From contig NZ_CP025086.1 of NCBI RefSeq assembly GCF_004135935.1, positions 1,612,001 through 1,676,000 on the forward strand: a DNA stretch of 64,000 bases. The letters run 5' to 3'. Below are positions 1 through 64,000 of the stretch, piece after piece; the first letter of the stretch is position 1; each line of letters starts with the position of its first letter. The notes beneath the pieces are model-generated. The model ran no database searches. It had not been told where the DNA came from and worked only from the letters and a program-made list of their open reading frames with translations. The position numbers were made by a program, and so were the translations under genes. This stretch comes from Methylovirgula ligni. Its GTDB lineage: Bacteria; Pseudomonadota; Alphaproteobacteria; Rhizobiales; Beijerinckiaceae.

Positions 1-374
1 AGAGAGGTAGCGCCTGGCGGGACCAAAGCGATCGGCGCGGGATCGATTGCCACACCGGCCCAGCCGAGGCCGCGGTCGAGCAAAAGCTGCGTGAACAGTC
101 CGCCGAAGGAATGGCCGACGATGAGCGGCTTTTCCGGCAGGCTCGCGATGAAATTCTGATAATGATCGACGATCTCCTTGATGCTCAAGGCGCCCAGGCC
201 GGCCGGTGGATTGCGTCGCAATTCCTCGGGCGGCGCGCTGTCGATATAGGGCCACGCCGGCGCATGGGTCGTAAAGCCGGCGGCCTCGAAAGATCTGCGA
301 AAATTGTCCCATGACGCGGGAACCATCCAGGCGCCATGAATGAAGACGACGGTTTTGCTCGCGTTCTCGGCCAT
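1..374 (-). CDS. Alpha/beta hydrolase (3' end outside window)
   Basis: Reading the minus strand from the ATG at 374 gives an open frame that runs off the left edge, so only about the first 124 residues are visible. It starts MAENASKTVVFIHGAW, a typical first strand with HG oxyanion loop, and carries the nucleophile-elbow motif GHSFGG near residue 97. This places it in the alpha/beta hydrolase superfamily (esterase or lipase-like). The Asp and His of the triad would lie beyond the edge. A GGAAAGG stretch about eight bases upstream could serve as ribosome binding site. Substrate unknown. It is divergent from the aldo/keto reductase on its right. Confidence 0.85.
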   Translation of the reverse strand, partial: MAENASKTVVFIHGAWMVPASWDNFRRSFEAAGFTTHAPAWPYIDSAPPEELRRNPPAGLGALSIKEIVDHYQNFIASLPEKPLIVGHSFGGLFTQLLLDRGLGWAGVAIDPAPIALVPPGATS

Positions 375-571
375 TCCCCGGACCTTTCCGTTCGCAGCGC
401 CAAAGGCGCCGTCACATCACCGCAAAGAGAAGCTGCGCTTATGCCTTCGCGAAGGCAAGCCGTCCTGCGCCGCACCATCGCAGCGCCGTTTCTAAAGTTC
501 GCAGAATTCACTATGAAGACATTGCAAGCGCCGCGATAAGCAGGTGCGGCGATCGAAGACCGGGATTGTAA

Positions 572-1444
572 ATGTCGGCAACGCTGTCCGCCGCGAGAGC
601 GGGCCAATTCAAGGTCGGCGGCGATTTCACCATCAACCGCTTCGGCTTTGGCGCGATGCGGCTGACCGGCAAGAGCATCTGGGGCGATCCCCAAGACCTT
701 GCCGCGGCGCGGGCGACATTGGCCCGGCTGCCTGAGCTTGGCATCAATTTCATCGACACCGCCGATTCCTATGGCCCGTTTGTAAGCGAGGATCTGATCC
801 GTGAGGTGCTCCATCCTTACGACCACATCCTCGTTGCGACCAAGGGCGGGCTGACGCGGCCAGGGCCGGAGATCTGGCGTCCGCTCGGGCGGCCGGAATA
901 TCTGCGCCAATGCGTCATGATGAGCTTGCGGCGGCTGCGGCTCAATCGCATCGATCTGTGGCAATTGCACCGTATCGATCCGGCGGTGCCGCGCGACGAG
1001 CAATTCTCCGTCATCGCGGCGATGCGCAAAGAGGGGCTGATCCGCCATGTCGGCCTTTGCGACGTCGGCGTCGATGACATCGAAGCAGCGCGAAAATATT
1101 TTCCCGTCGCGACCGTGCAGAACCGGTTCAATCTCGTCAACCGCTCCAGCGAAGATGTGCTGACCTATTGCGAGCGGCACAGCATCGGCTTCATTCCCTG
1201 GGCGCCGCTGGCCGCGGGCGCGTTGGCGCATCCGGGTTCGGCGCTGCTGCAGACGGCAACAGAGCTGAAGGCGACGCCGAGTCAGGTGGCGCTCGCCTGG
1301 TTGCTCAAGCGCTCGAAGATCATGCTGCCGGTTGCCGGAACGGCCAATCCCGAACATCTTGTCGAGAACGTCGCCGCCGCTAATCTCGAATTGAGCGATG
1401 CGGCCTTCGCCGCGCTCGACATTCAGGGCCGCAACGCGCTCTGA
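572..1444 (+). CDS. Aldo/keto reductase
   Basis: A 290-residue NADPH-dependent oxidoreductase of the aldo/keto reductase (TIM-barrel) superfamily. The catalytic tetrad is complete: Asp62 in FIDTADSYG, Tyr67, Lys91 in VATKGG and His133 in WQLHRID. The C-terminal cofactor-binding segment ([13 protein letters not shown]) is present. It most resembles the short pyridoxine-dehydrogenase/YdbC-like branch of the family, but the substrate cannot be read from sequence. It stands alone between a divergent hydrolase and a co-directional Na/Pi cotransporter. Confidence 0.9.
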
Positions 1445-1528
1445 ATCAAAACTTGATATCTGCGCGTTTTGCACCACTTTGAGCAAGCGCCGCGCAGTTT
1501 CGAATCGTGCGGTCGAAGAGGAACAAAG

Positions 1529-3208
1529 TTGGACGCGACGCTCTCTCTGCTCGATCTCGCCGGCGCCGTGGCGCTGCTGCTCTGGGCCATGCACATGATC
1601 CAGAGCGGGATTCAGCGCGCCTTCGGCGCCGATCTGCGGCGCGTGCTCGCGCACGCCTTCGGCAACCGCATCAAGGCTTTCGCCGCCGGCATCGGCGTCA
1701 CGGCGGTGTTGCAGAGCAGTACAGCGACGGGCCTCATGGTCGCGGGCTTCGCGGCCGCCGGACTTGTCGATCTCGTTCCGGCGCTCGCGGTGATGCTCGG
1801 GGCGAATGTCGGTACGACGCTCATTGTCCAGCTTCTCTCCTTCGATATCGCGCTTGCCGCGCCGGTCTTCCTCATCATCGGCGTGATGATGTTCCGCCGC
1901 AGCGGCGAGTCGCGCACCCGCGATATTGGCCGCGTGGCCATCGGCCTTGGCCTGCTGCTGATGGCGCTCAGCCAATTGGTGCAGATCATCACGCCTTACG
2001 AGGACGTGCCGAGCTTGCGCATGTTGCTTGGCGCGGTGGCGACCCAGCCGTTCGTTGCGCTGCTTCTCGGCGCGCTCGCGACCTGGGCGGCGCATTCGAG
2101 CGTCGCCATCGTCCTGATTGTCATGTCCTTCGTCGCCAATGGCGCCGTGTCGCTCGATACCGGCATCGCGCTCGTGCTCGGCGCCAATATCGGCTCGGCG
2201 ATCAATCCGCTTCTCGAAGCCCCGCGCGGCGTCGACCGCACCGGCGCGCAGGTCGCGCTCGGCAATCTGCTCAACCGGCTGATCGGCGCGGCGATCGCGC
2301 TGCCGTTGATCGAGCGGATCGGCCCGGCGCTGGTGCGGCTCGATCCGAGCCTCGCCCGCGACGTCGCCAATTTTCACATGTTCTTCAACGTCGTCATGGC
2401 GCTGGTCTTCCTGCCGTTGTTGCCGCTTTTCGCCAAAGCGCTGCGCCGGCTGCTGCCGCAACGCGTCGAAGCGCAGGATCCCTCGCGTCCGCTCTATCTC
2501 GACCCCGCCGCAGCCGAGGCGCCGGCGGTGGCGCTCGGCAATGCCACGCGCGAGGCGCTGCGCATGGTCGATGTGTTCGACGAGATGCTGCAGGGATTTG
2601 GCCGCGCGCTCGATGAGAAGACCGACAAGCAGCGGATCGTCGAAACGCGCCGCATCGACGATATCCTCGATCGCCTGAATACCGCGATCCGCTCCTATAT
2701 CGTCGGCCTCGATCCCGAGTCGCTGACCGAAGATGACGACAAGAGGGCCGCAGCCATCCTCGCCTTCACCAGCAATCTGGAGCAGGCGGGGGACACGATC
2801 GACCGCGGCGCACTGGCGACGCTGACGCGGCAGTTGAAACGCGGCCTCGTGCTCGCCGACGAGGGACGCGCCGACGCGCGTCTCATGCTGGAGCATCTTT
2901 CCGCCAATCTGCGCCTCGCCGCAACCGTCTTCATGACGCAGGATCTCCGCGCCGCGCGGGCGCTGGCGGACGAAAAAGCCTTCTTCCGGGAGATCGAGTC
3001 CAAGGCGACGGCGGCTTATTTTCGCCGTCTGCGCCAATCCCGGCCGGACGCGATCGAGGCGAACGCGCTGCATCTCGATCTGCTGCGGGCGCTCAAGGGG
3101 GTCAACGATTGCCTTGTGGCCGGCGCCGCTTACCCGGTTCTTGAGGAGCGCGGCGAGTTGCGTTCTTCGCGGCTGCGGTCGCAGCAGGACAGCGATCTCG
3201 ACTCGTAG
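1529..3208 (+). CDS. Na/Pi cotransporter with PhoU-like C-terminal domain
   Basis: Inner-membrane sodium-dependent phosphate cotransporter of the NptA/YjbB type. The N-terminal half carries two copies of the family repeat with QSSTATGLMVAGFAAAGLV (about residue 55) and AAHSSVAIVLIVMSFVANG (about residue 190), the Gln/Ser-Ser signature of SLC34-like carriers, plus GANVGTT and GANIGSA motifs. The C-terminal 200 residues form a PhoU-like helical domain. I chose the TTG at 1529 because GAAGAGGAAC lies six bases upstream; an in-frame start at 1469 would add 20 residues that do not look like a membrane-protein N-terminus. Confidence 0.85.
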   Translation: MDATLSLLDLAGAVALLLWAMHMIQSGIQRAFGADLRRVLAHAFGNRIKAFAAGIGVTAVLQSSTATGLMVAGFAAAGLVDLVPALAVMLGANVGTTLIVQLLSFDIALAAPVFLIIGVMMFRRSGESRTRDIGRVAIGLGLLLMALSQLVQIITPYEDVPSLRMLLGAVATQPFVALLLGALATWAAHSSVAIVLIVMSFVANGAVSLDTGIALVLGANIGSAINPLLEAPRGVDRTGAQVALGNLLNRLIGAAIALPLIERIGPALVRLDPSLARDVANFHMFFNVVMALVFLPLLPLFAKALRRLLPQRVEAQDPSRPLYLDPAAAEAPAVALGNATREALRMVDVFDEMLQGFGRALDEKTDKQRIVETRRIDDILDRLNTAIRSYIVGLDPESLTEDDDKRAAAILAFTSNLEQAGDTIDRGALATLTRQLKRGLVLADEGRADARLMLEHLSANLRLAATVFMTQDLRAARALADEKAFFREIESKATAAYFRRLRQSRPDAIEANALHLDLLRALKGVNDCLVAGAAYPVLEERGELRSSRLRSQQDSDLDS

Positions 3209-3209
3209 A

Positions 3210-6200
3210 TCAGCCGAGCTTGCGTGCGATGACGTCCATGCCGATGCGGATTTGCGGATTCACCTGATATTCGAGCGGCTGAAAGCCCTGCTCGCGCAGC
3301 AGCGCATGGAGCCGCGCGCGGCCGAACATATGATAGTGCGTGATCTCGCCCCAATGCGGATTGGCCTCCTGCGCGTGCAGCAGGTTGAACGCCATCGCGT
3401 CCATGTTCGCCAGGCCGAGCAGCAGCAATCCGTCCGGCTGCAACAGGCGGTGTGCGGCGGCAAGCGCGCGCACCGGATCGATCATGCGCGGCAATTGATC
3501 GTCGAGGCTGACGATGCCAAAGCGCCCTGGCGCGTCGAGGTCTTCGAGCGCGCCTTCATGCGCCTCAAGGCCGAGCTGGCGCAGTCCCGCGACATGGCCG
3601 GGGCGCGGATCGAGCCCGACGGCCTCGAAGCCCCATTCGGCGGCGGTGAAGAGCAGCGCCGCGTTACCGAAGCCAACATCGAGCCAGGCCGCATCGCAAT
3701 TCAACGGGCCGACATGCCGTGCGATCGCGGCGACGCGCGGCGCGGCGGCCTGGCGTCCGGCCTCCATCGCATGTCCGAGCGTCTCCCGTGCGAGTGGCGC
3801 GAAAATATCGGCACCTTCGAAATAGCCTTCGGTGAAGAAATGGTCGCAGTCCTCGCAGAGGTGCCAGCGCACGTCCGGCGCGAGCGTGCTGCGATAGGCC
3901 GGATCCTTGCTGCAATCGGCGGCGAGGAACGGCTTGTGGGCGCCGCTGCCGCAGAGCGGGCAGACCTCATAGGCGTGCCGCGCGATTTGCGGCGGCTCAG
4001 GCGCGATGACAGGTGAAGCTTGGCTAGCTGTCGATAGGGATGCCACCGCGAAAGGCTGCGGCGCTGCGCCATCGGCCCGGATTTCCCACATGCGGGTGTA
4101 GGCGGCTTCGAGATGGCGGGCATAGCGGCCGGTGTCGAAGGCCGGCGCGGTGCGCCGTGTCGCGAGAAGCCTTTGACGGATCGCCGCGAGCCGCTCGGGC
4201 GTGCGTGCGAGTGCGAGCGCCAGTGCCTCATAATCCGCGAGCGAATGTGTGACGAGTTCCGGCAGACCGACCGCCTGAAGCAGGCTCGCCGCCACCCGGC
4301 CGGCGAAGGCATCGCCCGCGAGCGTAATCACGGGCAGGCCGGCCCAGAGCGCGTCGCTCGTCGTCGTATGGGCGTTGTAGGGCAAAGTATCGAGGAAGAG
4401 ATCGGCCAGCCGCTGCCGGGCGAGATGGTCCACCGCCATCATATGCGGCGCGAAGACGAGACGGCCGGGATCGATGCCGCGCGCCTCGGCCTCGCGCCGC
4501 AGATTGTCCTTCACGCGCGCGTTGGAGTCGTAAAGCCAGAGTACGCTGCCCGGTACAGCCGCGAGCAGCCGCATCCAGACGTCGAAGAATTTCGGCGTCA
4601 GCTTGTAGCTGTTGTTGAAGCAGCAGAAGACGAAGCCCGTCCCCGGCAAGCCGCATTCGGCCCGCGTCGGCGTGCGTTCGGCGATGCGGCGGCGGTCGTC
4701 GTTGGGCTGATAGCAGTCCGGCAATTGGACGATTTTCTCGGCGTAGAAAGGCTGCTGATCCATCGGCAAAGTGACCGGATCGGCGATCACATAGTCGATG
4801 AAATCGGCGCCCATCGTGCCTGGGTAGCCGACGAAATTCACCTGGATCGGCGCTGGGCGAAAGGCTGTGATCTCGCTGCGCGCGAACATCGTATAGCCCT
4901 TGAGATCGACGAGAATATCGATCTTGTCGTCAAAGATAAGTTGCGCCGCTTCGCGGTCGCCGACGCCGTTGAGATCGACGAAGCGGTCGAAGGCATTGCC
5001 AAGCCTCTGGCGCAACTCGCTGCGGTCGTCCGCACCATAGGAATAGGCGATGACCTCGAAGCGCGAATGATCGTGCGCCTCGAACAGTCCCGCCATGAGC
5101 ACCGCAGTCGCGTGACGAAAGAAATCCGCCGAGAGATAGCCGATGCGCAATTTCCGGCCGCGCTCGGTCGGCTGATGCGTGAAACAGGGCCTGGCGTGCA
5201 GGGCCCCGGCCCAGCGCCGCGCTGCTTCGAGTTGCAGGGCGTGGCCCGACTCCATGCTGAGCAGGCTGAAGGGAGGAATAGTACCGTCATGGTCGGCTAT
5301 TGCGGCCAAAGCCGCCTTTTCCTCCGCCTCGATATCCGCCCAGTCGCAGATCGCGCGGCGCAGATGCAGCATTTGCATGCGCACGCCGACAAGGTCCGGG
5401 TTGAGCGCGATCGCCTGGCGGTAGGCGCGCAGCGCGTCGTCGAGGCGGCGCTGTGTCTCATAGGCCGCGCCGAGATTGCAATGCGCCTCGGCCATGCCCG
5501 GCTTGAGCGCCAGCGCGTTTTCGTAGGCGGCGATGGCGCCCGGCACATCGCCGCGGTGCTGCAGGATGTTGCCAAGATTGCAATAGGCTTCCGCATAGTC
5601 CGGCCGCAGGGCGATGGCCCGGCGAAAAGCCTCGCCCGCTTCGTCGAGCCGCAGAAGCCCGCGCAAAATATTGCCCATCGCGAAATAGGGTTCCGCCGCG
5701 TCGGCGCGTCGTGCGGCGATCGCGCGGCAGATGTTCAGGGCCTCTTCCGGACGGCCGAGCCGGCGCAGAATTTCGGCGGCGTTGGTATGGGCCTCGATGA
5801 AGAAGGGGTCGATCCGGCAAGCCTCGAGATAGGCCATCGCGGCGGCTTCGAGTTCGCCGATGTCTTCGAGGATGTTGCCGAGATTGCCCTGCGCCGGGGC
5901 AAAGCCGGGATCGAGGCGCACGGCGCGCAGAGCGGTTTCCCGCGCCGCCTCGAGCTGGCGCGTTTCGCGCAGAACCGCGGCGAGATTGGCATAGGCGCGC
6001 GCATAATCGGGCTTAAGGCCGATGGCCTTGCCGATATATTCCGCGGCTTGCGCGTGACGCCCGGTCATATGTTCGACAAGGCCGAGATTGTGCCAGGCGA
6101 CCTCGTGATCGGGATTTTGATCGAGAACTTGCAGATAGAGTTGGCGTGCGAGGCCGTATTGCTTGCCGCCGTGGAATTCGAGCGCGCTTTGCAGCAATTC

Positions 6201-6239
6201 GGCCGCGGACGGTTGCGCGGCGGCTTCGGACGGGTGCAT
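3210..6239 (-). CDS. TPR / SPINDLY-type O-GlcNAc transferase fused to a zinc-ribbon methyltransferase
   Basis: A 1009-residue three-part protein. Residues 15-285 are about eight tetratricopeptide repeats. Residues 350-720 form a GT41 (O-GlcNAc transferase, SPINDLY branch) catalytic region, with LRIGYLSADFFRH, VNFVGYPGTMG and DTLPYNAHTTTSDALWAGLP, the usual UDP-sugar site segments. After a Pro/Ala-rich linker, residues 755-1009 hold a zinc-ribbon-like quartet (Cys760, Cys763, Cys795, Cys798) and a class I SAM-dependent methyltransferase fold with motif I LDVGFGNA at 853-860. Bacterial GT41 proteins often modify proteins or surface structures; the added methyltransferase suggests glycosylation and methylation of the same target, which is inference. 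Its stop lies immediately beside the stop of the convergent Na/Pi cotransporter. Confidence 0.9.
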   Translation of the reverse strand: MHPSEAAAQPSAAELLQSALEFHGGKQYGLARQLYLQVLDQNPDHEVAWHNLGLVEHMTGRHAQAAEYIGKAIGLKPDYARAYANLAAVLRETRQLEAARETALRAVRLDPGFAPAQGNLGNILEDIGELEAAAMAYLEACRIDPFFIEAHTNAAEILRRLGRPEEALNICRAIAARRADAAEPYFAMGNILRGLLRLDEAGEAFRRAIALRPDYAEAYCNLGNILQHRGDVPGAIAAYENALALKPGMAEAHCNLGAAYETQRRLDDALRAYRQAIALNPDLVGVRMQMLHLRRAICDWADIEAEEKAALAAIADHDGTIPPFSLLSMESGHALQLEAARRWAGALHARPCFTHQPTERGRKLRIGYLSADFFRHATAVLMAGLFEAHDHSRFEVIAYSYGADDRSELRQRLGNAFDRFVDLNGVGDREAAQLIFDDKIDILVDLKGYTMFARSEITAFRPAPIQVNFVGYPGTMGADFIDYVIADPVTLPMDQQPFYAEKIVQLPDCYQPNDDRRRIAERTPTRAECGLPGTGFVFCCFNNSYKLTPKFFDVWMRLLAAVPGSVLWLYDSNARVKDNLRREAEARGIDPGRLVFAPHMMAVDHLARQRLADLFLDTLPYNAHTTTSDALWAGLPVITLAGDAFAGRVAASLLQAVGLPELVTHSLADYEALALALARTPERLAAIRQRLLATRRTAPAFDTGRYARHLEAAYTRMWEIRADGAAPQPFAVASLSTASQASPVIAPEPPQIARHAYEVCPLCGSGAHKPFLAADCSKDPAYRSTLAPDVRWHLCEDCDHFFTEGYFEGADIFAPLARETLGHAMEAGRQAAAPRVAAIARHVGPLNCDAAWLDVGFGNAALLFTAAEWGFEAVGLDPRPGHVAGLRQLGLEAHEGALEDLDAPGRFGIVSLDDQLPRMIDPVRALAAAHRLLQPDGLLLLGLANMDAMAFNLLHAQEANPHWGEITHYHMFGRARLHALLREQGFQPLEYQVNPQIRIGMDVIARKLG

Positions 6240-6343
6240 CGGCGGGCCTTAAAGCGCCCGCGACGCCGGGCGCAATTCCAGAGCGTGGCGTCCGCTCATT
6301 ACACCGACGGGCTTGCGCGAGGCTGCCGGGCGAACCGCAGAGG

Positions 6344-6562
6344 TCAGGCGATGATGTCGGGAGTCAGCACATCCTCGATGCGGTCGATCTTGTCGCGCAG
6401 GATCAGCTTGCGCTTCTTCAGCCGCTGGATTTGCAACTGGTCGGCGGCGGAAATCTCGATCAGCGCCGTGATCGCCGCATCGAGGTCGCGGTGTTCCTGG
6501 CGCAGACGTTCGAGTTCCGCGTGCAGGGCCGCGCGCTCCTCGTCGCTGGATTTGTCCGCCAT
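6344..6562 (-). CDS. DUF465 (YdcH-family) small coiled-coil protein
   Basis: A 72-residue, highly charged helical protein with the DUF465 pattern: an HAELERLRQEHRDLDAAI helix and the family core RLKKRKLILRDKIDRIE. Such proteins are short antiparallel coiled coils that are common in alphaproteobacteria; their role is unknown. A second member is encoded at 16968-17147. It sits between the glycosyltransferase fusion and an L,D-transpeptidase, all on the minus strand. Confidence 0.85.
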   Translation of the reverse strand: MADKSSDEERAALHAELERLRQEHRDLDAAITALIEISAADQLQIQRLKKRKLILRDKIDRIEDVLTPDIIA

Positions 6563-6677
6563 CTGCTGCCCACCCGAAACATTGCGACCGGCAGAGCGGG
6601 TGCCCTGCCGATCGCCACGGGATAATGCATTTTCGGGTCCGCCTGCAAATCCTCAGAAGGTCGAGGCGGGGACCGCG

Positions 6678-7286
6678 TCAGATGACGTTGACCTGGGTGC
6701 CGACCTTGACCCGGGTGTAGAGGTCTTCGACGTCGACATTCAGCATCCGGATGCAGCCGGAGGAAACCGCCTGGCCGATGGTATCGGGTTCGTTGGTCCC
6801 GTGAATGCGGAAGCCGGTGTCGCCCTGCCCATTGAAGAGATACAGCGCGCGGGCGCCGAGCGGGTTGCCGATACCGCCCGCCATATAATGCGGCAGGTCG
6901 GGCCGGCGCTTCAGCATCACCTCGGGCGGCGTCCAATCCGGCCATTCGGCGCGCCGGGCGATATGGACATGGCCGCTCCAGCTAAAACCCTCGCGGCCGA
7001 CGCCGACGCCATAGCGCAGAGCCTTGCCGTCGCCGAGCGAGAGATAAAGATACTTCGTCTTGCTATCGACGGTGACCACGCCCTTGGGCGCGCCGGTCGG
7101 GTCATCGACCAGCGTCCGCGTCGGCTGCACGGCGATCGCGACGTTGCCGGCATTGGCCGCGGGGGCTTGCGTCGCCTGCGGGCCGGAAAAGAGATTGAAC
7201 GGAAAAGGCAGATCCTGAGCAAAAGCGCCGGTGGCGCCGAACGATAAAATCAATGCAGAAACTGCAACAGTGCGAAGTGTCAGCAT
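6678..7286 (-). CDS. L,D-transpeptidase (YkuD family)
   Basis: A 202-residue exported enzyme that would form 3-3 cross-links in peptidoglycan or attach proteins to it. The first 23 residues are a signal peptide ending AFA-QD. The YkuD domain fills residues 60-202 and contains the catalytic block with His (FRIHGTNEPDT) and nucleophile Cys (SSGCIRM). The protein is essentially signal peptide plus domain. It is a close paralogue of the enzyme at 15888-16643, with an almost identical core but without that protein's long Pro/Tyr/Gly linker. Confidence 0.93.
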   Translation of the reverse strand: MLTLRTVAVSALILSFGATGAFAQDLPFPFNLFSGPQATQAPAANAGNVAIAVQPTRTLVDDPTGAPKGVVTVDSKTKYLYLSLGDGKALRYGVGVGREGFSWSGHVHIARRAEWPDWTPPEVMLKRRPDLPHYMAGGIGNPLGARALYLFNGQGDTGFRIHGTNEPDTIGQAVSSGCIRMLNVDVEDLYTRVKVGTQVNVI

Positions 7287-7376
7287 GACACATCCCCCAC
7301 GAAGAAAAGCCGCGCAGTGATGAAGCCACAGGTCGGTTTCAGCGGATGTGCGATTTGTTCCGTTGTGAACGTCTGT

Positions 7377-8672
7377 TCATCGGACGGTGCTGGTCGGCGA
7401 GGCGGCGGGGTTCTTGGCAGGCGAAGCCGGCGGCGGGGCTTCGGCCGGCGCCGTCAGCGTCGGGAGCGGGGCCGGCTTCGGCGGCGGCTCTGCCGCCGCA
7501 AGCTCATGGCGCGGCCAGTCGAAATCGTCGGCGCGGCCGGCCTGCAGCAGCGGATGCCGGGTATCGACGAAGGTCTGCTCGACGAGGCTTGCCGTATTGG
7601 CCCCGCCGCTGGCGGGGGTCAGCGTCGCAAGCTGCCCGCCGGCGGCCATAACCGGCCCGGTCAGGGGAAGCACCGGGCCGATCGCCGGCTTGATCGGGGG
7701 GACCGCCGCATTTGCCGCGGGCAAATTGGTGCCGGACGGCGCCGTCGTCTCGATTTTTGCGAGCGCGGCGTCGTCCTGCGGCGCCTCGCCTTGCAGAATT
7801 TGACGGATCTGCGGGGCGACGAAGCTCGCGAGCTTGAGTGCGCCCGCCTTGGTGAAATGGACGCCGTCGAGCGCGCGCAGCCGCACGACCTGGCCATCGA
7901 CATCCGGCCCGTAGGGGCTGAACTGGCCGCCGTCATCGACGAAGTCATCCCAGATGTCGACGTAGGTCGCGCCGTCCTGGCTCGCATATTGGCGATACAT
8001 ATCGTTGAGCGCGGTCATGGCTTTCGAATAGCGGTCGCTTTTCATGATCGGCAGGCCGACCCAGATGAGCGGAATTTTCGCATCGTGAAAGGCTTTGGCG
8101 ACGGCCTCGATCCGCGCGGCATAGATTTGGTCGTACTGCTCCGAATCGGGGTCGTAGCTGCCGGTGGAATCGTGCAAGGTCTGATGGTCGTTGCTGCCGA
8201 TCATGATGACGGCGACATTGATTTTCTGGCTGCCGGTCGCGAGATCATGCGCGGTTTTCGGCCAATCGTAATAATCGTCGCGGACGAGGCCGGAATCTTC
8301 CTTCGCCTCGTGCAGAACCTCGACTTCGGGCCGGTCGCTGAGCGAGGTCGTCAGCGCCTGGCCGAGCAACTCGCCGAGCGAGTCGCCGAGGACCGCGACA
8401 AAGAAGCTCGGCGGCACAGCGGGGGCTTTCTGCACCTTGGCCACCGGATGCGGATGGTAGGTGTAATGCGGATGCGGGCGCTGCGGCCGGTATTCGTCAT
8501 AATTGCGCTGCGGCCGGAACACTTGCTGGAACCAGCCGAAGGGGTTGAAATTCTGCGCGCGCGCGGCGGGCATGTCGAACGCGCCGAGACAAAGGCCGAG
8601 CGCCGCCAGCCCCAGCACGGAGGGCCGGATTCGGTCCCAAAGTCTGCGCCCGCGCGTCAATCGAAAGGCCAT
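7377..8672 (-). CDS. Exported SGNH/GDSL hydrolase (DUF459)
   Basis: A 431-residue protein with an N-terminal hydrophobic signal or anchor (about residues 15-38). A central SGNH-hydrolase domain has block I VAVLGDSLGE, an IGSNDHQ block that supplies the oxyanion Asn, and a late DGVHFTKAGA Asp-x-x-His block. This matches the DUF459 family of periplasmic SGNH hydrolases. The last 110 residues are Pro/Ala-rich and probably unstructured. Members are presumed esterases or O-acyl transferases acting on envelope polysaccharide; the substrate here is unknown. It lies upstream of an L,D-transpeptidase on the same strand, consistent with a cell-envelope role. Confidence 0.87.
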   Translation of the reverse strand: MAFRLTRGRRLWDRIRPSVLGLAALGLCLGAFDMPAARAQNFNPFGWFQQVFRPQRNYDEYRPQRPHPHYTYHPHPVAKVQKAPAVPPSFFVAVLGDSLGELLGQALTTSLSDRPEVEVLHEAKEDSGLVRDDYYDWPKTAHDLATGSQKINVAVIMIGSNDHQTLHDSTGSYDPDSEQYDQIYAARIEAVAKAFHDAKIPLIWVGLPIMKSDRYSKAMTALNDMYRQYASQDGATYVDIWDDFVDDGGQFSPYGPDVDGQVVRLRALDGVHFTKAGALKLASFVAPQIRQILQGEAPQDDAALAKIETTAPSGTNLPAANAAVPPIKPAIGPVLPLTGPVMAAGGQLATLTPASGGANTASLVEQTFVDTRHPLLQAGRADDFDWPRHELAAAEPPPKPAPLPTLTAPAEAPPPASPAKNPAASPTSTVR

Positions 8673-8749
8673 CGCTTCGCCTTAACTCCTATCGGCTCGA
8701 AAGCATGCCCCCATCGGAAAAGCCGTGCAACTTTTCCGGCGCTTACTCT

Positions 8750-9805
8750 CTAGGCCACGGTCAGGCCGGAAACGCTGGCAAGCAGGAGCAGGCAGCCGAA
8801 GACGAGCACGCCAAGCGCCGCACCGACCTCGATCAGCCGCCCGATGATTTCCGCGCGGGGCGAACCGCTGCCCGAGAAGCGCACCGCCAGTTTCTTGGCA
8901 TAGACGGCCATTGTCGCCAGCGCGCCGGTCGTGATCGCGGTGCCGAGCGACATGGCGAAGACGGAAAAGATTCCGGCGCCGAAAATATCCTGTGCCGACG
9001 CGAAGACCAGAATCAGAATCGCCCCGGAGCAGGGGCGCGCGCCGGCGGTCGCGACGGTGACGGCGGCCGATTTCCACGAAAAGCCTGCGCCGAGCTGGCG
9101 CGGGTCCGGCGCATGGAAATGGCCGCAATCGGGCCCATGCACATGGCCGTTTCCGTCGTCGGCGAGAAAATTGCCGTTGCCGCCGGTTTGCGCATAAGCG
9201 AGCTTCGGCGATGCGCCGGCGAAGACCGGCAAAGCCCGCGCGGCCGTGGCCTGGCGGATGCTCGCCGCCAGCGCCGTTGTCTTGTTGATGAGCAGGACAA
9301 TGCCGAGCAGGATGATGCCGGCATAGGCGGCATATTCGAGCCAGCGCGCTGCCGCGTTCATCCGCTGCGCCGTCGCGTTGAAGATCAGCACCGCGCTGCC
9401 GACGAGCGCGATCGCAACGATCCCCTGCAGGACAGCCGCGAGGAAGGAGATGATCAGGCCGCGTTTGAGCGCGCTCTCGTTGGAGATCATGTAGGAGGTC
9501 ACGACCGCCTTGCCGTGGCCGGGACCGGCGGCGTGGAAGACGCCGTAGAGAAAGCTCAATCCGGCGAGAGCGAGAAACCCGTAGTCGCTCTGCTTCACGG
9601 CGCGCATGGCGCCGACGAGCGCGAGCGAAAATCGGCTCTCCTGTTCGATGATCCAGGCGGTAACGCCGGACGCGTTGCCGACCGCGCCTTCGTCGGCGCC
9701 GACGGCAAAGGGATGATGAAAGCCTTGCGCCGCGGCCGCTAATGTTCCGGCGAGAAGCATGAGGGCGGCAAGCGTGATGATGTCGAGCTTTTGGTTTGGG
9801 CGCAT
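8750..9805 (-). CDS. NicO/RcnA-family nickel/cobalt-type membrane transporter
   Basis: Inner-membrane protein with six or seven predicted membrane segments. It carries the family signature FHAAGPGHGKAVV and a second motif ATAGARPCSGAILIL; between them is a His-rich cytoplasmic loop (GHVHGPDCGHFH) typical of metal handling. These features fit the NicO/RcnA superfamily of Ni/Co (sometimes Zn) transporters. I preferred the ATG at 9805 because AAAGGA precedes it; an ATG at 9823 would add six residues. The gene directly follows the DUF1007 gene, a pairing found widely in proteobacteria, so the two probably form one metal-transport unit. The metal and direction cannot be read from sequence. Confidence 0.88.
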   Translation of the reverse strand: MRPNQKLDIITLAALMLLAGTLAAAAQGFHHPFAVGADEGAVGNASGVTAWIIEQESRFSLALVGAMRAVKQSDYGFLALAGLSFLYGVFHAAGPGHGKAVVTSYMISNESALKRGLIISFLAAVLQGIVAIALVGSAVLIFNATAQRMNAAARWLEYAAYAGIILLGIVLLINKTTALAASIRQATAARALPVFAGASPKLAYAQTGGNGNFLADDGNGHVHGPDCGHFHAPDPRQLGAGFSWKSAAVTVATAGARPCSGAILILVFASAQDIFGAGIFSVFAMSLGTAITTGALATMAVYAKKLAVRFSGSGSPRAEIIGRLIEVGAALGVLVFGCLLLLASVSGLTVA

Positions 9806-9828
9806 CGCGGTCCTTTTGCGCATCTGTT

Positions 9829-10476
9829 CTACGGACAGGCGACGATGACCCGGTCGGCGAGCTTCATGCCGAAGTTCGCACCGGGGGACAGATTTTGATA
9901 GAAGGCTTCGGACAATTGTTTGGCGTCCTGCACTTCGAGCGGATTGGCGCCGAGCACGCCGATCGAACAGCCCTTCGGCGCGCTGACGAGCGCCACCGGA
10001 CCCGTCTTCGCCAGGCTGAAGTCGACGAAGAAGGTCGGGTCGTAGATCGAAAAGGTGAAGGCCCTGCCGGGCTCGAGCGGCTCCTTCAGCGGCACGGTGA
10101 ACGTCAGCACGACGAGCTTGTCCGGCCGTTCCTCAAGCGAATAATCGCGCGGCGGCCCGAAATCCACCTTCTGACCGGCATTCTTCGCGAAGGTGAAATA
10201 GCCGAACTCCGCCAGGGACTCGACATTGGTCTTGGCGAGAGGCGCGAGCTGTTCTTTGGTCGCGAGCTGGCCATCCTTGGAAAGGCCCTGAACCGCGAAG
10301 GCCGAATACATGTCATCGAAGATCCAGGAGTTGCGGATCGCTGTGATCTTGCCATCGGGCTGAAAGATCACGTCTTCGTGCGCCGTGACCCACACATGCG
10401 GATGGGCGCAGGCCGGCGTTGCCCAGGCGAGCATGAGGGCGATGAGGCCGCCGATCCGGCCGCGCGCCGTGTGCAT
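9829..10476 (-). CDS. DUF1007 periplasmic protein, partner of the NicO-type transporter
   Basis: A protein of about 215 residues that begins with a signal peptide (a hydrophobic run ending in PACA), followed by the mature N-terminus HPHVWV. This His-x-His start after cleavage is characteristic of DUF1007 and is a plausible metal ligand. The gene ends just before the metal transporter and is probably co-transcribed with it. I chose the ATG at 10476; a GTG at 10500 is in frame and possible, and a longer reading from 10623 looks non-coding. Function is inferred from the constant genomic association with NicO-type permeases. Confidence 0.8.
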   Translation of the reverse strand: MHTARGRIGGLIALMLAWATPACAHPHVWVTAHEDVIFQPDGKITAIRNSWIFDDMYSAFAVQGLSKDGQLATKEQLAPLAKTNVESLAEFGYFTFAKNAGQKVDFGPPRDYSLEERPDKLVVLTFTVPLKEPLEPGRAFTFSIYDPTFFVDFSLAKTGPVALVSAPKGCSIGVLGANPLEVQDAKQLSEAFYQNLSPGANFGMKLADRVIVACP

Positions 10477-10749
10477 GTGAATCGTCAAGGGCTTAGCCAC
10501 GGAATCGCCACAGCGGATGTGAAACTGCACTTTGCCAGCCAAACTCTGGCCAAAGCGAGGCGCAGGGCCATCAAAGGCATGCGGACGCGCTGCTCGCGGC
10601 CCGCAAAACTGCGTTACAATCATTTACTTAGCGAAGTGTGGGCGATGCGGGTCGAAGGTGGGAAAGGGTTTGGAAGATCAATACGGCTGTTCTATACCGA
10701 TAAGTCCCGTAGGGGCGGCCAGGATTCCTCGCCTGGGACAAGGGCACAG

Positions 10750-13700
10750 ATGGTGGACGCGGGCAAAACGCCAGGGACGACGGCACCGCTTTCACTCGCG
10801 GATAGATTCGATCTCGCGCAAAACCGCATTTTCGTCTCCGGCCCGCAGGCGATCGTTCGCCTTCTTCTGATGCAAGCGGAAGTCGACCGCCGCGCCGGGC
10901 TCAAAACCGCCGGTTTCGTGTCCGGCTATCGTGGCTCGCCGCTCGGCGGCGTCGACCTCAATCTCGCCCGCGCCAAAAAGCAGCTTGAAGCGCGCGACAT
11001 CCGCTTCGAGCCGGGCCTCAATGAAGATCTCGCCGCGACCGCCATCTGGGGCGCGCAGCAGGCGGAGATGCGCGGCGAAGGGCGTTTCGATGGCGTCTTC
11101 GGCCTCTGGTACGGCAAGGGGCCGGGCGTCGATCGCTCCGGCGATGTTCTGCGCCACGTCAATCTTGCGGGCACCTCGCGCTTCGGCGGCGTCCTCGCGT
11201 TGATGGGCGACGACCACACGGCTGAATCCTCGTCCACCGCACATCAATCGGAGTTTGCCTTCGTCGATGTGATGATTCCGATCCTCGCCCCCGCCGGGGT
11301 GCAGGAACTCCTCGATTACGGCCTCTATGGCTATGCGCTCAGCCGCTATTCGGGCTGCTGGGTCGGCCTTAAATGCCTCAAGGACACGGTCGAATCGACG
11401 GCCTCGGTCGATGCCGCGCCCGATCGAGTGCAGCCCGTCGTGCCGACGGATTTCTTCCTGCCGCCGGACGGGCTCAACATCCGCGCGCGCGATCCGGTGC
11501 TCGATCAGGAAAAGCGGCTGCAGAATTACAAGCGCGACGCCGTGCTGGCCTGGCTGCGCGCCAATAAGCTCAATCGCATCGTCATATCGGGTGGCGCCAA
11601 GCCGCGCCTCGGCATCATAGCCGCCGGTAAATCCTATCTCGATGTACGCCAGGCACTCGATGAACTCGGCATCGACGAGTTGCGCGCCAATGCGCTGGGT
11701 TTGCGAGTCTACAAGATCGCCTGTACCTGGCCGCTCGAGCCGCAAGGATTGCGCGAATTTGCGCAAGGTCTCGACAAGATCATTGTCGTCGAGGAAAAGC
11801 GGTCGCTGATCGAAAACCAGTTGCGCGACGAGCTTTACGGCAGCGCGCATCAGCCGGTCTGCGTTGGCAAGAAGGATGAAAAGGGCCGGACGCTCTTTCC
11901 CGTCGCCGGCGCGCTTGACGTCAATCCCATCGCTATCGCCATCGGCCGCCGCCTGCTTGAATTCAACCCGGGCCCGGAGCTTGAGGCGCGCGTCGCCCAT
12001 CTCGAAAGCTTGCAGCGCGGGCTCACGAGCCTGAAAGACGCAGCGGTGCGCACGCCTTATTTCTGCTCGGGCTGCCCGCACAATACCTCGACCAAAGTGC
12101 CCGAGGGGATGCGCGCCTACGCCGGCATCGGCTGCCATTACATGGTCCAGGGCATGGACCGCGCCACCGAGGGCTACACCCACATGGGCGGCGAGGGCGC
12201 CAACTGGATCGGCGAGGCGCTGTTCTCGACGCGCGGCCACATCGTCCAGAATCTCGGTGACGGCACCTATAATCACTCCGGCGTTCTGGCGATCCGCTGG
12301 GCTATTGCCGCCGGCACCAACATCACCTTCAAGATCCTTTTCAACGATGCCGTCGCGATGACCGGCGGCCAGCAACTCGAAGGCGGATTGACGGTCGACA
12401 AAATCGTCCGCCAGGTGGCGGCCGAAGGCGCCCATCAAATTGTCGTCGTCACCGACGATTTGCAGAAATATCAGAATCTCGCGAACTGGCCGCGGGATGT
12501 CGAGGTCCGGCTGCGCGACGAACTCGATGCCGTGCAGCGCGAGCTTGCCGTGGTCGCGGGTACGACGGTCCTCGTCTACGATCAGACCTGTGCCGCGGAG
12601 AAGCGCCGCCGCCGCAAGCGCGGCGAATTCCCCGATCCGGACAAGCGCGTCTTCATCAACGATCTCGTCTGCGAGGGTTGCGGCGATTGCGGCAAGGTCT
12701 CGAACTGTGTCTCGCTGCAACCGCTCGAGACCGAGTTCGGCCGCAAGCGCGTTATCGACCAGGCGAGCTGCAACAAGGATTTCTCCTGCCTCGAAGGCTT
12801 CTGCCCGGCGATGGTGACCGTGCATGGCGCCAAGCTCAAAGTTGCCGGCATGAAATCGCCGGAGGCCGATGATTTTCCGCCGCTGCCGCAACCGGCGATC
12901 CCGCAGCTTGGCGACAAGCCTTTCGCCATTCTCATCACCGGCGTCGGCGGCACCGGGGTGGTGACCATCGGCGCCTTCCTCGCGATGGCGGCGCATCTTG
13001 AAGGCAAAATCTGCGGCTCGACAGATATGGCGGGGCTGGCGCAGAAGGGTGGCGCGGTTCAAAGCCATATCAAGATCGCGGCGCGGCCGGAGCAGATCCA
13101 TGCCATCGGTATCGGCGCGGGCGGCGCCGATCTCATCATCGGCTGCGATCTGGTTGTCTCGGGTACCGCCAAGGCTCTCGCCGCGATAAGGCCCGGCGAA
13201 ACCGGCGTCGTCATCAACACCGCCGAGACCTATCCCGGCGACTTCACCCGCGATCCCGATTTTACGCTGCCGGTCGCGGCGATCAAACAGGCGATCCAGA
13301 AGGCGGCGGCCAATCGTGCGGCGTTCTGTGACGCGACGAGTCTTGCAACAGCGCTGGTCGGCACATCGGTCGCCGCGAACATCTTCCTCGTCGGCTTCGC
13401 CTGGCAGCGCGGCCTGCTGCCCCTGTCGGAAGAAGCTCTGATGCGGGCAATCGAGATTGTCGGCGAATCCGTCGAGATGAACAAGCGCGCGTTCCTTTGG
13501 GGGCGCCGTGAAGCCTTCGCGCCGGATCGTGTCGCCGCTCTGTTGGCGCCGGCGCATGATCCGGCCTCATCGCGCGTCATCTCCGAAACCTTCGCGGAGA
13601 AATTCGCGCGGCGGCAGGCTTTCCTGACCGTGTATCAGAACCGTGCCTATGCCGAAAATTACGCGGCGCAGGTGGAACGCATCGCCGAGATCGAGCGGCG

Positions 13701-14247
13701 CATGGCCCCGGGAGAAATGCGGCTTGCGGTCGCGGTCGCCAAAAGCCTTTTCAAGCTGATGGCGGTGAAGGACGAATATGAGGTCGCGCGGCTCTACAGC
13801 GACGGCACGTTCACGCGCAGCATCGCCGCCGCCTTCGAGGGCGATATACGCATCACCTTCCATCTCGCGCCGCCGATTTTCGCACGCAAGCCGGGCACGG
13901 TCCGCAAATGGGCTTTCGGCCCCGCGATGATGCGGCTGTTCAAGATTCTCAGGCCGCTGAAGGTTTTGCGCGGCACGCCGCTGGATTTCTTCGGCTGGTC
14001 GAGCGAGCGGCGGCTCGAGCGCGAGCTGCGCGCCGATTACGAGAAGCTGCTTGACGAGATCGCCGCGAAACTGACGCCGGAGAATTACGAAAGCGCCGTC
14101 GCCTTGGCCGCGTTGCCGGAAAAAATCCGCGGCTTCGGCCATGTGAAATTGCAAAGCGTTGAAGTCGCGAGAGCGGAAGAGACAGCTCTGCTTGCGCAGT
14201 TCCGCGCCGAAAACCTGCCTCAGCCGGTCAAGCTGGCGGCCGAATAG
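10750..14247 (+). CDS. Indolepyruvate:ferredoxin oxidoreductase, fused alpha/beta form
   Basis: A 1165-residue single-chain 2-oxoacid:ferredoxin oxidoreductase that oxidises aryl-pyruvates to acyl-CoA with CoA and thiamine diphosphate. The pyrimidine-binding region is near the N-terminus (GYRGSPLGGVD). The TPP domain is around residues 440-560 (GMDRATEGYTHMGGEGANW, FNDAVAMTGGQ). Iron-sulfur cysteines occur near residues 640-690 (CEGCGDCGKVSNC and CNKDFSCLEGFCP). The gamma-type domain starts near residue 720 (TGVGGTGVVTIGAF). Length and domain order match the fused IorAB proteins of alphaproteobacteria. The ATG at 10750 has AAGGG just upstream and begins the first conserved segment (LADRFDL). 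Confidence 0.93.
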   Translation: MVDAGKTPGTTAPLSLADRFDLAQNRIFVSGPQAIVRLLLMQAEVDRRAGLKTAGFVSGYRGSPLGGVDLNLARAKKQLEARDIRFEPGLNEDLAATAIWGAQQAEMRGEGRFDGVFGLWYGKGPGVDRSGDVLRHVNLAGTSRFGGVLALMGDDHTAESSSTAHQSEFAFVDVMIPILAPAGVQELLDYGLYGYALSRYSGCWVGLKCLKDTVESTASVDAAPDRVQPVVPTDFFLPPDGLNIRARDPVLDQEKRLQNYKRDAVLAWLRANKLNRIVISGGAKPRLGIIAAGKSYLDVRQALDELGIDELRANALGLRVYKIACTWPLEPQGLREFAQGLDKIIVVEEKRSLIENQLRDELYGSAHQPVCVGKKDEKGRTLFPVAGALDVNPIAIAIGRRLLEFNPGPELEARVAHLESLQRGLTSLKDAAVRTPYFCSGCPHNTSTKVPEGMRAYAGIGCHYMVQGMDRATEGYTHMGGEGANWIGEALFSTRGHIVQNLGDGTYNHSGVLAIRWAIAAGTNITFKILFNDAVAMTGGQQLEGGLTVDKIVRQVAAEGAHQIVVVTDDLQKYQNLANWPRDVEVRLRDELDAVQRELAVVAGTTVLVYDQTCAAEKRRRRKRGEFPDPDKRVFINDLVCEGCGDCGKVSNCVSLQPLETEFGRKRVIDQASCNKDFSCLEGFCPAMVTVHGAKLKVAGMKSPEADDFPPLPQPAIPQLGDKPFAILITGVGGTGVVTIGAFLAMAAHLEGKICGSTDMAGLAQKGGAVQSHIKIAARPEQIHAIGIGAGGADLIIGCDLVVSGTAKALAAIRPGETGVVINTAETYPGDFTRDPDFTLPVAAIKQAIQKAAANRAAFCDATSLATALVGTSVAANIFLVGFAWQRGLLPLSEEALMRAIEIVGESVEMNKRAFLWGRREAFAPDRVAALLAPAHDPASSRVISETFAEKFARRQAFLTVYQNRAYAENYAAQVERIAEIERRMAPGEMRLAVAVAKSLFKLMAVKDEYEVARLYSDGTFTRSIAAAFEGDIRITFHLAPPIFARKPGTVRKWAFGPAMMRLFKILRPLKVLRGTPLDFFGWSSERRLERELRADYEKLLDEIAAKLTPENYESAVALAALPEKIRGFGHVKLQSVEVARAEETALLAQFRAENLPQPVKLAAE

Positions 14248-14277
14248 GACCGTTGCGCTTGTCCGGTTCGCGCGTCC

Positions 14278-15708
14278 TCAACGTACAATCACATTGGCGA
14301 ACTGCCAGGGATCGTCCTTGTCGAGCTCTTCGGCGAAGTACCTGGCGCGGTCGGTGAGCGGCGTCCAGTCGGTATAGGTGCCGATCACCGGCTGGAGATA
14401 GGGCAGTTGCACTTCGAGGCAGCGGTGGAAATCCACTTCGTCGGCCTCGACAATTCCGGCGCGCGGATTTTCCAGTGCCCAGACCATGCCGGCGAGCACG
14501 GCGGAGCTGACTTGCAGGCCAGTCGCGTTCTGATAGGGCGCGATGCGGCGTGTCTCCTCGATCGACAACTGCGAGCCATACCAATAGGCGTTCTTGGCGT
14601 GGCCGTAGAGCAGCACGCCGAGTTCGTCGATACCATCGACGATCTCGTTCTCGCCGAGAATGTGCCAATCGTCCTGCTGCTTCCATTGCGCGCCGGCCAT
14701 TTCGTCGAGCGAGAGCACGGCGTCGTCGGCGGGGCGATAGGCGTAATGCACCGTCGGCCGATAGACGACCTCGCCATCCTCGCGCAGCGTCAGATAATCG
14801 GCGATCGAGATCGATTCATTATGCGTGACGAGAAAGCCGTGCTGCGGCCCCGGCGTTGGCGTCCAGGAGCGCACCCGCGTGCCGGCGCCCGGCCGCAGCA
14901 GATAGATCGCGCAGTCCGGGCCATACTCATGACGGCGGCCCTCTGGCGGCAAATGCTTTTCATGCGTGCCCCAGCCGAGCTCGGCGGGTTGCAGGCCCTC
15001 CGAGACGAAGCCTTCGACCGACCAGGTGTTGACGAAGACACCCATCGGCTTCGGCGTCTTGGCGCGCTGGGTGTCGCGTTCGGCGATGTGGATGCCCTTG
15101 ACGCCAACGCCTTTCGCCAGTCGTGCCCATTCCTCGCGCGTCTTGGGCTCCGGCGCCGTGATGCCGAGATCCTTGGCGACATTCAGCAGGGCTTGTTTGA
15201 CGAACCAGGAGACCATGCCCGGATTCGCGCCGCAGCAGGAAATGGCGGTCGGCCCGGCGCCGAGCGCGTCGCGCTGGTCGAGTATCTCCTGGCGCAACGC
15301 ATAGTTCGAACGCTGCGACTGGGTGAGGCGCGGATCGTCGTAGAAGCCCGGCCAGGGCTCGGCGACCGTGTCGATATAGAGCGCGCCGACCTCATGCGCG
15401 AGACGCATGATCGCGGCGGAGGAGACCTCGACGGACAGGTTGACGATGAAGGGTTGACCGGACCCGTTGGTCAGCAGCGGCTTCAGCAGATCGACAAAAT
15501 TCTCGCGTGTCACGGCCTTCTGGATGAAGGCGATGCCGCGCTCGTCGAGCAGATGCCGGTCCGTGTCGACGGGGTCGATGACGGTGAAGCGCGACTTGTC
15601 GAAGTGAAAGTGACGCTCGATCAGGGGCAGGGTGCCGCGCCCGATCGATCCGAAGCCGATCATGACAACAGGGCCGGTAATCGTGCCGTGGATCGGCCAA
15701 TTCTGCAT
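14278..15708 (-). CDS. Homospermidine synthase
   Basis: A 476-residue NAD-dependent enzyme that makes sym-homospermidine from putrescine, the main polyamine of many alphaproteobacteria. The Rossmann motif is VVMIGFGSIGRGTLPLIERH. Family blocks include IDTVAEPWPGFYDD, CCGANPGMVSWFVKQAL, TWSVEGFVSEGLQPAELGWG and the C-terminal GLQVSSAVLAGMVWALENP. The ATG at 15708 has GGAGATTGACG directly upstream. An in-frame TTG at 15756 would add a short LEQxLP repeat encoded by an 18-bp tandem repeat (see repeat entry). It is convergent with the indolepyruvate oxidoreductase, 30 bp apart. Confidence 0.93.
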   Translation of the reverse strand: MQNWPIHGTITGPVVMIGFGSIGRGTLPLIERHFHFDKSRFTVIDPVDTDRHLLDERGIAFIQKAVTRENFVDLLKPLLTNGSGQPFIVNLSVEVSSAAIMRLAHEVGALYIDTVAEPWPGFYDDPRLTQSQRSNYALRQEILDQRDALGAGPTAISCCGANPGMVSWFVKQALLNVAKDLGITAPEPKTREEWARLAKGVGVKGIHIAERDTQRAKTPKPMGVFVNTWSVEGFVSEGLQPAELGWGTHEKHLPPEGRRHEYGPDCAIYLLRPGAGTRVRSWTPTPGPQHGFLVTHNESISIADYLTLREDGEVVYRPTVHYAYRPADDAVLSLDEMAGAQWKQQDDWHILGENEIVDGIDELGVLLYGHAKNAYWYGSQLSIEETRRIAPYQNATGLQVSSAVLAGMVWALENPRAGIVEADEVDFHRCLEVQLPYLQPVIGTYTDWTPLTDRARYFAEELDKDDPWQFANVIVR

Positions 15709-15721
15709 CGTCAATCTCCAG

Positions 15722-15769
15722 GGAAGAGTTTGCTCCAGGGGAAGAGCTTGCTCCAAAGGAAGAGCGTGG
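15722..15769. repeat. 18-bp tandem repeat upstream of homospermidine synthase
   Basis: About 2.7 copies of an 18-bp unit whose core, on the plus strand, is GGAAGAG(T/C)TTGCTCCA; copies start at 15722, 15740 and 15758. On the coding (minus) strand each unit contains TGGAG, so the leader carries several Shine-Dalgarno-like sequences before the real one. It falls in the 5' leader or, if a TTG start is used, encodes a hexapeptide repeat. Confidence 0.8.
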
Positions 15770-15841
15770 CGCGAAACGCGTTGCGCGCCTTAAATGCGAG
15801 ATGACGGGGAAGGTCAAGAATGTGCTGCGGCGCAGCGCAAG

Positions 15842-15877
15842 AAAAAGGCCCTTCACCCGGGGAATGGGTAAAGGGCC
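15842..15877 (-). terminator. Rho-independent terminator of the second L,D-transpeptidase
   Basis: On the minus strand a 12-bp stem (GGCCCTTTACCC pairing with GGGTGAAGGGCC, one G-T wobble) closes a 7-base loop and is followed by a run of five Ts. It begins 11 bases after the stop codon at 15888. Confidence 0.9.
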
Positions 15878-15887
15878 ACGAGATTTG

Positions 15888-16643
15888 TTACAGTACGATG
15901 ACTTTGGTGCCCACCGCGACGCGGTTGTAAAGGTCCATCACGTCACCATTCATCATGCGGATGCAGCCGGATGAGACCGCCTGGCCGATCGTGTCCGGCT
16001 CGTTGGTGCCGTGAATGCGATAGAGCGTGTCCTTGCCGTTCTCCCACAAGTACATCGCGCGGGCGCCGAGCGGATTGCCGAGACCGCCGTCCATCTCTTG
16101 CGGCAGGTCAGGGCGGCGCTGAAGCATATCAGAGGGCGGGAACCATTTCGGCCATTCCTGCTTGCTGTGGACCTCGGCGACGCCCTTCCAGGCGAAGCCT
16201 TCGCGGCCGACACCGATGCCATATTGCAAGGCCCGGCCGTCGCCCTCGACGAGATAGAGATGGCGCGTATTGGTGTCGACGATGATCGTGCCCGGCTTCT
16301 CGTTGGTGGGGAAGTCGACTTCCTGGCGCGTGTGTTTGCCGACTGCGGCGGCATCATCGTCCGGCGGCGGGTTATAGGGCGCGCTGTCCGGGCTCACCCG
16401 TTGCGGCGGGCTGGCATAGCCGCGCTGGTCCGGCGGCACATAGGCGTCCGGCGGTTCGGGCTGCGGCTCGCCGTAGTTCTGGCCCGGCTGGCCGCCGCCC
16501 GGATAGGGCGGGTAGCCATAATTCGGGGAATTCGCCTGATAGCCGTTGTTGTAATGCCATTGCGCCAGAGCCGGCACGCACAGCAAGCCGACGGCAGTGA
16601 TCGCGGACAGCGCCAGAACGCTCAATCTCATCTTCGAATGCAT
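15888..16643 (-). CDS. L,D-transpeptidase (YkuD family) with Pro/Tyr/Gly-rich linker
   Basis: An exported peptidoglycan L,D-transpeptidase of about 251 residues. A signal peptide (ending PALA-QW) is followed by about 75 residues rich in Pro, Tyr, Gly, Asn and Gln, a likely flexible tether, and then the YkuD domain with catalytic His (YRIHGTNEPDT) and Cys (SSGCIRM). The catalytic domain is strikingly close to that of the enzyme at 6678-7286 (shared GVGREGF, RRPDLP, GNPLGARA), so the two arose by duplication. The ATG at 16643 is the first giving a clean signal peptide; 16658 is possible. A strong terminator follows the gene. Confidence 0.92.
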   Translation of the reverse strand: MHSKMRLSVLALSAITAVGLLCVPALAQWHYNNGYQANSPNYGYPPYPGGGQPGQNYGEPQPEPPDAYVPPDQRGYASPPQRVSPDSAPYNPPPDDDAAAVGKHTRQEVDFPTNEKPGTIIVDTNTRHLYLVEGDGRALQYGIGVGREGFAWKGVAEVHSKQEWPKWFPPSDMLQRRPDLPQEMDGGLGNPLGARAMYLWENGKDTLYRIHGTNEPDTIGQAVSSGCIRMMNGDVMDLYNRVAVGTKVIVL

Positions 16644-16967
16644 CGAATCGACCCCCAAGCCCCTTCAAGCGAAGCTAGCGTAAAAAAGCGGCGAAACGCA
16701 GAATGTGCTGGACCGCACATGGTGTTTCTAACCCGCGCTATCATCAACAAAATAGCGCTTGCCTCTGGCTTGCGCTGCCCCGATCACGCGGCTTTGAATC
16801 ATGCTGTGCTCAAGCTGATGATGCAAGAGTTAACAAAGGTTTAGCGGCTGCGTCGCCGCGGGGCGGGTGAGGCGCGAATTTTTTCGATGCACCCCGGGCA
16901 AGGCCCTTGCCGCCGACCAATCCTGTGTCACACTACCTTCGTGGACGCGTCTGCCAAGGAGCCAAGC
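16644..16967. other. Intergenic region, no gene seen
   Basis: Between the divergent L,D-transpeptidase and DUF465 genes I see no convincing reading frame or RNA gene. It must hold both promoters, but no consensus elements stand out. Confidence 0.5.
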
Positions 16968-17147
16968 ATGTCTTTGGAAAGCCATCTCGCAGAGCTTGAA
17001 CGCCGTCACGATGCTCTTGATCGCGACATCGCGCGTGAATGGTGCCATCCCTCGGTTGACGAGGTGAAGCTGGCACAACTCAAGCGGCGAAAGCTTCACC
17101 TCAAGGACGAGATCGCCAAGCTGCGAAGCGTCGAGACGCTGCATTAA
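16968..17147 (+). CDS. DUF465 (YdcH-family) small coiled-coil protein
   Basis: A 59-residue protein beginning MSLESHLAELERRHDALDRD and containing the DUF465 core LAQLKRRKLHLKDEIAKL. It is a short charged helical protein, paralogous to the one at 6344-6562. The ATG at 16968 is preceded by AAGGAG at six bases, which fixes the start; longer in-frame readings upstream are not protein-like. Function unknown. The tRNA-Arg gene follows about 130 bp downstream. Confidence 0.9.
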   Translation: MSLESHLAELERRHDALDRDIAREWCHPSVDEVKLAQLKRRKLHLKDEIAKLRSVETLH

Positions 17148-17274
17148 AAGTCTAACCTGCCGACGATAGGTGGCCGCACGTTCGGCTCGCCCGCCAGTCT
17201 GGCGAGTGCGAATTGCTGCATTGTGGCCGCGCGGCGGATCAGCTAGAAGTTTGCCGCGCCGCTGTGCGCCCCAG

Positions 17275-17351
<77 letters not shown>

Positions 17352-17437
17352 GTTTTACTGCTCTTTCGCAGCAAAAACAGGGCTTTGAATGCGCTGGCGG
17401 GCGCAGCCTGATGCCGCAACAGAGACGACAATCGCAC

Positions 17438-18730
17438 TCACTGCGAGGCCTCGAGAGTCTTGGTCGGCGCATTCTTGCGCACCTTATGGACTTGATCGGC
17501 CGTGAGATGGCAGGCGGTTTGGCCAAATTGCGCGCAGGTGTAATTGGCGACCGCCGCCAATTCCTCATCCGTATAGGCGCTCGTAAACGCGTGCATGAAC
17601 ATCAGCCCCTGCGAAGTCTTGATCTGCGTTCCCTGAGCCAGCACCTGAAGCAGATTGTTGGCGTCGGGATCGCCGGTCGTGTGCGAGCCGGCTAGCGCCG
17701 CCCAGGGCGACTGGCGCCCGTGACCGCTCGGCAAATGGCAGCCGGCGCAGGCTTCGACAAAGATGTGCGCGCCAAGCGGATTCTTGCCCGCTTCAGCCGG
17801 CGCCCCGCGCCCCACGGCAGGCGGCCCATCGGGCTGCGGTGGGATGCTGCGCAAATAGGTGACCATCGCGCGGATGTCGTCGGCGCTCAGATAGCGCAAA
17901 CTAAATCCGATGACCTCCGCCATCGGCCCCGACGCCGGTCCGCGCCCTTCGGCGTGACCGGTCGAGAGATATTGCGCCAATTGCGCGTCGCTCCAGCCGC
18001 CGACCCCATGATCGGGATCGCTGGTAAGATTATAGGCGAGCCAGCCGACCTGTTTCGTACCGGCAAATTTACGGCTGTCATCCAGACCTTGCAGCAGATT
18101 GCGTGGCGTGTGGCATTCGCCGCAATGGCCCAGAGGCCCGATGAGATAGGCGCCGCGATTCCAGGTGGCATCCTTGGAGGCATCCGCCTCGAAGCGATGG
18201 CCCGGGACGAACAGGAGCTTCCAGGCCCGCATCAGATAGCGCTGGTTGAATGGGAATTTCAGGTCGTTGGCAGGTGGCGTCGCGGCGACTGGCTTGACGG
18301 TCGCGAGATAGGCCCGGATCGCCAGCGCATCGTCGTCCGTCAGCAAGGCATAAGACGCATAGGGAAATGCCGGATAAAGGTCTTCGCCATTGCGTCCGAT
18401 ACCGTGATGCAGGGCGCGCACGAATTCCGCGTTGCTCCATGCGCCGATGCCATGCTCGCGATCCGGCGTGAGGTTCGGCGCATAAAGTGTCCCGAACGGC
18501 AGATCGAACGCACGGCCGCCTGCGAAAGACTCGCCGCCGGGATTTGTGTGGCAGGCTTCGCAATCGGCGGCCCTTGTCAGATATTCGCCACGCGCGACCA
18601 GCGCCGCACCTGTCGGCGCGGCCGCACTTGCTGTCACGGGTTCGAGCCCGGCGGGTATGAGGAAGAACGCCGCCGCGGCGATGACGGCGAGAGCAACAAG
18701 ACCAAACGCGAAGGCGAGCCACTTTTTCAT
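17438..18730 (-). CDS. Membrane-anchored triheme cytochrome c, electron acceptor of the molybdenum hydroxylase
   Basis: A 430-residue cytochrome c with an N-terminal membrane anchor (about residues 5-27) and three CxxCH haem sites: CEACH (57-61), CGECH (about 205) and CAGCH (about 335). Met ligands are supplied by later segments. The architecture matches the cytochrome subunits of periplasmic alcohol, gluconate and aldehyde dehydrogenases. It lies downstream of the hydroxylase subunits on the same strand and probably passes their electrons to the quinone pool or a terminal oxidase. A fourth pair near the C-terminus ([10 protein letters not shown]) does not fit the canonical spacing. Confidence 0.9.
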
Positions 18731-18772
18731 GCGCGAGCGTCCATCCTCACAATGGGACTATGGTGCTGTCTG

Positions 18773-20929
18773 CTAGGTTCCGCTCAATTGCCCGCGCCCG
18801 AATGGAAGCCGGCGCAATCTTTTACCCGTGGCAGCGAAAATAGCGTTGCCCAGGGCTGGCGCCGCGGCCGCCGTTCCTGTCTCGCCAATGCCGCCGGGCT
18901 TTTCGCTGTTGCGGATCTGATAGACTTCGATCTTCGGCGCTTCGTTGATGCGCATCGCGCGGTAATCGTGGAAGTTGCTCTGGTCGATCGCGCCGCCGGT
19001 CAGCGTGATCTCGTTGTACATGGCCGTGCCGAGACCAAGGATGAGACCGCCCTGAATCTGCGCCTGGACCGTGTCGGGATTGACGGTCATGCCGCAATCG
19101 ATCGCGACGACGGCGCGGCGCACGCTGATCTCGCCGGGCGGCGTCACTTCCACTTCGAGCACGCAGCAAAGGTAGCTGCCGAACGCGAACTGCAACTCGA
19201 CACCGCGTCCGGTGCCGCGCGGCAGGGGACTGCCCCAGTCGGACTTCTCCGCCGCGAGATTGAGGACCGCGAGGGCCCGCGGATTCGTCTTGAGCATGCC
19301 GCGCCGAAATTCGACCGGGTCCTGCTTGGCGGCGTGGGCCAATTCGTCAATGAAGCTTTCAACGACGAAGAGATTATGCGTCGGGCCAACGCCACGCCAC
19401 CAGCTTGTGTTCATCGCCCGTGGTTCGTCGCGGACATAGTCCACATATTCATTGGGAATTTCGTAAGGCGTCTCAGCCGCGCATAAGACGGCATCGTCAT
19501 CGAGGCCGTTTTTGAAAGCGGGCGGCGCCCAGCGCGCGAGAATAGACGGGCCGGTGACGCGATGCGTACGGCCGACGAGTTTCCCGTCCGCATCGAGGCC
19601 GGCGGCGACACGATCGTAATAATAGGGCCGATAATAATCGTGGCGCAGGTCTTCCTCACGCGTCCACACGAGCTTGACCGGATAGGAGACGTGTTTGGCG
19701 ATCGAGGCCGCGACTTCGACGCTATCAATGTCGAGCCGCCGGCCGAAGGCACCGCCCATGAGCTGATTGTGGACCGTCACCTTGTCTTGCGGCAGGCCGG
19801 CGACCTTGGCGACCGCCTTTTGCGCCCGCACCGGAACTTGGGTGCCGAGCCAGATTTCAGCGCTATCCGGCTTGATATGCAGCGTGCAATTCAGCGGCTC
19901 CATTGGCGAATGCGACAGAAACGGCGATTGATAGATTGCCGAAAGCTGCGTCGCCGCGCCCCTGATCGCTGCGGCCGCATCGCCTTCCTTCTTGGCCACG
20001 ACGCCTTTGTTGTGCGACGCCCGATCCATCGTGGATATGATCGTTTCGAGCGTCACATCGCCGTTCTCTCCGGCGTCCCACTTGAGATTGAGCGCTTCGA
20101 GACCCTGCTTCGCCGCCCACATGTGATCGCCGATCACGGCGACCGCATCGCCCTCGTCATTGCGGATGACATCCTGGACACCAGGCACATGACGCGCCGC
20201 CGCCTCGTCCATGCTGGCGAGCTTACCGCCCTTGACAGGGGTGATCGCGACGGTCCCGAAACGCATGTTGGGGACGATGATGTCGATACCGTAGATCGCA
20301 GTCCCATTGACCTTGGACGGTGTATCAATCCGTTTGGCGCTGGTGCCGATCAGTTTGAATTGCGATGGATCCTTAAGCTTGACGTTCGCCGGCACCGGCA
20401 ATTGCGCGGCGTCGCTCACGACATCGCCGTAAGCAAGTGATCGGCCGGTCGCGTCATGAATGACGCCGCGTTCGACCCGGCATGTCGCGGGGTCGACATT
20501 CCAGCGCTTGGCCGCCGCGGCCACCATTAATGTGCGCGCGACCGCCGCAGCCTCGCGTAAACGCACCCAGTCGGCCCGCGTTGATACCGAGCCGCCTGTC
20601 GCTTCGTCGCCGAGAATAGGATCGATGTAGTGTTTGATATCCGGCGGCGCCGTCTCGACCGCAATTTGATCCAAGCCGACATCGAGTTCCTCGCCCATCA
20701 GCATGGCAGAACTCGTGTAGATTCCCTGCCCGAACTCGGTGTGCGGCAGGATGAGGGTGATCGTTCCATGCGTATCGATGCGCACGAAAGCGTTGGGTGC
20801 GAGATCCATGGCGCCGGGCGCCGCCGTAGCGCGTGCAAGGCTCGGCAGATGCAGGCCAAGCAACAGGCCGCCGCCCGCTGCTGCACCGGCCTTCAGCACA
20901 AACCGCCGTGAGGGCATGTCATATCCCAT
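18773..20929 (-). CDS. Exported molybdopterin-binding large subunit, isoquinoline 1-oxidoreductase/aldehyde oxidase type
   Basis: A 718-residue molybdenum-hydroxylase (xanthine oxidase family) large subunit. It starts with a Tat signal (SRRFVLKAGAAAGGG), placing it in the periplasm. The two aldehyde-oxidase-type halves are present, with the cofactor-binding GGAFGRR and the catalytic-Glu block GGIGETGTAAAAPALGNA. It resembles IorB-like proteins that pair with a small 2Fe-2S subunit and a cytochrome rather than an FAD subunit. Substrate is probably an aldehyde or N-heterocycle. The ATG at 20929 has GGGAGG just upstream. It ends 42 bp before the cytochrome c gene and starts 10 bp after the small subunit stop. 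Confidence 0.92.
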   Translation of the reverse strand: MGYDMPSRRFVLKAGAAAGGGLLLGLHLPSLARATAAPGAMDLAPNAFVRIDTHGTITLILPHTEFGQGIYTSSAMLMGEELDVGLDQIAVETAPPDIKHYIDPILGDEATGGSVSTRADWVRLREAAAVARTLMVAAAAKRWNVDPATCRVERGVIHDATGRSLAYGDVVSDAAQLPVPANVKLKDPSQFKLIGTSAKRIDTPSKVNGTAIYGIDIIVPNMRFGTVAITPVKGGKLASMDEAAARHVPGVQDVIRNDEGDAVAVIGDHMWAAKQGLEALNLKWDAGENGDVTLETIISTMDRASHNKGVVAKKEGDAAAAIRGAATQLSAIYQSPFLSHSPMEPLNCTLHIKPDSAEIWLGTQVPVRAQKAVAKVAGLPQDKVTVHNQLMGGAFGRRLDIDSVEVAASIAKHVSYPVKLVWTREEDLRHDYYRPYYYDRVAAGLDADGKLVGRTHRVTGPSILARWAPPAFKNGLDDDAVLCAAETPYEIPNEYVDYVRDEPRAMNTSWWRGVGPTHNLFVVESFIDELAHAAKQDPVEFRRGMLKTNPRALAVLNLAAEKSDWGSPLPRGTGRGVELQFAFGSYLCCVLEVEVTPPGEISVRRAVVAIDCGMTVNPDTVQAQIQGGLILGLGTAMYNEITLTGGAIDQSNFHDYRAMRINEAPKIEVYQIRNSEKPGGIGETGTAAAAPALGNAIFAATGKRLRRLPFGRGQLSGT

Positions 20930-20939
20930 GGCTGCCTCC

Positions 20940-21392
20940 CTAAACCGACGCGGCCGCGTGAATGGCCTCGCGAATACGGACATAAGTCCCGCAACGGCAG
21001 ATGTTGCCCGACATTGCGGCATCGATATCGGCGTCGGTCGGATGCGGAGTCTGGTTCAAGAGCGCCGTGGCCGACATGATTTGCCCGGACTGGCAATAGC
21101 CGCATTGCACGACTTCTTTATCGAGCCAGGCCTGCTGGATTTTGTGGCCGTTCGGCGTCTGCCCCACCGCTTCGATCGTCGTCACCTGCCGCGCACCGAT
21201 CGCACTCACCGGCAACAGGCAGGAGCGCACGGGCTGACCCGCCAGATGGACGGTGCAGGCGCCGCATTGGGCGATCCCGCAGCCGAACTTTGTGCCTGTC
21301 ATGCCCAGAACGTCGCGCAGAACCCAGAGCAAAGGCATGTCATCTGGCACGTCGACCTGGTGCGATTGACCGTTGATCGATAGAACTTTCAT
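20940..21392 (-). CDS. (2Fe-2S)-binding small subunit of the molybdenum hydroxylase
   Basis: A protein of about 150 residues with the two 2Fe-2S clusters of this enzyme class: a plant-ferredoxin-type N-terminal cluster ([12 protein letters not shown] plus a later Cys) and a C-terminal helical cluster ([10 protein letters not shown] and ICRCGTY). It lacks its own signal peptide, so it is presumably exported with the Tat-bearing large subunit. First gene of a three-gene operon with the large subunit and cytochrome c. I chose ATG 21392 (GAGG upstream) over 21410. Confidence 0.93.
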
Positions 21393-21454
21393 GCTTCCGT
21401 CCTCACGCATTATGTGTGTCGGGTCAGATACGATTCATTGACTGCAGCGCGGTG

Positions 21455-22003
21455 TCATTTGGCGGCATGTTCCAAAGCCAGCTTCAGTTCGTCATCAAGC
21501 TTGTGGGCCACCTCGTTGACCTGAGCGTCGCCGAATTGTCCGAAAAGGGTTGACGGCTTGTCGTACTCGAAAGTCGCGCCGCCATCAGCATTCTCGTACA
21601 GCACAAAACGAAGCGGCGCGTAGAGCGCAGCCTGCAATCTGTGCCGGGTCATCAGTGATGCGGTAATTGGATTGCCAATATCGTATTGGACAGCGTTGCG
21701 TGCACCGCCCTCCGCCTGCAGGAGTGCGCCATGATCGCGCTTCAAGAAGATAAAGAGCGGCGCACCATGTTCCAGCGCTTGGGCCTGCTTCAGATTACCC
21801 GCCGTCAGAGCGGCAACGATCTTCGGGTCGAGCTGCGGAACCTCCGCTTCGAGCGTAGCCTTTGCACGCGCGAATGTCTTTGTCGAGACGATCCGAACGT
21901 GTTCGACTTGCTCCATCGTGACGGTGAGACTGGGGTTTGCCAACGCGACGTTTGTCGTGCTGACCACCAAGATGGGCAGAAGATTCAGCGAGCTACTAAA
22001 CAC
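21455..22003 (-). CDS. DUF302 protein, exported
   Basis: A 182-residue protein with a probable signal peptide (ending VALA-NP) and a DUF302 domain over most of its length (TKTFARAKATLEAEVPQLD ... LYAPLRFVLYENADGGATFEYDKPS). DUF302 proteins are small, often periplasmic, and of unknown function. It lies just upstream of the hydroxylase operon on the same strand, but a 60-bp gap separates them and joint transcription is uncertain. Confidence 0.8.
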   Translation of the reverse strand: MFSSSLNLLPILVVSTTNVALANPSLTVTMEQVEHVRIVSTKTFARAKATLEAEVPQLDPKIVAALTAGNLKQAQALEHGAPLFIFLKRDHGALLQAEGGARNAVQYDIGNPITASLMTRHRLQAALYAPLRFVLYENADGGATFEYDKPSTLFGQFGDAQVNEVAHKLDDELKLALEHAAK

Positions 22004-22283
22004 CGACGAACGGTATCAGATGCCGCTCCTTTTTGTAACCTGACGCGCAGCATTTATTGCTGTAGCGATGAGGGAATAGCTTTCCATATTTGCGCGAATT
22101 TTTGTACGCGCCTTGGGCGACACCGCTCAAGTGAAAGCTTGAAGAAAATGAATATTCCCGCTTTTATGTCTGCTCAAAAGCCGACTGCAGCAACGCGAAT
22201 GCAATCCGGATCTGTTCGCGAGGGTGACACGCACTCCTTCTGAGACCTGCCTGCAACGCTGCTTACTTTCGTGAGGCTCTTCC

Positions 22284-23309
22284 ATGCTCGTATCCGATGC
22301 AGAAATCCTCCAAACCGCGCTCGACTGGCATACGCGCGGCCGCAAAGTCGCAATCGCAACGGTCATCGAAACATGGGGATCGGCACCGCGCCCCGTTGGA
22401 AGCCAATTGGTAGTCGATGCCGATGGCCATTTTGTCGGTTCCGTCTCGGGCGGTTGCGTGGAGGCAGATGTCATTGCTGACGCGCTGGATGTCATTGCTG
22501 ACGGCCAGCCGTGTATGCGCGAGTTCGGCGTCAGCGACGAAACGGCCTGGCGGGCGGGATTGTCATGCGGTGGCCGGATCAAGATTTTCGTTGCGCGGGT
22601 CGATTTGATACACGCACGCGCGCTCTCTGAACTCTGCGCCCTTGAGCGTGCGCGCCATGCATCTGTGCTTGTCACCGATATCGCCACTGGCGCGCTGCGC
22701 ATCGTGAGCGATAGCGAACTTGAACAGGATCCGCTTGGGATACAATTGCGTGCGCACTTGAGCCGCGGAAAAAGCGGGCTGGTCGAAGCAACCGGCAGGT
22801 CGCTCTTTCTACGTGTGAATGTTCCGCGGCTTCGGATGATCGTGCTCGGTGCCGTTCACATCGCGCAGGCGCTGGCGCCCATTGCAAAGCTTGCGGGTTA
22901 CGATGTCACGGTGATTGATCCGCGCAGCGCTTTCGCTACGCAGGAAAGATTTGCTGGCGTCAATGTAATAGTCGAATGGCCTGAACGGGTTTTCGTCGAT
23001 CAAAGACTCGACCGCTATACCGCGATGGTCGTTCTGTCGCACGTTCCGGCCATCGACGACCCGGGCATCACCGCAGCCTTGGCTGCGGATTGCTTTTACA
23101 TTGGCGCTTTGGGATCACGCAAAACCAATGCGGCTCGGTTAGATCGTCTGCGAGGGCAGAACATTTCAGAGGCCGCGCTTGCGCGTATACATGCGCCCAT
23201 AGGGCTCGATATAGGTGCCGCCAGCGCGGGCGAAATCGCCATCGCGATCATTGCCGAAGTGATCGCATCGAAGCGGCAAAAGCCTTTGCGCTTTGAAGAA
23301 GCGGCGTGA
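22284..23309 (+). CDS. xdhC: XdhC/CoxI-family molybdenum-enzyme maturation factor
   Basis: A 341-residue protein with an N-terminal XdhC_CoxI domain (VSGGCVEADVIADA) and a C-terminal Rossmann-like XdhC domain (GAVHIAQALAPIAKLAGYDVTVIDPR; YIGALGSRKTNAAR). Family members bind molybdenum cofactor, protect it and help sulfurate it before insertion into xanthine-dehydrogenase-type enzymes. It is divergent from the hydroxylase operon and overlaps the MocA-like gene by four bases, so the pair most likely matures that hydroxylase. Confidence 0.93.
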   Translation: MLVSDAEILQTALDWHTRGRKVAIATVIETWGSAPRPVGSQLVVDADGHFVGSVSGGCVEADVIADALDVIADGQPCMREFGVSDETAWRAGLSCGGRIKIFVARVDLIHARALSELCALERARHASVLVTDIATGALRIVSDSELEQDPLGIQLRAHLSRGKSGLVEATGRSLFLRVNVPRLRMIVLGAVHIAQALAPIAKLAGYDVTVIDPRSAFATQERFAGVNVIVEWPERVFVDQRLDRYTAMVVLSHVPAIDDPGITAALAADCFYIGALGSRKTNAARLDRLRGQNISEAALARIHAPIGLDIGAASAGEIAIAIIAEVIASKRQKPLRFEEAA

Positions 23310-23929
23310 GCCGTATCGCGGCCCTCATTCTGGCGGCAGGCCGGTCCACGCGCTTCGCCCAGGGCGCGGCGACGACAAAAGCCGTCGCTACGTTTGCGGG
23401 GACGCCAATGGTATGCCGCGTCGCTGGAGCGGCGTTGGAATCGCGTGCGCGTCCCGTCGTGGTGGTCACAGGACATGCGGCAGACTCGATATTGGCTGCG
23501 CTCAAAGATTATGACTTGCAATTCGTTCATGCGGAGGACCATGCCGAAGGTCTATCGTGTTCACTGCGGAAAGGCGTGGCCGCCTTGCCGCGTGACGCTG
23601 ATGGCGTCGTCGTGTTGCTCGCTGATATGCCGCTGATCTCGTCGACGTTGATCGATGATTTGATCAACGTTTTCGAAACAACACCCAGCGCCGCTGCAAT
23701 TGTGCCTACCTTTGCTGGACGTCGCGGCAACCCGGTCCTCCTGGGACGGCGGCTTTTTCCCGCGGTCGCAAGGCTCGAGGCTGACCGCGGGGCCGGCCCT
23801 CTACTCGTGCACGCCGAAGGCGTTATCGAGCATCCCGTGGCGAACGCATCTATTCACGCCGATGTCGATACGAAGGAAGACCTACGGCGTCTCCGAGCGG
23901 AGAGCGGCCCGCGATCACGTCCCGTCTGA
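23306..23929 (+). CDS. mocA: MocA-like molybdopterin cytidylyltransferase (NTP transferase)
   Basis: A 207-residue nucleotidyltransferase with the signature LAAGRSTRFAQGAATTKAVA near the N-terminus and the metal-binding LLADMPLIS block about residue 105. MocA-type enzymes add CMP to molybdopterin to make the cytosine dinucleotide form used by many hydroxylases. The GTG start overlaps the TGA of xdhC (GTGA), which indicates translational coupling. GlmU/MobA relatives share the fold; the XdhC context favours the MocA role. Confidence 0.9.
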   Translation: MSRIAALILAAGRSTRFAQGAATTKAVATFAGTPMVCRVAGAALESRARPVVVVTGHAADSILAALKDYDLQFVHAEDHAEGLSCSLRKGVAALPRDADGVVVLLADMPLISSTLIDDLINVFETTPSAAAIVPTFAGRRGNPVLLGRRLFPAVARLEADRGAGPLLVHAEGVIEHPVANASIHADVDTKEDLRRLRAESGPRSRPV

Positions 23930-24460
23930 CAGAATTACGGCGATGTGCGATGTCCAGATGATAAGAATGATGTGTCGCTTCTGAAAACCCAGGCTCCACG
24001 CGTGTCGTGCCCACCGGAATTGAGCGCTTGGCGGCGAAAAGGCTCGCTTGCATCATGTCCGCTTTAGAGAAATCGGCGGCTCCATATTAAGTGACCGAGA
24101 TGGGCGCGAAGCTGTCGTTTCGCGAGGGTGATGGTACTGGCGCAGAAGGTGCTGAGTACACTTTTCGCCAAACGCACCAAGCACTTCTTCCTGCACTGAC
24201 AGCGCCAAGCGCTGGATAAATGATTCCGATTCGAATGTAACCCGTCAACAACCGTTGCTGAAACGGGGACGGGTGACAGTTCTGGGCCGCGAGCCGTCAG
24301 TCCGCTTTCGGCCGACAGGCAGGTCGAAGCGATCAGCGGAGCTGAGACTTGGGAGATCAGATTAGCTCTTCCTCCGGATCAAAATATGCGCTCTTGTTCG
24401 TAGCTCATGCATTGAAGAGGCCCGCACGACAACAGAGGCCAACTTTTCATGGAGGAAGCT
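23930..24460. other. Intergenic region, no gene recognised
   Basis: About 530 bp between mocA and the molybdoenzyme gene. I found no frame with protein-like composition and a ribosome binding site; possible decayed sequence, but no family could be named. Confidence 0.5.
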
Positions 24461-26587
24461 ATGAACGAGATAATACAGGACGGGGTTTTCTTCGGCGGCT
24501 GTCCTCATGATTGTCCCGACACCTGTTCGATGCTTTTCGAGGTGCGGGATGGCGTACTCCAAAGCGTGCGCGGCAACCCCGACCACCCTATGACCCGCGG
24601 CGGTCTATGCGTGAAACTGAAGGATTACGAGAAGCGCCACTACCATCCCGATCGCATCCTCTACCCGATGCGTCGTATCGGGCCGAAAGGTAGCAAGCAG
24701 TTCCAGCGGATCACCTGGGACGAGGCCCTCAACGAAATTGTTGCCCGCTGGAAGGCTATCATCGCTGAATACGGTCCTCAGGCGATCATTCCTTACAGCT
24801 ATCTCGGCCACCAGGGCCTCGTGCATGGGCTGAATGGGGGCGATGCTTTCTTCAACAAGCTGGGCGCGACGGTCTGCGAACGCACGTTCTGCGGCGAGGG
24901 CTCATGTACGGCATGGCTGCTCACGGTCGGCCCGACCGCCGGGCTCGACCCCGAGAGCTACATCCATTCGAAGTACATCGTGATCTGGGCGTGCAACAGC
25001 GTCAGCACCAATCTGCATCATTGGGCGATCGTCCGGGACGCGCAGAAGAATGGTGCGAAGGTTGTGGTCATAGACGCCTATGCATCGCGAACGGCAAAGG
25101 CCGCGGACTGGCATATTTGCCCCAAGCCCGGCACCGATGGTGCCCTTGCCATGGCGTTGATCAATTCGATCATTGAACAAGGATTGGCCGACAGGGATTA
25201 TGTCGAGAAATACACAGTCGGCTTCGAAGAGCTGAGGGAGCGCGCAAGGACCTGCACGCCCGAATGGGCGGAACCGATCACCGGCGTCGCGGCAGCCGAC
25301 ATCCGCAAGCTCGCCTATGAACTCGCGACCGAGCAGCCGGCTGCGATCCGCATGGGCGTCGCGCTCGAGCGCCATTATGGTGGCGGGCAGACCATTCGTG
25401 CCGTGACCTGCATTCCGGCTTTGACCGGCGCGTGGCGCCACGTCGGCGGCGGCGTCACCCAATTCCCGGTCTGGGAACATCCCTATAAATTCGACGTCAT
25501 CTGCCGCCCGGATCTTATCCCGCAAGGCACGCGCGTCGTGAACAACCTTCAGATCGGTCGCGCGCTTACGGGCGAAATTCCGCTCGATCCGCCGATCATG
25601 TCGATGATGTGCTGGAATTCGAACCCGGTGACCCAGGCTCCGGAGACTGATAAAATCGTAGCAGGTCTGATGCGCGAGGATTTGTTCCTTGTCTCGGCCG
25701 AGCATTTCATCTCCGACACAGCGTCCTATGCGGACATCGTCTTACCGGCTTCGATGGGCGCAGAGATGGAAGACATGATCCTCTCCTGGGGTCACCTCTA
25801 CCTCACTTACAACGCCAAATGTGCGGACTCGCCCGGAGAAGCCATCCCGAACAACGAGATTTTCCGTCGCCTTGCCGCGCGTTTCGGCTTCGAAGAAGAA
25901 AACTTCAAGTGGACCGACTCGGAATGCCTCGAACATTACGTCGACTGGAACTCGCCGGCCTGTGAAGGCATCGATCTCGACTACCTTCGTCGACATGGCT
26001 ACGCGCGTTTGAAGGTCGGCACGCCGGACGATCGCGCACCGCATAAGGAAGGCAATTTCCCGACGCCGACGGGCAAGTGCCACTTTCTCGTCGAGGGCGC
26101 GAAGAACTTCGTCGCGCCGCCGTTCCGCCAGATGTACGAGGACTTCCAGCCCGGCGAGGATATCGATCCGCTTCCGAACTATGTCGGTCCGAGAGAATCA
26201 CACGCGAACGATCCTGAGCTCGCCAAGCGGTTCCCGCTCAACATCGTCTCTCCGAAGAGCCACGGCTTTCTGAATTCCTGCTATGCGAACATGGAGCAGA
26301 AGCTGCAGGGTCAGGGCGAGCAGTTCGTTATGATCAACCAGCGTGATGCCGACGTCCGCGGCATCGTCAACGGCGACCGCGTCCAGGTCGCGAATTCTCG
26401 CGGTGCCTTCAAGGCCGTCGCGCGCATTACGGATGACGTTAAATTCGGCGTCGTCGTAGCGACGCTTGGCTATTGGCGCCAGCTTAACGATGGTACCGTG
26501 AACAGCATCAGCTCGGCCGCATTTACCGACATGGGTCACGCACCCTCCTTTTCCGATAATTTGGTGGAGGTCACCCGCGCGAATTAA
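24461..26587 (+). CDS. DMSO-reductase-family molybdopterin oxidoreductase
   Basis: A 708-residue bis-MGD enzyme of the DMSO reductase superfamily. The N-terminal 4Fe-4S motif is Cys14-x3-Cys18-x3-Cys22-x27-Cys50 (CPHDCPDTC ... RGGLC), followed by the molybdopterin domains (GGDAFFNKLGATVCERTFCGEG; WACNSVSTNLHHWA; DTASYADIVLPASMGAEMEDM) and a C-terminal dinucleotide-binding domain (RDADVRGIVNGDRVQVANSRG). It has no signal peptide, so it is cytoplasmic. Closest in style to the broad YoaE/BisC-like group; the substrate cannot be assigned. The start at 24461 is set by GGAGGA six bases upstream. No electron-transfer partner gene is adjacent. Confidence 0.9.
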   Translation: MNEIIQDGVFFGGCPHDCPDTCSMLFEVRDGVLQSVRGNPDHPMTRGGLCVKLKDYEKRHYHPDRILYPMRRIGPKGSKQFQRITWDEALNEIVARWKAIIAEYGPQAIIPYSYLGHQGLVHGLNGGDAFFNKLGATVCERTFCGEGSCTAWLLTVGPTAGLDPESYIHSKYIVIWACNSVSTNLHHWAIVRDAQKNGAKVVVIDAYASRTAKAADWHICPKPGTDGALAMALINSIIEQGLADRDYVEKYTVGFEELRERARTCTPEWAEPITGVAAADIRKLAYELATEQPAAIRMGVALERHYGGGQTIRAVTCIPALTGAWRHVGGGVTQFPVWEHPYKFDVICRPDLIPQGTRVVNNLQIGRALTGEIPLDPPIMSMMCWNSNPVTQAPETDKIVAGLMREDLFLVSAEHFISDTASYADIVLPASMGAEMEDMILSWGHLYLTYNAKCADSPGEAIPNNEIFRRLAARFGFEEENFKWTDSECLEHYVDWNSPACEGIDLDYLRRHGYARLKVGTPDDRAPHKEGNFPTPTGKCHFLVEGAKNFVAPPFRQMYEDFQPGEDIDPLPNYVGPRESHANDPELAKRFPLNIVSPKSHGFLNSCYANMEQKLQGQGEQFVMINQRDADVRGIVNGDRVQVANSRGAFKAVARITDDVKFGVVVATLGYWRQLNDGTVNSISSAAFTDMGHAPSFSDNLVEVTRAN

Positions 26588-26853
26588 AGTTGGCCCCGGT
26601 TGCGCGCCATTTCCAAATATGAAATTTGCTCCAGCAGCACCGAATAGCCGCTCGCGCGTCGCCTCCGTGCTCGGTTACGATTTCGTCGATGCCAGCCGCG
26701 AGCAAACCGTCATCGTTCGCCGCAGCCTGGTCAGCCAGTGGCGCTTGCATTTTCCTGCTCACATGTTCACTCTATGTTCTCGGGTGAAAATGCTATGCCT
26801 TTGGGTAAGAATCGAGTCGATTTGAAAGTGGCCGAACAACCTTGGAGGCAGCC

Positions 26854-27117
26854 ATGAGGACGTGTGTAGCCGCCCTAATTTTTGTCGGATCGATTAGCTC
26901 GGCTTCCGCCGCCACTTACACCATTCAAAACTGGCCTCAAGATCTCAACAAGGTTCCATGTGATGCCTGGAAGCACAATAGCGATGGTACATGGGTTGAG
27001 GTCGGAACCATCGTGGTCGGTGGAAATGTCACGTCCGGAATGACCTTTAAGGACACAGACGAGTCGAAGTTGCTGGACGCCAAATGTCCTCACAAAAATA
27101 GCTTATGGGGCTTTTGA
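26854..27117 (+). CDS. Small secreted protein, unknown
   Basis: An 87-residue protein with a clear signal peptide (MRTCVAALIFVGSISSASA-AT) and a mature part of about 68 residues containing two cysteines (VPCDAWKH and DAKCPHKN) that could form a disulfide. GGAGG lies six bases before the ATG at 26854. I do not recognise the family. It follows the molybdoenzyme gene after about 265 bp in which I see no gene. Confidence 0.7.
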   Translation: MRTCVAALIFVGSISSASAATYTIQNWPQDLNKVPCDAWKHNSDGTWVEVGTIVVGGNVTSGMTFKDTDESKLLDAKCPHKNSLWGF

Positions 27118-27162
27118 AGACTGTGCGGCCGATTCACCCATCGCCTTGCTCTGATGTCGCTT

Positions 27163-28368
27163 TCATTCCTTTTGAGCGGCCTGTCTCGCTGCCGCGATGA
27201 CCTGGTTGCGCCCGGACCTCTTCGCCTCGTAAAGCGCTTTGTCAGCCCATTCGAAAATCTGTTCCGGTGTCTGTTCGGGCGATTCGGTCGCCGCGACCCC
27301 GACGCTGATCGTCGCGTTCACGCTGATGCCGCCGACCTGTTTCGCCAGCGTCGCGAAGGTCGTGCGCAGCCGCTCGCCTGCATCAAGCGCCTGATGCACG
27401 CCGGTGTGCGGCAAAAGGCAGGCGAATTCATCGCCGCCGATGCGAAACACTTGGTCGCCTTTCCGCAGCGCTTTTTCGGCGGCTCGTGCGGCGAGAATGA
27501 TCACCTCGTCGCCGAGTTCGTGGCCGAAGCGGTCGTTGATCGATTTGAAATGGTCGATGTCAAACAGCAGGAGAGCAAAAGGGGATTGTGTCTCATCCTC
27601 CTCGCCGAAGGCGGCCATCTGCTCTTCATAGCCACGTCGGTTATAGGCGCCGGTCAGCGAATCGCTGATCGCCAATTGATAATTCTTCGCCGAGACACGC
27701 TCGAACAGCAGCGCAATGATGAAGGCGCTCGCCAAGAGCGCCAAGGTGGCTGTCCCCAGATTATAGGCGACGACAGCCCAGGTCTCCGTCTTCGTCGCGC
27801 CGAGCGGCATCGGCAGGAAGGGCGCGAGCGGAATTCGCAGCGTGCCGATCGCTGCATAGACAGCAAAAATCCAGAAGAGCGCCGCCCGCGCGGGAAGATT
27901 TTCGTTCTTGCTGCGCCAGAACTCGAAGGCCGCCAGTGCCGTGAAAAGCGCGGGCAGTACCGCGCGCGTCACGGCACTCAGACCCATAAGGTGCAGCGGA
28001 TGAAAAATCCCGACCGAAAGCAGGATCCACAGCGTCGGCACCAGGATCGCATATTGCGGCAGGAATGGACGGTTATAGAGTGCGCGCGTCGCCTGCCAGC
28101 CGAGGCCATAAGCGAGAAGTATGAACCAGCCGCCGAGCCACAGTCCCCATTTGCCCGGCAGGGCTGCTGGATCAATGAGAGCCGCGGCGCCGAACATGCC
28201 TGAGAGGAACGGCAAGCAGAACCAGACATAGCGCCGTGACTGACCGTTGCGGATACCGAAAACGAACAGCAATATTCCAATCAGGCCCAACAGCGTTGCG
28301 CTCGAGCCAATGATTGTCGGTACATTGATCAAGGTTTCGTCCGATCCGAAAAGCGAAACCAATTTCAC
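27163..28368 (-). CDS. Diguanylate cyclase (GGDEF) with membrane sensor domain
   Basis: A 401-residue inner-membrane protein. Six predicted membrane helices in residues 15-235 form the sensor part. The C-terminal GGDEF domain is intact: DSLTGAYNRRGYEEQ, FDIDHFKSINDRFGHELGD and FRIGGDEFACLL. The RxxD inhibitory site (RKGD) lies five residues before GGDEF, so product inhibition by c-di-GMP is expected. No EAL domain. It stands alone. Confidence 0.93.
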   Translation of the reverse strand: MKLVSLFGSDETLINVPTIIGSSATLLGLIGILLFVFGIRNGQSRRYVWFCLPFLSGMFGAAALIDPAALPGKWGLWLGGWFILLAYGLGWQATRALYNRPFLPQYAILVPTLWILLSVGIFHPLHLMGLSAVTRAVLPALFTALAAFEFWRSKNENLPARAALFWIFAVYAAIGTLRIPLAPFLPMPLGATKTETWAVVAYNLGTATLALLASAFIIALLFERVSAKNYQLAISDSLTGAYNRRGYEEQMAAFGEEDETQSPFALLLFDIDHFKSINDRFGHELGDEVIILAARAAEKALRKGDQVFRIGGDEFACLLPHTGVHQALDAGERLRTTFATLAKQVGGISVNATISVGVAATESPEQTPEQIFEWADKALYEAKRSGRNQVIAAARQAAQKE

Positions 28369-28734
28369 AGAATCGCCTGAAGATATGGTCGGTTATCACG
28401 GTTTCGGCCAAGGCGATGTTTCCGAGAACACACAGCGCGTCGCCCGCGACGCCGATCCCGTGCCAAGGGTGCCAAGGGTATGAGAATGCCAGCAGCAGCC
28501 ATCGCCGCGCTTGGGGGCAACGGCCGCCGCTGACCGGTGGCCTTCCGACCGCCGCCCTATAGGCGCTGGCCCCGGACCACGCCATAACCAGCGCGGCGGC
28601 GCAGATCCGATTTGTGTCTCACAAAATTGATCCGACCAACCGCTTGAGGACGGACGAGGCAGGTTTCTTACCTCGCTGCAGCCTGAATTCGCCGCCATCT
28701 CTAACGGAGTGGAAATCAAGGGAGGAAGGAACAG
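28369..28734. other. Intergenic region, no gene seen
   Basis: Between the divergent cyclase and a small secreted-protein gene. Only short local repeats are visible (GTGCCAAGG twice near 28460); no convincing gene. Confidence 0.5.
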
Positions 28735-28989
28735 ATGCGTCGATCAATGATCGTCATTCTTCTGGTAATTTGCCCCGCCCTCGGCGCGGTGGCACAGACA
28801 ACGGCGCCGCCACTGTGCCCGGAAGGAAAGTGGCCGGTGCGCTCATCTCGCGAGCCGTCCGGTTGGCAATGCACCAACCAAACGACCAGCGGTGATCAAC
28901 CATCCAATTCCAGTTCATCGAGCGGACGCCGGCATCATGGGATGGGTAGCGGCGGCTCTGGAAGCGGTTATGGATCATCAGGTCAATGA
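28735..28989 (+). CDS. Small secreted Ser/Gly-rich protein, unknown
   Basis: An 84-residue protein with a signal peptide (cleavage likely after ALGAVA), a middle containing two cysteines (PLCPEGKWP and GWQCTNQ), and a low-complexity tail rich in Ser, Gly and His (GRRHHGMGSGGSGSGYGSSG). GAGGAAGGA lies upstream of the ATG. The family is not recognised. The tail suggests a disordered extracytoplasmic protein. Confidence 0.65.
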   Translation: MRRSMIVILLVICPALGAVAQTTAPPLCPEGKWPVRSSREPSGWQCTNQTTSGDQPSNSSSSSGRRHHGMGSGGSGSGYGSSGQ

Positions 28990-29302
28990 CCCTAGCCCGC
29001 GCCGCGTTCACGCCTCTTCCATTTTCGGCCACCTGTTCAGTTTGGCCTCGATAGCGCCCGTGTTTTTGACGGACGCCTTATACGCGCCGCCGTGAACATG
29101 GGTATCAGCGCAGATACTGCCCGTCCTTTGCCGCAGCGGCCTTCTTTGCGGCGCAAGCTAACGACGTCGTTGCGATTTGCGTTGCAGCGCAACAGGACTG
29201 GTTCTGCCTATTCCTTGCTGCCAACTGAAAAATTGGAACTGCTTCTGGCGGATGCACGTTTTTGTTATATAGTGGGGTTGGGGGCGAACTGGAGGAACCG
29301 CT
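28990..29302. other. Intergenic region with possible gene-end remnant
   Basis: No intact gene. The minus strand at 29040-29095 encodes YKASVKNTGAIEAKLNR, which resembles a second stretch at 29516-29570 (VEKAVVKTRSAIEASLHR); the two may be decayed copies of the same small gene. Confidence 0.35.
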
Positions 29303-29455
29303 ATGTCGGTTGTTTCGCACCATCACACCGTCTCGTGGCAACGCCTGCGCGAGCATGTCCCCCCTGATGATCTCGCCTTCGTTGTCAGCCTTCTGCTGAT
29401 CACAGCGATTATCGCAGTAGCCATGTTTGCGCCGCCGTCGTTTTTTGTTCGGTGA
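29303..29455 (+). CDS. Small single-pass membrane protein, 50 residues
   Basis: A short frame with a good ribosome binding site (GGAGGAACCGCT before the ATG). The product begins MSVVSHHHTVSWQRLREH, then has a hydrophobic helix (about residues 25-42, LAFVVSLLLITAIIAVAMF) and a short tail APPSFFVR. Composition and start site look like a genuine small inner-membrane protein. Function unknown. Confidence 0.6.
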   Translation: MSVVSHHHTVSWQRLREHVPPDDLAFVVSLLLITAIIAVAMFAPPSFFVR

Positions 29456-29819
29456 CATCGGCGCCATCACGCTCTAACTCACGCCCAGTCCTGTATTGCA
29501 GGCCCTGTGCAGGCTCGCCTCGATAGCGCTGCGCGTCTTCACCACGGCTTTCTCAACGCTGCGGCGTCCGGGTTTCCAAAGCGACGACCTCGCTCCCGAT
29601 CAGACCCGATCCTTTAATTCATTCGGCGTGGTTTTCGGGTGCCTGTTCCACCGTGAAAAGCCGATAGATCGCCGGCCTTCCATGCCTCGCGGAGCCCCGG
29701 GGCACTCAGATCCCAATCAGGCCGGATCTCGCTTGAGACCGTGCGTAGAGGGGTGTGGGCATCGGGCGGTACATGCTAGGACGGCTTGATATAGCCAGTG
29801 ACGATCCGGGAGAGCTGCT
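29456..29819. other. Intergenic region, no intact gene
   Basis: No supported gene. Contains the second copy of the small similarity described at 29040-29095, here at 29516-29570 on the minus strand. Confidence 0.4.
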
Positions 29820-30200
29820 ATGGGGGACGAAGAGATTCGGGCCGCTCTAAATCGCCACTGGGCTGCTTCCGACGCAAACGACTTTGAGGAAGAGCATCGT
29901 ATCTACCGAGAGGACGCGGTGCTCGATTATCCGCAATCGGGCGAGCAAATCCGCGGACGCCAGAATATTCAGTTGTCTCGCGCCGCGCAGCCGAACCGCA
30001 AACGCTTCACGGTGCGGCGAATCATCGGCGTGGGTGACCTCTGGGTCACTGAATACATCCTAACATACGATGGCCGGCCGTCTTACACCGTGAGCATCAT
30101 GGAGTTCCTCGATGGAAAAGTCGCTCACGAAACTCAGTATTTTGCCGATGCGTTCGAGCCGGGTCCATCGCGCGCACAATGGGTCGAGCGGATGCCTTGA
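29820..30200 (+). CDS. NTF2-like/SnoaL-type protein
   Basis: A 126-residue protein of the cone-shaped NTF2-like fold. It begins with the helical segment EEIRAALNRHWAASDANDFEEEHRIY, continues with DAVLDYPQSGEQIRGRQNI, and ends with the sheet IMEFLDGKVAHETQYFADAFEP, the usual SnoaL-like pattern. Such proteins are small isomerases, hydrolases or ligand-binding proteins; none can be chosen here. GGGAGAG lies just upstream of the ATG. Confidence 0.8.
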   Translation: MGDEEIRAALNRHWAASDANDFEEEHRIYREDAVLDYPQSGEQIRGRQNIQLSRAAQPNRKRFTVRRIIGVGDLWVTEYILTYDGRPSYTVSIMEFLDGKVAHETQYFADAFEPGPSRAQWVERMP

Positions 30201-30350
30201 AGCCTGACCGCTACAAGAAGAGCTATGGGCCGCCCGCGCGCTCTGTGCTGCCGATCGATACCGCACGCTCGTCCGCTGCCTCATCGGCGAGTTGTTGGTG
30301 CGTGAATTGCCCGAAGATATCGCGAGTGGTCGCGTAGTCGAGACCCACGC

Positions 30351-31310
30351 CTACGCGCCGCCGCAACTGAGCCCGAATAAGGCAAAACGGCGCTCCGCAT
30401 CCGCCCAGATTTTGCTCGCCTGCCAACCGTTGTTGGTCGCGAGCTTTGCGAAGCCGTCGAGGGTATATTTCCGCGAGCTCTCGGTATGAATCGTCTCCCC
30501 GGCGCGGAATTGGAACGACTGGCCTGCGACCGTTGCGCTCTGTCGCTTCAGGCTCACCAAATGCATTTCGATGGCAGATTCGGCGTCATTCCATCGCGCT
30601 TCATGGACGAACTGATCAAGTCTGAAGCTGCCAGCCAGTTCCCGGTTGATCCGCGCAAGCAGGTTGAGGTTGAATCGAGCTGTCACGCCGGCGCCATCGT
30701 CATAAGCGGCAATAAGCGTCGCTACATCTTTTTTTAAATCGGCGCCAATGATGGCGCGGCCCAGGGCACCGACGTGGTGGCGCATGCGGCGCAGGAAGCC
30801 ATTTGTCTCCGCCTCATTGAGATTGCCGATCGTAGAACCGGGGAAGAAAGCGACCCGCTGCCGCGCCGGGACTGTGACGGGAATGTTGAAATCGGAGGTG
30901 AAATCCGCCGCAATAGGCTGCACCTTCAACCCTGGAAACCGGTCGCGAACCCGCGTGGAAGTTTCCATGACAAAGTCGGCTGCAATATCGATTGGCACAT
31001 AGAGCCGTGGTGCCGCCAAAGCCTCCAACAGAATTTCGGTTTTGCGCGCGGCTCCGGCACCGTATTCGAGCACGACAGCCTGGGCGCCGCAGAAATCGGC
31101 AATTTCCCGTGCGTTTTCGGCCAGGATCGCAGTTTCCGTTCGCGTTGGATAATATTCATCGAGGTGCGTGATGGCTTCGAAGAGTTCGCAACCGCGGTCG
31201 TCATAAAGCCAACGGCTCGGCAAAGTCTTTTGCCTTTGCGACAGACCGGCAATGACATCGGCCCGGAACGCTTCATGTTGACGTGTTTTGTCATCGACGC
31301 GTTGAAGCAT
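30351..31310 (-). CDS. egtD: L-histidine N-alpha-methyltransferase EgtD
   Basis: A 319-residue SAM-dependent enzyme that trimethylates histidine to hercynine, the first step of ergothioneine synthesis. Family blocks are clear: LPSRWLYDDRGCELFEAIT, YYPTRTETAIL, the SAM site VVLEYGAGAARKTEILL, FFPGSTIGNL and ARINRELAG. Its ATG overlaps the TGA of egtB (TGATG), with GGAGG inside the egtB 3' end, so the two genes are translationally coupled and complete a two-gene pathway. Confidence 0.93.
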   Translation of the reverse strand: MLQRVDDKTRQHEAFRADVIAGLSQRQKTLPSRWLYDDRGCELFEAITHLDEYYPTRTETAILAENAREIADFCGAQAVVLEYGAGAARKTEILLEALAAPRLYVPIDIAADFVMETSTRVRDRFPGLKVQPIAADFTSDFNIPVTVPARQRVAFFPGSTIGNLNEAETNGFLRRMRHHVGALGRAIIGADLKKDVATLIAAYDDGAGVTARFNLNLLARINRELAGSFRLDQFVHEARWNDAESAIEMHLVSLKRQSATVAGQSFQFRAGETIHTESSRKYTLDGFAKLATNNGWQASKIWADAERRFALFGLSCGGA

Positions 31311-32641
31311 CACGCGTCCTCCGCCAGCCGCAATCCAGAAAACTGCCACCGCGCCTCTGGAGGGAAGAAGTTGCGATAAGTCGGCCGCATGTGGCTCGCT
31401 GGCGTCACGCAAGAGCCGCCGCGTAATACAAACTGACCGCACATGAACTTGCCGTTGTATTCGCCCACGGCCCCCGCGGCGGGCTTGAAGCGCGGATAAG
31501 GCGAGAAGGCGCTGCGCGTCCATTCCCACACGTCGCCGTAGATCTGCCGCACGCCGTTGCCGCCCACTGGCGCGGGCCTTGGCCGCAAGCGCTCCGAATC
31601 AAGAAAATTGCCCGCCCGCATGACGTCGCGCGCGGCATATTCCCACTCGAATTCCGTCGGCAGACGCCGGCCGACCCAGGTCGCATAGGCATCCGCCTCG
31701 AAATAGCTAATGTGGCAAACCGGCGCCGCGGGATCGACGGGCTGCGCTCCGCGCAACGTCATTGTCCAATAATTGCCTTTGTCGCGCTCGTCCCAGTAGA
31801 GGGGCATCATCCACGCCTCGGCCAGGACTTTGGCCCATCCATCCGAAAGCCAGAGCAGCGGGTTTTGATAGCCACCGCCTTCAATGAATTCGATCCATTC
31901 TCGATTTGTGACCAATCGGTCGGCGAGACGAAACGGCTCAACGAAAGTTTTGTGACGCGGGCCTTCGCAATCGAAAGCGAAGCCTTTGCCGTCGTGCCCG
32001 ACGTCGATCAAGCCGCCGGGCATAGCCACAAAGGCGAGTTCGTTGGCGCCGTTCGGTTCGACAACCAAAGGCGCTGCACTTTTATAGGCTGGCCGCAGGG
32101 GATTTTGCGCAAAAAGGTGCAGAATATCGGTGAGCAGTAATTCCTGATGTTGTTGCTCGTGGTGGCAGCCGAGTTCAATCAGCTCGACCGCCGCTGGGGA
32201 CACGCCGCTTTCGACGAGACGCGCCATCCCCTCATCCACATGCGCGCGATAGGCATAAATCTCGTCAAGGCTGGGTCGTGTCAAAAGCCCGCGCTTGGGC
32301 CGCGGATGACGTGCACCGATCGAATTGTAGTAGGAATTGAAAAGGAAGTTGAATTTCTCGTCGAAGACGCAATAGGCCGACGAAAACGCGTTCAACACAA
32401 TCGTCTCAAAAAACCAGGTTGTGTGCGCGAGGTGCCATTTCGCGGGGCTGGCGTCTGGCATCGATTGCGCGGTGGCGTCCCCGTCGGAGAGGCTTTCAGC
32501 GAGATATTCGCTTGTCTCGCGCACCGAGCGATAAAAGGAAAGGAGCTGTGAGAGGTGCGAACCGGAGTGGAACGACGCGGTGGATCCGCGTGTTTCTCTT
32601 TGTCTCGTTTTCGCTGATGCAGAGCGGGGCACGGCACTCAT
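31310..32641 (-). CDS. egtB: Ergothioneine sulfoxide synthase EgtB
   Basis: A 443-residue non-haem iron enzyme that joins hercynine to gamma-glutamylcysteine or cysteine with oxygen. The N-terminal DinB-like domain supplies the iron ligands His73 (LAHTTWFFE) and the HEQQH pair His161/His165. The C-terminal formylglycine-generating-enzyme-like domain has FEWEYAAR, DVWEWTRS and FVLRGGSC. The ATG at 32641 follows GGAGAG; five more residues are possible from 32656. Upstream gene of the egtB-egtD pair. Confidence 0.93.
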   Translation of the reverse strand: MSAVPRSASAKTRQRETRGSTASFHSGSHLSQLLSFYRSVRETSEYLAESLSDGDATAQSMPDASPAKWHLAHTTWFFETIVLNAFSSAYCVFDEKFNFLFNSYYNSIGARHPRPKRGLLTRPSLDEIYAYRAHVDEGMARLVESGVSPAAVELIELGCHHEQQHQELLLTDILHLFAQNPLRPAYKSAAPLVVEPNGANELAFVAMPGGLIDVGHDGKGFAFDCEGPRHKTFVEPFRLADRLVTNREWIEFIEGGGYQNPLLWLSDGWAKVLAEAWMMPLYWDERDKGNYWTMTLRGAQPVDPAAPVCHISYFEADAYATWVGRRLPTEFEWEYAARDVMRAGNFLDSERLRPRPAPVGGNGVRQIYGDVWEWTRSAFSPYPRFKPAAGAVGEYNGKFMCGQFVLRGGSCVTPASHMRPTYRNFFPPEARWQFSGLRLAEDA

Positions 32642-33064
32642 GTCTCTCTCCATCAACCAAAAGTCTAATCAAATTTCGTCCAACGTCCACGACCCTGGGC
32701 GATATTCAATAGGAGGTCTATTAAACCAAAGTGTCGGCGGTTGGGTTCCGGGACACCAACCAAAATTGCCGGCCGGTGTCGGCGCCGACAGAGAGCCGCG
32801 TCAGTAATCGCGAAAAAGGCTTGGCCGCCTGAGGCTACACTTTTCATTGAGCGATACCAAGGTGTTATTCGCCCTTCGCTGGAGGGCCGATCTTATTATA
32901 ATCGCTTCTGCACCTGGCATGTGCGATGCACGCAAGCGAGTGATGCAGCAGTTGGGCCGGAAACTCTCTTGCTCGACTTTCTGATCCCGGTGATGAGGTT
33001 GCATCGGCATGTGGCCGGCTGCACCGGCATCGGCGACACCATCGTGCAACAGACGGACGCGGAC
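32642..33064. other. Intergenic region, no gene seen
   Basis: About 420 bp between the MFS permease stop and egtB. Frames are open on both strands but none has a ribosome binding site or a recognisable protein; it should contain the egtB promoter. Confidence 0.5.
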
Positions 33065-34369
33065 TTAGTTTAAAGCCGGTGAAACCGATGCGGAAATCCT
33101 CTGATGCGTCGCAAAATGATAGATCAGCGCACAAACGACGGAGATTCCTCCAGCAAGGCCGAAGGCGGGCATGAACGAACCGCTTGCCTGCACCAAGACC
33201 CCGGTGGCCAAAGGTGCAAGCGCGCCGCCCAATGAGCCGCCCACATTTTGAATTGCTTCGAGAGTTGCGACGGTATTTGGCGGTGCGATAACCGCGGCCA
33301 AAGCCCATCCGCAGCTCGATGAGACATTGGCAGCGAACAGGCCGAAGGCCATCAGGCAAATTGCGACGTAAACATTGCCGCTGACGGACCCGGCGAGCGT
33401 GAACGCGCCGGCCGCGAGCAGCCCCACGATAGTTGGCATTCTGCAGCTTGTCACCGCGTCCATGCCGCGTTTGTCGAGCCCGCGCGCGATGAACCCGCCT
33501 CCAAGAGCGCCCAGAAAGCCGGCGCCTAACGGAATCGCAGCCCAGAATCCAGCGCTCGCGATGCTTTGATGCCGGGCATTTTCCAAATAAGCTGGCAGCC
33601 ATGTGGCATAGAGCCAGGAAATATAGACGACGCCAAAGAACCCGAAAAACATGCCCCATGTCGTTGGAAAACGCAGCAGCCAGAGAGCCTGCTGAAAGCC
33701 GACATGTTCAACGTTCGCGGAGTCCTTGCGGCGGATTTCAGCAAGGTCGGAAGCGGGAAGGCCTGCCGAGTGAGGCGCGCGATAAAACCGAGTCCAGAGG
33801 ATTGCGATCACAAACCCCGCCGCGCCGGCGATGAAGAACATCGTCCGCCAACCGAATGACAGCATCAGCCAGGTCAACAATGGTGGTGCAAGCGCCGGCG
33901 CCAGCCCGGAGGAGGAATTGAAAATCGCGATTGGCAGCGCACGCTCGTCCAACGCGTACCAATCCGTGCAGACACGCGAGCCGCCGATATACATTGGCGA
34001 CTCGCCGAGCCCGAGAGCTATCCGCGCCACGATGAATTGTCCGAGCGAGCGCACAGAAGTTGCGGCCATTTGAGCGACCGACCACAAAATCAATCCGGCA
34101 CTCAAAACCCGGCGGGGCCCGAACCGATCGATCAACGTTCCGGCAGGAATTTGCGCCAAGCCGTAGCTCCAGGCGAAGGCGGAGAGCAGGAGACCGAGTT
34201 GATCGTAAGAAAGCTTCAATTCCTGATGGATCTGAGGCTCGGCCACGGCCACTGCGGCGCGGTCCAAGTAATTCACGCAACCTGCAGCGACGAGCAAGAT
34301 CACTGCAATTGTCCGCAGACGCCGCGTCGCCGGCGCGTAAACGAAAGAGGCGTGAAGGGAATCGGACAA
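33065..34369 (-). CDS. MFS permease, anion:cation symporter-like
   Basis: A 434-residue twelve-helix major-facilitator protein. It has the family start VNYLDRAAVAVAEPQI, the loop 2-3 motif GTLIDRFGPRRVLS, the GESPMYIGGSRVCTDWY segment in helix 5, and the symmetrical second half. This pattern is typical of the ACS family (sugar acid, tartrate, phthalate-type carboxylate symporters). The start appears to be TTG. Downstream of the MFS gene (leftwards) is egtB; no catabolic gene clearly pairs with it, so the substrate is unknown. Confidence 0.87.
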   Translation of the reverse strand: MSDSLHASFVYAPATRRLRTIAVILLVAAGCVNYLDRAAVAVAEPQIHQELKLSYDQLGLLLSAFAWSYGLAQIPAGTLIDRFGPRRVLSAGLILWSVAQMAATSVRSLGQFIVARIALGLGESPMYIGGSRVCTDWYALDERALPIAIFNSSSGLAPALAPPLLTWLMLSFGWRTMFFIAGAAGFVIAILWTRFYRAPHSAGLPASDLAEIRRKDSANVEHVGFQQALWLLRFPTTWGMFFGFFGVVYISWLYATWLPAYLENARHQSIASAGFWAAIPLGAGFLGALGGGFIARGLDKRGMDAVTSCRMPTIVGLLAAGAFTLAGSVSGNVYVAICLMAFGLFAANVSSSCGWALAAVIAPPNTVATLEAIQNVGGSLGGALAPLATGVLVQASGSFMPAFGLAGGISVVCALIYHFATHQRISASVSPALN

Positions 34370-34485
34370 TGTCGAGTATCCTATCTATGGCCGCCGAGCA
34401 TCTTATGAATGCGATAATCAGAATGGATGATAGGATCGCCGACAGAGCCTATGACGTTAAAGAAGATGCGAGAGAGAAGCCATGA
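34369..34485 (+). CDS. Possible 38-residue leader protein coupled to the FMN reductase
   Basis: A short frame (MSSILSMAAEHLMNAIIRMD ..., charged C-terminus ending DAREKP) whose TGA overlaps the ATG of the FMN reductase as ATGA, a sign of translational coupling. AAGGGA lies upstream. Against it: the ATG coincides with the TTG start of the divergent permease, so both starts cannot have normal leaders. Low confidence. Confidence 0.3.
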   Translation: MSSILSMAAEHLMNAIIRMDDRIADRAYDVKEDAREKP

Positions 34486-35072
34486 CAGATAATATTCTCG
34501 TTTTCTACGGGTCCTATCGTCGTGATCGGCTTGGGATTAGGCTGGCGAATTACATTGTCCGCAGTCTGAGCCAACGCGGTCGCAATCCGGAGCTCATTGA
34601 TGCGAAGGAAATCGGTCTGCCAATCCTCGATCGCATGTATAAGGAATATCCCAAAGGCACGGCGCCCCTGGCACTCGAAACTCTCGCTGAAAAAATTCGC
34701 CGCGCTGATGGCTTCATCTTCGTCACGGGCGAATACAATTGGGGCCCGCAGCCCGGCCTCAAAAATCTGACCGATCATTTCCTGGAAGAATGGTTCTGGC
34801 GGCCGGCCGCTGTCGCGAGTTATTCGGCAGGACGCTTTTCGGGCGTACGTTCCGGGACTATCTGGCATGGCATTCTCTCGGAAATGGGAATGATCGTTGT
34901 CTCGAGCACGCTCGCGGTGGGGCCAATCACACAGACGCTTGACGTCAATTCTCTGCCGATCGGAGACGGCGGTAAGGCGCTTGAGCAAAGTTTCGGCCGC
35001 TTTGCTGATGATCTCGCATGGTGGACGGAGGCCGCGCGCGAACAACGCGCGCGACGTGCCCCGCCTTATTGA
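34482..35072 (+). CDS. NADPH-dependent FMN reductase
   Basis: A 196-residue flavodoxin-fold reductase. It has the FMN phosphate loop FYGSYRRDRLGIRLANYI, and the second flavin segment TGEYNWGPQPGLKNLTDHF that corresponds to the PEYN/GxLKN motif of the family. It would use NAD(P)H to reduce flavin or quinone-like substrates. Divergent from the MFS permease. Immediately downstream is a gene remnant and then fae. Confidence 0.88.
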   Translation: MTDNILVFYGSYRRDRLGIRLANYIVRSLSQRGRNPELIDAKEIGLPILDRMYKEYPKGTAPLALETLAEKIRRADGFIFVTGEYNWGPQPGLKNLTDHFLEEWFWRPAAVASYSAGRFSGVRSGTIWHGILSEMGMIVVSSTLAVGPITQTLDVNSLPIGDGGKALEQSFGRFADDLAWWTEAAREQRARRAPPY

Positions 35073-35106
35073 GACGCTCCGTTTAAGCCGCGTATAGTCC
35101 GAATGC

Positions 35107-35406
35107 GTGGCATACGAGATTCAGGCAAGTCTGCTACGAGATTATCGAACGAACGTCGCTTCATATCCCGCGTGGCAGGCTTGGTTGCGTGAGCATAAGC
35201 CGCCGACTTTTGTTGTTCGGGGACGAAACGACCCTTCCTTCATTGCTCCCGGGGGAGAAGCCTATAAGCGCGATGTACCGGATGCAGAAATCCATTTGCT
35301 CGACGCTGGCCACTTCGCCTTAAACGAAAAAAAGACGAAATTGCTCGTCTCATTCTCGCATTCCTGGCCAAACACTCCATCTGAAGTCGATCAAAGGGAG
35401 GATCAC
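35107..35406 (+). pseudogene. Alpha/beta hydrolase remnant (C-terminal part) reading into fae
   Basis: The frame encodes only the last third of a haloalkane-dehalogenase-like alpha/beta hydrolase: [39 protein letters not shown] and [12 protein letters not shown], including the late Asp and His but not the nucleophile half. The homology fades near 35345 and the frame continues without a stop into fae. A deletion of the 5' two thirds is the simplest explanation. Confidence 0.75.
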
Positions 35407-35898
35407 ATGGCTACGCTTAGGATTGACCGCGTTCTCGTTGGCGAAGCGCTTGTCGGAGATGGCAACGAAGTGGCGCATATCGATCTCATCATGGGGCCGC
35501 GGGGAAGTGCTGCCGAAACCGCCTTCTGCACAACTCTGACCAATCAAAAAGTGGGAGATAATGCTCTCCTCGCGCTTATCAGGCCAAATCTGATGACCAA
35601 GCCGGCGACTGTGATGTTCAATAAGGTTGACATAAAGAATGGCGACCAGGCCGGTAAAATGTTCGGGCCGGCTCAGCAGGGGATTGGGAAGGCTGTCATA
35701 GATTCAGTTAAATCGGGAATCATCCCCAGGGATGAGGCCGCTAATATTTTCATCTGCGTTGGCGTCTTTATTCACTGGGACGCAAAAGACGATGCGAAGA
35801 TTCAGAAATGGAACTACGAAGCGACCAAAATCGCAATCGAGCGCGCCGTAAAGGGTGAACCGTCGATCGATGAAATCATTTCCAAAGAGGATAGTTAG
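35407..35898 (+). CDS. fae: Formaldehyde-activating enzyme (Fae family)
   Basis: A 163-residue protein matching Fae along its whole length: [20 protein letters not shown] with the proposed catalytic His24, [42 protein letters not shown]. Fae condenses formaldehyde with tetrahydromethanopterin during methanol oxidation. GGGAGG before the ATG at 35407 sets the start. Some positions differ from textbook Fae and no other H4MPT-pathway gene is nearby, so it may be a paralogue (Fae2/Fae3-like) rather than the main enzyme. It links this window to the methanol dehydrogenase at 55-57 kb. Confidence 0.9.
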
Positions 35899-35957
35899 TT
35901 TCCCATTAGCGGTGCAGCGTTGAACGGCGAACGAGCTTCGACGTTAGCGATCAGCGA

Positions 35958-36197
35958 TCAACCGGACGGGACAAACTTATCGTCGCGCTTATCCGGCCCT
36001 GTAATCAACCTGGATATTTCAACGGGCATGAAGCCATCGCTGACCACAATGTTGAATGTTGAAAACACGTCCAGCTGGAACTGACGCCAGGATGGCAAAT
36101 CGTGGCCAGCAAAGGTGGTCAACACTTGGCCGTCATCGCCGGTGACGCGCACCAGACCATCAACGTTTCTGACCGGGCTCACAGTATCGTGCATCAT
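35958..36197 (-). CDS. Hypothetical small protein
   Basis: A 79-residue frame starting MMHDTVSPVRNVDGLVRV, with GGAG eight bases upstream, and ending DDKFVPSG. Composition is that of a soluble folded protein. I do not recognise a family. It lies in the rearranged stretch between fae and the tet-like cassette. Confidence 0.45.
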   Translation of the reverse strand: MMHDTVSPVRNVDGLVRVTGDDGQVLTTFAGHDLPSWRQFQLDVFSTFNIVVSDGFMPVEISRLITGPDKRDDKFVPSG

Positions 36198-36298
36198 GGA
36201 GGATACTCCGTGATATCGAAACCAATAGACGAACGTTACTCCGCAAGCTGATCGATAGCGAGATATAAAGCGATTCCCCAAGAGCTACAGCTTGAGGC

Positions 36299-36490
36299 CC
36301 TATCATGCTCGAGGACCAGGTTTCGCCGAAACGTTGCGGGCATATGTCCGGAAAGCATGTGGTGCCGGCCGATGAGTTCATCGCAAAGATCAAAGCCGGC
36401 GTCGACGCCCGCAAGGATCAGGACTTCACTGTTTTGGCGCGTACGGACGCCATTGCCGTTCACGGCCTGAGCGAGGCCGTCGGTCGGGCC
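36299..36490 (+). pseudogene. Isocitrate lyase/PEP mutase family fragment
   Basis: Internal fragment of about 60 residues: LEDQVSPKRCGHMSGK, VPADEFIAKIKAGVDAR, FTVLARTDAIAVHGLSEA. These are conserved blocks of the isocitrate lyase/methylisocitrate lyase/PEP phosphonomutase family, including the KRCGH active-site loop. Both ends are missing; upstream frames contain stops, and the right end runs antisense into the end of the TetA-like gene. Confidence 0.8.
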
Positions 36491-37662
36491 CGGTCGGTCC
36501 GAGTGCCGAGAACAACCAGCGGGACAGCGATTGCATAGATGACGGCCACCGACAGCCAGATGGCGCCGGGCCATTGCTTCTGGACGACAAAGTAGAAGAT
36601 CGAGAAACCCAGCGGGCCAAAGATCGACGCCAGGCTGACAGCCGATGCCAGCACACCCTGGAGCTGGCCCTGGCGGCCCACATCGACCTGCCGGGTGGCC
36701 AGGGCCTGAAACGCCGGTGTGCCGATGCCGGCAAGAGCGAAGATCGGCATGATAGCGAACACGATCCAGCCGTGGCTGGCGAAGGCCAGGATGACGAGGG
36801 CGATGCAGGCGAAGGCGATCCCGACAAGAACGGCGCCGCGCTCGCCGAGCAGTCTGGTTGCCGGACCCGGCAAGAGCGCCTGCACGAGCGTTTGGCAGAC
36901 CCCGAACGTGCCAAGCGAAAGGCCGATCCAGAGTCCATTCCACTGGAACGTGTCGAAGCCCCACAACGCCCAGCAGGTGCCGTAGGCCTCTCCGGTGGCG
37001 CTGAGAAGGAAGAACACGAGGACGATGGGCAGAAGCCCTTTCATCGAGAATACCCAACGCAGCGGCCGGAGCGGGTTGAGCGCAGTCAGATCGATCTTGC
37101 GGCGGGCCGGTTTGTGAGACTCCGGCAGGATGAACAAAGCCAGCAGAAGATTGCAGGCGTTCAGCACGGCGGCGGCGATGAACGGAAGCCGCAGCCAGGT
37201 GTCGCCGAGCAGTCCACCGAGAACCGGGCCGATGATGAAGCCTACACCAAACATGGCGTTGAACAGGCCGAAGCGGCGGGCTCGCGTGTCCTCGGGCGAA
37301 ATGTCGGTGATGTAGGCCGTCGCCACGGAGACATTGGCGCTGGTCAGCCCGGCGATTGCGCGGCCGAGTATCAGCATCCAAAGCTGCGGCGCGAATGCCA
37401 TGACGAGATAATTGATCGCTGCGCCCGCGAGGGAAAGGAGCAGCACGGGACGCCTGCCGAGGTTGTCGCTCAAAGCGCCGAGCACAGGCGCGAAGATGAA
37501 CTGCATGACCGCATAGAGCGCGGTCATTATGCCGATGTAGGGGGCGATATTCTGGGTGTGCGTCACATCCTCAAGAAGCCGCGGGAGAATCGGAAAGATG
37601 AGGCCGATGCCTGCGGCGTCGAGGCCGACCGTGGCGAAAATAACGACAAGGGGTCTGTTCAT
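36460..37662 (-). CDS. TetA-like MFS drug:H+ antiporter
   Basis: A permease of about 400 residues in the DHA1 family, close to class A/G tetracycline exporters. Family motifs are GLDAAGIGLIFPILPRLL, the loop 2-3 motif GALSDNLGRRPVLLLSL, GRAIAGLTSANVSVATAYI and FGLFNAMFGVGFIIGPVLGG. It lies 30 bp downstream of a TetR-type regulator. The last dozen codons lie over the antisense of a gene fragment, so its original C-terminus was replaced. ATG 37662 is used; a TTG at 37674 adds four residues. Substrate may be a tetracycline-like compound, but this is not established. Confidence 0.87.
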   Translation of the reverse strand: MNRPLVVIFATVGLDAAGIGLIFPILPRLLEDVTHTQNIAPYIGIMTALYAVMQFIFAPVLGALSDNLGRRPVLLLSLAGAAINYLVMAFAPQLWMLILGRAIAGLTSANVSVATAYITDISPEDTRARRFGLFNAMFGVGFIIGPVLGGLLGDTWLRLPFIAAAVLNACNLLLALFILPESHKPARRKIDLTALNPLRPLRWVFSMKGLLPIVLVFFLLSATGEAYGTCWALWGFDTFQWNGLWIGLSLGTFGVCQTLVQALLPGPATRLLGERGAVLVGIAFACIALVILAFASHGWIVFAIMPIFALAGIGTPAFQALATRQVDVGRQGQLQGVLASAVSLASIFGPLGFSIFYFVVQKQWPGAIWLSVAVIYAIAVPLVVLGTRTDRARPTASLRP

Positions 37663-37692
37663 AATGGATTTCAAAGAAGGGAAGGGGATTGC

Positions 37693-38325
37693 TCAGGCAT
37701 AAGGGGTGTCCGCCATCGCGGCTTTCAGGCCGATGGAGCCCTTGTCGACAATCGCGAGAAAGGCGGCTTTCGCTTTCTTTGCATTCCGCGTCTGCCGAAC
37801 GGTGCGGTGAGCCTGGATGAAAGCGACGGTCCACGTCGCCAGGAGGAGGTTGGCCGCGAGATAAGCGTCGGAATCGGTCGGTTCTCGCCCAACGGATTCG
37901 GCGAGGGCCAGCGTCATGACTTGCGCGAGTTCGTCACGAATTGCCCGCGCCCGGGCCTTGAGGGTTTCGCTGCCCTCGACCGTCTCTACGAAGCTCTGGC
38001 TCCTCGCGGAAAACTCGACGGCAGGGTTCCGCTCCGCAACCAGCCGATGCGCGAACAGGCGCAAGGCTTCGATCGGCGCGACGCCGGGATCGCGCTGCCG
38101 CAAGGCGTCGCGCAGGATCTCGCGACCCTCCTCGTCGCGATCGAAGAACATGTCCTCCTTGCGGGGAAAATGATTGAACACCGTCATTCGCCCGACGTCG
38201 GCCGCCTCCGCGATCTCGTCCACCGTCACGTGATCGAAGCCCCGCTCGATGAAGAGGAGCGTGGCGGCATCGGAGATGGCCTGCCGCGTGGCGAGGCGCT
38301 TACGGGATCGGCGATCCGGCGACAT
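37693..38325 (-). CDS. TetR-family transcriptional regulator
   Basis: A 210-residue repressor with the N-terminal helix-turn-helix AISDAATLLFIERGFDHVTVDEIAEAADVGRMTVFNHFPRKEDMF, the standard TetR/AcrR pattern, and a ligand-binding C-terminal part. It is followed by the TetA-like exporter on the same strand and is divergent from the FAD monooxygenase. A palindrome in the divergent promoter region (38355-38389) is the likely operator. The ATG at 38325 has GGGAG eight bases upstream. Confidence 0.9.
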   Translation of the reverse strand: MSPDRRSRKRLATRQAISDAATLLFIERGFDHVTVDEIAEAADVGRMTVFNHFPRKEDMFFDRDEEGREILRDALRQRDPGVAPIEALRLFAHRLVAERNPAVEFSARSQSFVETVEGSETLKARARAIRDELAQVMTLALAESVGREPTDSDAYLAANLLLATWTVAFIQAHRTVRQTRNAKKAKAAFLAIVDKGSIGLKAAMADTPYA

Positions 38326-38354
38326 TGACAAACTCCCAGAAGCCCATTTAATAT

Positions 38355-38389
38355 ACTGAGTATATAATATTATTCGATATATATTCAGT
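38355..38389. promoter_or_regulatory. Palindromic operator candidate for the TetR regulator
   Basis: Arms ACTGAGTATATA (38355-38366) and TATATATTCAGT (38378-38389) form a 12-bp inverted repeat with one mismatch and an 11-bp spacer. A perfect TATAAT hexamer (38363-38368) lies inside it. It sits midway between the divergent tetR-like and monooxygenase genes, so one repressor could control both directions. Confidence 0.65.
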
Positions 38390-38414
38390 GCGCGTACATG
38401 ATGGGATGGGGTAA

Positions 38415-39563
38415 ATGGAAAAGCAAGCCAATGATGCGGCGCTCGCTCCGCCAGACAAAGGCGCACTCGTTTCCGGGGCAAGTTTCGCCGGACTGACAAC
38501 CGCCTATTGGCTGAAGAGACTCGGCTATGAAGTGACGGTCGTTGAGATTGCGAAGGGCCTCAAAAAAGGCGGTACCCCCGTTAATATCGGTGAGAAAGCC
38601 AAGGACATTCTGAAGCGCATGGGCCTGCTTGAGCAGGTTCAGGCAAACCGCTTGAAGATGGAAGGCATCGAATTCAAGAACGCCGATGATGTCACGGAGG
38701 GGGGAATGTGGCAGCAGGTGGATGCCGCACGAGCCGACGATGACTGGGAAATCGAACGCGATACGCTTCTGGATATTATGTTCGGTTGCGTAAAAGACGA
38801 TGTCGAGTTCGTTTTCAACAATAGCATCGCGGCTTTGGACGAGACGCCAAACAATATCAATGTTTCCTTTAAAGATGGCTCGAAGCGCTCATTCGCTTTG
38901 GTATTCGGCTGCGATGGCAATCATTCGCTTGTCCGAAAATTGCAGTTTGGCGAAGAAGCCGAATACACACATTTCCTCGGTCAATATTTCTCCATAACGA
39001 TCGTCGACAAGCTGTTGATCAAGGAAAACACGACGCAGATGTATAATCTGCCGGGCAAGGCCGTGATGCTGAATGCCTACAATAACAAGACGGACATCAT
39101 TCTTTGCTTCTCCTCGGAAAAAGAGATTTCCTACGACTATCGCGACGAGGAACAACAACGAAAGATCATTTCCGAGCAGTTCACCGGACAGGGCTGGAGA
39201 ACGCCGGAATTGTTGGAAGAAGTAAGCAAGTCGAAGACGTTCTATTTCGACAAAATAAATCAGATAAGAATGCCGTCATGGACAAAAAGCAGGGTGGCAC
39301 TTGTGGGCGATGCCGCCTATTGCGCCTCGCCGGCTGCAGGCATGGGCGGGTCGCTGGCAATCATTGGCGCCGGCGCGTTGGCTGATGCGTTTGCAAAAAA
39401 CCACGGCAACTTCGAACTGGCCTTCCAGGATTACAACGAAAGTTTCCGTCCATTTATCGAAGACGTGCAAGTGAAGGCCGTAAATAATTTGGACCTGCTG
39501 ATTCCGAAAACGGAAGAAGGCATTCTCGAAAGAAATCGAAACCCCGATAGGATGCTTCGATGA
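38415..39563 (+). CDS. FAD-dependent monooxygenase, TetX/PHBH-like
   Basis: A 382-residue flavoprotein monooxygenase. The N-terminal FAD-binding segment is VSGASFAGLTTAYWLKRLGYE with VTVVE acidic end; the second FAD motif is VALVGDAAYCASPAAGMGGS. It belongs to the large group A family that includes TetX, PHBH and many tailoring hydroxylases. Its codons are visibly richer in A and T than the neighbours, and its residues (many Asn, Lys, Ile) point to acquisition from a lower-GC donor. Divergent from tetR/tetA with a shared operator candidate, so it may modify the same compound that the exporter removes. Substrate inferred, not shown. Confidence 0.87.
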   Translation: MEKQANDAALAPPDKGALVSGASFAGLTTAYWLKRLGYEVTVVEIAKGLKKGGTPVNIGEKAKDILKRMGLLEQVQANRLKMEGIEFKNADDVTEGGMWQQVDAARADDDWEIERDTLLDIMFGCVKDDVEFVFNNSIAALDETPNNINVSFKDGSKRSFALVFGCDGNHSLVRKLQFGEEAEYTHFLGQYFSITIVDKLLIKENTTQMYNLPGKAVMLNAYNNKTDIILCFSSEKEISYDYRDEEQQRKIISEQFTGQGWRTPELLEEVSKSKTFYFDKINQIRMPSWTKSRVALVGDAAYCASPAAGMGGSLAIIGAGALADAFAKNHGNFELAFQDYNESFRPFIEDVQVKAVNNLDLLIPKTEEGILERNRNPDRMLR

Positions 39564-39565
39564 GG

Positions 39566-39734
39566 GTCGTCGGCATTTGTCAGACGGGTCCATGCGCTTC
39601 AACGCGCCGCGGCGAGCCATCGCGGGCCTCTCGCACTGCATGCTGACCCTGACGTTACACAGCCTCGAACGAGATGGTCTGGTGTGCGAGCGGCTGGCGC
39701 ACGCGCGGCAAAGGACCGAAAGGAGAAGCTCATG
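39566..39734 (+). pseudogene. HxlR-family regulator fragment
   Basis: The frame reads DEGRRHLSDGSMRFNAPRRA, then IAGLSHCMLTLTLHSLERDG and LVCERL before a frame end. This is the core winged-helix segment of HxlR regulators; the N-terminal Cys-bearing part and the C-terminal third are missing. It directly abuts the monooxygenase stop, marking the right edge of the acquired segment. In intact genomes HxlR genes often neighbour quinone oxidoreductases like the one that follows. Confidence 0.75.
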
Positions 39735-40640
39735 AAAGCAGCGCAATTCAGCCGGTTCGGAGGTCCCGAGGTCCTTGAGATCGTGGATCTTCCCGACCCG
39801 CATCCCGCTCCAGGACAGATCCGCATCGTCGTGCACGCGGCCGGCATCAATGCGACCGATTGCAAGCTGCGCAGCGGTCTGTTGAGCTTCGGCGCGGGGC
39901 TGCCGCAGACGACGGGGCGCGACGTGGCGGGCATCGTCGATGAACTCGGGGAGGGTGTTACAGATGTCGCTATAGGCGAGCGGGTATTCGGCGTCTCCGA
40001 CGATGGCGCCGGAGCGGCCGAACTGGCGCTGCTGACCTATCGGGCGCCGATCCCGCCGCCGCTCGGATTCGTCGACGCTGCCGGCCTCCCTGTCGCGCTT
40101 GAAACGGCCACGCGGAGCCTTGACCAGCTTGGCGTCGGTCGTGGAACGAGACTGCTCATCAATGGCGCCGCGGGTGGGATCGGCAGCACCGCTGTTCAAC
40201 TCGCCATCGCCCGCGGGGCGCGCGTCATCGGCACCGCCAGCGTCGCCAACCACGGCTACCTTCGCCTGTTCGGCGCGGAGCCCGCGACCTACGGCGAAGG
40301 CATGTCCGAACGAGTCCGCGCTCTCGCGCCCGATGGCCTCGATGCCGCGCTCGACGTCGCCGGAAGCGGCGTGCTGGCGGAGTTGATCGATCTCGCCGGC
40401 GGCCCGGAGAATGTGGTGACCCTCGCCGATTTCGACGGCGCGAAACAGCACGGAGTGCGCTTCAGCAGCGGCTTTCAGGGCCATGCTTTTCACGCGCTCG
40501 GGGAAATAGGAGCGCTCATCGCAGCCGGGCGCTTTTGGCTTCCGGTCGAGCGAACCTACCCACTCGACGAAATCGCGAAAGCGCACCGCATCAGTGAGCA
40601 TGGGCATGTTCGGGGCAGGCTGGTTCTAGTTATCGGCTGA
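39732..40640 (+). CDS. NADPH:quinone oxidoreductase-type zinc-less alcohol dehydrogenase (MDR family)
   Basis: A 302-residue medium-chain dehydrogenase/reductase. The GroES-like N-terminal part (GGPEVLEIVDLPDPHPAPGQ) is followed by the nucleotide-binding segment LLINGAAGGIGSTAVQLAIA. Catalytic-zinc ligands are absent, which fits the NADPH:quinone reductase branch. AAGGAGAAGCTC before the ATG at 39732 sets the start. It follows the HxlR remnant that may once have controlled it. Confidence 0.88.
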   Translation: MKAAQFSRFGGPEVLEIVDLPDPHPAPGQIRIVVHAAGINATDCKLRSGLLSFGAGLPQTTGRDVAGIVDELGEGVTDVAIGERVFGVSDDGAGAAELALLTYRAPIPPPLGFVDAAGLPVALETATRSLDQLGVGRGTRLLINGAAGGIGSTAVQLAIARGARVIGTASVANHGYLRLFGAEPATYGEGMSERVRALAPDGLDAALDVAGSGVLAELIDLAGGPENVVTLADFDGAKQHGVRFSSGFQGHAFHALGEIGALIAAGRFWLPVERTYPLDEIAKAHRISEHGHVRGRLVLVIG

Positions 40641-40755
40641 AGCCACCCGGTTCCGGTCTCAGGCGTCTTCAAATCAAGTCGGCGGCCCTGATCGCAGTAT
40701 TCCGAAGATGAGGGCGCGGCCCCACAACGCGCGAGAGGACGTAGCAGCGAAAGCA

Positions 40756-40839
40756 ATGGCGATGTATATCGGGCTTGCGGTTATCGCGATCGCCGCGGCA
40801 CTCAGTTATTGGTTCGAGCACGACATGTATTTTCCGTGA
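40756..40839 (+). CDS. Possible 27-residue membrane peptide upstream of the hydrolase
   Basis: A short frame MAMYIGLAVIAIAAALSYWF plus seven residues, a single hydrophobic helix with a charged end. Its TGA overlaps the likely GTG start of the hydrolase (GTGA). No strong ribosome binding site is visible. Low confidence. Confidence 0.3.
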   Translation: MAMYIGLAVIAIAAALSYWFEHDMYFP

Positions 40840-41813
40840 ACGCGACATCTGATCCCCGCAAAATCGCCCTGTTGGCCGCCTGTCTGGTGCTGGGGGTCAT
40901 GGGCCTGTTTGCGGGCTATCCCGCAACGACGCTCGCTTCGGATCTGCAGATTTCGGCCGGCTGCGTCACGCCACCCGTTGCATCGCCGATATACGCAGGT
41001 GCGCACGAGCGGATCGCGCGGACATCCCGCGGTTCGATCGCCTATTATCGGTTTGGCCGTGGCAGTCCGATACTGCTCGTCACCGGATTCCGTGCGACTC
41101 TATCCGAGTGGAACGCCGAATTCCTGGCTGAGCTGGCGAAGCGCCATGAGGTAATTGTTTTCGACAATCGCGGAATAGGCCGATCGATTCCCGAGGCATC
41201 CGATTTCAGTCTTCGGGACATGACAGCCGATACTTTTGCACTCATTGAAGCCCTGAAATTGCGGCATCCGACCTTGGTGGGCTGGTCGATGGGAGGCGTC
41301 GTCGTACAGCAACTTGCGATCGGCCATCCGAAGGCCATTGGTCGAATGGTGCTCATGAGCACCCTTGCGCCAGGCAATTCAAGCATAGCTGTGCCGCCCG
41401 GCGTCGAGGCAATTCTATCGGGCGCGTCGGGGGTCACATTTAACGATGTCATGAGTGTGCTGTTCCCGCGTGCGAGTCTTTCCGCAGCCGAGCGGTGCTT
41501 CCGCTACGAAATGTACGAGCCGGGCGATTATCGCTCTCCAGTCATTTCGAACGTGGTCACAAATGGACAGTCGGCGCTATTGAAGGCGTGGTCCCGCGAC
41601 CAAAGCGCCGCGCAATCGCTTCCCGCCATCAGAATTAAAACTCTGATCCTTTCCGGTTCCGACGATGGCGTTGTCTCAGCCAAAAATTCCGAGGCGCTGC
41701 GACGTCTTCTGCCGAATGCGCGCGTGGTCATCATCAAGCGGGCCGGTCACGCCATGATGTACCAATATCCTGTGGCGCTCGCGCGGAAGGTCGGGGCATT
41801 TGCAAAGCCGTAG
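40836..41813 (+). CDS. Exported alpha/beta hydrolase
   Basis: A hydrolase of about 325 residues with an N-terminal hydrophobic signal or anchor (LLAACLVLGVMGLFAGYP), a Gly-rich oxyanion region (ILLVTGFRATLSEW), the nucleophile elbow VGWSMGGVV, a late Asp (LILSGSDDGVV) and His (RAGHAMMYQ). It is complete for the catalytic triad. The start is uncertain: I prefer the GTG at 40836, which overlaps a short upstream frame; an in-frame TTG at 40809 is also possible. Substrate unknown. Confidence 0.83.
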   Translation: MNATSDPRKIALLAACLVLGVMGLFAGYPATTLASDLQISAGCVTPPVASPIYAGAHERIARTSRGSIAYYRFGRGSPILLVTGFRATLSEWNAEFLAELAKRHEVIVFDNRGIGRSIPEASDFSLRDMTADTFALIEALKLRHPTLVGWSMGGVVVQQLAIGHPKAIGRMVLMSTLAPGNSSIAVPPGVEAILSGASGVTFNDVMSVLFPRASLSAAERCFRYEMYEPGDYRSPVISNVVTNGQSALLKAWSRDQSAAQSLPAIRIKTLILSGSDDGVVSAKNSEALRRLLPNARVVIIKRAGHAMMYQYPVALARKVGAFAKP

Positions 41814-41924
41814 GTTTGACCGGCCGGTGACAGGCCCGCAAAGCGGCGGAATTCCCGCGCTTCCCGCATTTTGGAAAAATCGTGATGGGGGACAGAACGG
41901 GTGAAAGAAGAGATCAGATATATC

Positions 41925-41953
41925 TTGACTCTAGATATATCTAGAGTTATATC
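41925..41953 (+). promoter_or_regulatory. Promoter with embedded palindrome upstream of padR-like gene
   Basis: TTGACT (41925-41930) and TATATC (41948-41953) are spaced by 17 bp. A perfect 20-bp palindrome, ACTCTAGATATATCTAGAGT (41928-41947), fills the spacer and overlaps the -35 hexamer, as expected for an autorepressor site. The predicted transcription start coincides with the ATG at 41961. Confidence 0.7.
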
Positions 41954-41960
41954 GGCTTCC

Positions 41961-42539
41961 ATGAGAAACAGACATATCGGCGGCTGGGACCGCCATCATT
42001 CACCGCCCGACATCTTTTCGGGCCGCATTCACCCCCACCATCACGGCGAGCCCCCGCGTCACGGCGGCCGCCATCGCGGCGGCCGGCTCTTCGATTACGG
42101 TGACCTGCGCCTGCTGATCCTGGCGATGATCGCCGAGCAGCCGCGGCACGGCTACGAGCTCATCAAGGCGATCGAGGAGCGCCTCGGCGGCAGCTATTCG
42201 CCAAGTCCCGGCGTGGTCTATCCGACGCTCTCCTGGCTGGACGATATGGGTTATGCCACCGTCGAAGCCGAGGACTCCGGCCGCAAGCGCTATCGCATCA
42301 CCGCCGAGGGCGAGGCTTTTCTTGCGAGCAATCGCGCGGCAGCGGAGGAATTGCTGTCACGCCTGACCAGCAGCACCGGCGAAGGCCCACGCGCCATTCC
42401 CGCCGGGGTGGTGCGCGCGATGGAAAACCTGAAGGTCGCCTTGCGGCTGCGGCTGCGGCGCGGCTCCATCGATCAGGCAGCGGGCGACGCCATCGCCGCG
42501 GCACTGGATGCCGCGGCACAGATCGTCGAGCGAAGCTGA
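41961..42539 (+). CDS. PadR-family transcriptional regulator
   Basis: A 192-residue regulator. The first 45 residues are rich in His, Gly and Arg (HPHHHGEPPRHGGRH), followed by the PadR winged helix (LRLLILAMIAEQPRHGYELIKAIEERLGG, SPGVVYPTLSWLDDMGYA, RKRYRITAEGEAFL) and a C-terminal dimerisation helix region. The His-rich head could bind metal; that is inference. A GTG at 41901 is in frame, but the promoter lies after it, so I use the ATG at 41961. Confidence 0.87.
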   Translation: MRNRHIGGWDRHHSPPDIFSGRIHPHHHGEPPRHGGRHRGGRLFDYGDLRLLILAMIAEQPRHGYELIKAIEERLGGSYSPSPGVVYPTLSWLDDMGYATVEAEDSGRKRYRITAEGEAFLASNRAAAEELLSRLTSSTGEGPRAIPAGVVRAMENLKVALRLRLRRGSIDQAAGDAIAAALDAAAQIVERS

Positions 42540-42589
42540 CGGCCGTTTCATTCGAGTAAGCTAACGCGGATTTACGAAGGGGTGATCGT

Positions 42590-43150
42590 ATGTCGACGTC
42601 GGGGATATCGGGCGGGGCGAGAGTTCCGCCAGCGCCGGGGCAGGAGAATTCCTTTGGCCGCTTCATCAGCCGATTCGCGACCCCCCTGACGGCCGGCCTG
42701 TTCTTGATTTCCGCAATATCCGGCACCGCCCTCTTTTTTCACTGGACGCCGGGCACGTTCCACGAAATGCATGAATGGCTCAGCCTCGTCCTGCTCGCGG
42801 CCTTCGCGTTCCATCTTTACAAGAACTGGGTGCCGCTCCTCGGCTATGTCAGGCGCGGCACGCTCATCTTGCCGCTTGCCGTCTGCCTCATCGCGGCGAT
42901 GCCCTTCGTCATTCCCGGCGTAGGGGGCCACAATCGCGGGAACCCGGCGTTCAGGCTTGTCCCTCTGCTTACGCACGCGCGCCTGTCCGATCTTGCGCCC
43001 GTGCTGAAGACGACGCCGGACGAATTAATAGCCGCGCTGAAGAAACGCGGTTTGACGGTCAGAGCCCCCAACGAGACAATCGAAGCGGTCGCGATCGATT
43101 CCGACAAAGAAGTGCCGGAAGTCTTGTTCTCTGTCATCCCCGGGCGCTGA
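42590..43150 (+). CDS. DUF4405-type membrane protein
   Basis: A 186-residue protein with about three membrane helices in residues 25-115 (ATPLTAGLFLISAISGTALFF; WLSLVLLAAFAFHLYKNW; LILPLAVCLIAAMPFVIPG). His residues in the pattern FHEMHEWLSL and FHLYKNW suggest a haem-bearing cytochrome-b-like bundle, as in DUF4405. The cytoplasmic or periplasmic tail (DLAPVLKTTPDELIAALKKR) resembles the small domain often fused to this family. It lies 50 bp downstream of the PadR gene and may be its target. Confidence 0.8.
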   Translation: MSTSGISGGARVPPAPGQENSFGRFISRFATPLTAGLFLISAISGTALFFHWTPGTFHEMHEWLSLVLLAAFAFHLYKNWVPLLGYVRRGTLILPLAVCLIAAMPFVIPGVGGHNRGNPAFRLVPLLTHARLSDLAPVLKTTPDELIAALKKRGLTVRAPNETIEAVAIDSDKEVPEVLFSVIPGR

Positions 43151-43190
43151 ATGAGCCTAATTGAGCCGCTCGCCCTGCACGGTGATGCGA

Positions 43191-44033
43191 TCAGGCGCCT
43201 GTGGCGCCATTCCGCAGGCTCCGGCGTTTTTCCGCATGCGCGTGCGGCAGGATGAAAGCGGAGCCGGGCGGGGCGGGTTCGCCGATCCGGCTGTCGAGGC
43301 CAAAAACATCGGCAATAAGAGCCGTCGTCAGAATCTCGTGCGGTCCACCTTGCGCGACCGCCCGGCCGCCGCACATCACGACGAGACGGTCGGCATAAGC
43401 CGCCGCAAGGTTGAGGTCATGGATCGTTACGAAGGTCGCGACCCCGCTTGCGGTCAGCCCCCTCACCTCGTCCATCAATTGCAATTGATGGCTCATGTCG
43501 AGATGCGATGTGGGCTCGTCTAGGAAGAGGACCTGATCGGCGCTCGCCTCCCGGCCTGCCGATAGCTGGACCAGCGCCCGGGCGAATTGAACCCGCTGCT
43601 GCTCGCCGCCGGAAAGCGTCTGGTAGATTCTGTCCGCAAGGTGAGCGACCTCCGCCTTTTCGAGCGCGGTCGTGACAACGGCCCGGCGCCGTTCCCGCGT
43701 CAGGCCGCGGCCGATGCCGTCGATCCCAAGCGCGGCAACCTCACGCACGGAGAACGGAAAGGCGAGACGCGCCGTCTGCGCCATCACCGCCCGCCGCGCC
43801 GCGAGCCGCCACGGCGGCAAAGTTCGTGCGTCTTCCCCGCCATAGTGAACAGTGCCGGCGCTGCAGGCGAGTTCGCCAGCGAGGACGCGCAGGAGCGTCG
43901 ACTTTCCCGCGCCATTCGGTCCGATCACGGCAGTCAGTTGCCCTGCCGCCAGCGTCAGCGAAACGTCGTCGATAAGCACTTTGCCGCGCGTGGCATAGCC
44001 GACCTTTCGCGCGGTGACGACAGACGCGCTCAT
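43191..44033 (-). CDS. hmuV: Haem ABC transporter ATP-binding protein HmuV
   Basis: A 280-residue ABC ATPase with Walker A (VIGPNGAGKSTLL), signature LSGGEQQRV, Walker B (QVLFLDEPTSHLD) and switch His (FVTIHDLN). It powers haem import through HmuU. Its start overlaps the hmuU stop by four bases, at the end of the hemP-hmuT-hmuU-hmuV series. Confidence 0.94.
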   Translation of the reverse strand: MSASVVTARKVGYATRGKVLIDDVSLTLAAGQLTAVIGPNGAGKSTLLRVLAGELACSAGTVHYGGEDARTLPPWRLAARRAVMAQTARLAFPFSVREVAALGIDGIGRGLTRERRRAVVTTALEKAEVAHLADRIYQTLSGGEQQRVQFARALVQLSAGREASADQVLFLDEPTSHLDMSHQLQLMDEVRGLTASGVATFVTIHDLNLAAAYADRLVVMCGGRAVAQGGPHEILTTALIADVFGLDSRIGEPAPPGSAFILPHAHAEKRRSLRNGATGA

Positions 44034-45118
44034 GTCTCGAAACCTTGCCGGCGGCGCAGCAGCAGCCAGAGGAAGAAGGGGGCGCCGATGCCGGCGGTGA
44101 GAATGCCGATCGGCAGCTCCGCCGGCGCGACGAGCGTGCGCGCGCAGGTGTCCGCGCCGAGCAGAAGCGCCGCGCCGAGCAGCACGCAGGCGGGCAGCAA
44201 AAGACGGTGGTCGGGGCCCTGCACCAGCCGTAGAAACTGCGGCACGACAATTCCGACAAAGCCGATAACGCCGGCGGCGGCGACACTCACCCCCGTCGCC
44301 AGCGCCGCCAGCACGATAATGGCGATCTTCAATCTTTGGACGGAAATGCCGAGATAAAAAGCCTCGGCCTCGCCGATTGATAGCGCATTCAATCCGCGCG
44401 CCAGAAATGGCAAGGCCGCGAGCAACAGCAGAAATGGCAGGCCCAATATTGCGACCTTGTCCCAGGTCGCGCCGCCCAGGCTGCCGAGCGACCAGAACGT
44501 CAGGTCGCGCAATTGGCGATCGTCGCCGATGAAGGTCAAAAGCCCCGTGGCGGCTCCAGCCAGCGCACCGAGTGCAATGCCGGCGAGGAGAAGCGTGGCG
44601 ACCGAGGTTTGCCGATCGCGGGTTGCGATGAGATAGAGAAGCATCGTCGTCAGCAGCGCGCCGGCGAAGGCAGCGACCGGAAGGCCGCCGAACGGCAGGC
44701 CGGAGGGAATGTATCTATCGCCGAGGACGATGACGCTCGCCGCCGCCAGTGCGGCACCGGCCGAAACGCCGACGATTCCCGGATCGGCGAGGGGATTACG
44801 AAACAGGCTCTGCATCAGTGCGCCGGAGACGGCGAGATTGGCGCCGATGATGATCGCCAGCAGGACGCGCGGCAGACGTATGTCGAGAACGACGAGCGCG
44901 TCGCGCGAGGAGGATTGATCGACGCCACGCAGAGCGGCGCCGATAATATCGATGATATGGCTTGGCGCGATCGCCAGCGGTCCCTCGCCGGCCGCGAAGA
45001 TCGCCAGCCCCACCAATAAGAGAGCCAAGACGGGCAGGAGGATAATGGCGCGTTGGCGGCGCGCGATGAGTCCCCGCAGAGACGGGGTGATGCCCGCCAC
45101 GGCGGAGGGCTCGCTCAT
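44030..45118 (-). CDS. hmuU: Haem ABC transporter permease HmuU
   Basis: A 362-residue FecCD-family permease with nine or ten membrane helices. Family blocks are RLPRVLLAIIIGANLAVSGALMQSLFRNPLADP, GVSAGAA and the C-terminal GFVGIVVPQFLRLVQGPDHRLLLP. It forms the inner-membrane channel for haem with HmuV. It overlaps both neighbours by four bases. Confidence 0.94.
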   Translation of the reverse strand: MSEPSAVAGITPSLRGLIARRQRAIILLPVLALLLVGLAIFAAGEGPLAIAPSHIIDIIGAALRGVDQSSSRDALVVLDIRLPRVLLAIIIGANLAVSGALMQSLFRNPLADPGIVGVSAGAALAAASVIVLGDRYIPSGLPFGGLPVAAFAGALLTTMLLYLIATRDRQTSVATLLLAGIALGALAGAATGLLTFIGDDRQLRDLTFWSLGSLGGATWDKVAILGLPFLLLLAALPFLARGLNALSIGEAEAFYLGISVQRLKIAIIVLAALATGVSVAAAGVIGFVGIVVPQFLRLVQGPDHRLLLPACVLLGAALLLGADTCARTLVAPAELPIGILTAGIGAPFFLWLLLRRRQGFET

Positions 45119-46029
45119 TTCAGGCCCGGATAGAAAGCGGCGAACAAATCTTTGGCCGCCTGCGGCGTGCGCGGGCCGAAGCCGAGAAGATAAAGGCCAT
45201 CCAGGGCGACGAGCCGCCCGTGCGCCGCGGCGGGCGTCGTCTTGAATGCAGGCAGCGAAAAAATCTCGCCGGGTGCGGGCGGTTTGCCGTTGGCCATCAT
45301 CACCACGACATCGGGCTGCGCGGCGACGATGGATTCATCGCTCATCTGTTTGTAGCCGGCAAAGCCCTGCGCAACATTGACGCCTCCGGCGAGCGCGATG
45401 ACGGCGTCGGCCGCCGTGCCGGTGCCGGCGACGAGTGGACGGCCGCCTTGCATTGCGATGATGAAGAGTACGTGCGCGCGTTCATGCACCTTGGCGCGGA
45501 GCGTGGCCAATTGCGCGAAACCCTGAGCGACGGTTTTGGCGAGCGTCGCGGCCTTCGCATCCGTGCCGGTGAGATGGCCGAGCGTCGTGATCTTGCTCTC
45601 CACGCCTTCGGCGGTGAAATTATCCGGTAAGCGCGCCACCGCGACCTTCGATTCTTCCAGCAGCTTGATGGAATCCTCCGGTCCCGCGGCCGACGCGGCG
45701 ATGACCAGCGTCGGCTTCAGCGACAGCACACCCTCGGCGGAAAAGGCGCGGAAATAGCCGACGTTCGGCTTGGCGCGCAACGCATCTGGCGGATAGAGGC
45801 TCGTCGTGTCGACACCGACGATCTTCTGCTCCTCCCCAAGCGCATAGAGCGTCTCGGTGATCGCGCCACCGAGCGCGACAATCCGCTGTGGGGGTGCTGA
45901 CGCCGGAGTGGCCGCGAGCCGCGTTGTCGCAAGCGACAGCATCAAAAATGCAAATGTCGAGCGCCCGAATGACGCGCGAGGGAATGATGTGCGAGGGGAT
46001 GAGATGCGAGCCTTGGCTGTGCTGTGCAT
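45115..46029 (-). CDS. hmuT: Periplasmic haem-binding protein HmuT
   Basis: A 304-residue class III (TroA-like) substrate-binding protein. A signal peptide ends around residue 42. The mature part has RIVALGGAITETLYALGEEQKIVGVD and the haem-pocket Tyr region VGYFRAFSAEGVLSLKPTLVIA, typical of HmuT/PhuT. It delivers haem from the outer-membrane receptor to HmuUV. Overlaps hmuU by four bases; hemP precedes it by 16 bp. Confidence 0.93.
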   Translation of the reverse strand: MHSTAKARISSPRTSFPRASFGRSTFAFLMLSLATTRLAATPASAPPQRIVALGGAITETLYALGEEQKIVGVDTTSLYPPDALRAKPNVGYFRAFSAEGVLSLKPTLVIAASAAGPEDSIKLLEESKVAVARLPDNFTAEGVESKITTLGHLTGTDAKAATLAKTVAQGFAQLATLRAKVHERAHVLFIIAMQGGRPLVAGTGTAADAVIALAGGVNVAQGFAGYKQMSDESIVAAQPDVVVMMANGKPPAPGEIFSLPAFKTTPAAAHGRLVALDGLYLLGFGPRTPQAAKDLFAAFYPGLK

Positions 46030-46045
46030 GGTCTTTCGCCGCCGA

Positions 46046-46216
46046 TTATTTTGTCAGGATGAGCTTGTCGTTGGCGGTGATGCGCAGGCGATAGCGCTCG
46101 CCGGCGTGAAGCAGGATCACTTCCTTTGTCTCGCCAATCAGTTCGCGCACGTCCACTTCGCGCGTCTCCGGCTTTTGTCCGCTGGACGGCGACGCGGCAT
46201 TTTTTTCCTCAGCCAT
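46046..46216 (-). CDS. hemP: Hemin uptake protein HemP
   Basis: A 56-residue member of the HemP family: after a charged N-terminus comes the conserved core VDVRELIGETKEVILLHAGE and the C-terminal strand YRLRITANDKLILTK. HemP proteins are small factors found at the head of haem-uptake operons; in several bacteria they help activate haem receptor expression. The ATG at 46216 has GGGGGTAAGT upstream. It is divergent from the TonB receptor. Confidence 0.92.
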   Translation of the reverse strand: MAEEKNAASPSSGQKPETREVDVRELIGETKEVILLHAGERYRLRITANDKLILTK

Positions 46217-46255
46217 ACTTACCCCCACGCCTCTCCTTTCGACGCCCTCTACTAG

Positions 46256-46299
46256 TTTAGAATAAGAATAAATCCATTTATTGTTCTCTATAACAATAA
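46256..46299. promoter_or_regulatory. Iron-responsive operator candidates between hemP and the haem receptor
   Basis: An A/T-rich divergent region holds TTTAGAATAAGAATAAA (46256-46272), whose left half matches the Irr-type ICE box half-site TTTAGAA, and a separate inverted repeat TTATTGTT-N6-AACAATAA (46278-46299). On the receptor side TTGACA (46324-46329) is a possible -35. Which regulator binds is not known from sequence. Confidence 0.5.
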
Positions 46300-46453
46300 T
46301 AATGTAATATATCCGCGTATTGCTTGACAGATATCCATCCGATTTATTACAGGCAGTCAAGTCGCTGTTAGGGAACGGCGAGAAGATCAGCAAGCCAGCC
46401 AGAGCGCGCCAAGCGCAGAGCCAGCCAGCACATCGCAAACGGGCGGGGGCTCT

Positions 46454-48694
46454 ATGGCTTATTCATTCTTGCGCGCGCTGCTGGCCAGCGCGTCTCTTCT
46501 GGCGGTTTCCACGGCCTACGCGCAGAGCGCGCCACCGGCGCAATCCTCTGGCTCGACATCGCAATCGACGAGCTTAAACACGCAGACGAATGCGAGTGCG
46601 CAGACAAATACAAATGCGCAGACGAACGCGGACGGGAGCATTCCGCTCGATACGGTCTCTGTCACTGCGACGATGACGGATGAAGCCGTCATCGATGCCA
46701 TGGGCGGTGTCAGCTCGGTCACGGAAGATCAGATCAAGACCTACCAGGCGCAGAACTTCAACGAGGTGCTGCAGGATGTTCCGGGCGTGACGATGCAGAG
46801 TTCGCCGAACGATCCGGGTCAGTCGATCAATATCCGCGGCATGCAGGACTTTGGCCGGGTCAATATCCTCGTCGATGGCGCGCGGCAGGATTATCAAATC
46901 TCCGGCCACAACGCGAACGGCACGTTCTATCTCGATCCGATGTTCGTGAGCGGTATCGACATCGTGCGCGGGCCGATCTCGAATATTTATGGTTCAGGCG
47001 CCATTGGCGGCGTCGCCTCGTTTTCGACGCGCGGTGTCGATGACGTGCTGCTGCCAAACGAATCCTACGGAGCAGTCGATACGGTCGGCTATGGTTCGAA
47101 CGGTGCTGGCGTCGTCAACAGCATTGCCGGCGCGGCCCGTATGGGCACCACGGCCGATGTCTATGGTCAGTTCCTCTATCGCGACACGACGTCTTATCAC
47201 GACGGCTCGGGCGCGCTCGTGTCCGATACCGGCAGTGGCCTGCTGGGCGGCCTCTTCAAGATGAACATCCGTCCCGCCGAGGGCCAGAAGATTTCCGGCG
47301 GGATACTCGTGCAGAACTATAGCTTCGACAATCTCAGCACCGCCGATGCCGGCCCGCTCTGGCACAACGACGTCAATACCAACCAATTCACTTTGGGTTA
47401 TACGGTCCAGCGACCCGACATTCCGTGGCTCGATTTTTCGATCAAGGCCTATGCGCAAATGACGCGGAACGATCAAACGGTCGAAAGCTTTGCGCAGGAT
47501 CCGGAGAACTCGGCGGTCTACCAGGCGCTTGGCGTCGCGCCGGGCGACGGTCTCTATGACATGATCCACACCTACGGCTTCGACGTGCATGACACCGCAC
47601 GCTTCAGCACGGCCATGCTGGATCATGCGGTGACCTTTGGCGGCGATGGGGTCTGGGATTTCGTCAATACACAGGACAACGCCGGCGGCTTCATCTCGGC
47701 GACGACCCCGAGTGGCCAACGCTCATTGAACGGCGCCTTCGTGCAGGACGAAATACGCTATTCGACCTGGCTCGACGTGCTGGGCGCCCTGCGCTTCGAT
47801 CATTACAGCCTCAACGGCGGCGGCACCGGTTCCAGCGGCTCACATCTCTCTCCGAAGATCACTGTTGGCATCACGCCGATTCGCGGCGTCCAGTTCTACG
47901 GAACCTATGCCGAAGGTTATCGCGCGCCGTCGGTGACGGAGACCCTGATCGACGGCCAGCATCCGTATCCCGCCTTCGACATCCTGCCCAACCCGAACCT
48001 CCGCCCCGAAGTGGCCAATGACGTCGAGGGCGGCGTCAACCTGAAATTCGATAATGTTGTCCGCCCCGATGACCAGATTCGCGTGAAGGCGGACGCCTAT
48101 CTGAACAAGGTCCACGATTACATCGATTTCGAGCCGGTCGGCGCGCCTTATTACGTATCTGTCATTCCCGGTGTGCCTTCCTCGTCCTGCACACCGGATG
48201 CGATCGAGGAGGGGCTCTGCTTCCCGATCACCTCCTATCAATACGTCAACATCGGCGAGGCGCAGATTTCTGGCGTCGAACTCGAAGGCACCTACGATTG
48301 GGGCGGGGGCTATTTCACGCTGGCCGGCACGCATACCAATGGCAAGGATCTTTCTTCGCCGTCCTTGCCGCTCTATACGATCGCGCCTGATCGTGTGAGC
48401 GGCACATTGGGCTTCCGTTTCCTCGACCAGAAATTGATCGTCGGCGGCCGACTCACCCTCGTCGATGCCAGCCAATGGTTCCCGTCGGGCGACGACAGCG
48501 GCCCTACATTCGCGCCAACGTCCTCCTATGCCCTGGTCGATCTTTTCGCGTCGTACAAGTATAATGACGACATCAGCGCCAACCTGACGGTCAAGAATCT
48601 GCTGAACAAGGATTACACGCAATATCTGGACACGCTGGCCAACCCTGGTATCCAGGTGCTGGGCTCGCTGACCGTCCGGTTCGCTTCGAAATAG
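46454..48694 (+). CDS. TonB-dependent haem/haemoprotein receptor
   Basis: A 746-residue outer-membrane receptor. It has a signal peptide (ending AYA-QS), a low-complexity Gln/Thr/Asn/Ser stretch (about residues 30-58), a TonB box-like DTVSVTAT, a plug domain (EVLQDVPGVTMQSSPNDPGQ; VRGPISNIYGSGAIGGVASF) and a 22-stranded barrel ending in LGSLTVRFASK with terminal aromatic pattern. It matches the TonB-dependent haemoglobin/transferrin/lactoferrin receptor family. Divergent from hemP-hmuTUV, so it is the outer-membrane entry point of this locus. Confidence 0.93.
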   Translation: MAYSFLRALLASASLLAVSTAYAQSAPPAQSSGSTSQSTSLNTQTNASAQTNTNAQTNADGSIPLDTVSVTATMTDEAVIDAMGGVSSVTEDQIKTYQAQNFNEVLQDVPGVTMQSSPNDPGQSINIRGMQDFGRVNILVDGARQDYQISGHNANGTFYLDPMFVSGIDIVRGPISNIYGSGAIGGVASFSTRGVDDVLLPNESYGAVDTVGYGSNGAGVVNSIAGAARMGTTADVYGQFLYRDTTSYHDGSGALVSDTGSGLLGGLFKMNIRPAEGQKISGGILVQNYSFDNLSTADAGPLWHNDVNTNQFTLGYTVQRPDIPWLDFSIKAYAQMTRNDQTVESFAQDPENSAVYQALGVAPGDGLYDMIHTYGFDVHDTARFSTAMLDHAVTFGGDGVWDFVNTQDNAGGFISATTPSGQRSLNGAFVQDEIRYSTWLDVLGALRFDHYSLNGGGTGSSGSHLSPKITVGITPIRGVQFYGTYAEGYRAPSVTETLIDGQHPYPAFDILPNPNLRPEVANDVEGGVNLKFDNVVRPDDQIRVKADAYLNKVHDYIDFEPVGAPYYVSVIPGVPSSSCTPDAIEEGLCFPITSYQYVNIGEAQISGVELEGTYDWGGGYFTLAGTHTNGKDLSSPSLPLYTIAPDRVSGTLGFRFLDQKLIVGGRLTLVDASQWFPSGDDSGPTFAPTSSYALVDLFASYKYNDDISANLTVKNLLNKDYTQYLDTLANPGIQVLGSLTVRFASK

Positions 48695-48760
48695 GCGGGG
48701 TAGCGTTCGCACCGCCATGTGATGTGCTAACGCGCTTGTCGCTCAGAAAGGGATGTACCC

Positions 48761-49102
48761 ATGTCGAATTTTATCGCGATGAACCGCTTCAAGGTGCTGA
48801 AAGACCAGGCCCATGCCTTCGAGCAGGTCTGGCTCACACGTACCTCGCGGCTTGACGAAGTCCCGGGCTTTGTCGAGTTTCGTCTGCTGAAGGGGCCGGA
48901 ACATGAGGACTACGTCCTCTATGCTTCGCATACCATTTGGGCCAACAAGGAGACCTTCACGGCCTGGACGAATTCCGAGCAGTTTCGTGTCGCGCATGCC
49001 CGCGCCGGCGATGAAAAGCCGAAGACCCTGGGCCATCCGGAATTCGAAGGCTTCGACGTGATCCAGACGCTGGATAATCCCAAACGTCACGCCGCGGAAT
49101 GA
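48761..49102 (+). CDS. IsdG-like haem-degrading monooxygenase (ABM fold)
   Basis: A 113-residue antibiotic-biosynthesis-monooxygenase-fold protein. The catalytic triad of IsdG-type haem oxygenases is conserved in place: Asn8 (FIAMNRF), Trp69 (FTAWTNSEQF) and His79 (RVAHAR), with the usual ten-residue Trp-His spacing. It would open imported haem and release iron in the cytoplasm. It follows the receptor gene on the same strand, completing the haem locus. Confidence 0.88.
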   Translation: MSNFIAMNRFKVLKDQAHAFEQVWLTRTSRLDEVPGFVEFRLLKGPEHEDYVLYASHTIWANKETFTAWTNSEQFRVAHARAGDEKPKTLGHPEFEGFDVIQTLDNPKRHAAE

Positions 49103-49437
49103 GCCACACACGGCCAGATCGTCTCGTTCGTGGATTATCCGGCCTGTGAGTTAAAGACGGTCCGCTTATGCGGCGCGGGTCGATTGTCTGCCGGGAGCTT
49201 CGGTTGCGACTTGAAGGAGCCCCCGGCTCAGGCGACGTCGTTCGGGTGTCGGCTTTGCAGCAGCAAGAAATCGCATGCTGCGCTGCGTAGTGCCGAACCA
49301 AGAAAAATTCTTGCTATTTTGAGGAAGTTTAAGAAGGGAGAAATCAGCACATTTCCTTCGTCTGCAAGGCCAAAGCGACCTATATCGTTATCGCCGCGCC
49401 ACCGCTGGTCGCGCTTGGCAATTGAGATGAGGTTGTT
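49103..49437. other. Intergenic region, no gene seen
   Basis: Between the haem monooxygenase and the sensor kinase. No gene-like frame; presumably the promoter of the two-component operon lies in the A/T-richer stretch near 49300-49350. Confidence 0.5.
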
Positions 49438-50784
49438 TTGTCGCTTCGGCTGCGCCTGATCGCTTCCATTGCCGGCGTCCTCGCTTTCACGCTGATTGTC
49501 GGCTGCCTTCTGATCTATTTCGACGCCGTGCAGAAGGTCGACACCGAAATGCAGGCCGCGGTCAGCGTCGGCATCCACACGGTGCAGAATGCGACGGACG
49601 ACGCCGAGGAGGCGGTGAATCCGCTCCGCCAGCTCGAGCTTCTCATTCAGGATTTCGACGGCAACCGCCATCTTCAGGCTTTTCTGATGGACGAGCGTGG
49701 CTTGCCGATCGCCAAATCGACATTGCTGATCCCCACCGAACCATCGCCGTTCTGGTTCAATCATCTGCTTGCGCGCGATCCTTATATCGTCCGCCTCGCG
49801 CTGCCGGCGCCGTTCGCCAAGTACGGCACGATTTTGCTGGTGAGCGATTCGCATAACGAGATCGACGAGGCCTGGAGCGATTTTCAACTGACGCTCGGCA
49901 TACTGGCGCTGTTTTGCATTCTCGTCCTGCTGCTGGTTTATTTCACTCTGGGGCGGCCGCTGGCGCTCTTGCAGAAGATGACGGCGGCCTTTCGTCAGAT
50001 CGGCCGGGGCGATTATAGCCCGCGCATCGAAGAACGCGGCGCGCCGGAGATTGTCGATCTCTCGCGCTGCTTCAACGACATGGTCGTCCGGCTCGACGAC
50101 ACCGAGCAGCAGAATGCGAAACTGCAGCAGCAGCTTACAAATGTTCAGGAAGAAGAGCGTGCGGATCTCGCGCGCGATCTGCACGACGAGATCGGTCCGC
50201 TGCTCTTTGCGCTCAACATCGACGTATCGACCTTGCAGCGCCAGGGCGCCGCAAGCACGGCGCCGGCGAGCGCACGGCTCGAAGCGATAGCGAGTACCGT
50301 CTCCGAAATCCAGCGCCATGTGCGCTCGATGCTGGGCAAATTGCGTCCCGCGGTGCTGCTCGATCTTGGGCTGGATCAAGCCGTCGGAAACCTGGTCCAG
50401 TTCTGGAGCCGGCGGCGTCCGGACGTCGATATTACGGTCGATCTCGATTGTGAAAGCTTCGGCGAGAGGCTCGATGCGACGGTCTACCGGATATTCCAGG
50501 AGGGATTGAATAACGCTCTGCGACACGGCAACCCGACGTCGATCGCGTTGCGGGCCAATATCGATGAGGAAAATCAGCTTGTCGTTGTGGTAAGTGATAA
50601 TGGCAGCGGGTTCTCCGCCGGGCACCGTCGTGCGGGTTATGGCCTCATCGGCATGCGCGAGCGTATCGATGCACTTGGTGGGTCGTTGGCGGTTTCCAAT
50701 CGATCCGAAGGCGAAGGCGCCGAGATCCTTGCAAAATTGCCTATCGACGCTCTCGAACTGGCAGCTTCGGAGACGGTGCCATGA
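49438..50784 (+). CDS. Sensor histidine kinase, NarL-type (HisKA_3)
   Basis: A 448-residue membrane sensor kinase. Two membrane helices (about 8-28 and 152-172) bracket a periplasmic domain of about 120 residues. A HAMP domain (LGRPLALLQKM) is followed by the HisKA_3 phosphoacceptor DLARDLHDEIGPLLFALN with His249, and a HATPase with FQEGLNNALRHGN, DNGSGF and GYGLIGMRERI. The start appears to be TTG at 49438. It overlaps the response regulator by four bases. The position beside the PQQ/XoxF genes suggests that it senses a signal connected with methanol or lanthanide metabolism, which is inference. Confidence 0.9.
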   Translation: MSLRLRLIASIAGVLAFTLIVGCLLIYFDAVQKVDTEMQAAVSVGIHTVQNATDDAEEAVNPLRQLELLIQDFDGNRHLQAFLMDERGLPIAKSTLLIPTEPSPFWFNHLLARDPYIVRLALPAPFAKYGTILLVSDSHNEIDEAWSDFQLTLGILALFCILVLLLVYFTLGRPLALLQKMTAAFRQIGRGDYSPRIEERGAPEIVDLSRCFNDMVVRLDDTEQQNAKLQQQLTNVQEEERADLARDLHDEIGPLLFALNIDVSTLQRQGAASTAPASARLEAIASTVSEIQRHVRSMLGKLRPAVLLDLGLDQAVGNLVQFWSRRRPDVDITVDLDCESFGERLDATVYRIFQEGLNNALRHGNPTSIALRANIDEENQLVVVVSDNGSGFSAGHRRAGYGLIGMRERIDALGGSLAVSNRSEGEGAEILAKLPIDALELAASETVP

Positions 50785-51398
50785 GGATTTTGATTATCGA
50801 CGATCATGTCGTGGTGCGCGAGGGCGTGCGCCGGCTTCTGGCCGCGCTGCCGGAGACGGAGGTGTTCGAGGCCTCGTCGGCGCGTGAGGCGCTTTCATTG
50901 TACCGCTCCAAAGCGCCTGACGTTCTGCTGCTCGATCTCAATCTTCCAAATTCGAGCGGCTTCGAGCTTCTGCGGCGGCTTCTTCTTGAAAACCGTCAGG
51001 TCAAGGTTGTTGTTCTCAGCATGCACGCCGAGCCGATCTACGTGTCGCGGACCTTGAACGCCGGCGCGCGTGGCTATGTCAGCAAGATGGCCTCGGCCGA
51101 TGAACTCATCGCCGCCGTGCGCGAGGTCGCAGCCGGCGGCCGTTATGTCGAGCGCGAGATCGCCGCACAATTGGTCGTCTCGCAATATGGCGGCGCAAAT
51201 CCGCTCGAAAAGCTGACGACACGCGAAATCGACATCGTGCGCCTGTTGGGAGAGGGAAAGAATTTCGCCGCCATCGCCGCGGCGCTGGGCATCACTTACA
51301 AGACGGTCGCTAACGCTTGCAGCATCATCAAAGGCAAGCTCGGCGTCGAGCGCACGTCGGATCTCATTCGACTGACCTACCAGATGCGGGAGCCGTAA
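50781..51398 (+). CDS. NarL/FixJ-family response regulator
   Basis: A 205-residue regulator with an intact receiver domain (IIDDHVVVREGV, phosphoacceptor Asp52 in LLLDLNLPNSSG, Lys in GYVSKMAS) and a LuxR-type helix-turn-helix (LTTREIDIVRLLGEGKNFAA, ALGITYKTVANACSIIKGKLGV). ATG overlaps the kinase TGA (ATGA). It converges on the PQQ-associated gene series, the two stops being nine bases apart. Comparable pairs regulate quinoprotein alcohol dehydrogenases in other bacteria. Confidence 0.93.
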   Translation: MRILIIDDHVVVREGVRRLLAALPETEVFEASSAREALSLYRSKAPDVLLLDLNLPNSSGFELLRRLLLENRQVKVVVLSMHAEPIYVSRTLNAGARGYVSKMASADELIAAVREVAAGGRYVEREIAAQLVVSQYGGANPLEKLTTREIDIVRLLGEGKNFAAIAAALGITYKTVANACSIIKGKLGVERTSDLIRLTYQMREP

Positions 51399-51414
51399 GC
51401 GGCCCGCTTACGGC
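51392..51414. terminator. Perfect inverted repeat spanning two convergent stop codons
   Basis: GCCGTAAGCGG (51392-51402), one base, then CCGCTTACGGC (51404-51414). Both TAA stops, of the response regulator and of the beta-propeller gene, lie inside the arms. It could fold on either transcript; no T-run follows, so it is a stalling or processing hairpin rather than a classical terminator. Confidence 0.6.
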
Positions 51415-52400
51415 ATCGCCACGACGCCCCACGGCAGATGGCCGACGTTGACCGATCGCACGGCCTTCAGAGTCGGGACATCGATCACGGTCAGGTCATT
51501 GGTGTTGCCATTGGCGACATAGAGTTTCGAGCCATCCGGGTCGAGTGCCATGTGCCACGGACGCTCGCCGACGAGGATATAAGACGTCGGGGCGAGCGTT
51601 GCCGTATCGACCACCGCAACACGGTTGGCGTGGCTGAGCGCGACGAAGGCGAGCTTTCCGTCCTTGGAAAATACGATGCCGACCGGCTGGATCAGCTCCG
51701 GCTGGACGCCCGGAATATCGAAATTGATCTTTCCGATGATCGTGCGTTTCTGGGCGTCGATCACCGAAACGGTGCCGCCGACCTCGGCGGAAACCCAGAC
51801 CTGTTTGCCGTCGTGCGTATATTGCGCCTCGCGTGGGCGTTGATCGACGAGAACATTGTCCTCGATCGTGAGCGTCTTCGTATTGATGAAATGCGCCATG
51901 CTCGTCAGCTCGGAGGTATTGACCACGGTGGCAAGGTCGGGGCTGATGCTCAGGCCCTCCGGCTCCGCGCCCACGCCCACTGTGCCGACAATCTTGCCGC
52001 TGGCGCGATCAATGACTGTAACTTGTGAGTCCTCCTCGTTGGCCGCGTAGACGCGCTTGCCCACCGGATCGATTGCAACGAGTTCCGGATCGAGCACGTC
52101 GGGGATGCTCCGCGAGACCTTGCGGGTCTTCGTGTCGATGACATCGAGCCGGTCGTCGTCGCCGATACAGACAAAAATCTCGCGATGATCCGGCGTGATC
52201 GCGATGCCGCGCGGCCGCGTGCCCACAGGGATGACAGTTTCGATGGCCATCGTCTTGCTGTCGAGTACGGTCACGGTATTGTCGCGCTCGCTCGTGACGA
52301 ACAGCGTCGCGGCGGAGGCTGGCGCAAAAGCCGGCGCAAGAAGAACCGCAAGGAGCGCGGCTAAACGATAGCATCTGATACGGGTGTTATTTGAGCGCAT
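51408..52400 (-). CDS. PQQ-dependent-catabolism-associated YVTN beta-propeller protein
   Basis: A 330-residue exported seven-bladed beta-propeller. A signal peptide (ending ASA-AT) precedes repeated YVTN-type blades: LFVTSERDNTVTVLDSKTM, RVYAANEEDSQVTVIDRAS, LAFVALSHANRVAVVDTATL, LYVANGNTNDLTVIDVPTLK. It fits the family named PQQ-dependent catabolism-associated beta-propeller. Function is unproven; it may bind a periplasmic partner of the quinoprotein. The ATG at 52400 lies inside the 3' end of the upstream binding-protein gene (14-bp overlap), showing coupled translation. Confidence 0.9.
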   Translation of the reverse strand: MRSNNTRIRCYRLAALLAVLLAPAFAPASAATLFVTSERDNTVTVLDSKTMAIETVIPVGTRPRGIAITPDHREIFVCIGDDDRLDVIDTKTRKVSRSIPDVLDPELVAIDPVGKRVYAANEEDSQVTVIDRASGKIVGTVGVGAEPEGLSISPDLATVVNTSELTSMAHFINTKTLTIEDNVLVDQRPREAQYTHDGKQVWVSAEVGGTVSVIDAQKRTIIGKINFDIPGVQPELIQPVGIVFSKDGKLAFVALSHANRVAVVDTATLAPTSYILVGERPWHMALDPDGSKLYVANGNTNDLTVIDVPTLKAVRSVNVGHLPWGVVAMP

Positions 52401-53610
52401 GGCATTTCGTCTCCGGCTCGTCATAGCCAAGCGTATCGGTATTGAAACGCGGATGGAGGAAGCCCTCGATGGGCGCGATCGAGACCAGCGCGCGAGGACC
52501 AACAAGAAGAATCGGCTGACGCAATTGCTGGTCCCAGCGTCGAAAGGAAAGGCCCTCGCCCTTGAAGGCGGCGATCGTGAATTTGTCGGAAAGTATGTAA
52601 TCCCGCAGGGTCTTCGCATCAGTCGCGCCAGTGCGGAGCATGGCCTCGCCGAAGATGCGCACGCCGAGCCAGGCCTCGTAATCGCGTTCGGTCATCGTCC
52701 GATGCGAGAGGCGCACGAAGCGCCGCTGCATTTCCTTGCCGGAAAATTCCGTAAAAGCGGGATGCCAGGCGGCCGCGACGAGCCCCTGGGTTCCGACGAC
52801 AGGCCGCGGATCGGTGCTATTGAAAAGCAGGTAGTCGCCGAAGGCCTCATCCTCGTCGACGACGAAAATCACGTCGTAATCAGGCAGGCTCTGTGTGAGC
52901 AGCGCCATCTGCTGCTCGGTCTGCTGATGGCCGGTATCGGTATCCCGGGTGCGGGCGTCGTAGGTGTAATTGCGCTCGGCGACGATTCGCGCACCGAAGC
53001 GCGATGCCGCACGCCGAACCGCCGCGACATAATCGAGATCGGCCGGTTTGACACCGTGAACGAAGAACCAATGGGTCCATTTCTTATAGAGAAGAAATTG
53101 CCCCAACGCGTCGGCGCGCATCGCGTTGCTGGGAGAAAGGTGGAAGATATTGCCGCGGCATTGCGCCCCGCGCAGCGTGTCGTCGCTCGTGCGGACGTCG
53201 AGAATAATGGCGTCTTTCGCCTCGGGAAGATCAGCGACGGCGAGGAGGTCCGTCGGTTCAAGATCGGCGATGATAAGCCGGTTTCCGGCGTCCAGCACTT
53301 TTTTGGCTTCGGGGACAATGTCGGCCTGCTCGGGAAGGATATCCTCCGCGAGATCGGTTTCCTGATTGATGAATTTTCCGGTGATGTTGTTATCGGCGGT
53401 GCCGACGCGCGCGCCGGCTATTCCCTTATCGCCGACAACCTGGTCGAGGAATGAGAGCGGCGTCGGCTCGCGGTAATTTTTGCCAAGATAGACAAGCCGC
53501 AAATGGATCGGCTGTTTGCTGGCTGGAGTTTGCGCTTCCAAAGGTGCCGCACTTGCCAAAAGGCTCGCGCAGCACCCGGCCAGCATGAAAGCGCATGTGG
53601 CTTTTGACAT
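52387..53610 (-). CDS. PQQ-associated branched-chain-type ABC substrate-binding protein
   Basis: A 407-residue periplasmic binding protein with signal peptide (ending LEA-QT) and two Rossmann-like lobes (IHLRLVYLGKNYREPTPLSF; IVAERNYTYDARTRDTDTGH; YDVIFVVDEDEAFGDYLLF). It matches the binding proteins described as part of PQQ-dependent alcohol dehydrogenase systems. In other genomes such systems include an ABC ATPase and permease; none is present in this window, so the ligand may be sensed rather than imported. ATG 53610 has GGAG upstream. 69 bp downstream of the XoxJ-ankyrin gene. Confidence 0.9.
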   Translation of the reverse strand: MSKATCAFMLAGCCASLLASAAPLEAQTPASKQPIHLRLVYLGKNYREPTPLSFLDQVVGDKGIAGARVGTADNNITGKFINQETDLAEDILPEQADIVPEAKKVLDAGNRLIIADLEPTDLLAVADLPEAKDAIILDVRTSDDTLRGAQCRGNIFHLSPSNAMRADALGQFLLYKKWTHWFFVHGVKPADLDYVAAVRRAASRFGARIVAERNYTYDARTRDTDTGHQQTEQQMALLTQSLPDYDVIFVVDEDEAFGDYLLFNSTDPRPVVGTQGLVAAAWHPAFTEFSGKEMQRRFVRLSHRTMTERDYEAWLGVRIFGEAMLRTGATDAKTLRDYILSDKFTIAAFKGEGLSFRRWDQQLRQPILLVGPRALVSIAPIEGFLHPRFNTDTLGYDEPETKCHALK

Positions 53611-53679
53611 CAAAGCTCCGGATCGATCCGACGGCCGAACAGGCCTATGGGCGTGCGAAGGGGAATTCAACCCATGAAC

Positions 53680-55461
53680 TCAGAGAGATTTTCCCTCAGC
53701 ACCTGCGGTCGGATCGGAGCGTTTCGATTTTGAGCTCGTGGCAGCGAGCACATCGAGAATTTGCGCGGCCGCCTGGTTGTCGTTGAGCACTGCGAGCTCG
53801 CGTGCCGTTCGGCCACCCGTCTCTTTGGCCGACAAATCCGCGCCAAGCTGCGCGAGGACGCCGATCACTGAGGGATTGTTGTGAACGGCGGCGACCATCA
53901 GTGCGCTCATGCCGGCGGTCGATTTGGCATTTACATCGGCCCCCTTCGTGACGAGAAGCCGCGCCATATCAACAACATTCACGCCTTCGACGAGAGCCAT
54001 CATACGATTGCGTGGCGGGAGCTCGCTTGCGGTAATCATCAGCGGCGTCAACTTCTCCGGCCCGACCGCCTTTGACACAGAAGCGCCAGCATTGACCAGG
54101 GCTTGAGCGGCAGCAAAGTGGCCGTCCGCCAGAGCATAGGCCAACGCGGTGTAGCCGTCCGCGGTTGTGGCGTCGACCTTGGCCTTGCGCGCGATAAGCA
54201 ACTGGATGGCGGGCACGTTGTCGCTTGAGGCGGCGTGCATCAGCGGCGTCCAGCCGTCATTGTCCCGCACCTCGATATTGGCACCGTCATCGAGGAGCTC
54301 GGAAATGACGTCCATATCGCGCTGCTCGGCGGCAATGTGGATCAGATATTGCCCCAGACCGTCGTGCGAGTTGACATCGGCACCCTTGCTGACCAGATAC
54401 CGGATACGCTCAAGATCGCTGTCGATCACGGCGCCATTCAACGCCGAGTTGAGATCAAGACCGTCTTTCAGCCATTGATCGACTGTGGCATCAGCGACAT
54501 GCGGCGCCTCGCCGGTCGTCGTGTCGGTCGGCTTGGTTAAATGAATTGCCGGCGTGAAATAGGTGCCATGCGCGGGTATGTCGCCCGAAATGATGCAGCT
54601 GCCGCATTCGACGAGCGGGACGCCATAATCCTCCAGGACTTTCTTGATCTCGTCGCGATGCTTCTGGATTGCATCGTCGAGCATATATTTGAGCACGGCA
54701 TCGGTGCTGCGCACGCCAAGCGCGAGATCGAACTCGAGCGGGATTGTGTCGTCCATCCGATTGACCGGTTGAATGGTCAATGGCTCGCCTCTTTTAGCCT
54801 TCACATAGCCGGCAAACGGACCCCAGACCGCCGCGACATCGAGATCGCCCTTCGCGACCTGCTCGACCTGCCACCAGGGCTGGTCCGCCAGGACGAGATC
54901 GCCATCATAAGTGACGGGATGCACATCGACCTTGGTGATACCACGCTTCGCAAGCGCCTCGCGCAGGGCGGAGGTTTCGTACACGCCGATGCGCAAATTT
55001 TTGAGCTGCGGATCGTCGAGCGATTTGAACGGCTTTATGCCCTTGTCGTTACGATAGGCGAGCACGTAGGTCGTGCGATATAACGGCAGCGTGGTGAGCG
55101 CGCCTTCCCAATTGGCGGGAACATCGATCAGGACGTCGCAGACGCTGTTGTCGAAGACTGCGCGTGTCGCACCGCGCTCGAGCGACGGCCGCCAGTAATA
55201 GGTGAGCTGCGCGCCAACCGCATTGGCGATAATCTCGGCGATCTTGTTCTCGAACCCCTCGCCTTTGAGATTGGAGAAGGGCAAATTGCCGCCATCGGCG
55301 CAAAACTTGATCTCCTCCATATGCATTTTAGCCGCAGCATTGCGCGCTTCCAGCTTTTGCGCGGAGGTCATGTCCTCGAAGTCGGTTTGGGCAAAGGCGG
55401 ATGGGAGGAATGCAAAATTTGCGACCACGACGGTCGCGATCGAGATACTGCGGATGTTCAT
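53680..55461 (-). CDS. xoxJ: XoxJ/MxaJ-like binding protein fused to ankyrin repeats
   Basis: A 593-residue exported protein in two parts. After the signal peptide (ending AFA-QT), residues 45-310 are the quinoprotein-dehydrogenase-associated binding protein family (XoxJ/MxaJ): IKFCADGGNLPFSNLKGEGF, VCDVLIDVPANWEGALTT, DVAAVWGPFAGYVKAKRG and the Cys pair ECGSC (285-289). Residues 335-575 are about six ankyrin repeats (SKGADVNSHDGLGQYLIHIA, DNDGWTPLMHAASSDN, TADGYTALAYALADG). XoxJ is thought to help activate or reconstitute XoxF; about 280-300 residues is usual, so the ankyrin part doubles it and probably adds a protein-protein interface in the periplasm. Confidence 0.9.
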   Translation of the reverse strand: MNIRSISIATVVVANFAFLPSAFAQTDFEDMTSAQKLEARNAAAKMHMEEIKFCADGGNLPFSNLKGEGFENKIAEIIANAVGAQLTYYWRPSLERGATRAVFDNSVCDVLIDVPANWEGALTTLPLYRTTYVLAYRNDKGIKPFKSLDDPQLKNLRIGVYETSALREALAKRGITKVDVHPVTYDGDLVLADQPWWQVEQVAKGDLDVAAVWGPFAGYVKAKRGEPLTIQPVNRMDDTIPLEFDLALGVRSTDAVLKYMLDDAIQKHRDEIKKVLEDYGVPLVECGSCIISGDIPAHGTYFTPAIHLTKPTDTTTGEAPHVADATVDQWLKDGLDLNSALNGAVIDSDLERIRYLVSKGADVNSHDGLGQYLIHIAAEQRDMDVISELLDDGANIEVRDNDGWTPLMHAASSDNVPAIQLLIARKAKVDATTADGYTALAYALADGHFAAAQALVNAGASVSKAVGPEKLTPLMITASELPPRNRMMALVEGVNVVDMARLLVTKGADVNAKSTAGMSALMVAAVHNNPSVIGVLAQLGADLSAKETGGRTARELAVLNDNQAAAQILDVLAATSSKSKRSDPTAGAEGKSL

Positions 55462-55483
55462 CGCGGGAACCTTCAAACTGGCA

Positions 55484-55525
55484 ACCAAAAACAAAAGACC
55501 CTGGCGCATGCGGGACGCGCCAGGG
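55484..55525 (-). terminator. Strong rho-independent terminator between xoxF and xoxJ
   Basis: On the minus strand a perfect 9-bp stem (CCCTGGCGC/GCGCCAGGG) with a 9-base loop is followed by TCTTTTGTTTTTGG. It starts 22 bases after the xoxF stop and ends before the xoxJ start at 55461. It should make xoxF the most abundant message and limit read-through to the accessory genes. Confidence 0.88.
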
Positions 55526-55546
55526 CTCGCAGTTAGAATCTGCTAA

Positions 55547-57412
55547 TCAATATTCACGGAACGTGAAGAGCGTGCCGCCCTGCGGGATCATGGGAAGGCC
55601 GGTGGCCTTCGCCATGGCCGTCGCACCAATCGCGCCGAACTTGTCGCTCATGTCGAGACCGGCAGTGACGGGCAGGCCGATCCAGCCGCCGATACCGCTC
55701 CAGACCGACACATATTGCTTGCCGTCGATCTTGTAGGTGATCGGGTTACCGATGATGCCCGAGGCAAGCTTACGATGCCAAAGGATCTTTCCGGTATCGC
55801 GATCGACCGCGCGGAAGTCACCGCCAAGGCTGCCGTAGAACGCCAGGCCGCCGTCCGTGACCAGAGCACCGCTCCAGTTCGGATACGGATCCGGGATGTC
55901 CCAGTCTACCTTACCCGTCAACACGTCGAACTTCTTGAAGCGACCGGCAACACCGGGCTTCTCTTCGTACATGTAGACGTTGGCGAAGACATAGACTGTG
56001 CCCTGCTGGAAGCTCACGCGCTGCTGCGGTTCGTCTTCCATGCACCAGTTGTTGGTCGAGCAATAGAATTTGCTCGGCTCCTTAGGGTCCACCGCGCAAG
56101 GTTGTTGATCCTTCCCGCCCATTGCCGACGGGCAGGCCTGCGTGTTGACGCCGACTTTCAGCGGCGAATGCTCGTAGACCTTGACCGGACGGCCGGTCTT
56201 CAGGTCGATCCGCTCCGCCCAGTTAACGGCGACGAACTTGCTCGCGCGCAGCAGCTCGCCAGTTACGCGGTTGAGCACGTAGGCAAAGCCGTTACGATCG
56301 AAGTGGACGAGAGCCTTGACCGGCTTGCCATCGATGTTGGGGAAGTCGACGAGGATGTTTTCGTTGACGCCGTCATAGTCCCATTGATCGAAAGGCGTCA
56401 TCTGGTAGTTCCAGGCGACCGTTCCGTCTTCCACGTGGCGGGCGAAAATGGTCATCGACCATTTGTTGTCCCACTTGCCGGAGTTACAACCCTCTTGCGT
56501 CGGGGGATTTTCACCGCAGCGGGTCGTCGGGCTCCAGTTGCCGGGGTTGCCGTTCGACTCATAGATGAGCTTCAGTTCCGGATCGTAGCTGTACCAGGCC
56601 CAGGGCGAACCGCCGCCACGCTTCCACTCGTCACCGGGATAGGTGAAGCCCTGGTGCTGGGTCAAATCATGGCGGTTATTGTCTTTGTTCGAGTCGGCCG
56701 TGATACCGATTTCCTCGTCTTTGCCGTTGCTCTCCTTGCTCCAGACCAGCTTGCCGGTCTTGAGGTCATAGGCGTCGAGACGGCCGCGGGCCGCGAATTC
56801 GTCACCGCCGAAGCCTGCGATGACCAGGTTTTCAGCGATCATCGGCGCGTTGGTCTGCGTCTCGCCATGCTCCGGATAGGCATGTTTGACGACCCAGATT
56901 TCCTTGCCGGTCTTGGCATTCAGGGCGATCACGAAGCCGTCGAGAGTTCCGAAGACAACTTCACCCTCGGCGTAGGAGAGACCGCGGTTCACTGTGTCGC
57001 AGCAGGCGCGCGGCACGGCCGAAATATCGCGATCCGTCTTCTTGTCGTAGTTCCAGATTTCCTTCGGATTGTCGGGATCCGACAGGTCGAGCGCCTGTAC
57101 GATGTTGGGCCACGCGCTGACCAAATACATCATCGGCTTGCCATCGACTTCGACGACGAGGGGCTGGCCCTCGTGGCCGCGCAGGGCGCCGCTCGACTGC
57201 GACCAGACCATCTGCAGCTTGTCGACATTGTCTTTATTGATGTCGCTGAGCGTGCTGTGGCGCTTCAGACCGAAATCGCCGCCCGTCACCGGCCAGAGAT
57301 TGGGGTTTTTTTCGCGCTCAACAATATCCGAATTGGCGAAGCTGGGACCGGCCATAGCGACTAGCCCAACCACAGCTCCTGCCAATAGCAAAAGCTTCCC
57401 TCTACATGTCAT
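55547..57412 (-). CDS. xoxF: Lanthanide-dependent PQQ methanol dehydrogenase XoxF
   Basis: A 621-residue periplasmic quinoprotein with signal peptide (cleavage after FA-NS, about residue 26) and the eight-bladed propeller of methanol dehydrogenases. Key features are the vicinal disulfide Cys137-Cys138 (RACCDTV) over PQQ, metal ligands Glu205 (GGDEFAARG) and Asn288 (ESNGNPGNW), catalytic Asp345 and the extra Asp347 (QWDYDGVNE) that marks lanthanide-binding XoxF rather than Ca-binding MxaF. GAAGAGGAA precedes the ATG. The lanmodulin-like gene is upstream; a terminator follows. No xoxG cytochrome is adjacent. The XoxF clade cannot be fixed without a tree. Confidence 0.95.
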   Translation of the reverse strand: MTCRGKLLLLAGAVVGLVAMAGPSFANSDIVEREKNPNLWPVTGGDFGLKRHSTLSDINKDNVDKLQMVWSQSSGALRGHEGQPLVVEVDGKPMMYLVSAWPNIVQALDLSDPDNPKEIWNYDKKTDRDISAVPRACCDTVNRGLSYAEGEVVFGTLDGFVIALNAKTGKEIWVVKHAYPEHGETQTNAPMIAENLVIAGFGGDEFAARGRLDAYDLKTGKLVWSKESNGKDEEIGITADSNKDNNRHDLTQHQGFTYPGDEWKRGGGSPWAWYSYDPELKLIYESNGNPGNWSPTTRCGENPPTQEGCNSGKWDNKWSMTIFARHVEDGTVAWNYQMTPFDQWDYDGVNENILVDFPNIDGKPVKALVHFDRNGFAYVLNRVTGELLRASKFVAVNWAERIDLKTGRPVKVYEHSPLKVGVNTQACPSAMGGKDQQPCAVDPKEPSKFYCSTNNWCMEDEPQQRVSFQQGTVYVFANVYMYEEKPGVAGRFKKFDVLTGKVDWDIPDPYPNWSGALVTDGGLAFYGSLGGDFRAVDRDTGKILWHRKLASGIIGNPITYKIDGKQYVSVWSGIGGWIGLPVTAGLDMSDKFGAIGATAMAKATGLPMIPQGGTLFTFREY

Positions 57413-57511
57413 GACGTTTCCTCTTCCACTAGGGACAGCCCCGCCCGATGCGGCATTGGCCGATCGAGCGCAGACGTTACGGCGCGTGAAGTCTTTTATG
57501 TCAGGGGTAAA

Positions 57512-57531
57512 CGTCCGCAGTTTCGCGGACG
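57512..57531. other. Hairpin in the xoxF upstream region
   Basis: CGTCCGC-N6-GCGGACG, a 7-bp perfect inverted repeat about 100 bp before the xoxF start. A second one (TCGGGAG-TTT-CTCCCGA, 57638-57654) lies just after the lanmodulin-like stop. Either could be a terminator remnant, an mRNA structure or a regulator site. Confidence 0.45.
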
Positions 57532-57702
57532 CCTCTTTCTGCGGCGCGTTCTAGGTGCGCGTCCTACTTTTGCGTGCCATGTTCCAATGCTAGTCGGGAC
57601 TAAAGGAATGGAGCTATGGAAGGCTTACCTAAAGTGCTCGGGAGTTTCTCCCGAAGCGACGGCCGGTGACGCATAAGGCAGCAGCACTTGTCGGTGGCGG
57701 CC

Positions 57703-58077
57703 CTATTGAAGCAGTCGCAGCAAGGCCTGTCCGGCATGGCTTCGGAGTTCTTTGGCGTCGAGCACGCCGTCATTATTGGTGTCGGCGGCATTGAACAGCT
57801 TTTCTGCCATCTCGACATATTCTTGTTTGCTCAGCGTTTTGTCGGCATCCGGATCGGCGGCGAGAAATGCATCCTTGCTCAGCCGCCCCTTGGCTTCGCT
57901 ATAATCAAGTGTCGTGTCGCTATCTTTGTTGAGCCTCTCGAAGGCCGCCGCGGCCGCGGCTTCCATCTGGGCGAGATCGAGCGTCCCGTCCACAGTATGG
58001 GCAACGGGGGCGGCCAGCGTCGGACCGCCGAGCGGCGCGAAGAAGACTATCGACGCGAATATTCTTCCCAGGCGCAT
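57703..58077 (-). CDS. Lanmodulin-like EF-hand protein
   Basis: A 124-residue exported protein (signal peptide to about Ala23). It aligns without gaps to lanmodulin across four EF-hand positions. Loops: EF2 Asn50-Glu61 (NKDSDTTLDYSE), EF3 Asp75-Glu86 (DPDADKTLSKQE), EF4 Asp99-Glu110 (DTNNDGVLDAKE); EF1 (26-37) keeps only DGTLD and lacks the first acidic ligands and Glu12. Adjacent loops are separated by 12, 13 and 12 residues, the unusually short spacing of lanmodulin, and EF3 has the lanmodulin Pro at position 2. Position directly upstream of xoxF supports a lanthanide role. ATG 58077 follows GGAGCAAG. Metal preference is inferred, not shown. Confidence 0.8.
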   Translation of the reverse strand: MRLGRIFASIVFFAPLGGPTLAAPVAHTVDGTLDLAQMEAAAAAAFERLNKDSDTTLDYSEAKGRLSKDAFLAADPDADKTLSKQEYVEMAEKLFNAADTNNDGVLDAKELRSHAGQALLRLLQ

Positions 58078-58255
58078 CCGTACTTGCTCCGTCAGCGAGC
58101 GGCTTTCCGGGAGGATTATCCTCCAAATCACGGAGCGCCCTGAAGCGGATGTTTTTGAAGGGATTCCGGGAGATTTTGGCAGGCGAACAGTCAATATCGC
58201 CCAAACCGCCTCAGCGTTCGCGAGCGAAAACCGCGCGGGGATTGGCAAGCACCGC

Positions 58256-58612
58256 CTAAAGAAGGCCGAGATGAAGCTTGGCCTCGTCCGACATTTTCGA
58301 TTGGTCCCAGGGTGGATCGAAGACCAGTTTGACCGCAACCGTGCGGACGCCGGGTGCGGCGCGGACGGCTTCCTCGACAGAACGCACAATCTCGCTCGCG
58401 ACCGGGCATCCCGGTGCTGTCAAAGTCATATCGATCTCGATGTCCGGTCCCTTTCCTGCGATACGGTAAATGAGCCCGAGATCGTAAATGTTGAGCGGAA
58501 TTTCCGGATCGTGCACGGTCCGCAAGGCTGCGATCACCGTCTCCGCCAAAGGATGCAACGTTTCGGACGCCGGCAGCCCTTCGGTTTCGGTGTCGAGAGA
58601 CGCGGAGTCCAT
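58256..58612 (-). CDS. sufT: SUF-associated MIP18/DUF59 protein SufT
   Basis: A 118-residue protein of the DUF59 (MIP18/PaaD) family with TVHDPEIPLNIYDLGLIY and the reactive-Cys loop LTAPGCPVASEI. SufT proteins help mature Fe-S proteins with the SUF machinery. Its ATG overlaps the sufS TAA (TAATG). It is the last gene of the suf operon here; no sufA-type carrier gene follows. Confidence 0.92.
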   Translation of the reverse strand: MDSASLDTETEGLPASETLHPLAETVIAALRTVHDPEIPLNIYDLGLIYRIAGKGPDIEIDMTLTAPGCPVASEIVRSVEEAVRAAPGVRTVAVKLVFDPPWDQSKMSDEAKLHLGLL

Positions 58613-59868
58613 TACGCGAGGAGCTCCAGCGCTTTACGGATCGCCGTGACGAGCGCCTCCACCTCATGATGCGTATTGTAAAGCGCGAAGGAGGCGCGGC
58701 AGGAGGAGGTGACGCCGTAGCGCTTCATCAGCGGTTGCGCGCAATGGGTTCCAGCCCGCACTGCCACGCCCGCTTGATCGAGCAGTGTCGCGACGTCGTG
58801 CGCGTGGGCGCCGGCGATATTGAAGGTGAGGATCGCGCCTTTGTCAGGGGCGCGGCCGAGAATCTGCACTTTGTCGATGCGGTTCATTTCCTCGGTCGCA
58901 TGCGCCAGCAGATCTGTCTCATGTGTCGCGATCGCCGCGCGATCAAGCCCGGACAACCAGTCGAGTGCGACGCCGAGCCCGATCGCCTGGACGATCGGCG
59001 GCGTACCGGCTTCGAACCGATGCGGCGACGGCGCATAGGTCACATTGTCTTCGGTGACGATGTCGATCATGTCGCCGCCGCCCTGGTAGGGCCGCATCGA
59101 ATTGAGAAGCGCGAGCTTGCCGTAAAGAAAGCCGACACCGGTCGGACCATAGAGCTTGTGACCAGTACTGGCGTAGAAATCGCAATCGAGCACTTGCACG
59201 TCGACTGGCGCATGCACCGAGCCTTGGCAGCCGTCGATCAGAATCTTGGCGCCCGCCGCATGAGCGAGGTGAATGATCTCGCGGAGCGGCGTTACGGTGC
59301 CGAGAACGTTCGACATATGCGTCACCGCGACGATCCGGGTCCGCGGCGTCAGTAGCTTGGCAAAGCTTTCGAGATCGAGGCGATCGTCATCTGTCAGCCG
59401 GGCCCAGCGCAACACGGCACCCTTGCGCTCGCGCAGGAAGTGCCACGGGACGATGTTGGCGTGGTGCTCCATCTCGGTGATGATGATTTCGTCGCCCGGC
59501 ACGATCTCGGCGCCGAGGCTGTCCGCGACGAGATTGATCGAGTCCGTGCCGCCCTTGGTGAAGATGATTTCGTCCACTGAGGCAGCATTGAGGAAGCGCC
59601 GCACAGACTCGCGCGCCGCTTCGTAAAGCGCGGTCGATTCCGCCGAGAGGAAATGGGCGCCGCGATGGACATTGGCATAGGTCGAGGCATAGGCGTCGTT
59701 GATCGCGTCCAGAACGACGCGCGGCTTCTGTGCGGAGGCCCCGTTATCGAGATAGACGAGCGGCTTGCCGTTCACCTGGCGTGAGAGGATCGGGAATTCC
59801 GCGCGCAACGCTGCGACGTCGAATTGCGCCGGACAATCCACGCGTGGCGCCGTGATGCTAGCCGACAT
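58612..59868 (-). CDS. sufS: Cysteine desulfurase SufS
   Basis: A 418-residue PLP enzyme (class V aminotransferase fold) that removes sulfur from cysteine for Fe-S assembly. The PLP Lys lies in FYASTGHKLYGPTG, the persulfide Cys in VRAGTHCAQPLMKR, and PLP contacts in ITEMEHHANIVPWH. This is the group II (SufS) arrangement. The ATG at 59868 overlaps the sufD end by 11 bp with AGAGG upstream. Confidence 0.95.
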   Translation of the reverse strand: MSASITAPRVDCPAQFDVAALRAEFPILSRQVNGKPLVYLDNGASAQKPRVVLDAINDAYASTYANVHRGAHFLSAESTALYEAARESVRRFLNAASVDEIIFTKGGTDSINLVADSLGAEIVPGDEIIITEMEHHANIVPWHFLRERKGAVLRWARLTDDDRLDLESFAKLLTPRTRIVAVTHMSNVLGTVTPLREIIHLAHAAGAKILIDGCQGSVHAPVDVQVLDCDFYASTGHKLYGPTGVGFLYGKLALLNSMRPYQGGGDMIDIVTEDNVTYAPSPHRFEAGTPPIVQAIGLGVALDWLSGLDRAAIATHETDLLAHATEEMNRIDKVQILGRAPDKGAILTFNIAGAHAHDVATLLDQAGVAVRAGTHCAQPLMKRYGVTSSCRASFALYNTHHEVEALVTAIRKALELLA

Positions 59869-61135
59869 GGTTGACCTCTTTTGCATGGTGCTCCAGCCAT
59901 GTGTCGGAGCAGCTGGAGACGAGGTCGCGCAAATCGGCGCTCTCGATGGCGTCGAATGCTTCGAACAAGAAGGCCCGCACGAGCAGGGCGCGTGCCTCGG
60001 CCTCCGGAATACCGCGGGCCCGCAGGAAGAACAGCGCCGCCGCATCGAGTTCGCCCGCCGTCGCGCCGTGGCTGCACTTCACATCGTCGGCGAAAATCTC
60101 AAGCTCGGGCTTGGTCGCGATTTCCGCCTCGCGCGACAAAAGTAGGGCGCGGCTCATCTGATAGGCGTCCGTACGCTGCGCTTCCTGCGCGACCTGCACA
60201 CAGCCCTGGAAAACGCCGCGGGAGCGCCCTGCCAGCACGCCACGAAAGCTCTGCCGGCTCGATGTGTTCGGCGCAGCATGGGTCATGACTGTTGTATTGT
60301 CGCAATGGCGGCCGTTGCCGACGAGATAGGCGCCGTCAATATTTGCCCGCGCCTCCTCGCCGATGAGCTTCAACTGCGCCTCGTGGCGCGCGAAATGGCC
60401 GCCTTCTGAGAGATAGAAGGCGCGGTAGGACGCCGCAGCGCCAATTTCGGCGAGCGTGACCGCCGATTGGCGCGCGGCCGGGCCGAGCCGGTCAATCCGC
60501 AGATGGTTGAGCCGGGCGCCGTTTGCGAGCCGAAACTCGCTGACGATTGTCGCGAGTGATGAGGCGCCGTCGTGCGTCTCGATCAGCGTGAATTCGGTGT
60601 CCTTCTCAATTTGGATGAAAAGACGCAGATGGCCGCCTTCGGGAGCGCGCATGCCCTCTTCAGGCCGCCAGATGAAACTGACGTGCAGCGGGCCGGAAAC
60701 GCCCTTGCCGACGTTGAGCACCAGGCCGTCGCTCATGACCGCCGTATTGAGATTGACGATCGGGTGATCCTTGAGCGGATTGACAGTCCCGATTTGCGCG
60801 GCGAGATCCGGGGCTGCCCCGGCGAGCACGGGCATGAGCGACAATGCGCCGATCCGGTGGAAGTCAGAATTGGCGTCAAGCACACCGTTCTCGAAGCGCG
60901 CCTGCGCCGCGCCGGGAATGGTGAGGGCGTCGCGCGGCGCTTCCGCCGGCCGTGTCGTCTCATTCAGGGCCTGAGACAGGTCAGAATATTTCCAGGTTTC
61001 GAGCCGCCGGGTCGGCAGGCCGTGAGCGACGAATTCGGCGCGGGCCTGGTTGCGCAAAGCGCCGAGCCCCTGCTTGCCGCTATCGAATTTGGCTGCGCCG
61101 GAGAGCAGGTTCCTGAGTGAAACGATATCGCTCAT
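59858..61135 (-). CDS. sufD: Fe-S assembly scaffold protein SufD
   Basis: A 425-residue beta-helix protein that pairs with SufB in the SufBC2D scaffold. Family blocks are HGLPTRRLETWKYSDLSQAL, ARANIDGAYLVGNGRHCDN, SRQSFRGVLAGRSRGVFQG, the conserved His segment DDVKCSHGATAGEL and the end FLFEAFDAI. It sits between sufC and sufS with a 7-bp gap to sufC. Confidence 0.95.
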   Translation of the reverse strand: MSDIVSLRNLLSGAAKFDSGKQGLGALRNQARAEFVAHGLPTRRLETWKYSDLSQALNETTRPAEAPRDALTIPGAAQARFENGVLDANSDFHRIGALSLMPVLAGAAPDLAAQIGTVNPLKDHPIVNLNTAVMSDGLVLNVGKGVSGPLHVSFIWRPEEGMRAPEGGHLRLFIQIEKDTEFTLIETHDGASSLATIVSEFRLANGARLNHLRIDRLGPAARQSAVTLAEIGAAASYRAFYLSEGGHFARHEAQLKLIGEEARANIDGAYLVGNGRHCDNTTVMTHAAPNTSSRQSFRGVLAGRSRGVFQGCVQVAQEAQRTDAYQMSRALLLSREAEIATKPELEIFADDVKCSHGATAGELDAAALFFLRARGIPEAEARALLVRAFLFEAFDAIESADLRDLVSSCSDTWLEHHAKEVNHVG

Positions 61136-61142
61136 GACGCCC

Positions 61143-61892
61143 TCACGCGGCTTTACCGATCAGGCCCTCATAGCCTTCGGCCTCGAGCTGATGCGCGAGC
61201 GTCTTGTCGCCGGAGCGCACGATTCGCCCGTTGGCGAAGATATGCACGCGGTCCGGAACAATGAAATCCAGTAGCCGCTGATAGTGCGTGATGACGAGGA
61301 AGCTGCGATCCGGCGCGCGCAAAGCGTTGACGCCCTCGGCGACAAGCTTCAAGGCGTCGATGTCGAGACCGGAATCGGTTTCGTCCAGGATGGCAAGCTT
61401 CGGCTTCAGCAGCGCCATCTGCAAAATCTCGTTGCGCTTCTTCTCGCCGCCGGAAAAGCCGACGTTGAGCGGGCGTTTCAGCATCTCTTCCGTGACATTG
61501 AGCTTCTTGGCCGTTTCGCGCACGAGCTTCAGGAATTGCACGGCGTCGAGTTCCGGCTCGCCGCGCGTCTGGCGCTGCGCGTTCAGCGCCGTCTTGAGGA
61601 AGTTCAGCGTGGAGACGCCGGGAATCTCCAACGGATATTGAAAGGCGAGGAAAATGCCCTTCGCCGCGCGCTCTTCCGGCGAGAGCGGCAGAATATCTTC
61701 GTTGTCGAGCGTGACAGAGCCGCTCGTGACATTATAGCCCTCGCGCCCGGCAAGCGTATAAGACGTCGTCGATTTGCCGGCGCCATTCGGCCCCATGAGG
61801 GCGTGCACTTCGCCGGCTGGAATGTTGAGCGTGACACCCTTCAGAATGTCCTTGCCATTGATATTGGCGTAGAGATCCTTGATCTCGAGCAT
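61143..61892 (-). CDS. sufC: Fe-S assembly ATPase SufC
   Basis: A 249-residue ABC-type ATPase. Walker A MGPNGAGKSTTSYTLAG, signature GFSGGEKKRNE, Walker B LAILDETDSGLD, and switch His in LVITHYQRLLD. It drives conformational change of the SufBD scaffold. Its ATG overlaps the sufB TAA (TAATG). Confidence 0.95.
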   Translation of the reverse strand: MLEIKDLYANINGKDILKGVTLNIPAGEVHALMGPNGAGKSTTSYTLAGREGYNVTSGSVTLDNEDILPLSPEERAAKGIFLAFQYPLEIPGVSTLNFLKTALNAQRQTRGEPELDAVQFLKLVRETAKKLNVTEEMLKRPLNVGFSGGEKKRNEILQMALLKPKLAILDETDSGLDIDALKLVAEGVNALRAPDRSFLVITHYQRLLDFIVPDRVHIFANGRIVRSGDKTLAHQLEAEGYEGLIGKAA

Positions 61893-63340
61893 TATCCGAC
61901 GCTCCCTTCGAGACTGATGCCGACCAGCTTCTGCGCCTCGACGGCGAATTCCATCGGCAATTGTTGCAAGACCTCGCGGCAGAAGCCATTGACGATGAGC
62001 GCCACCGCCTGTTCGGCGGGGATGCCTCGCGAAAGACAATAGAAGAGCTGATCGTCGCTGATCTTCGAGGTTGTCGCCTCGTGTTCGAGGATGGCGGTCG
62101 GATTGCGCGAGACGATGTAAGGAACCGTATGGGCGCCGCACTTCGCGCCGATGAGCAGAGAGTCGCATTGGGTGAAGTTGCGCGCGCCATCCGCCTTCGA
62201 ATTGACGCTGACCAACCCGCGATAGGTGTTCTGCGCATAGCCGGCCGATATGCCCTTCGAGACGATGCGGCTCTTGGTATTCTTGCCAAGATGAATCATC
62301 TTCGTGCCGGTATCGGCCTGCTGGTAATTGTTGGTGATAGCAATCGAATAGAATTCGCCGACCGAATTCTCGCCGCGCAGGATGCAGGACGGATATTTCC
62401 AGGTGACGGCTGAACCCGTCTCGACCTGCGTCCAGGAAATCTTGGAATTGGCGCCACGGCAATCGCCGCGCTTGGTCACGAAATTATAAATGCCGCCTTT
62501 GCCGTTCTCGTCGCCGGGATACCAGTTCTGGACGGTCGAATATTTTATCTCCGCCCCTTCGAGTGCGACAAGCTCGACAACTGCGGCATGCAACTGGTTC
62601 TCGTCGCGCTGCGGCGCGGTGCAGCCTTCGAGATAGGAGACATAGGCGCCTTTGTCGACGATAATCAAAGTACGTTCGAACTGGCCCGTCTTCGATGCGT
62701 TGATGCGGAAATAGGTCGAGAGCTCCATCGGACAGCGCACGCCCTCGGGCACATAGACGAAGGAGCCGTCTGAGAAGACCGCGCAATTCAACGTCGCATA
62801 ATAATTATCGGTCGGTGGCACGACCGAGCCGAGATATTTGCGTACGAGTTCCGGATGCTTCTGCAAAGCCTCCGAGATCGGGCAAAAAATCACGCCGGCT
62901 TCTTCGAGCGTCGCCTTGAAGGTCGTCGCGACCGAGACCGAGTCGAACACCGCATCGACCGCGACGCCGGAGAGCATTTTCTGTTCCGAGAGCGGGATAC
63001 CGAGCTTCTCATAGGTCCGCAAAAGCTCCGGGTCGATCTCGTCGAGGCTCTTCGGCTTCTCGCCATCGCCTTTCGGCGCGGCGTAGTAATAAAAGTCCTG
63101 AAAGTCGATCTTCGGGTAGTTCACGCGGGCCCAAGCCGGCTCTTCCATCTTGATCCAGCGCCGATAGGCGTCCAGCCGCCATTCCAGCATCCATTCCGGC
63201 TCGTTCTTCTTGGCCGAGATGAAGCGAACGATGTCCTCGTTCAGGCCCTTTGGAGCGAACTCGCTCGCGATATCGGAAACAAATCCGTATTTATATTTTT
63301 GATCGGCGAGTTCTTGTAGGGTTTCCACCTCCTGGGTCAT
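61892..63340 (-). CDS. sufB: Fe-S assembly scaffold protein SufB
   Basis: A 482-residue scaffold on which clusters are built. Blocks: [59 protein letters not shown], the conserved Cys segment [30 protein letters not shown] and [15 protein letters not shown]. First large gene of the operon. Its ribosome binding site is weak, and a 44-codon frame ends one base before it, so it may be translationally coupled. Confidence 0.96.
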
Positions 63341-63341
63341 A

Positions 63342-63476
63342 TCAAGATCCCAACTTCGGATCGAACATCACCAGCGATGATCGCCGCGCACCGTAGTTTG
63401 AGACGATCCGCAGCAGGGCATCTTTCGTCATCGAAAGCTTGATGCTGCAAGTCTGCGAGATGAAGTTGTTTGTCAT
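63342..63476 (-). CDS. Possible 44-residue protein or leader upstream of sufB
   Basis: A frame [20 protein letters not shown] ... ending [13 protein letters not shown], whose TGA lies one base before the sufB ATG. The amino-acid mix is protein-like and the tight spacing is like the rest of the operon, but the ribosome binding site is poor and I recognise no family. It could be a small real protein or a translated leader. Confidence 0.4.
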
Positions 63477-63587
63477 AATCCCTACGCGATCTCGTTTGGC
63501 AACGTGTGCTCCGCCGCCACATTGGAGTTAGTGCAAACTGAGTGCCACGCGTTTTCGCCGACGCGAAGCGCGCTACGACGTGCGTGT

Positions 63588-64000
63588 TCAGGCACTGCCG
63601 TCGGCGATCGCCGCGACGACCGACCAGCCAACGGCGCCGGTCGGATCGAACTTTTCAAGCGCGTCGAGAATTTCGCGCGCGCGTGCGCGATCGGCCTGGC
63701 GCAGGCTGATGAAGGCGAGCGCCTTCAGCGTATAAAGTGCAAAGCGGCCGGGGCCATCGAGAGCGCAGGGCGCCTGCCATTGTCGCCAGTCGCGTGGCCA
63801 CCCGGCTTGCCGCGCCGCCTCCTGGAGGCCGCTTTGTGCGGTTTCTTCCGCAGCTTCAAGGTTGCCGCCATAGGTGTGGATTTTGTAGAGGCAGAAATAG
63901 GTCGCGAGCTCGGCCGGCGCTGCAGCGCGCGCTTCGCGAAAGAAGCGATCGGCTTCCACAGGGTCGGTACGATAGGCGCGCACGCCCTCCTGCAGCAGGG
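63588..64000 (-). CDS. TPR-like protein (5' end outside window)
   Basis: The frame is open from the right edge and ends at 63588, giving the last 137 residues. It begins LLQEGVRAYRTDPVEADRFF and contains helical pairs typical of tetratricopeptide folds (ELATYFCLYKIHTYGGNLEA; FALYTLKALAFISLRQADRA). A GTG at 63983 is not needed as start since coding character continues to the edge. Function unknown; it lies upstream of the suf operon on the same strand, about 110 bp from the small frame before sufB. Confidence 0.75.
   Translation of the reverse strand, partial: LLQEGVRAYRTDPVEADRFFREARAAAPAELATYFCLYKIHTYGGNLEAAEETAQSGLQEAARQAGWPRDWRQWQAPCALDGPGRFALYTLKALAFISLRQADRARAREILDALEKFDPTGAVGWSVVAAIADGSA

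Follow-up and report, generated by a model that had tools for sequence, protein, structure and literature searches.

A lanmodulin relative with a lost first EF hand, encoded upstream of a xoxF1-lutAB group in Methylovirgula ligni

Lanmodulins are recognized by four EF hands separated by 12-13 residues and by a proline at position 2 (Pro-2) of at least one EF hand, and a length below 200 residues has served as a search criterion; for calmodulin-like proteins the separation is about 25 residues (PMC10232371). In Mex-LanM, EF1-3 are described as binding with picomolar affinity and EF4 as binding weakly. The loops pair as EF2/EF3 and EF1/EF4, the former pair being thought the tighter; Hans-LanM completes its conformational change with two equivalents and has a weak third site (PMC10232371). 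Methanol growth reportedly continued after deletion of lanM in Methylobacterium aquaticum (PMC9260416).

In Methylocella silvestris BL2, xoxF1, xoxJ and homologues of LutA and LutB are described as lying side by side; xoxF1 also adjoins a LutH homologue, and the group includes xoxG and a TonB receptor (PMC9291206). The role of this XoxF1 neighbourhood is called unclear in that report, and the LanM of the strain (Msil_0271) is encoded apart from the xoxF1 group (PMC9291206). In the 64,000-nucleotide stretch of the Methylovirgula ligni genome analysed here (the window, to which positions refer unless prefixed by a contig or locus), a LanM relative, EFP, is instead encoded upstream of such a group. 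Its main features are the following.

57703-58077, minus strand: EFP, lanmodulin-like EF-hand protein of 124 residues (open reading frame with profile and PDB homology)
58087-58090, minus strand: GGAG, possible ribosome-binding site of EFP (from the sequence)
58009-58077, minus strand: likely signal peptide of EFP, residues 1-23 (read by eye)

The reading frame of EFP is intact and occupies exactly the interval 57703-58077 given in an earlier note on this DNA, which left out that it lies on the minus strand. The ATG (58077) is preceded by GGAG, 10-13 nt on its 5' side. The GC content at the three codon positions (0.67/0.42/0.68) is similar to that of the adjacent sufT (0.66/0.44/0.69), and read on the plus strand the same interval gives 0.68/0.42/0.67, as on the minus strand. 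Thus, GC content fits a coding sequence yet cannot choose the strand, and it is homology that chooses the minus strand. A signal peptide, also claimed in the earlier note, is visible by eye at the N-terminus (MRLGRIFASIVFFAPLGGPTLAA), and EFP is probably secreted. A longer form starting from TTG at 58389 (228 residues) was rejected in favour of the ATG at 58077, which has both the ribosome-binding site and the signal-peptide-like start. A single-sequence structure model of EFP (mean pLDDT 45) was too poor for use.

A phmmer search of the PDB gave four strong matches to EFP, all of the LanM type: 8fns (E 5.7e-22), 6mi5 (8e-22), 9pi2 (1.9e-18) and 8dq2 (1e-16); the fifth match reached only 5.2e-5. 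In the PDB table 6mi5 is named 'Lanmodulin' and 9pi2 is a lanthanum-bound protein; we take 8fns to be Mex-LanM and 8dq2 to be Hans-LanM. Judged by these matches, the resemblance of EFP to lanmodulins is far beyond chance. Similarly, the LanM profile of NCBIfam (NF053806, an equivalog) matches EFP at 119.5 bits (E 1e-34), under its cut-off of 135. Across 199 genomes of the family, LanM-type hits to this profile scored 93-186 bits, 12 of them, EFP included, below 135. All remaining hits at E <= 1e-10 scored at most 58.8 bits, and the 58.8-bit hit is a contig-end fragment that may itself be a LanM.

Two trees were built. Both a quick tree of 111 rows and a careful tree of 57 hand-picked rows from which the EF1 columns had been removed put EFP among the LanMs of the main (Mex-type) group and apart from the Hans cluster. 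The description of EFP as a divergent lanmodulin relative is borne out by this nesting, and a placement among ordinary calmodulin-like proteins was not seen against the two generic EF-hand outgroup rows of the quick tree. The quick tree joins EFP, with a support of 82, to two Methylocella-type LanMs (L023 in genome G211 and L025 in G254; the genus name is inferred). Unlike EFP, both have an intact EF1; the grouping is lost once the EF1 columns are removed, and the careful tree leaves the exact position open. Neither of these two loci has a xoxF-like gene within about 10 kb. Holding EFP with the other LanMs of its own genus was neither rejected nor supported by an AU test (p 0.22). The EFP branch is long in both trees (0.77 against a median of 0.076 in the quick tree, 0.69 against 0.17 in the careful one). 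The nearest relative is L023, with about 63% identity over the mature region, and no close ortholog of EFP was found in the genus. A scan of named genomes with EFP returned three loci (36-49% identity over parts), which were taken as generic EF-hand proteins.

It is very improbable that EFP is an ordinary calcium binder of the calmodulin-like kind whose likeness to LanM is convergent. Such a reading could draw on Pfam, where only generic EF-hand families match EFP above their cut-offs, and on position 9 of EF3, which is Ser rather than Asp; Ser or Thr, however, occupies that position in 68 of 125 relatives, whose own metal preference is putative. A 2025 survey flagged one LanM-like sequence of M. 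ligni as having a calmodulin-like motif, which may be another sequence (PMC12482762). The spacers of EFP, at 12/13/12 residues, are in the lanmodulin range and far from about 25, and with the LanM-type strong matches and the tree position inside the LanM group they led to the rejection of a calmodulin-like protein. EF3 of EFP also has Pro-2, and its 124 residues are under the 200 used in lanmodulin searches. Of the four-EF-hand hallmark, EFP has EF2-4 complete and EF1 incomplete. Given the incomplete EF1 and a profile score under the cut-off, EFP is best described as an EF1-less lanmodulin relative, related by descent, rather than as a typical LanM. The four EF-hand positions are as follows.

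57967-58002, minus strand: EF1 remnant AHTVDGTLDLAQ, residues 26-37, ligands 1, 3 and 12 lost (alignment)
57895-57930, minus strand: EF2 loop NKDSDTTLDYSE, residues 50-61, ligands intact
57820-57855, minus strand: EF3 loop DPDADKTLSKQE, residues 75-86, with Pro-2 and Ser-9
57748-57783, minus strand: EF4 loop DTNNDGVLDAKE, residues 99-110, ligands intact; its counterpart is described as the weak site in Mex-LanM (PMC10232371)

The lanmodulin layout read from the sequence in the earlier note holds: the loops are in register, and EFP aligns without gaps with the Mex-LanM of Methylorubrum extorquens (6mi5, 8fns) over 95 residues. The spacers of 12, 13 and 12 residues, for which the EF1 remnant was treated as a loop, are the same as in Mex-LanM and occur in 123 of the 126 proteins aligned, EFP among them. 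The C-terminal helix is similar as well, and EF3 has in both proteins Pro-2 (DPDADK in EFP, as the earlier note had it), Asp at positions 1, 3 and 5 and Glu-12. Unlike Mex-LanM, EFP has an EF1 without ligands 1, 3 and 12, Pro-2 in one loop rather than four, Ser-9 and Lys-6 in EF3, and an N-terminus about 10 residues shorter. EF2 of EFP shares Asn-1, Thr-6 and Thr-7 with EF2 of Hans-LanM (8dq2) and of the Ancylobacter lacus protein (9pi2); at position 9, however, it has Asp where those two have Glu, and EFP groups with neither.

Some of these residues had been singled out as oddities. Asn is indeed present at position 1 of EF2, but 9 of 125 relatives share it, and although only one loop of EFP has Pro-2, the same is true of 36 of the 125, with 14 more having none. 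Lys at position 6 of EF3 occurs in 27 of 125. The loss of the first ligands of EF1 is another matter: ligands 1 and 3 are gone, as had been claimed, and so is ligand 12, leaving Asp-5 alone of the ligand positions 1, 3, 5 and 12. All four positions hold a residue of ligand type (D, N, E or S, depending on the position) in 125 of 125 aligned relatives, and EF1 is likewise kept in each of 11 more relatives, which belong to other families of the order and were read by eye. EFP is the sole exception among the 137 proteins examined, a rarity that holds for a set of relatives collected because they resemble EFP or match the LanM profile. The 125 aligned relatives are the hits that were fetched, fewer than all those listed; with EFP they make 126 rows, of which 124 are distinct over the C-terminal 95 residues. 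One locus (L018) was dropped before the counts for want of a usable hit, and three more (L019, L020 and L022) were excluded because they were judged to be generic EF-hand proteins. A later search gave 18 new loci, the 11 read by eye and seven that repeat genes already read. Among the matches listed for the open-access literature, outside which much subscription literature falls, no title or opening of an abstract reports a natural LanM whose EF1 is non-functional.

A frameshift or mis-assembly of EF1 was considered and rejected: the other two frames contain no EF-hand loop over 240 nt around the start, and the signal peptide continues straight into the EF1 remnant. Compared with its nearest relatives, EFP lacks about five residues at the mature N-terminus, in keeping with a small deletion that extends into EF1. 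From its residues, EF1 of EFP is judged to be dead. A second LanM type, with Ser-9 in EF1 and 11 residues between EF2 and EF3, occurs in three Methylocella-like genomes (L209-L211, in G108, G134 and G187).

The genome contains one other match to the LanM profile at E <= 1, the gene at C1:424389-424730 (134.1 bits). Its product belongs to the same family as EFP (48% identity) and, unlike EFP, has four loops with ligands and Pro-2 in none; no match to the xoxF or lut genes of the window lies within about 10 kb of it. With such a gene present, EFP could be a decaying lanM duplicate, relieved of constraint by its four-loop counterpart, in which the loss of EF1 is the first visible decay. The long branch and the lack of a close ortholog found in the genus are in keeping with decay, but we consider it unlikely. 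The frame of EFP is intact and has a ribosome-binding site, the ligands of EF2-4 are kept, and the identity to the nearest relatives (about 60%) implies time enough for further decay. Among the columns in which 90% or more of the relatives agree, EFP departs from the consensus at 3 of 6 inside EF1 and at 2 of 22 outside it, so that 20 of 22 outside columns are kept. The relatives have a median of 0 departures outside EF1, with none in 71 of 125 and two or more in 27 of 125. Outside EF1, the sequence of EFP thus appears slightly looser than that of most relatives and far from decayed. Three relatives (L016, L207 and L212) also depart at 3 of 6 consensus columns in EF1, yet keep its ligand-type residues.

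Downstream of EFP on the same strand lie, in this order, xoxF1, a xoxJ-ankyrin fusion, lutA and lutB, faced by the genes of a two-component system.

57611-57653, minus strand: 43-nt element CGGGAGAAACTCCCG...TTTAGGTAA...TAGCTC, also found upstream of two orthologous xoxF genes without EFP
55547-57412, minus strand: XoxF1-type PQQ methanol dehydrogenase, 621 residues (WDYDG and GGDEF motifs, profile and PDB matches)
53680-55509, minus strand: XoxJ/MoxJ-like substrate-binding protein fused to ankyrin repeats (domain matches)
52387-53670, minus strand: LutA-like substrate-binding protein (TIGR03863), start codon uncertain
51408-52619, minus strand: LutB-like beta-propeller (TIGR03866), true start probably further in
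50781-51398, plus strand: LuxR-type response regulator, oriented toward the cluster and retained beside it in three genus relatives
49438-50784, plus strand: histidine kinase, oriented toward the cluster and retained beside it in three genus relatives

The adjacency to xoxF pointed out in the earlier note is real: xoxF lies 290 bp downstream of EFP. The LutB-like open reading frame overlaps lutA, hence its probable start further in. The TIGR03863 and TIGR03866 proteins can be read as LutA and LutB by analogy with the M. silvestris neighbourhood. Unlike the M. silvestris group with its xoxG, the genes at 51408-58612 include no match to a c-type cytochrome family. Directly upstream of EFP is a SUF-type iron-sulfur assembly gene (sufT), and beyond it are further suf genes, as read by eye.

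The neighbouring dehydrogenase scored 794 bits against 7o6z and 555, 488 and 476 bits against 4mae, 6dam and 6oc5, respectively. Of these, 7o6z is presumably the XoxF1 structure of the study cited below, and we take 4mae to be XoxF2. The motif WDYDG is present, with an Asp two residues after the presumed catalytic Asp, and GGDEF is found where 4mae, 6dam and 6oc5 have SGGEF. An Asp in place of Gly beside the metal-binding Glu is said to mark XoxF1 (PMC8546591). GGDEF is in line with this diagnostic Asp (residue numbers unmatched), and by its scores and motifs the dehydrogenase is of the XoxF1 type. In all, the genome has three XoxF1-like copies (100, 71 and 72% identical to that of the window) and two PQQ dehydrogenases at 40-42%; according to the 2025 survey, Methylovirgula ligni BW863 is the only methane-oxidizer genome with multiple (three) copies of xoxF1 (PMC12482762).

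The xoxF1-xoxJ-lutA-lutB cluster occurs twice in the genome, at 51408-57412 of the window and at C1:535300-555200 (L121). In the second copy, xoxJ and lutA are separated by a cytochrome c gene (L121:6251-6952); none is seen in the copy in the window. The fusion of XoxJ to several ankyrin repeats has been retained by three genus relatives in their xoxF1 clusters (68-70% identity); it is also present in the second cluster of the genome (43%) and in G187, a genome of another genus (49%).

Three genus relatives (G002, G008 and G009) each have an orthologous xoxF1 cluster, at 86-90% identity, in which the kinase, the regulator, LutB, LutA and the XoxJ-ankyrin protein are all represented; the genes in G008 are on two contigs and were taken as one cluster. 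No LanM-like gene was detected by tblastn upstream of xoxF in G002, nor in the 3.7 kb upstream in G008; the contig of G009 ends inside xoxF, so that the comparison covers its cluster and not the region upstream of xoxF. In the more distant cluster of G187 (XoxF 72%, XoxJ-ankyrin 49%, LutA 53% and LutB 53% to the window), the region upstream of xoxF is likewise free of LanM-like genes; past the opposite end of this xoxF1-xoxJ-lutA-lutB cluster, at a distance of about 8 kb, there is a lanM with four loops, which belongs to the second LanM type described above. Conservation of the neighbour pair in related genomes, put forward as a check in the earlier note, therefore failed in all three related clusters in which the region is visible, and a conserved lanM-xoxF pair was rejected.

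The 43-nt element contains the palindrome CGGGA-N5-TCCCG and lies about 200-240 nt ahead of xoxF; it is conserved in front of the xoxF genes of G002 and G008. Since the element is kept where EFP is absent, it belongs to xoxF and not to EFP; it may bind a regulator of xoxF1. The palindrome occurs at five sites in the whole genome. Three precede xoxF genes (the one here and a pair at 546488-546525), and two lie beside unrelated-looking genes. A control read in reverse gave 11 sites, that is, no overall excess. Within 57300-58300, a search of Rfam gave no match and a promoter scan gave no sigma-70-like site. Taken together, the absent pair and the element that xoxF has of its own argue against an obligatory EFP-XoxF unit. 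The suggestion that EFP is a donor for XoxF is likewise unsupported so far.

A different association recurs. Among 39 loci around the lanM genes of relatives (drawn from best hits and the genus, some on short contigs), lanM lies directly upstream of lutA-lutB on the same strand in seven, with 14-179 bp between match ends. These seven come from two genera (g66 and g18). A full-length LutA-like gene occurs within about 10 kb in eight of the 39 loci, and a XoxF-like gene of 37-38% identity in three. Proximity of lanM to lutAB is a recurrent theme, and here xoxF1-xoxJ stands in between. No other LanM-like gene in this analysis lies directly beside a xoxF1-lutAB group.

Overall, we consider it fairly probable that EFP is an EF1-less lanmodulin offshoot, probably secreted, that acts as a reduced-capacity LanM serving the XoxF1/LutAB system. 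It had been proposed as a three-site lanmodulin, and EF2-4 are indeed intact with EF1 lost; by analogy with Mex-LanM and Hans-LanM, however, two tight sites (EF2/EF3) and a weak EF4 are more probable than three equal ones. As EFP keeps EF2, EF3 and EF4, it would be expected to bind two lanthanide ions tightly and one weakly. EFP would be mostly disordered without metal in the periplasm and would fold when the EF2/EF3 pair binds its two ions tightly; EF4 would add the weak site, and the EF1 remnant might have a packing role only, or none. EFP might then buffer or shuttle lanthanide for the adjacent XoxF1/LutAB system. Such a trafficking role is plausible from the gene neighbourhood, and direct handover of metal from EFP to XoxF1 would be its least certain step.

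Several findings count against this account. The profile score is below the cut-off, as are those of 11 other LanM-type hits. EFP is a single instance, with a nearest relative at only about 63%, a long branch and two departures outside EF1; EF1 departs equally from consensus in L016, L207 and L212, and a LanM-like gene is missing upstream in 3 of 3 clusters. In addition, LanM and XoxF1/LutAB of M. silvestris are described as responding oppositely to lanthanum (PMC9291206).

The last of these findings allows a narrower reading, a special case of the reduced-capacity LanM rather than an exclusive alternative. EFP would be a form for lanthanide scarcity, co-regulated with XoxF1/LutAB and not with ordinary LanM, and active in scavenging or sensing at low metal. 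Lanthanum was reported to lower XoxF1, XoxJ1, XoxG1 and the neighbouring LutBAH homologues in M. silvestris BL2 and to raise LanM 39- and 26-fold (PMC9291206). The solitary position of EFP beside xoxF1-lutAB and the two-component system facing the group agree with this reading. Nevertheless, the 290 bp between EFP and xoxF hold an element conserved where EFP is absent, and shared regulation is only putative; specialization for scarcity is possible but doubtful. It may also be suggested, quite tentatively, that EFP is a natural minimal lanmodulin, cut down to the EF2/EF3 switch and a weak EF4 and placed with XoxF1-LutAB, which would carry fewer ions and differ in their release or handover.

Returning to the reduced-capacity LanM, EFP offers a natural test of whether the EF2/EF3 pair is enough by itself for lanthanide selectivity and for the switch in fold, and the XoxF1 neighbourhood provides a testable context for it. 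Four EF hands were required of the proteins retained in a 2023 survey (PMC10232371), and the 2025 survey of the lanthanome used a single pattern that covers all four loops (PMC12482762). Owing to this four-EF requirement, EF1-less forms such as EFP were probably passed over in published screens, although EFP may already stand, uncharacterized, in the tree of the 2025 survey (PMC12482762).

Two further sets of genes may be mentioned. An ATPase over the TIGR03864 (PQQ-type ABC) cut-off is encoded at C1:812400-814651 (L196), adjoined by a permease-like open reading frame and a cytochrome c gene; the lut-like set thus seems to be split in this genome, with this ATPase far from lutA and lutB. Within the window, a TonB-dependent receptor, whose best model is the haem-receptor family TIGR01785, lies with an adjoining ABM-domain protein at 46454-49102; the two probably serve haem uptake.
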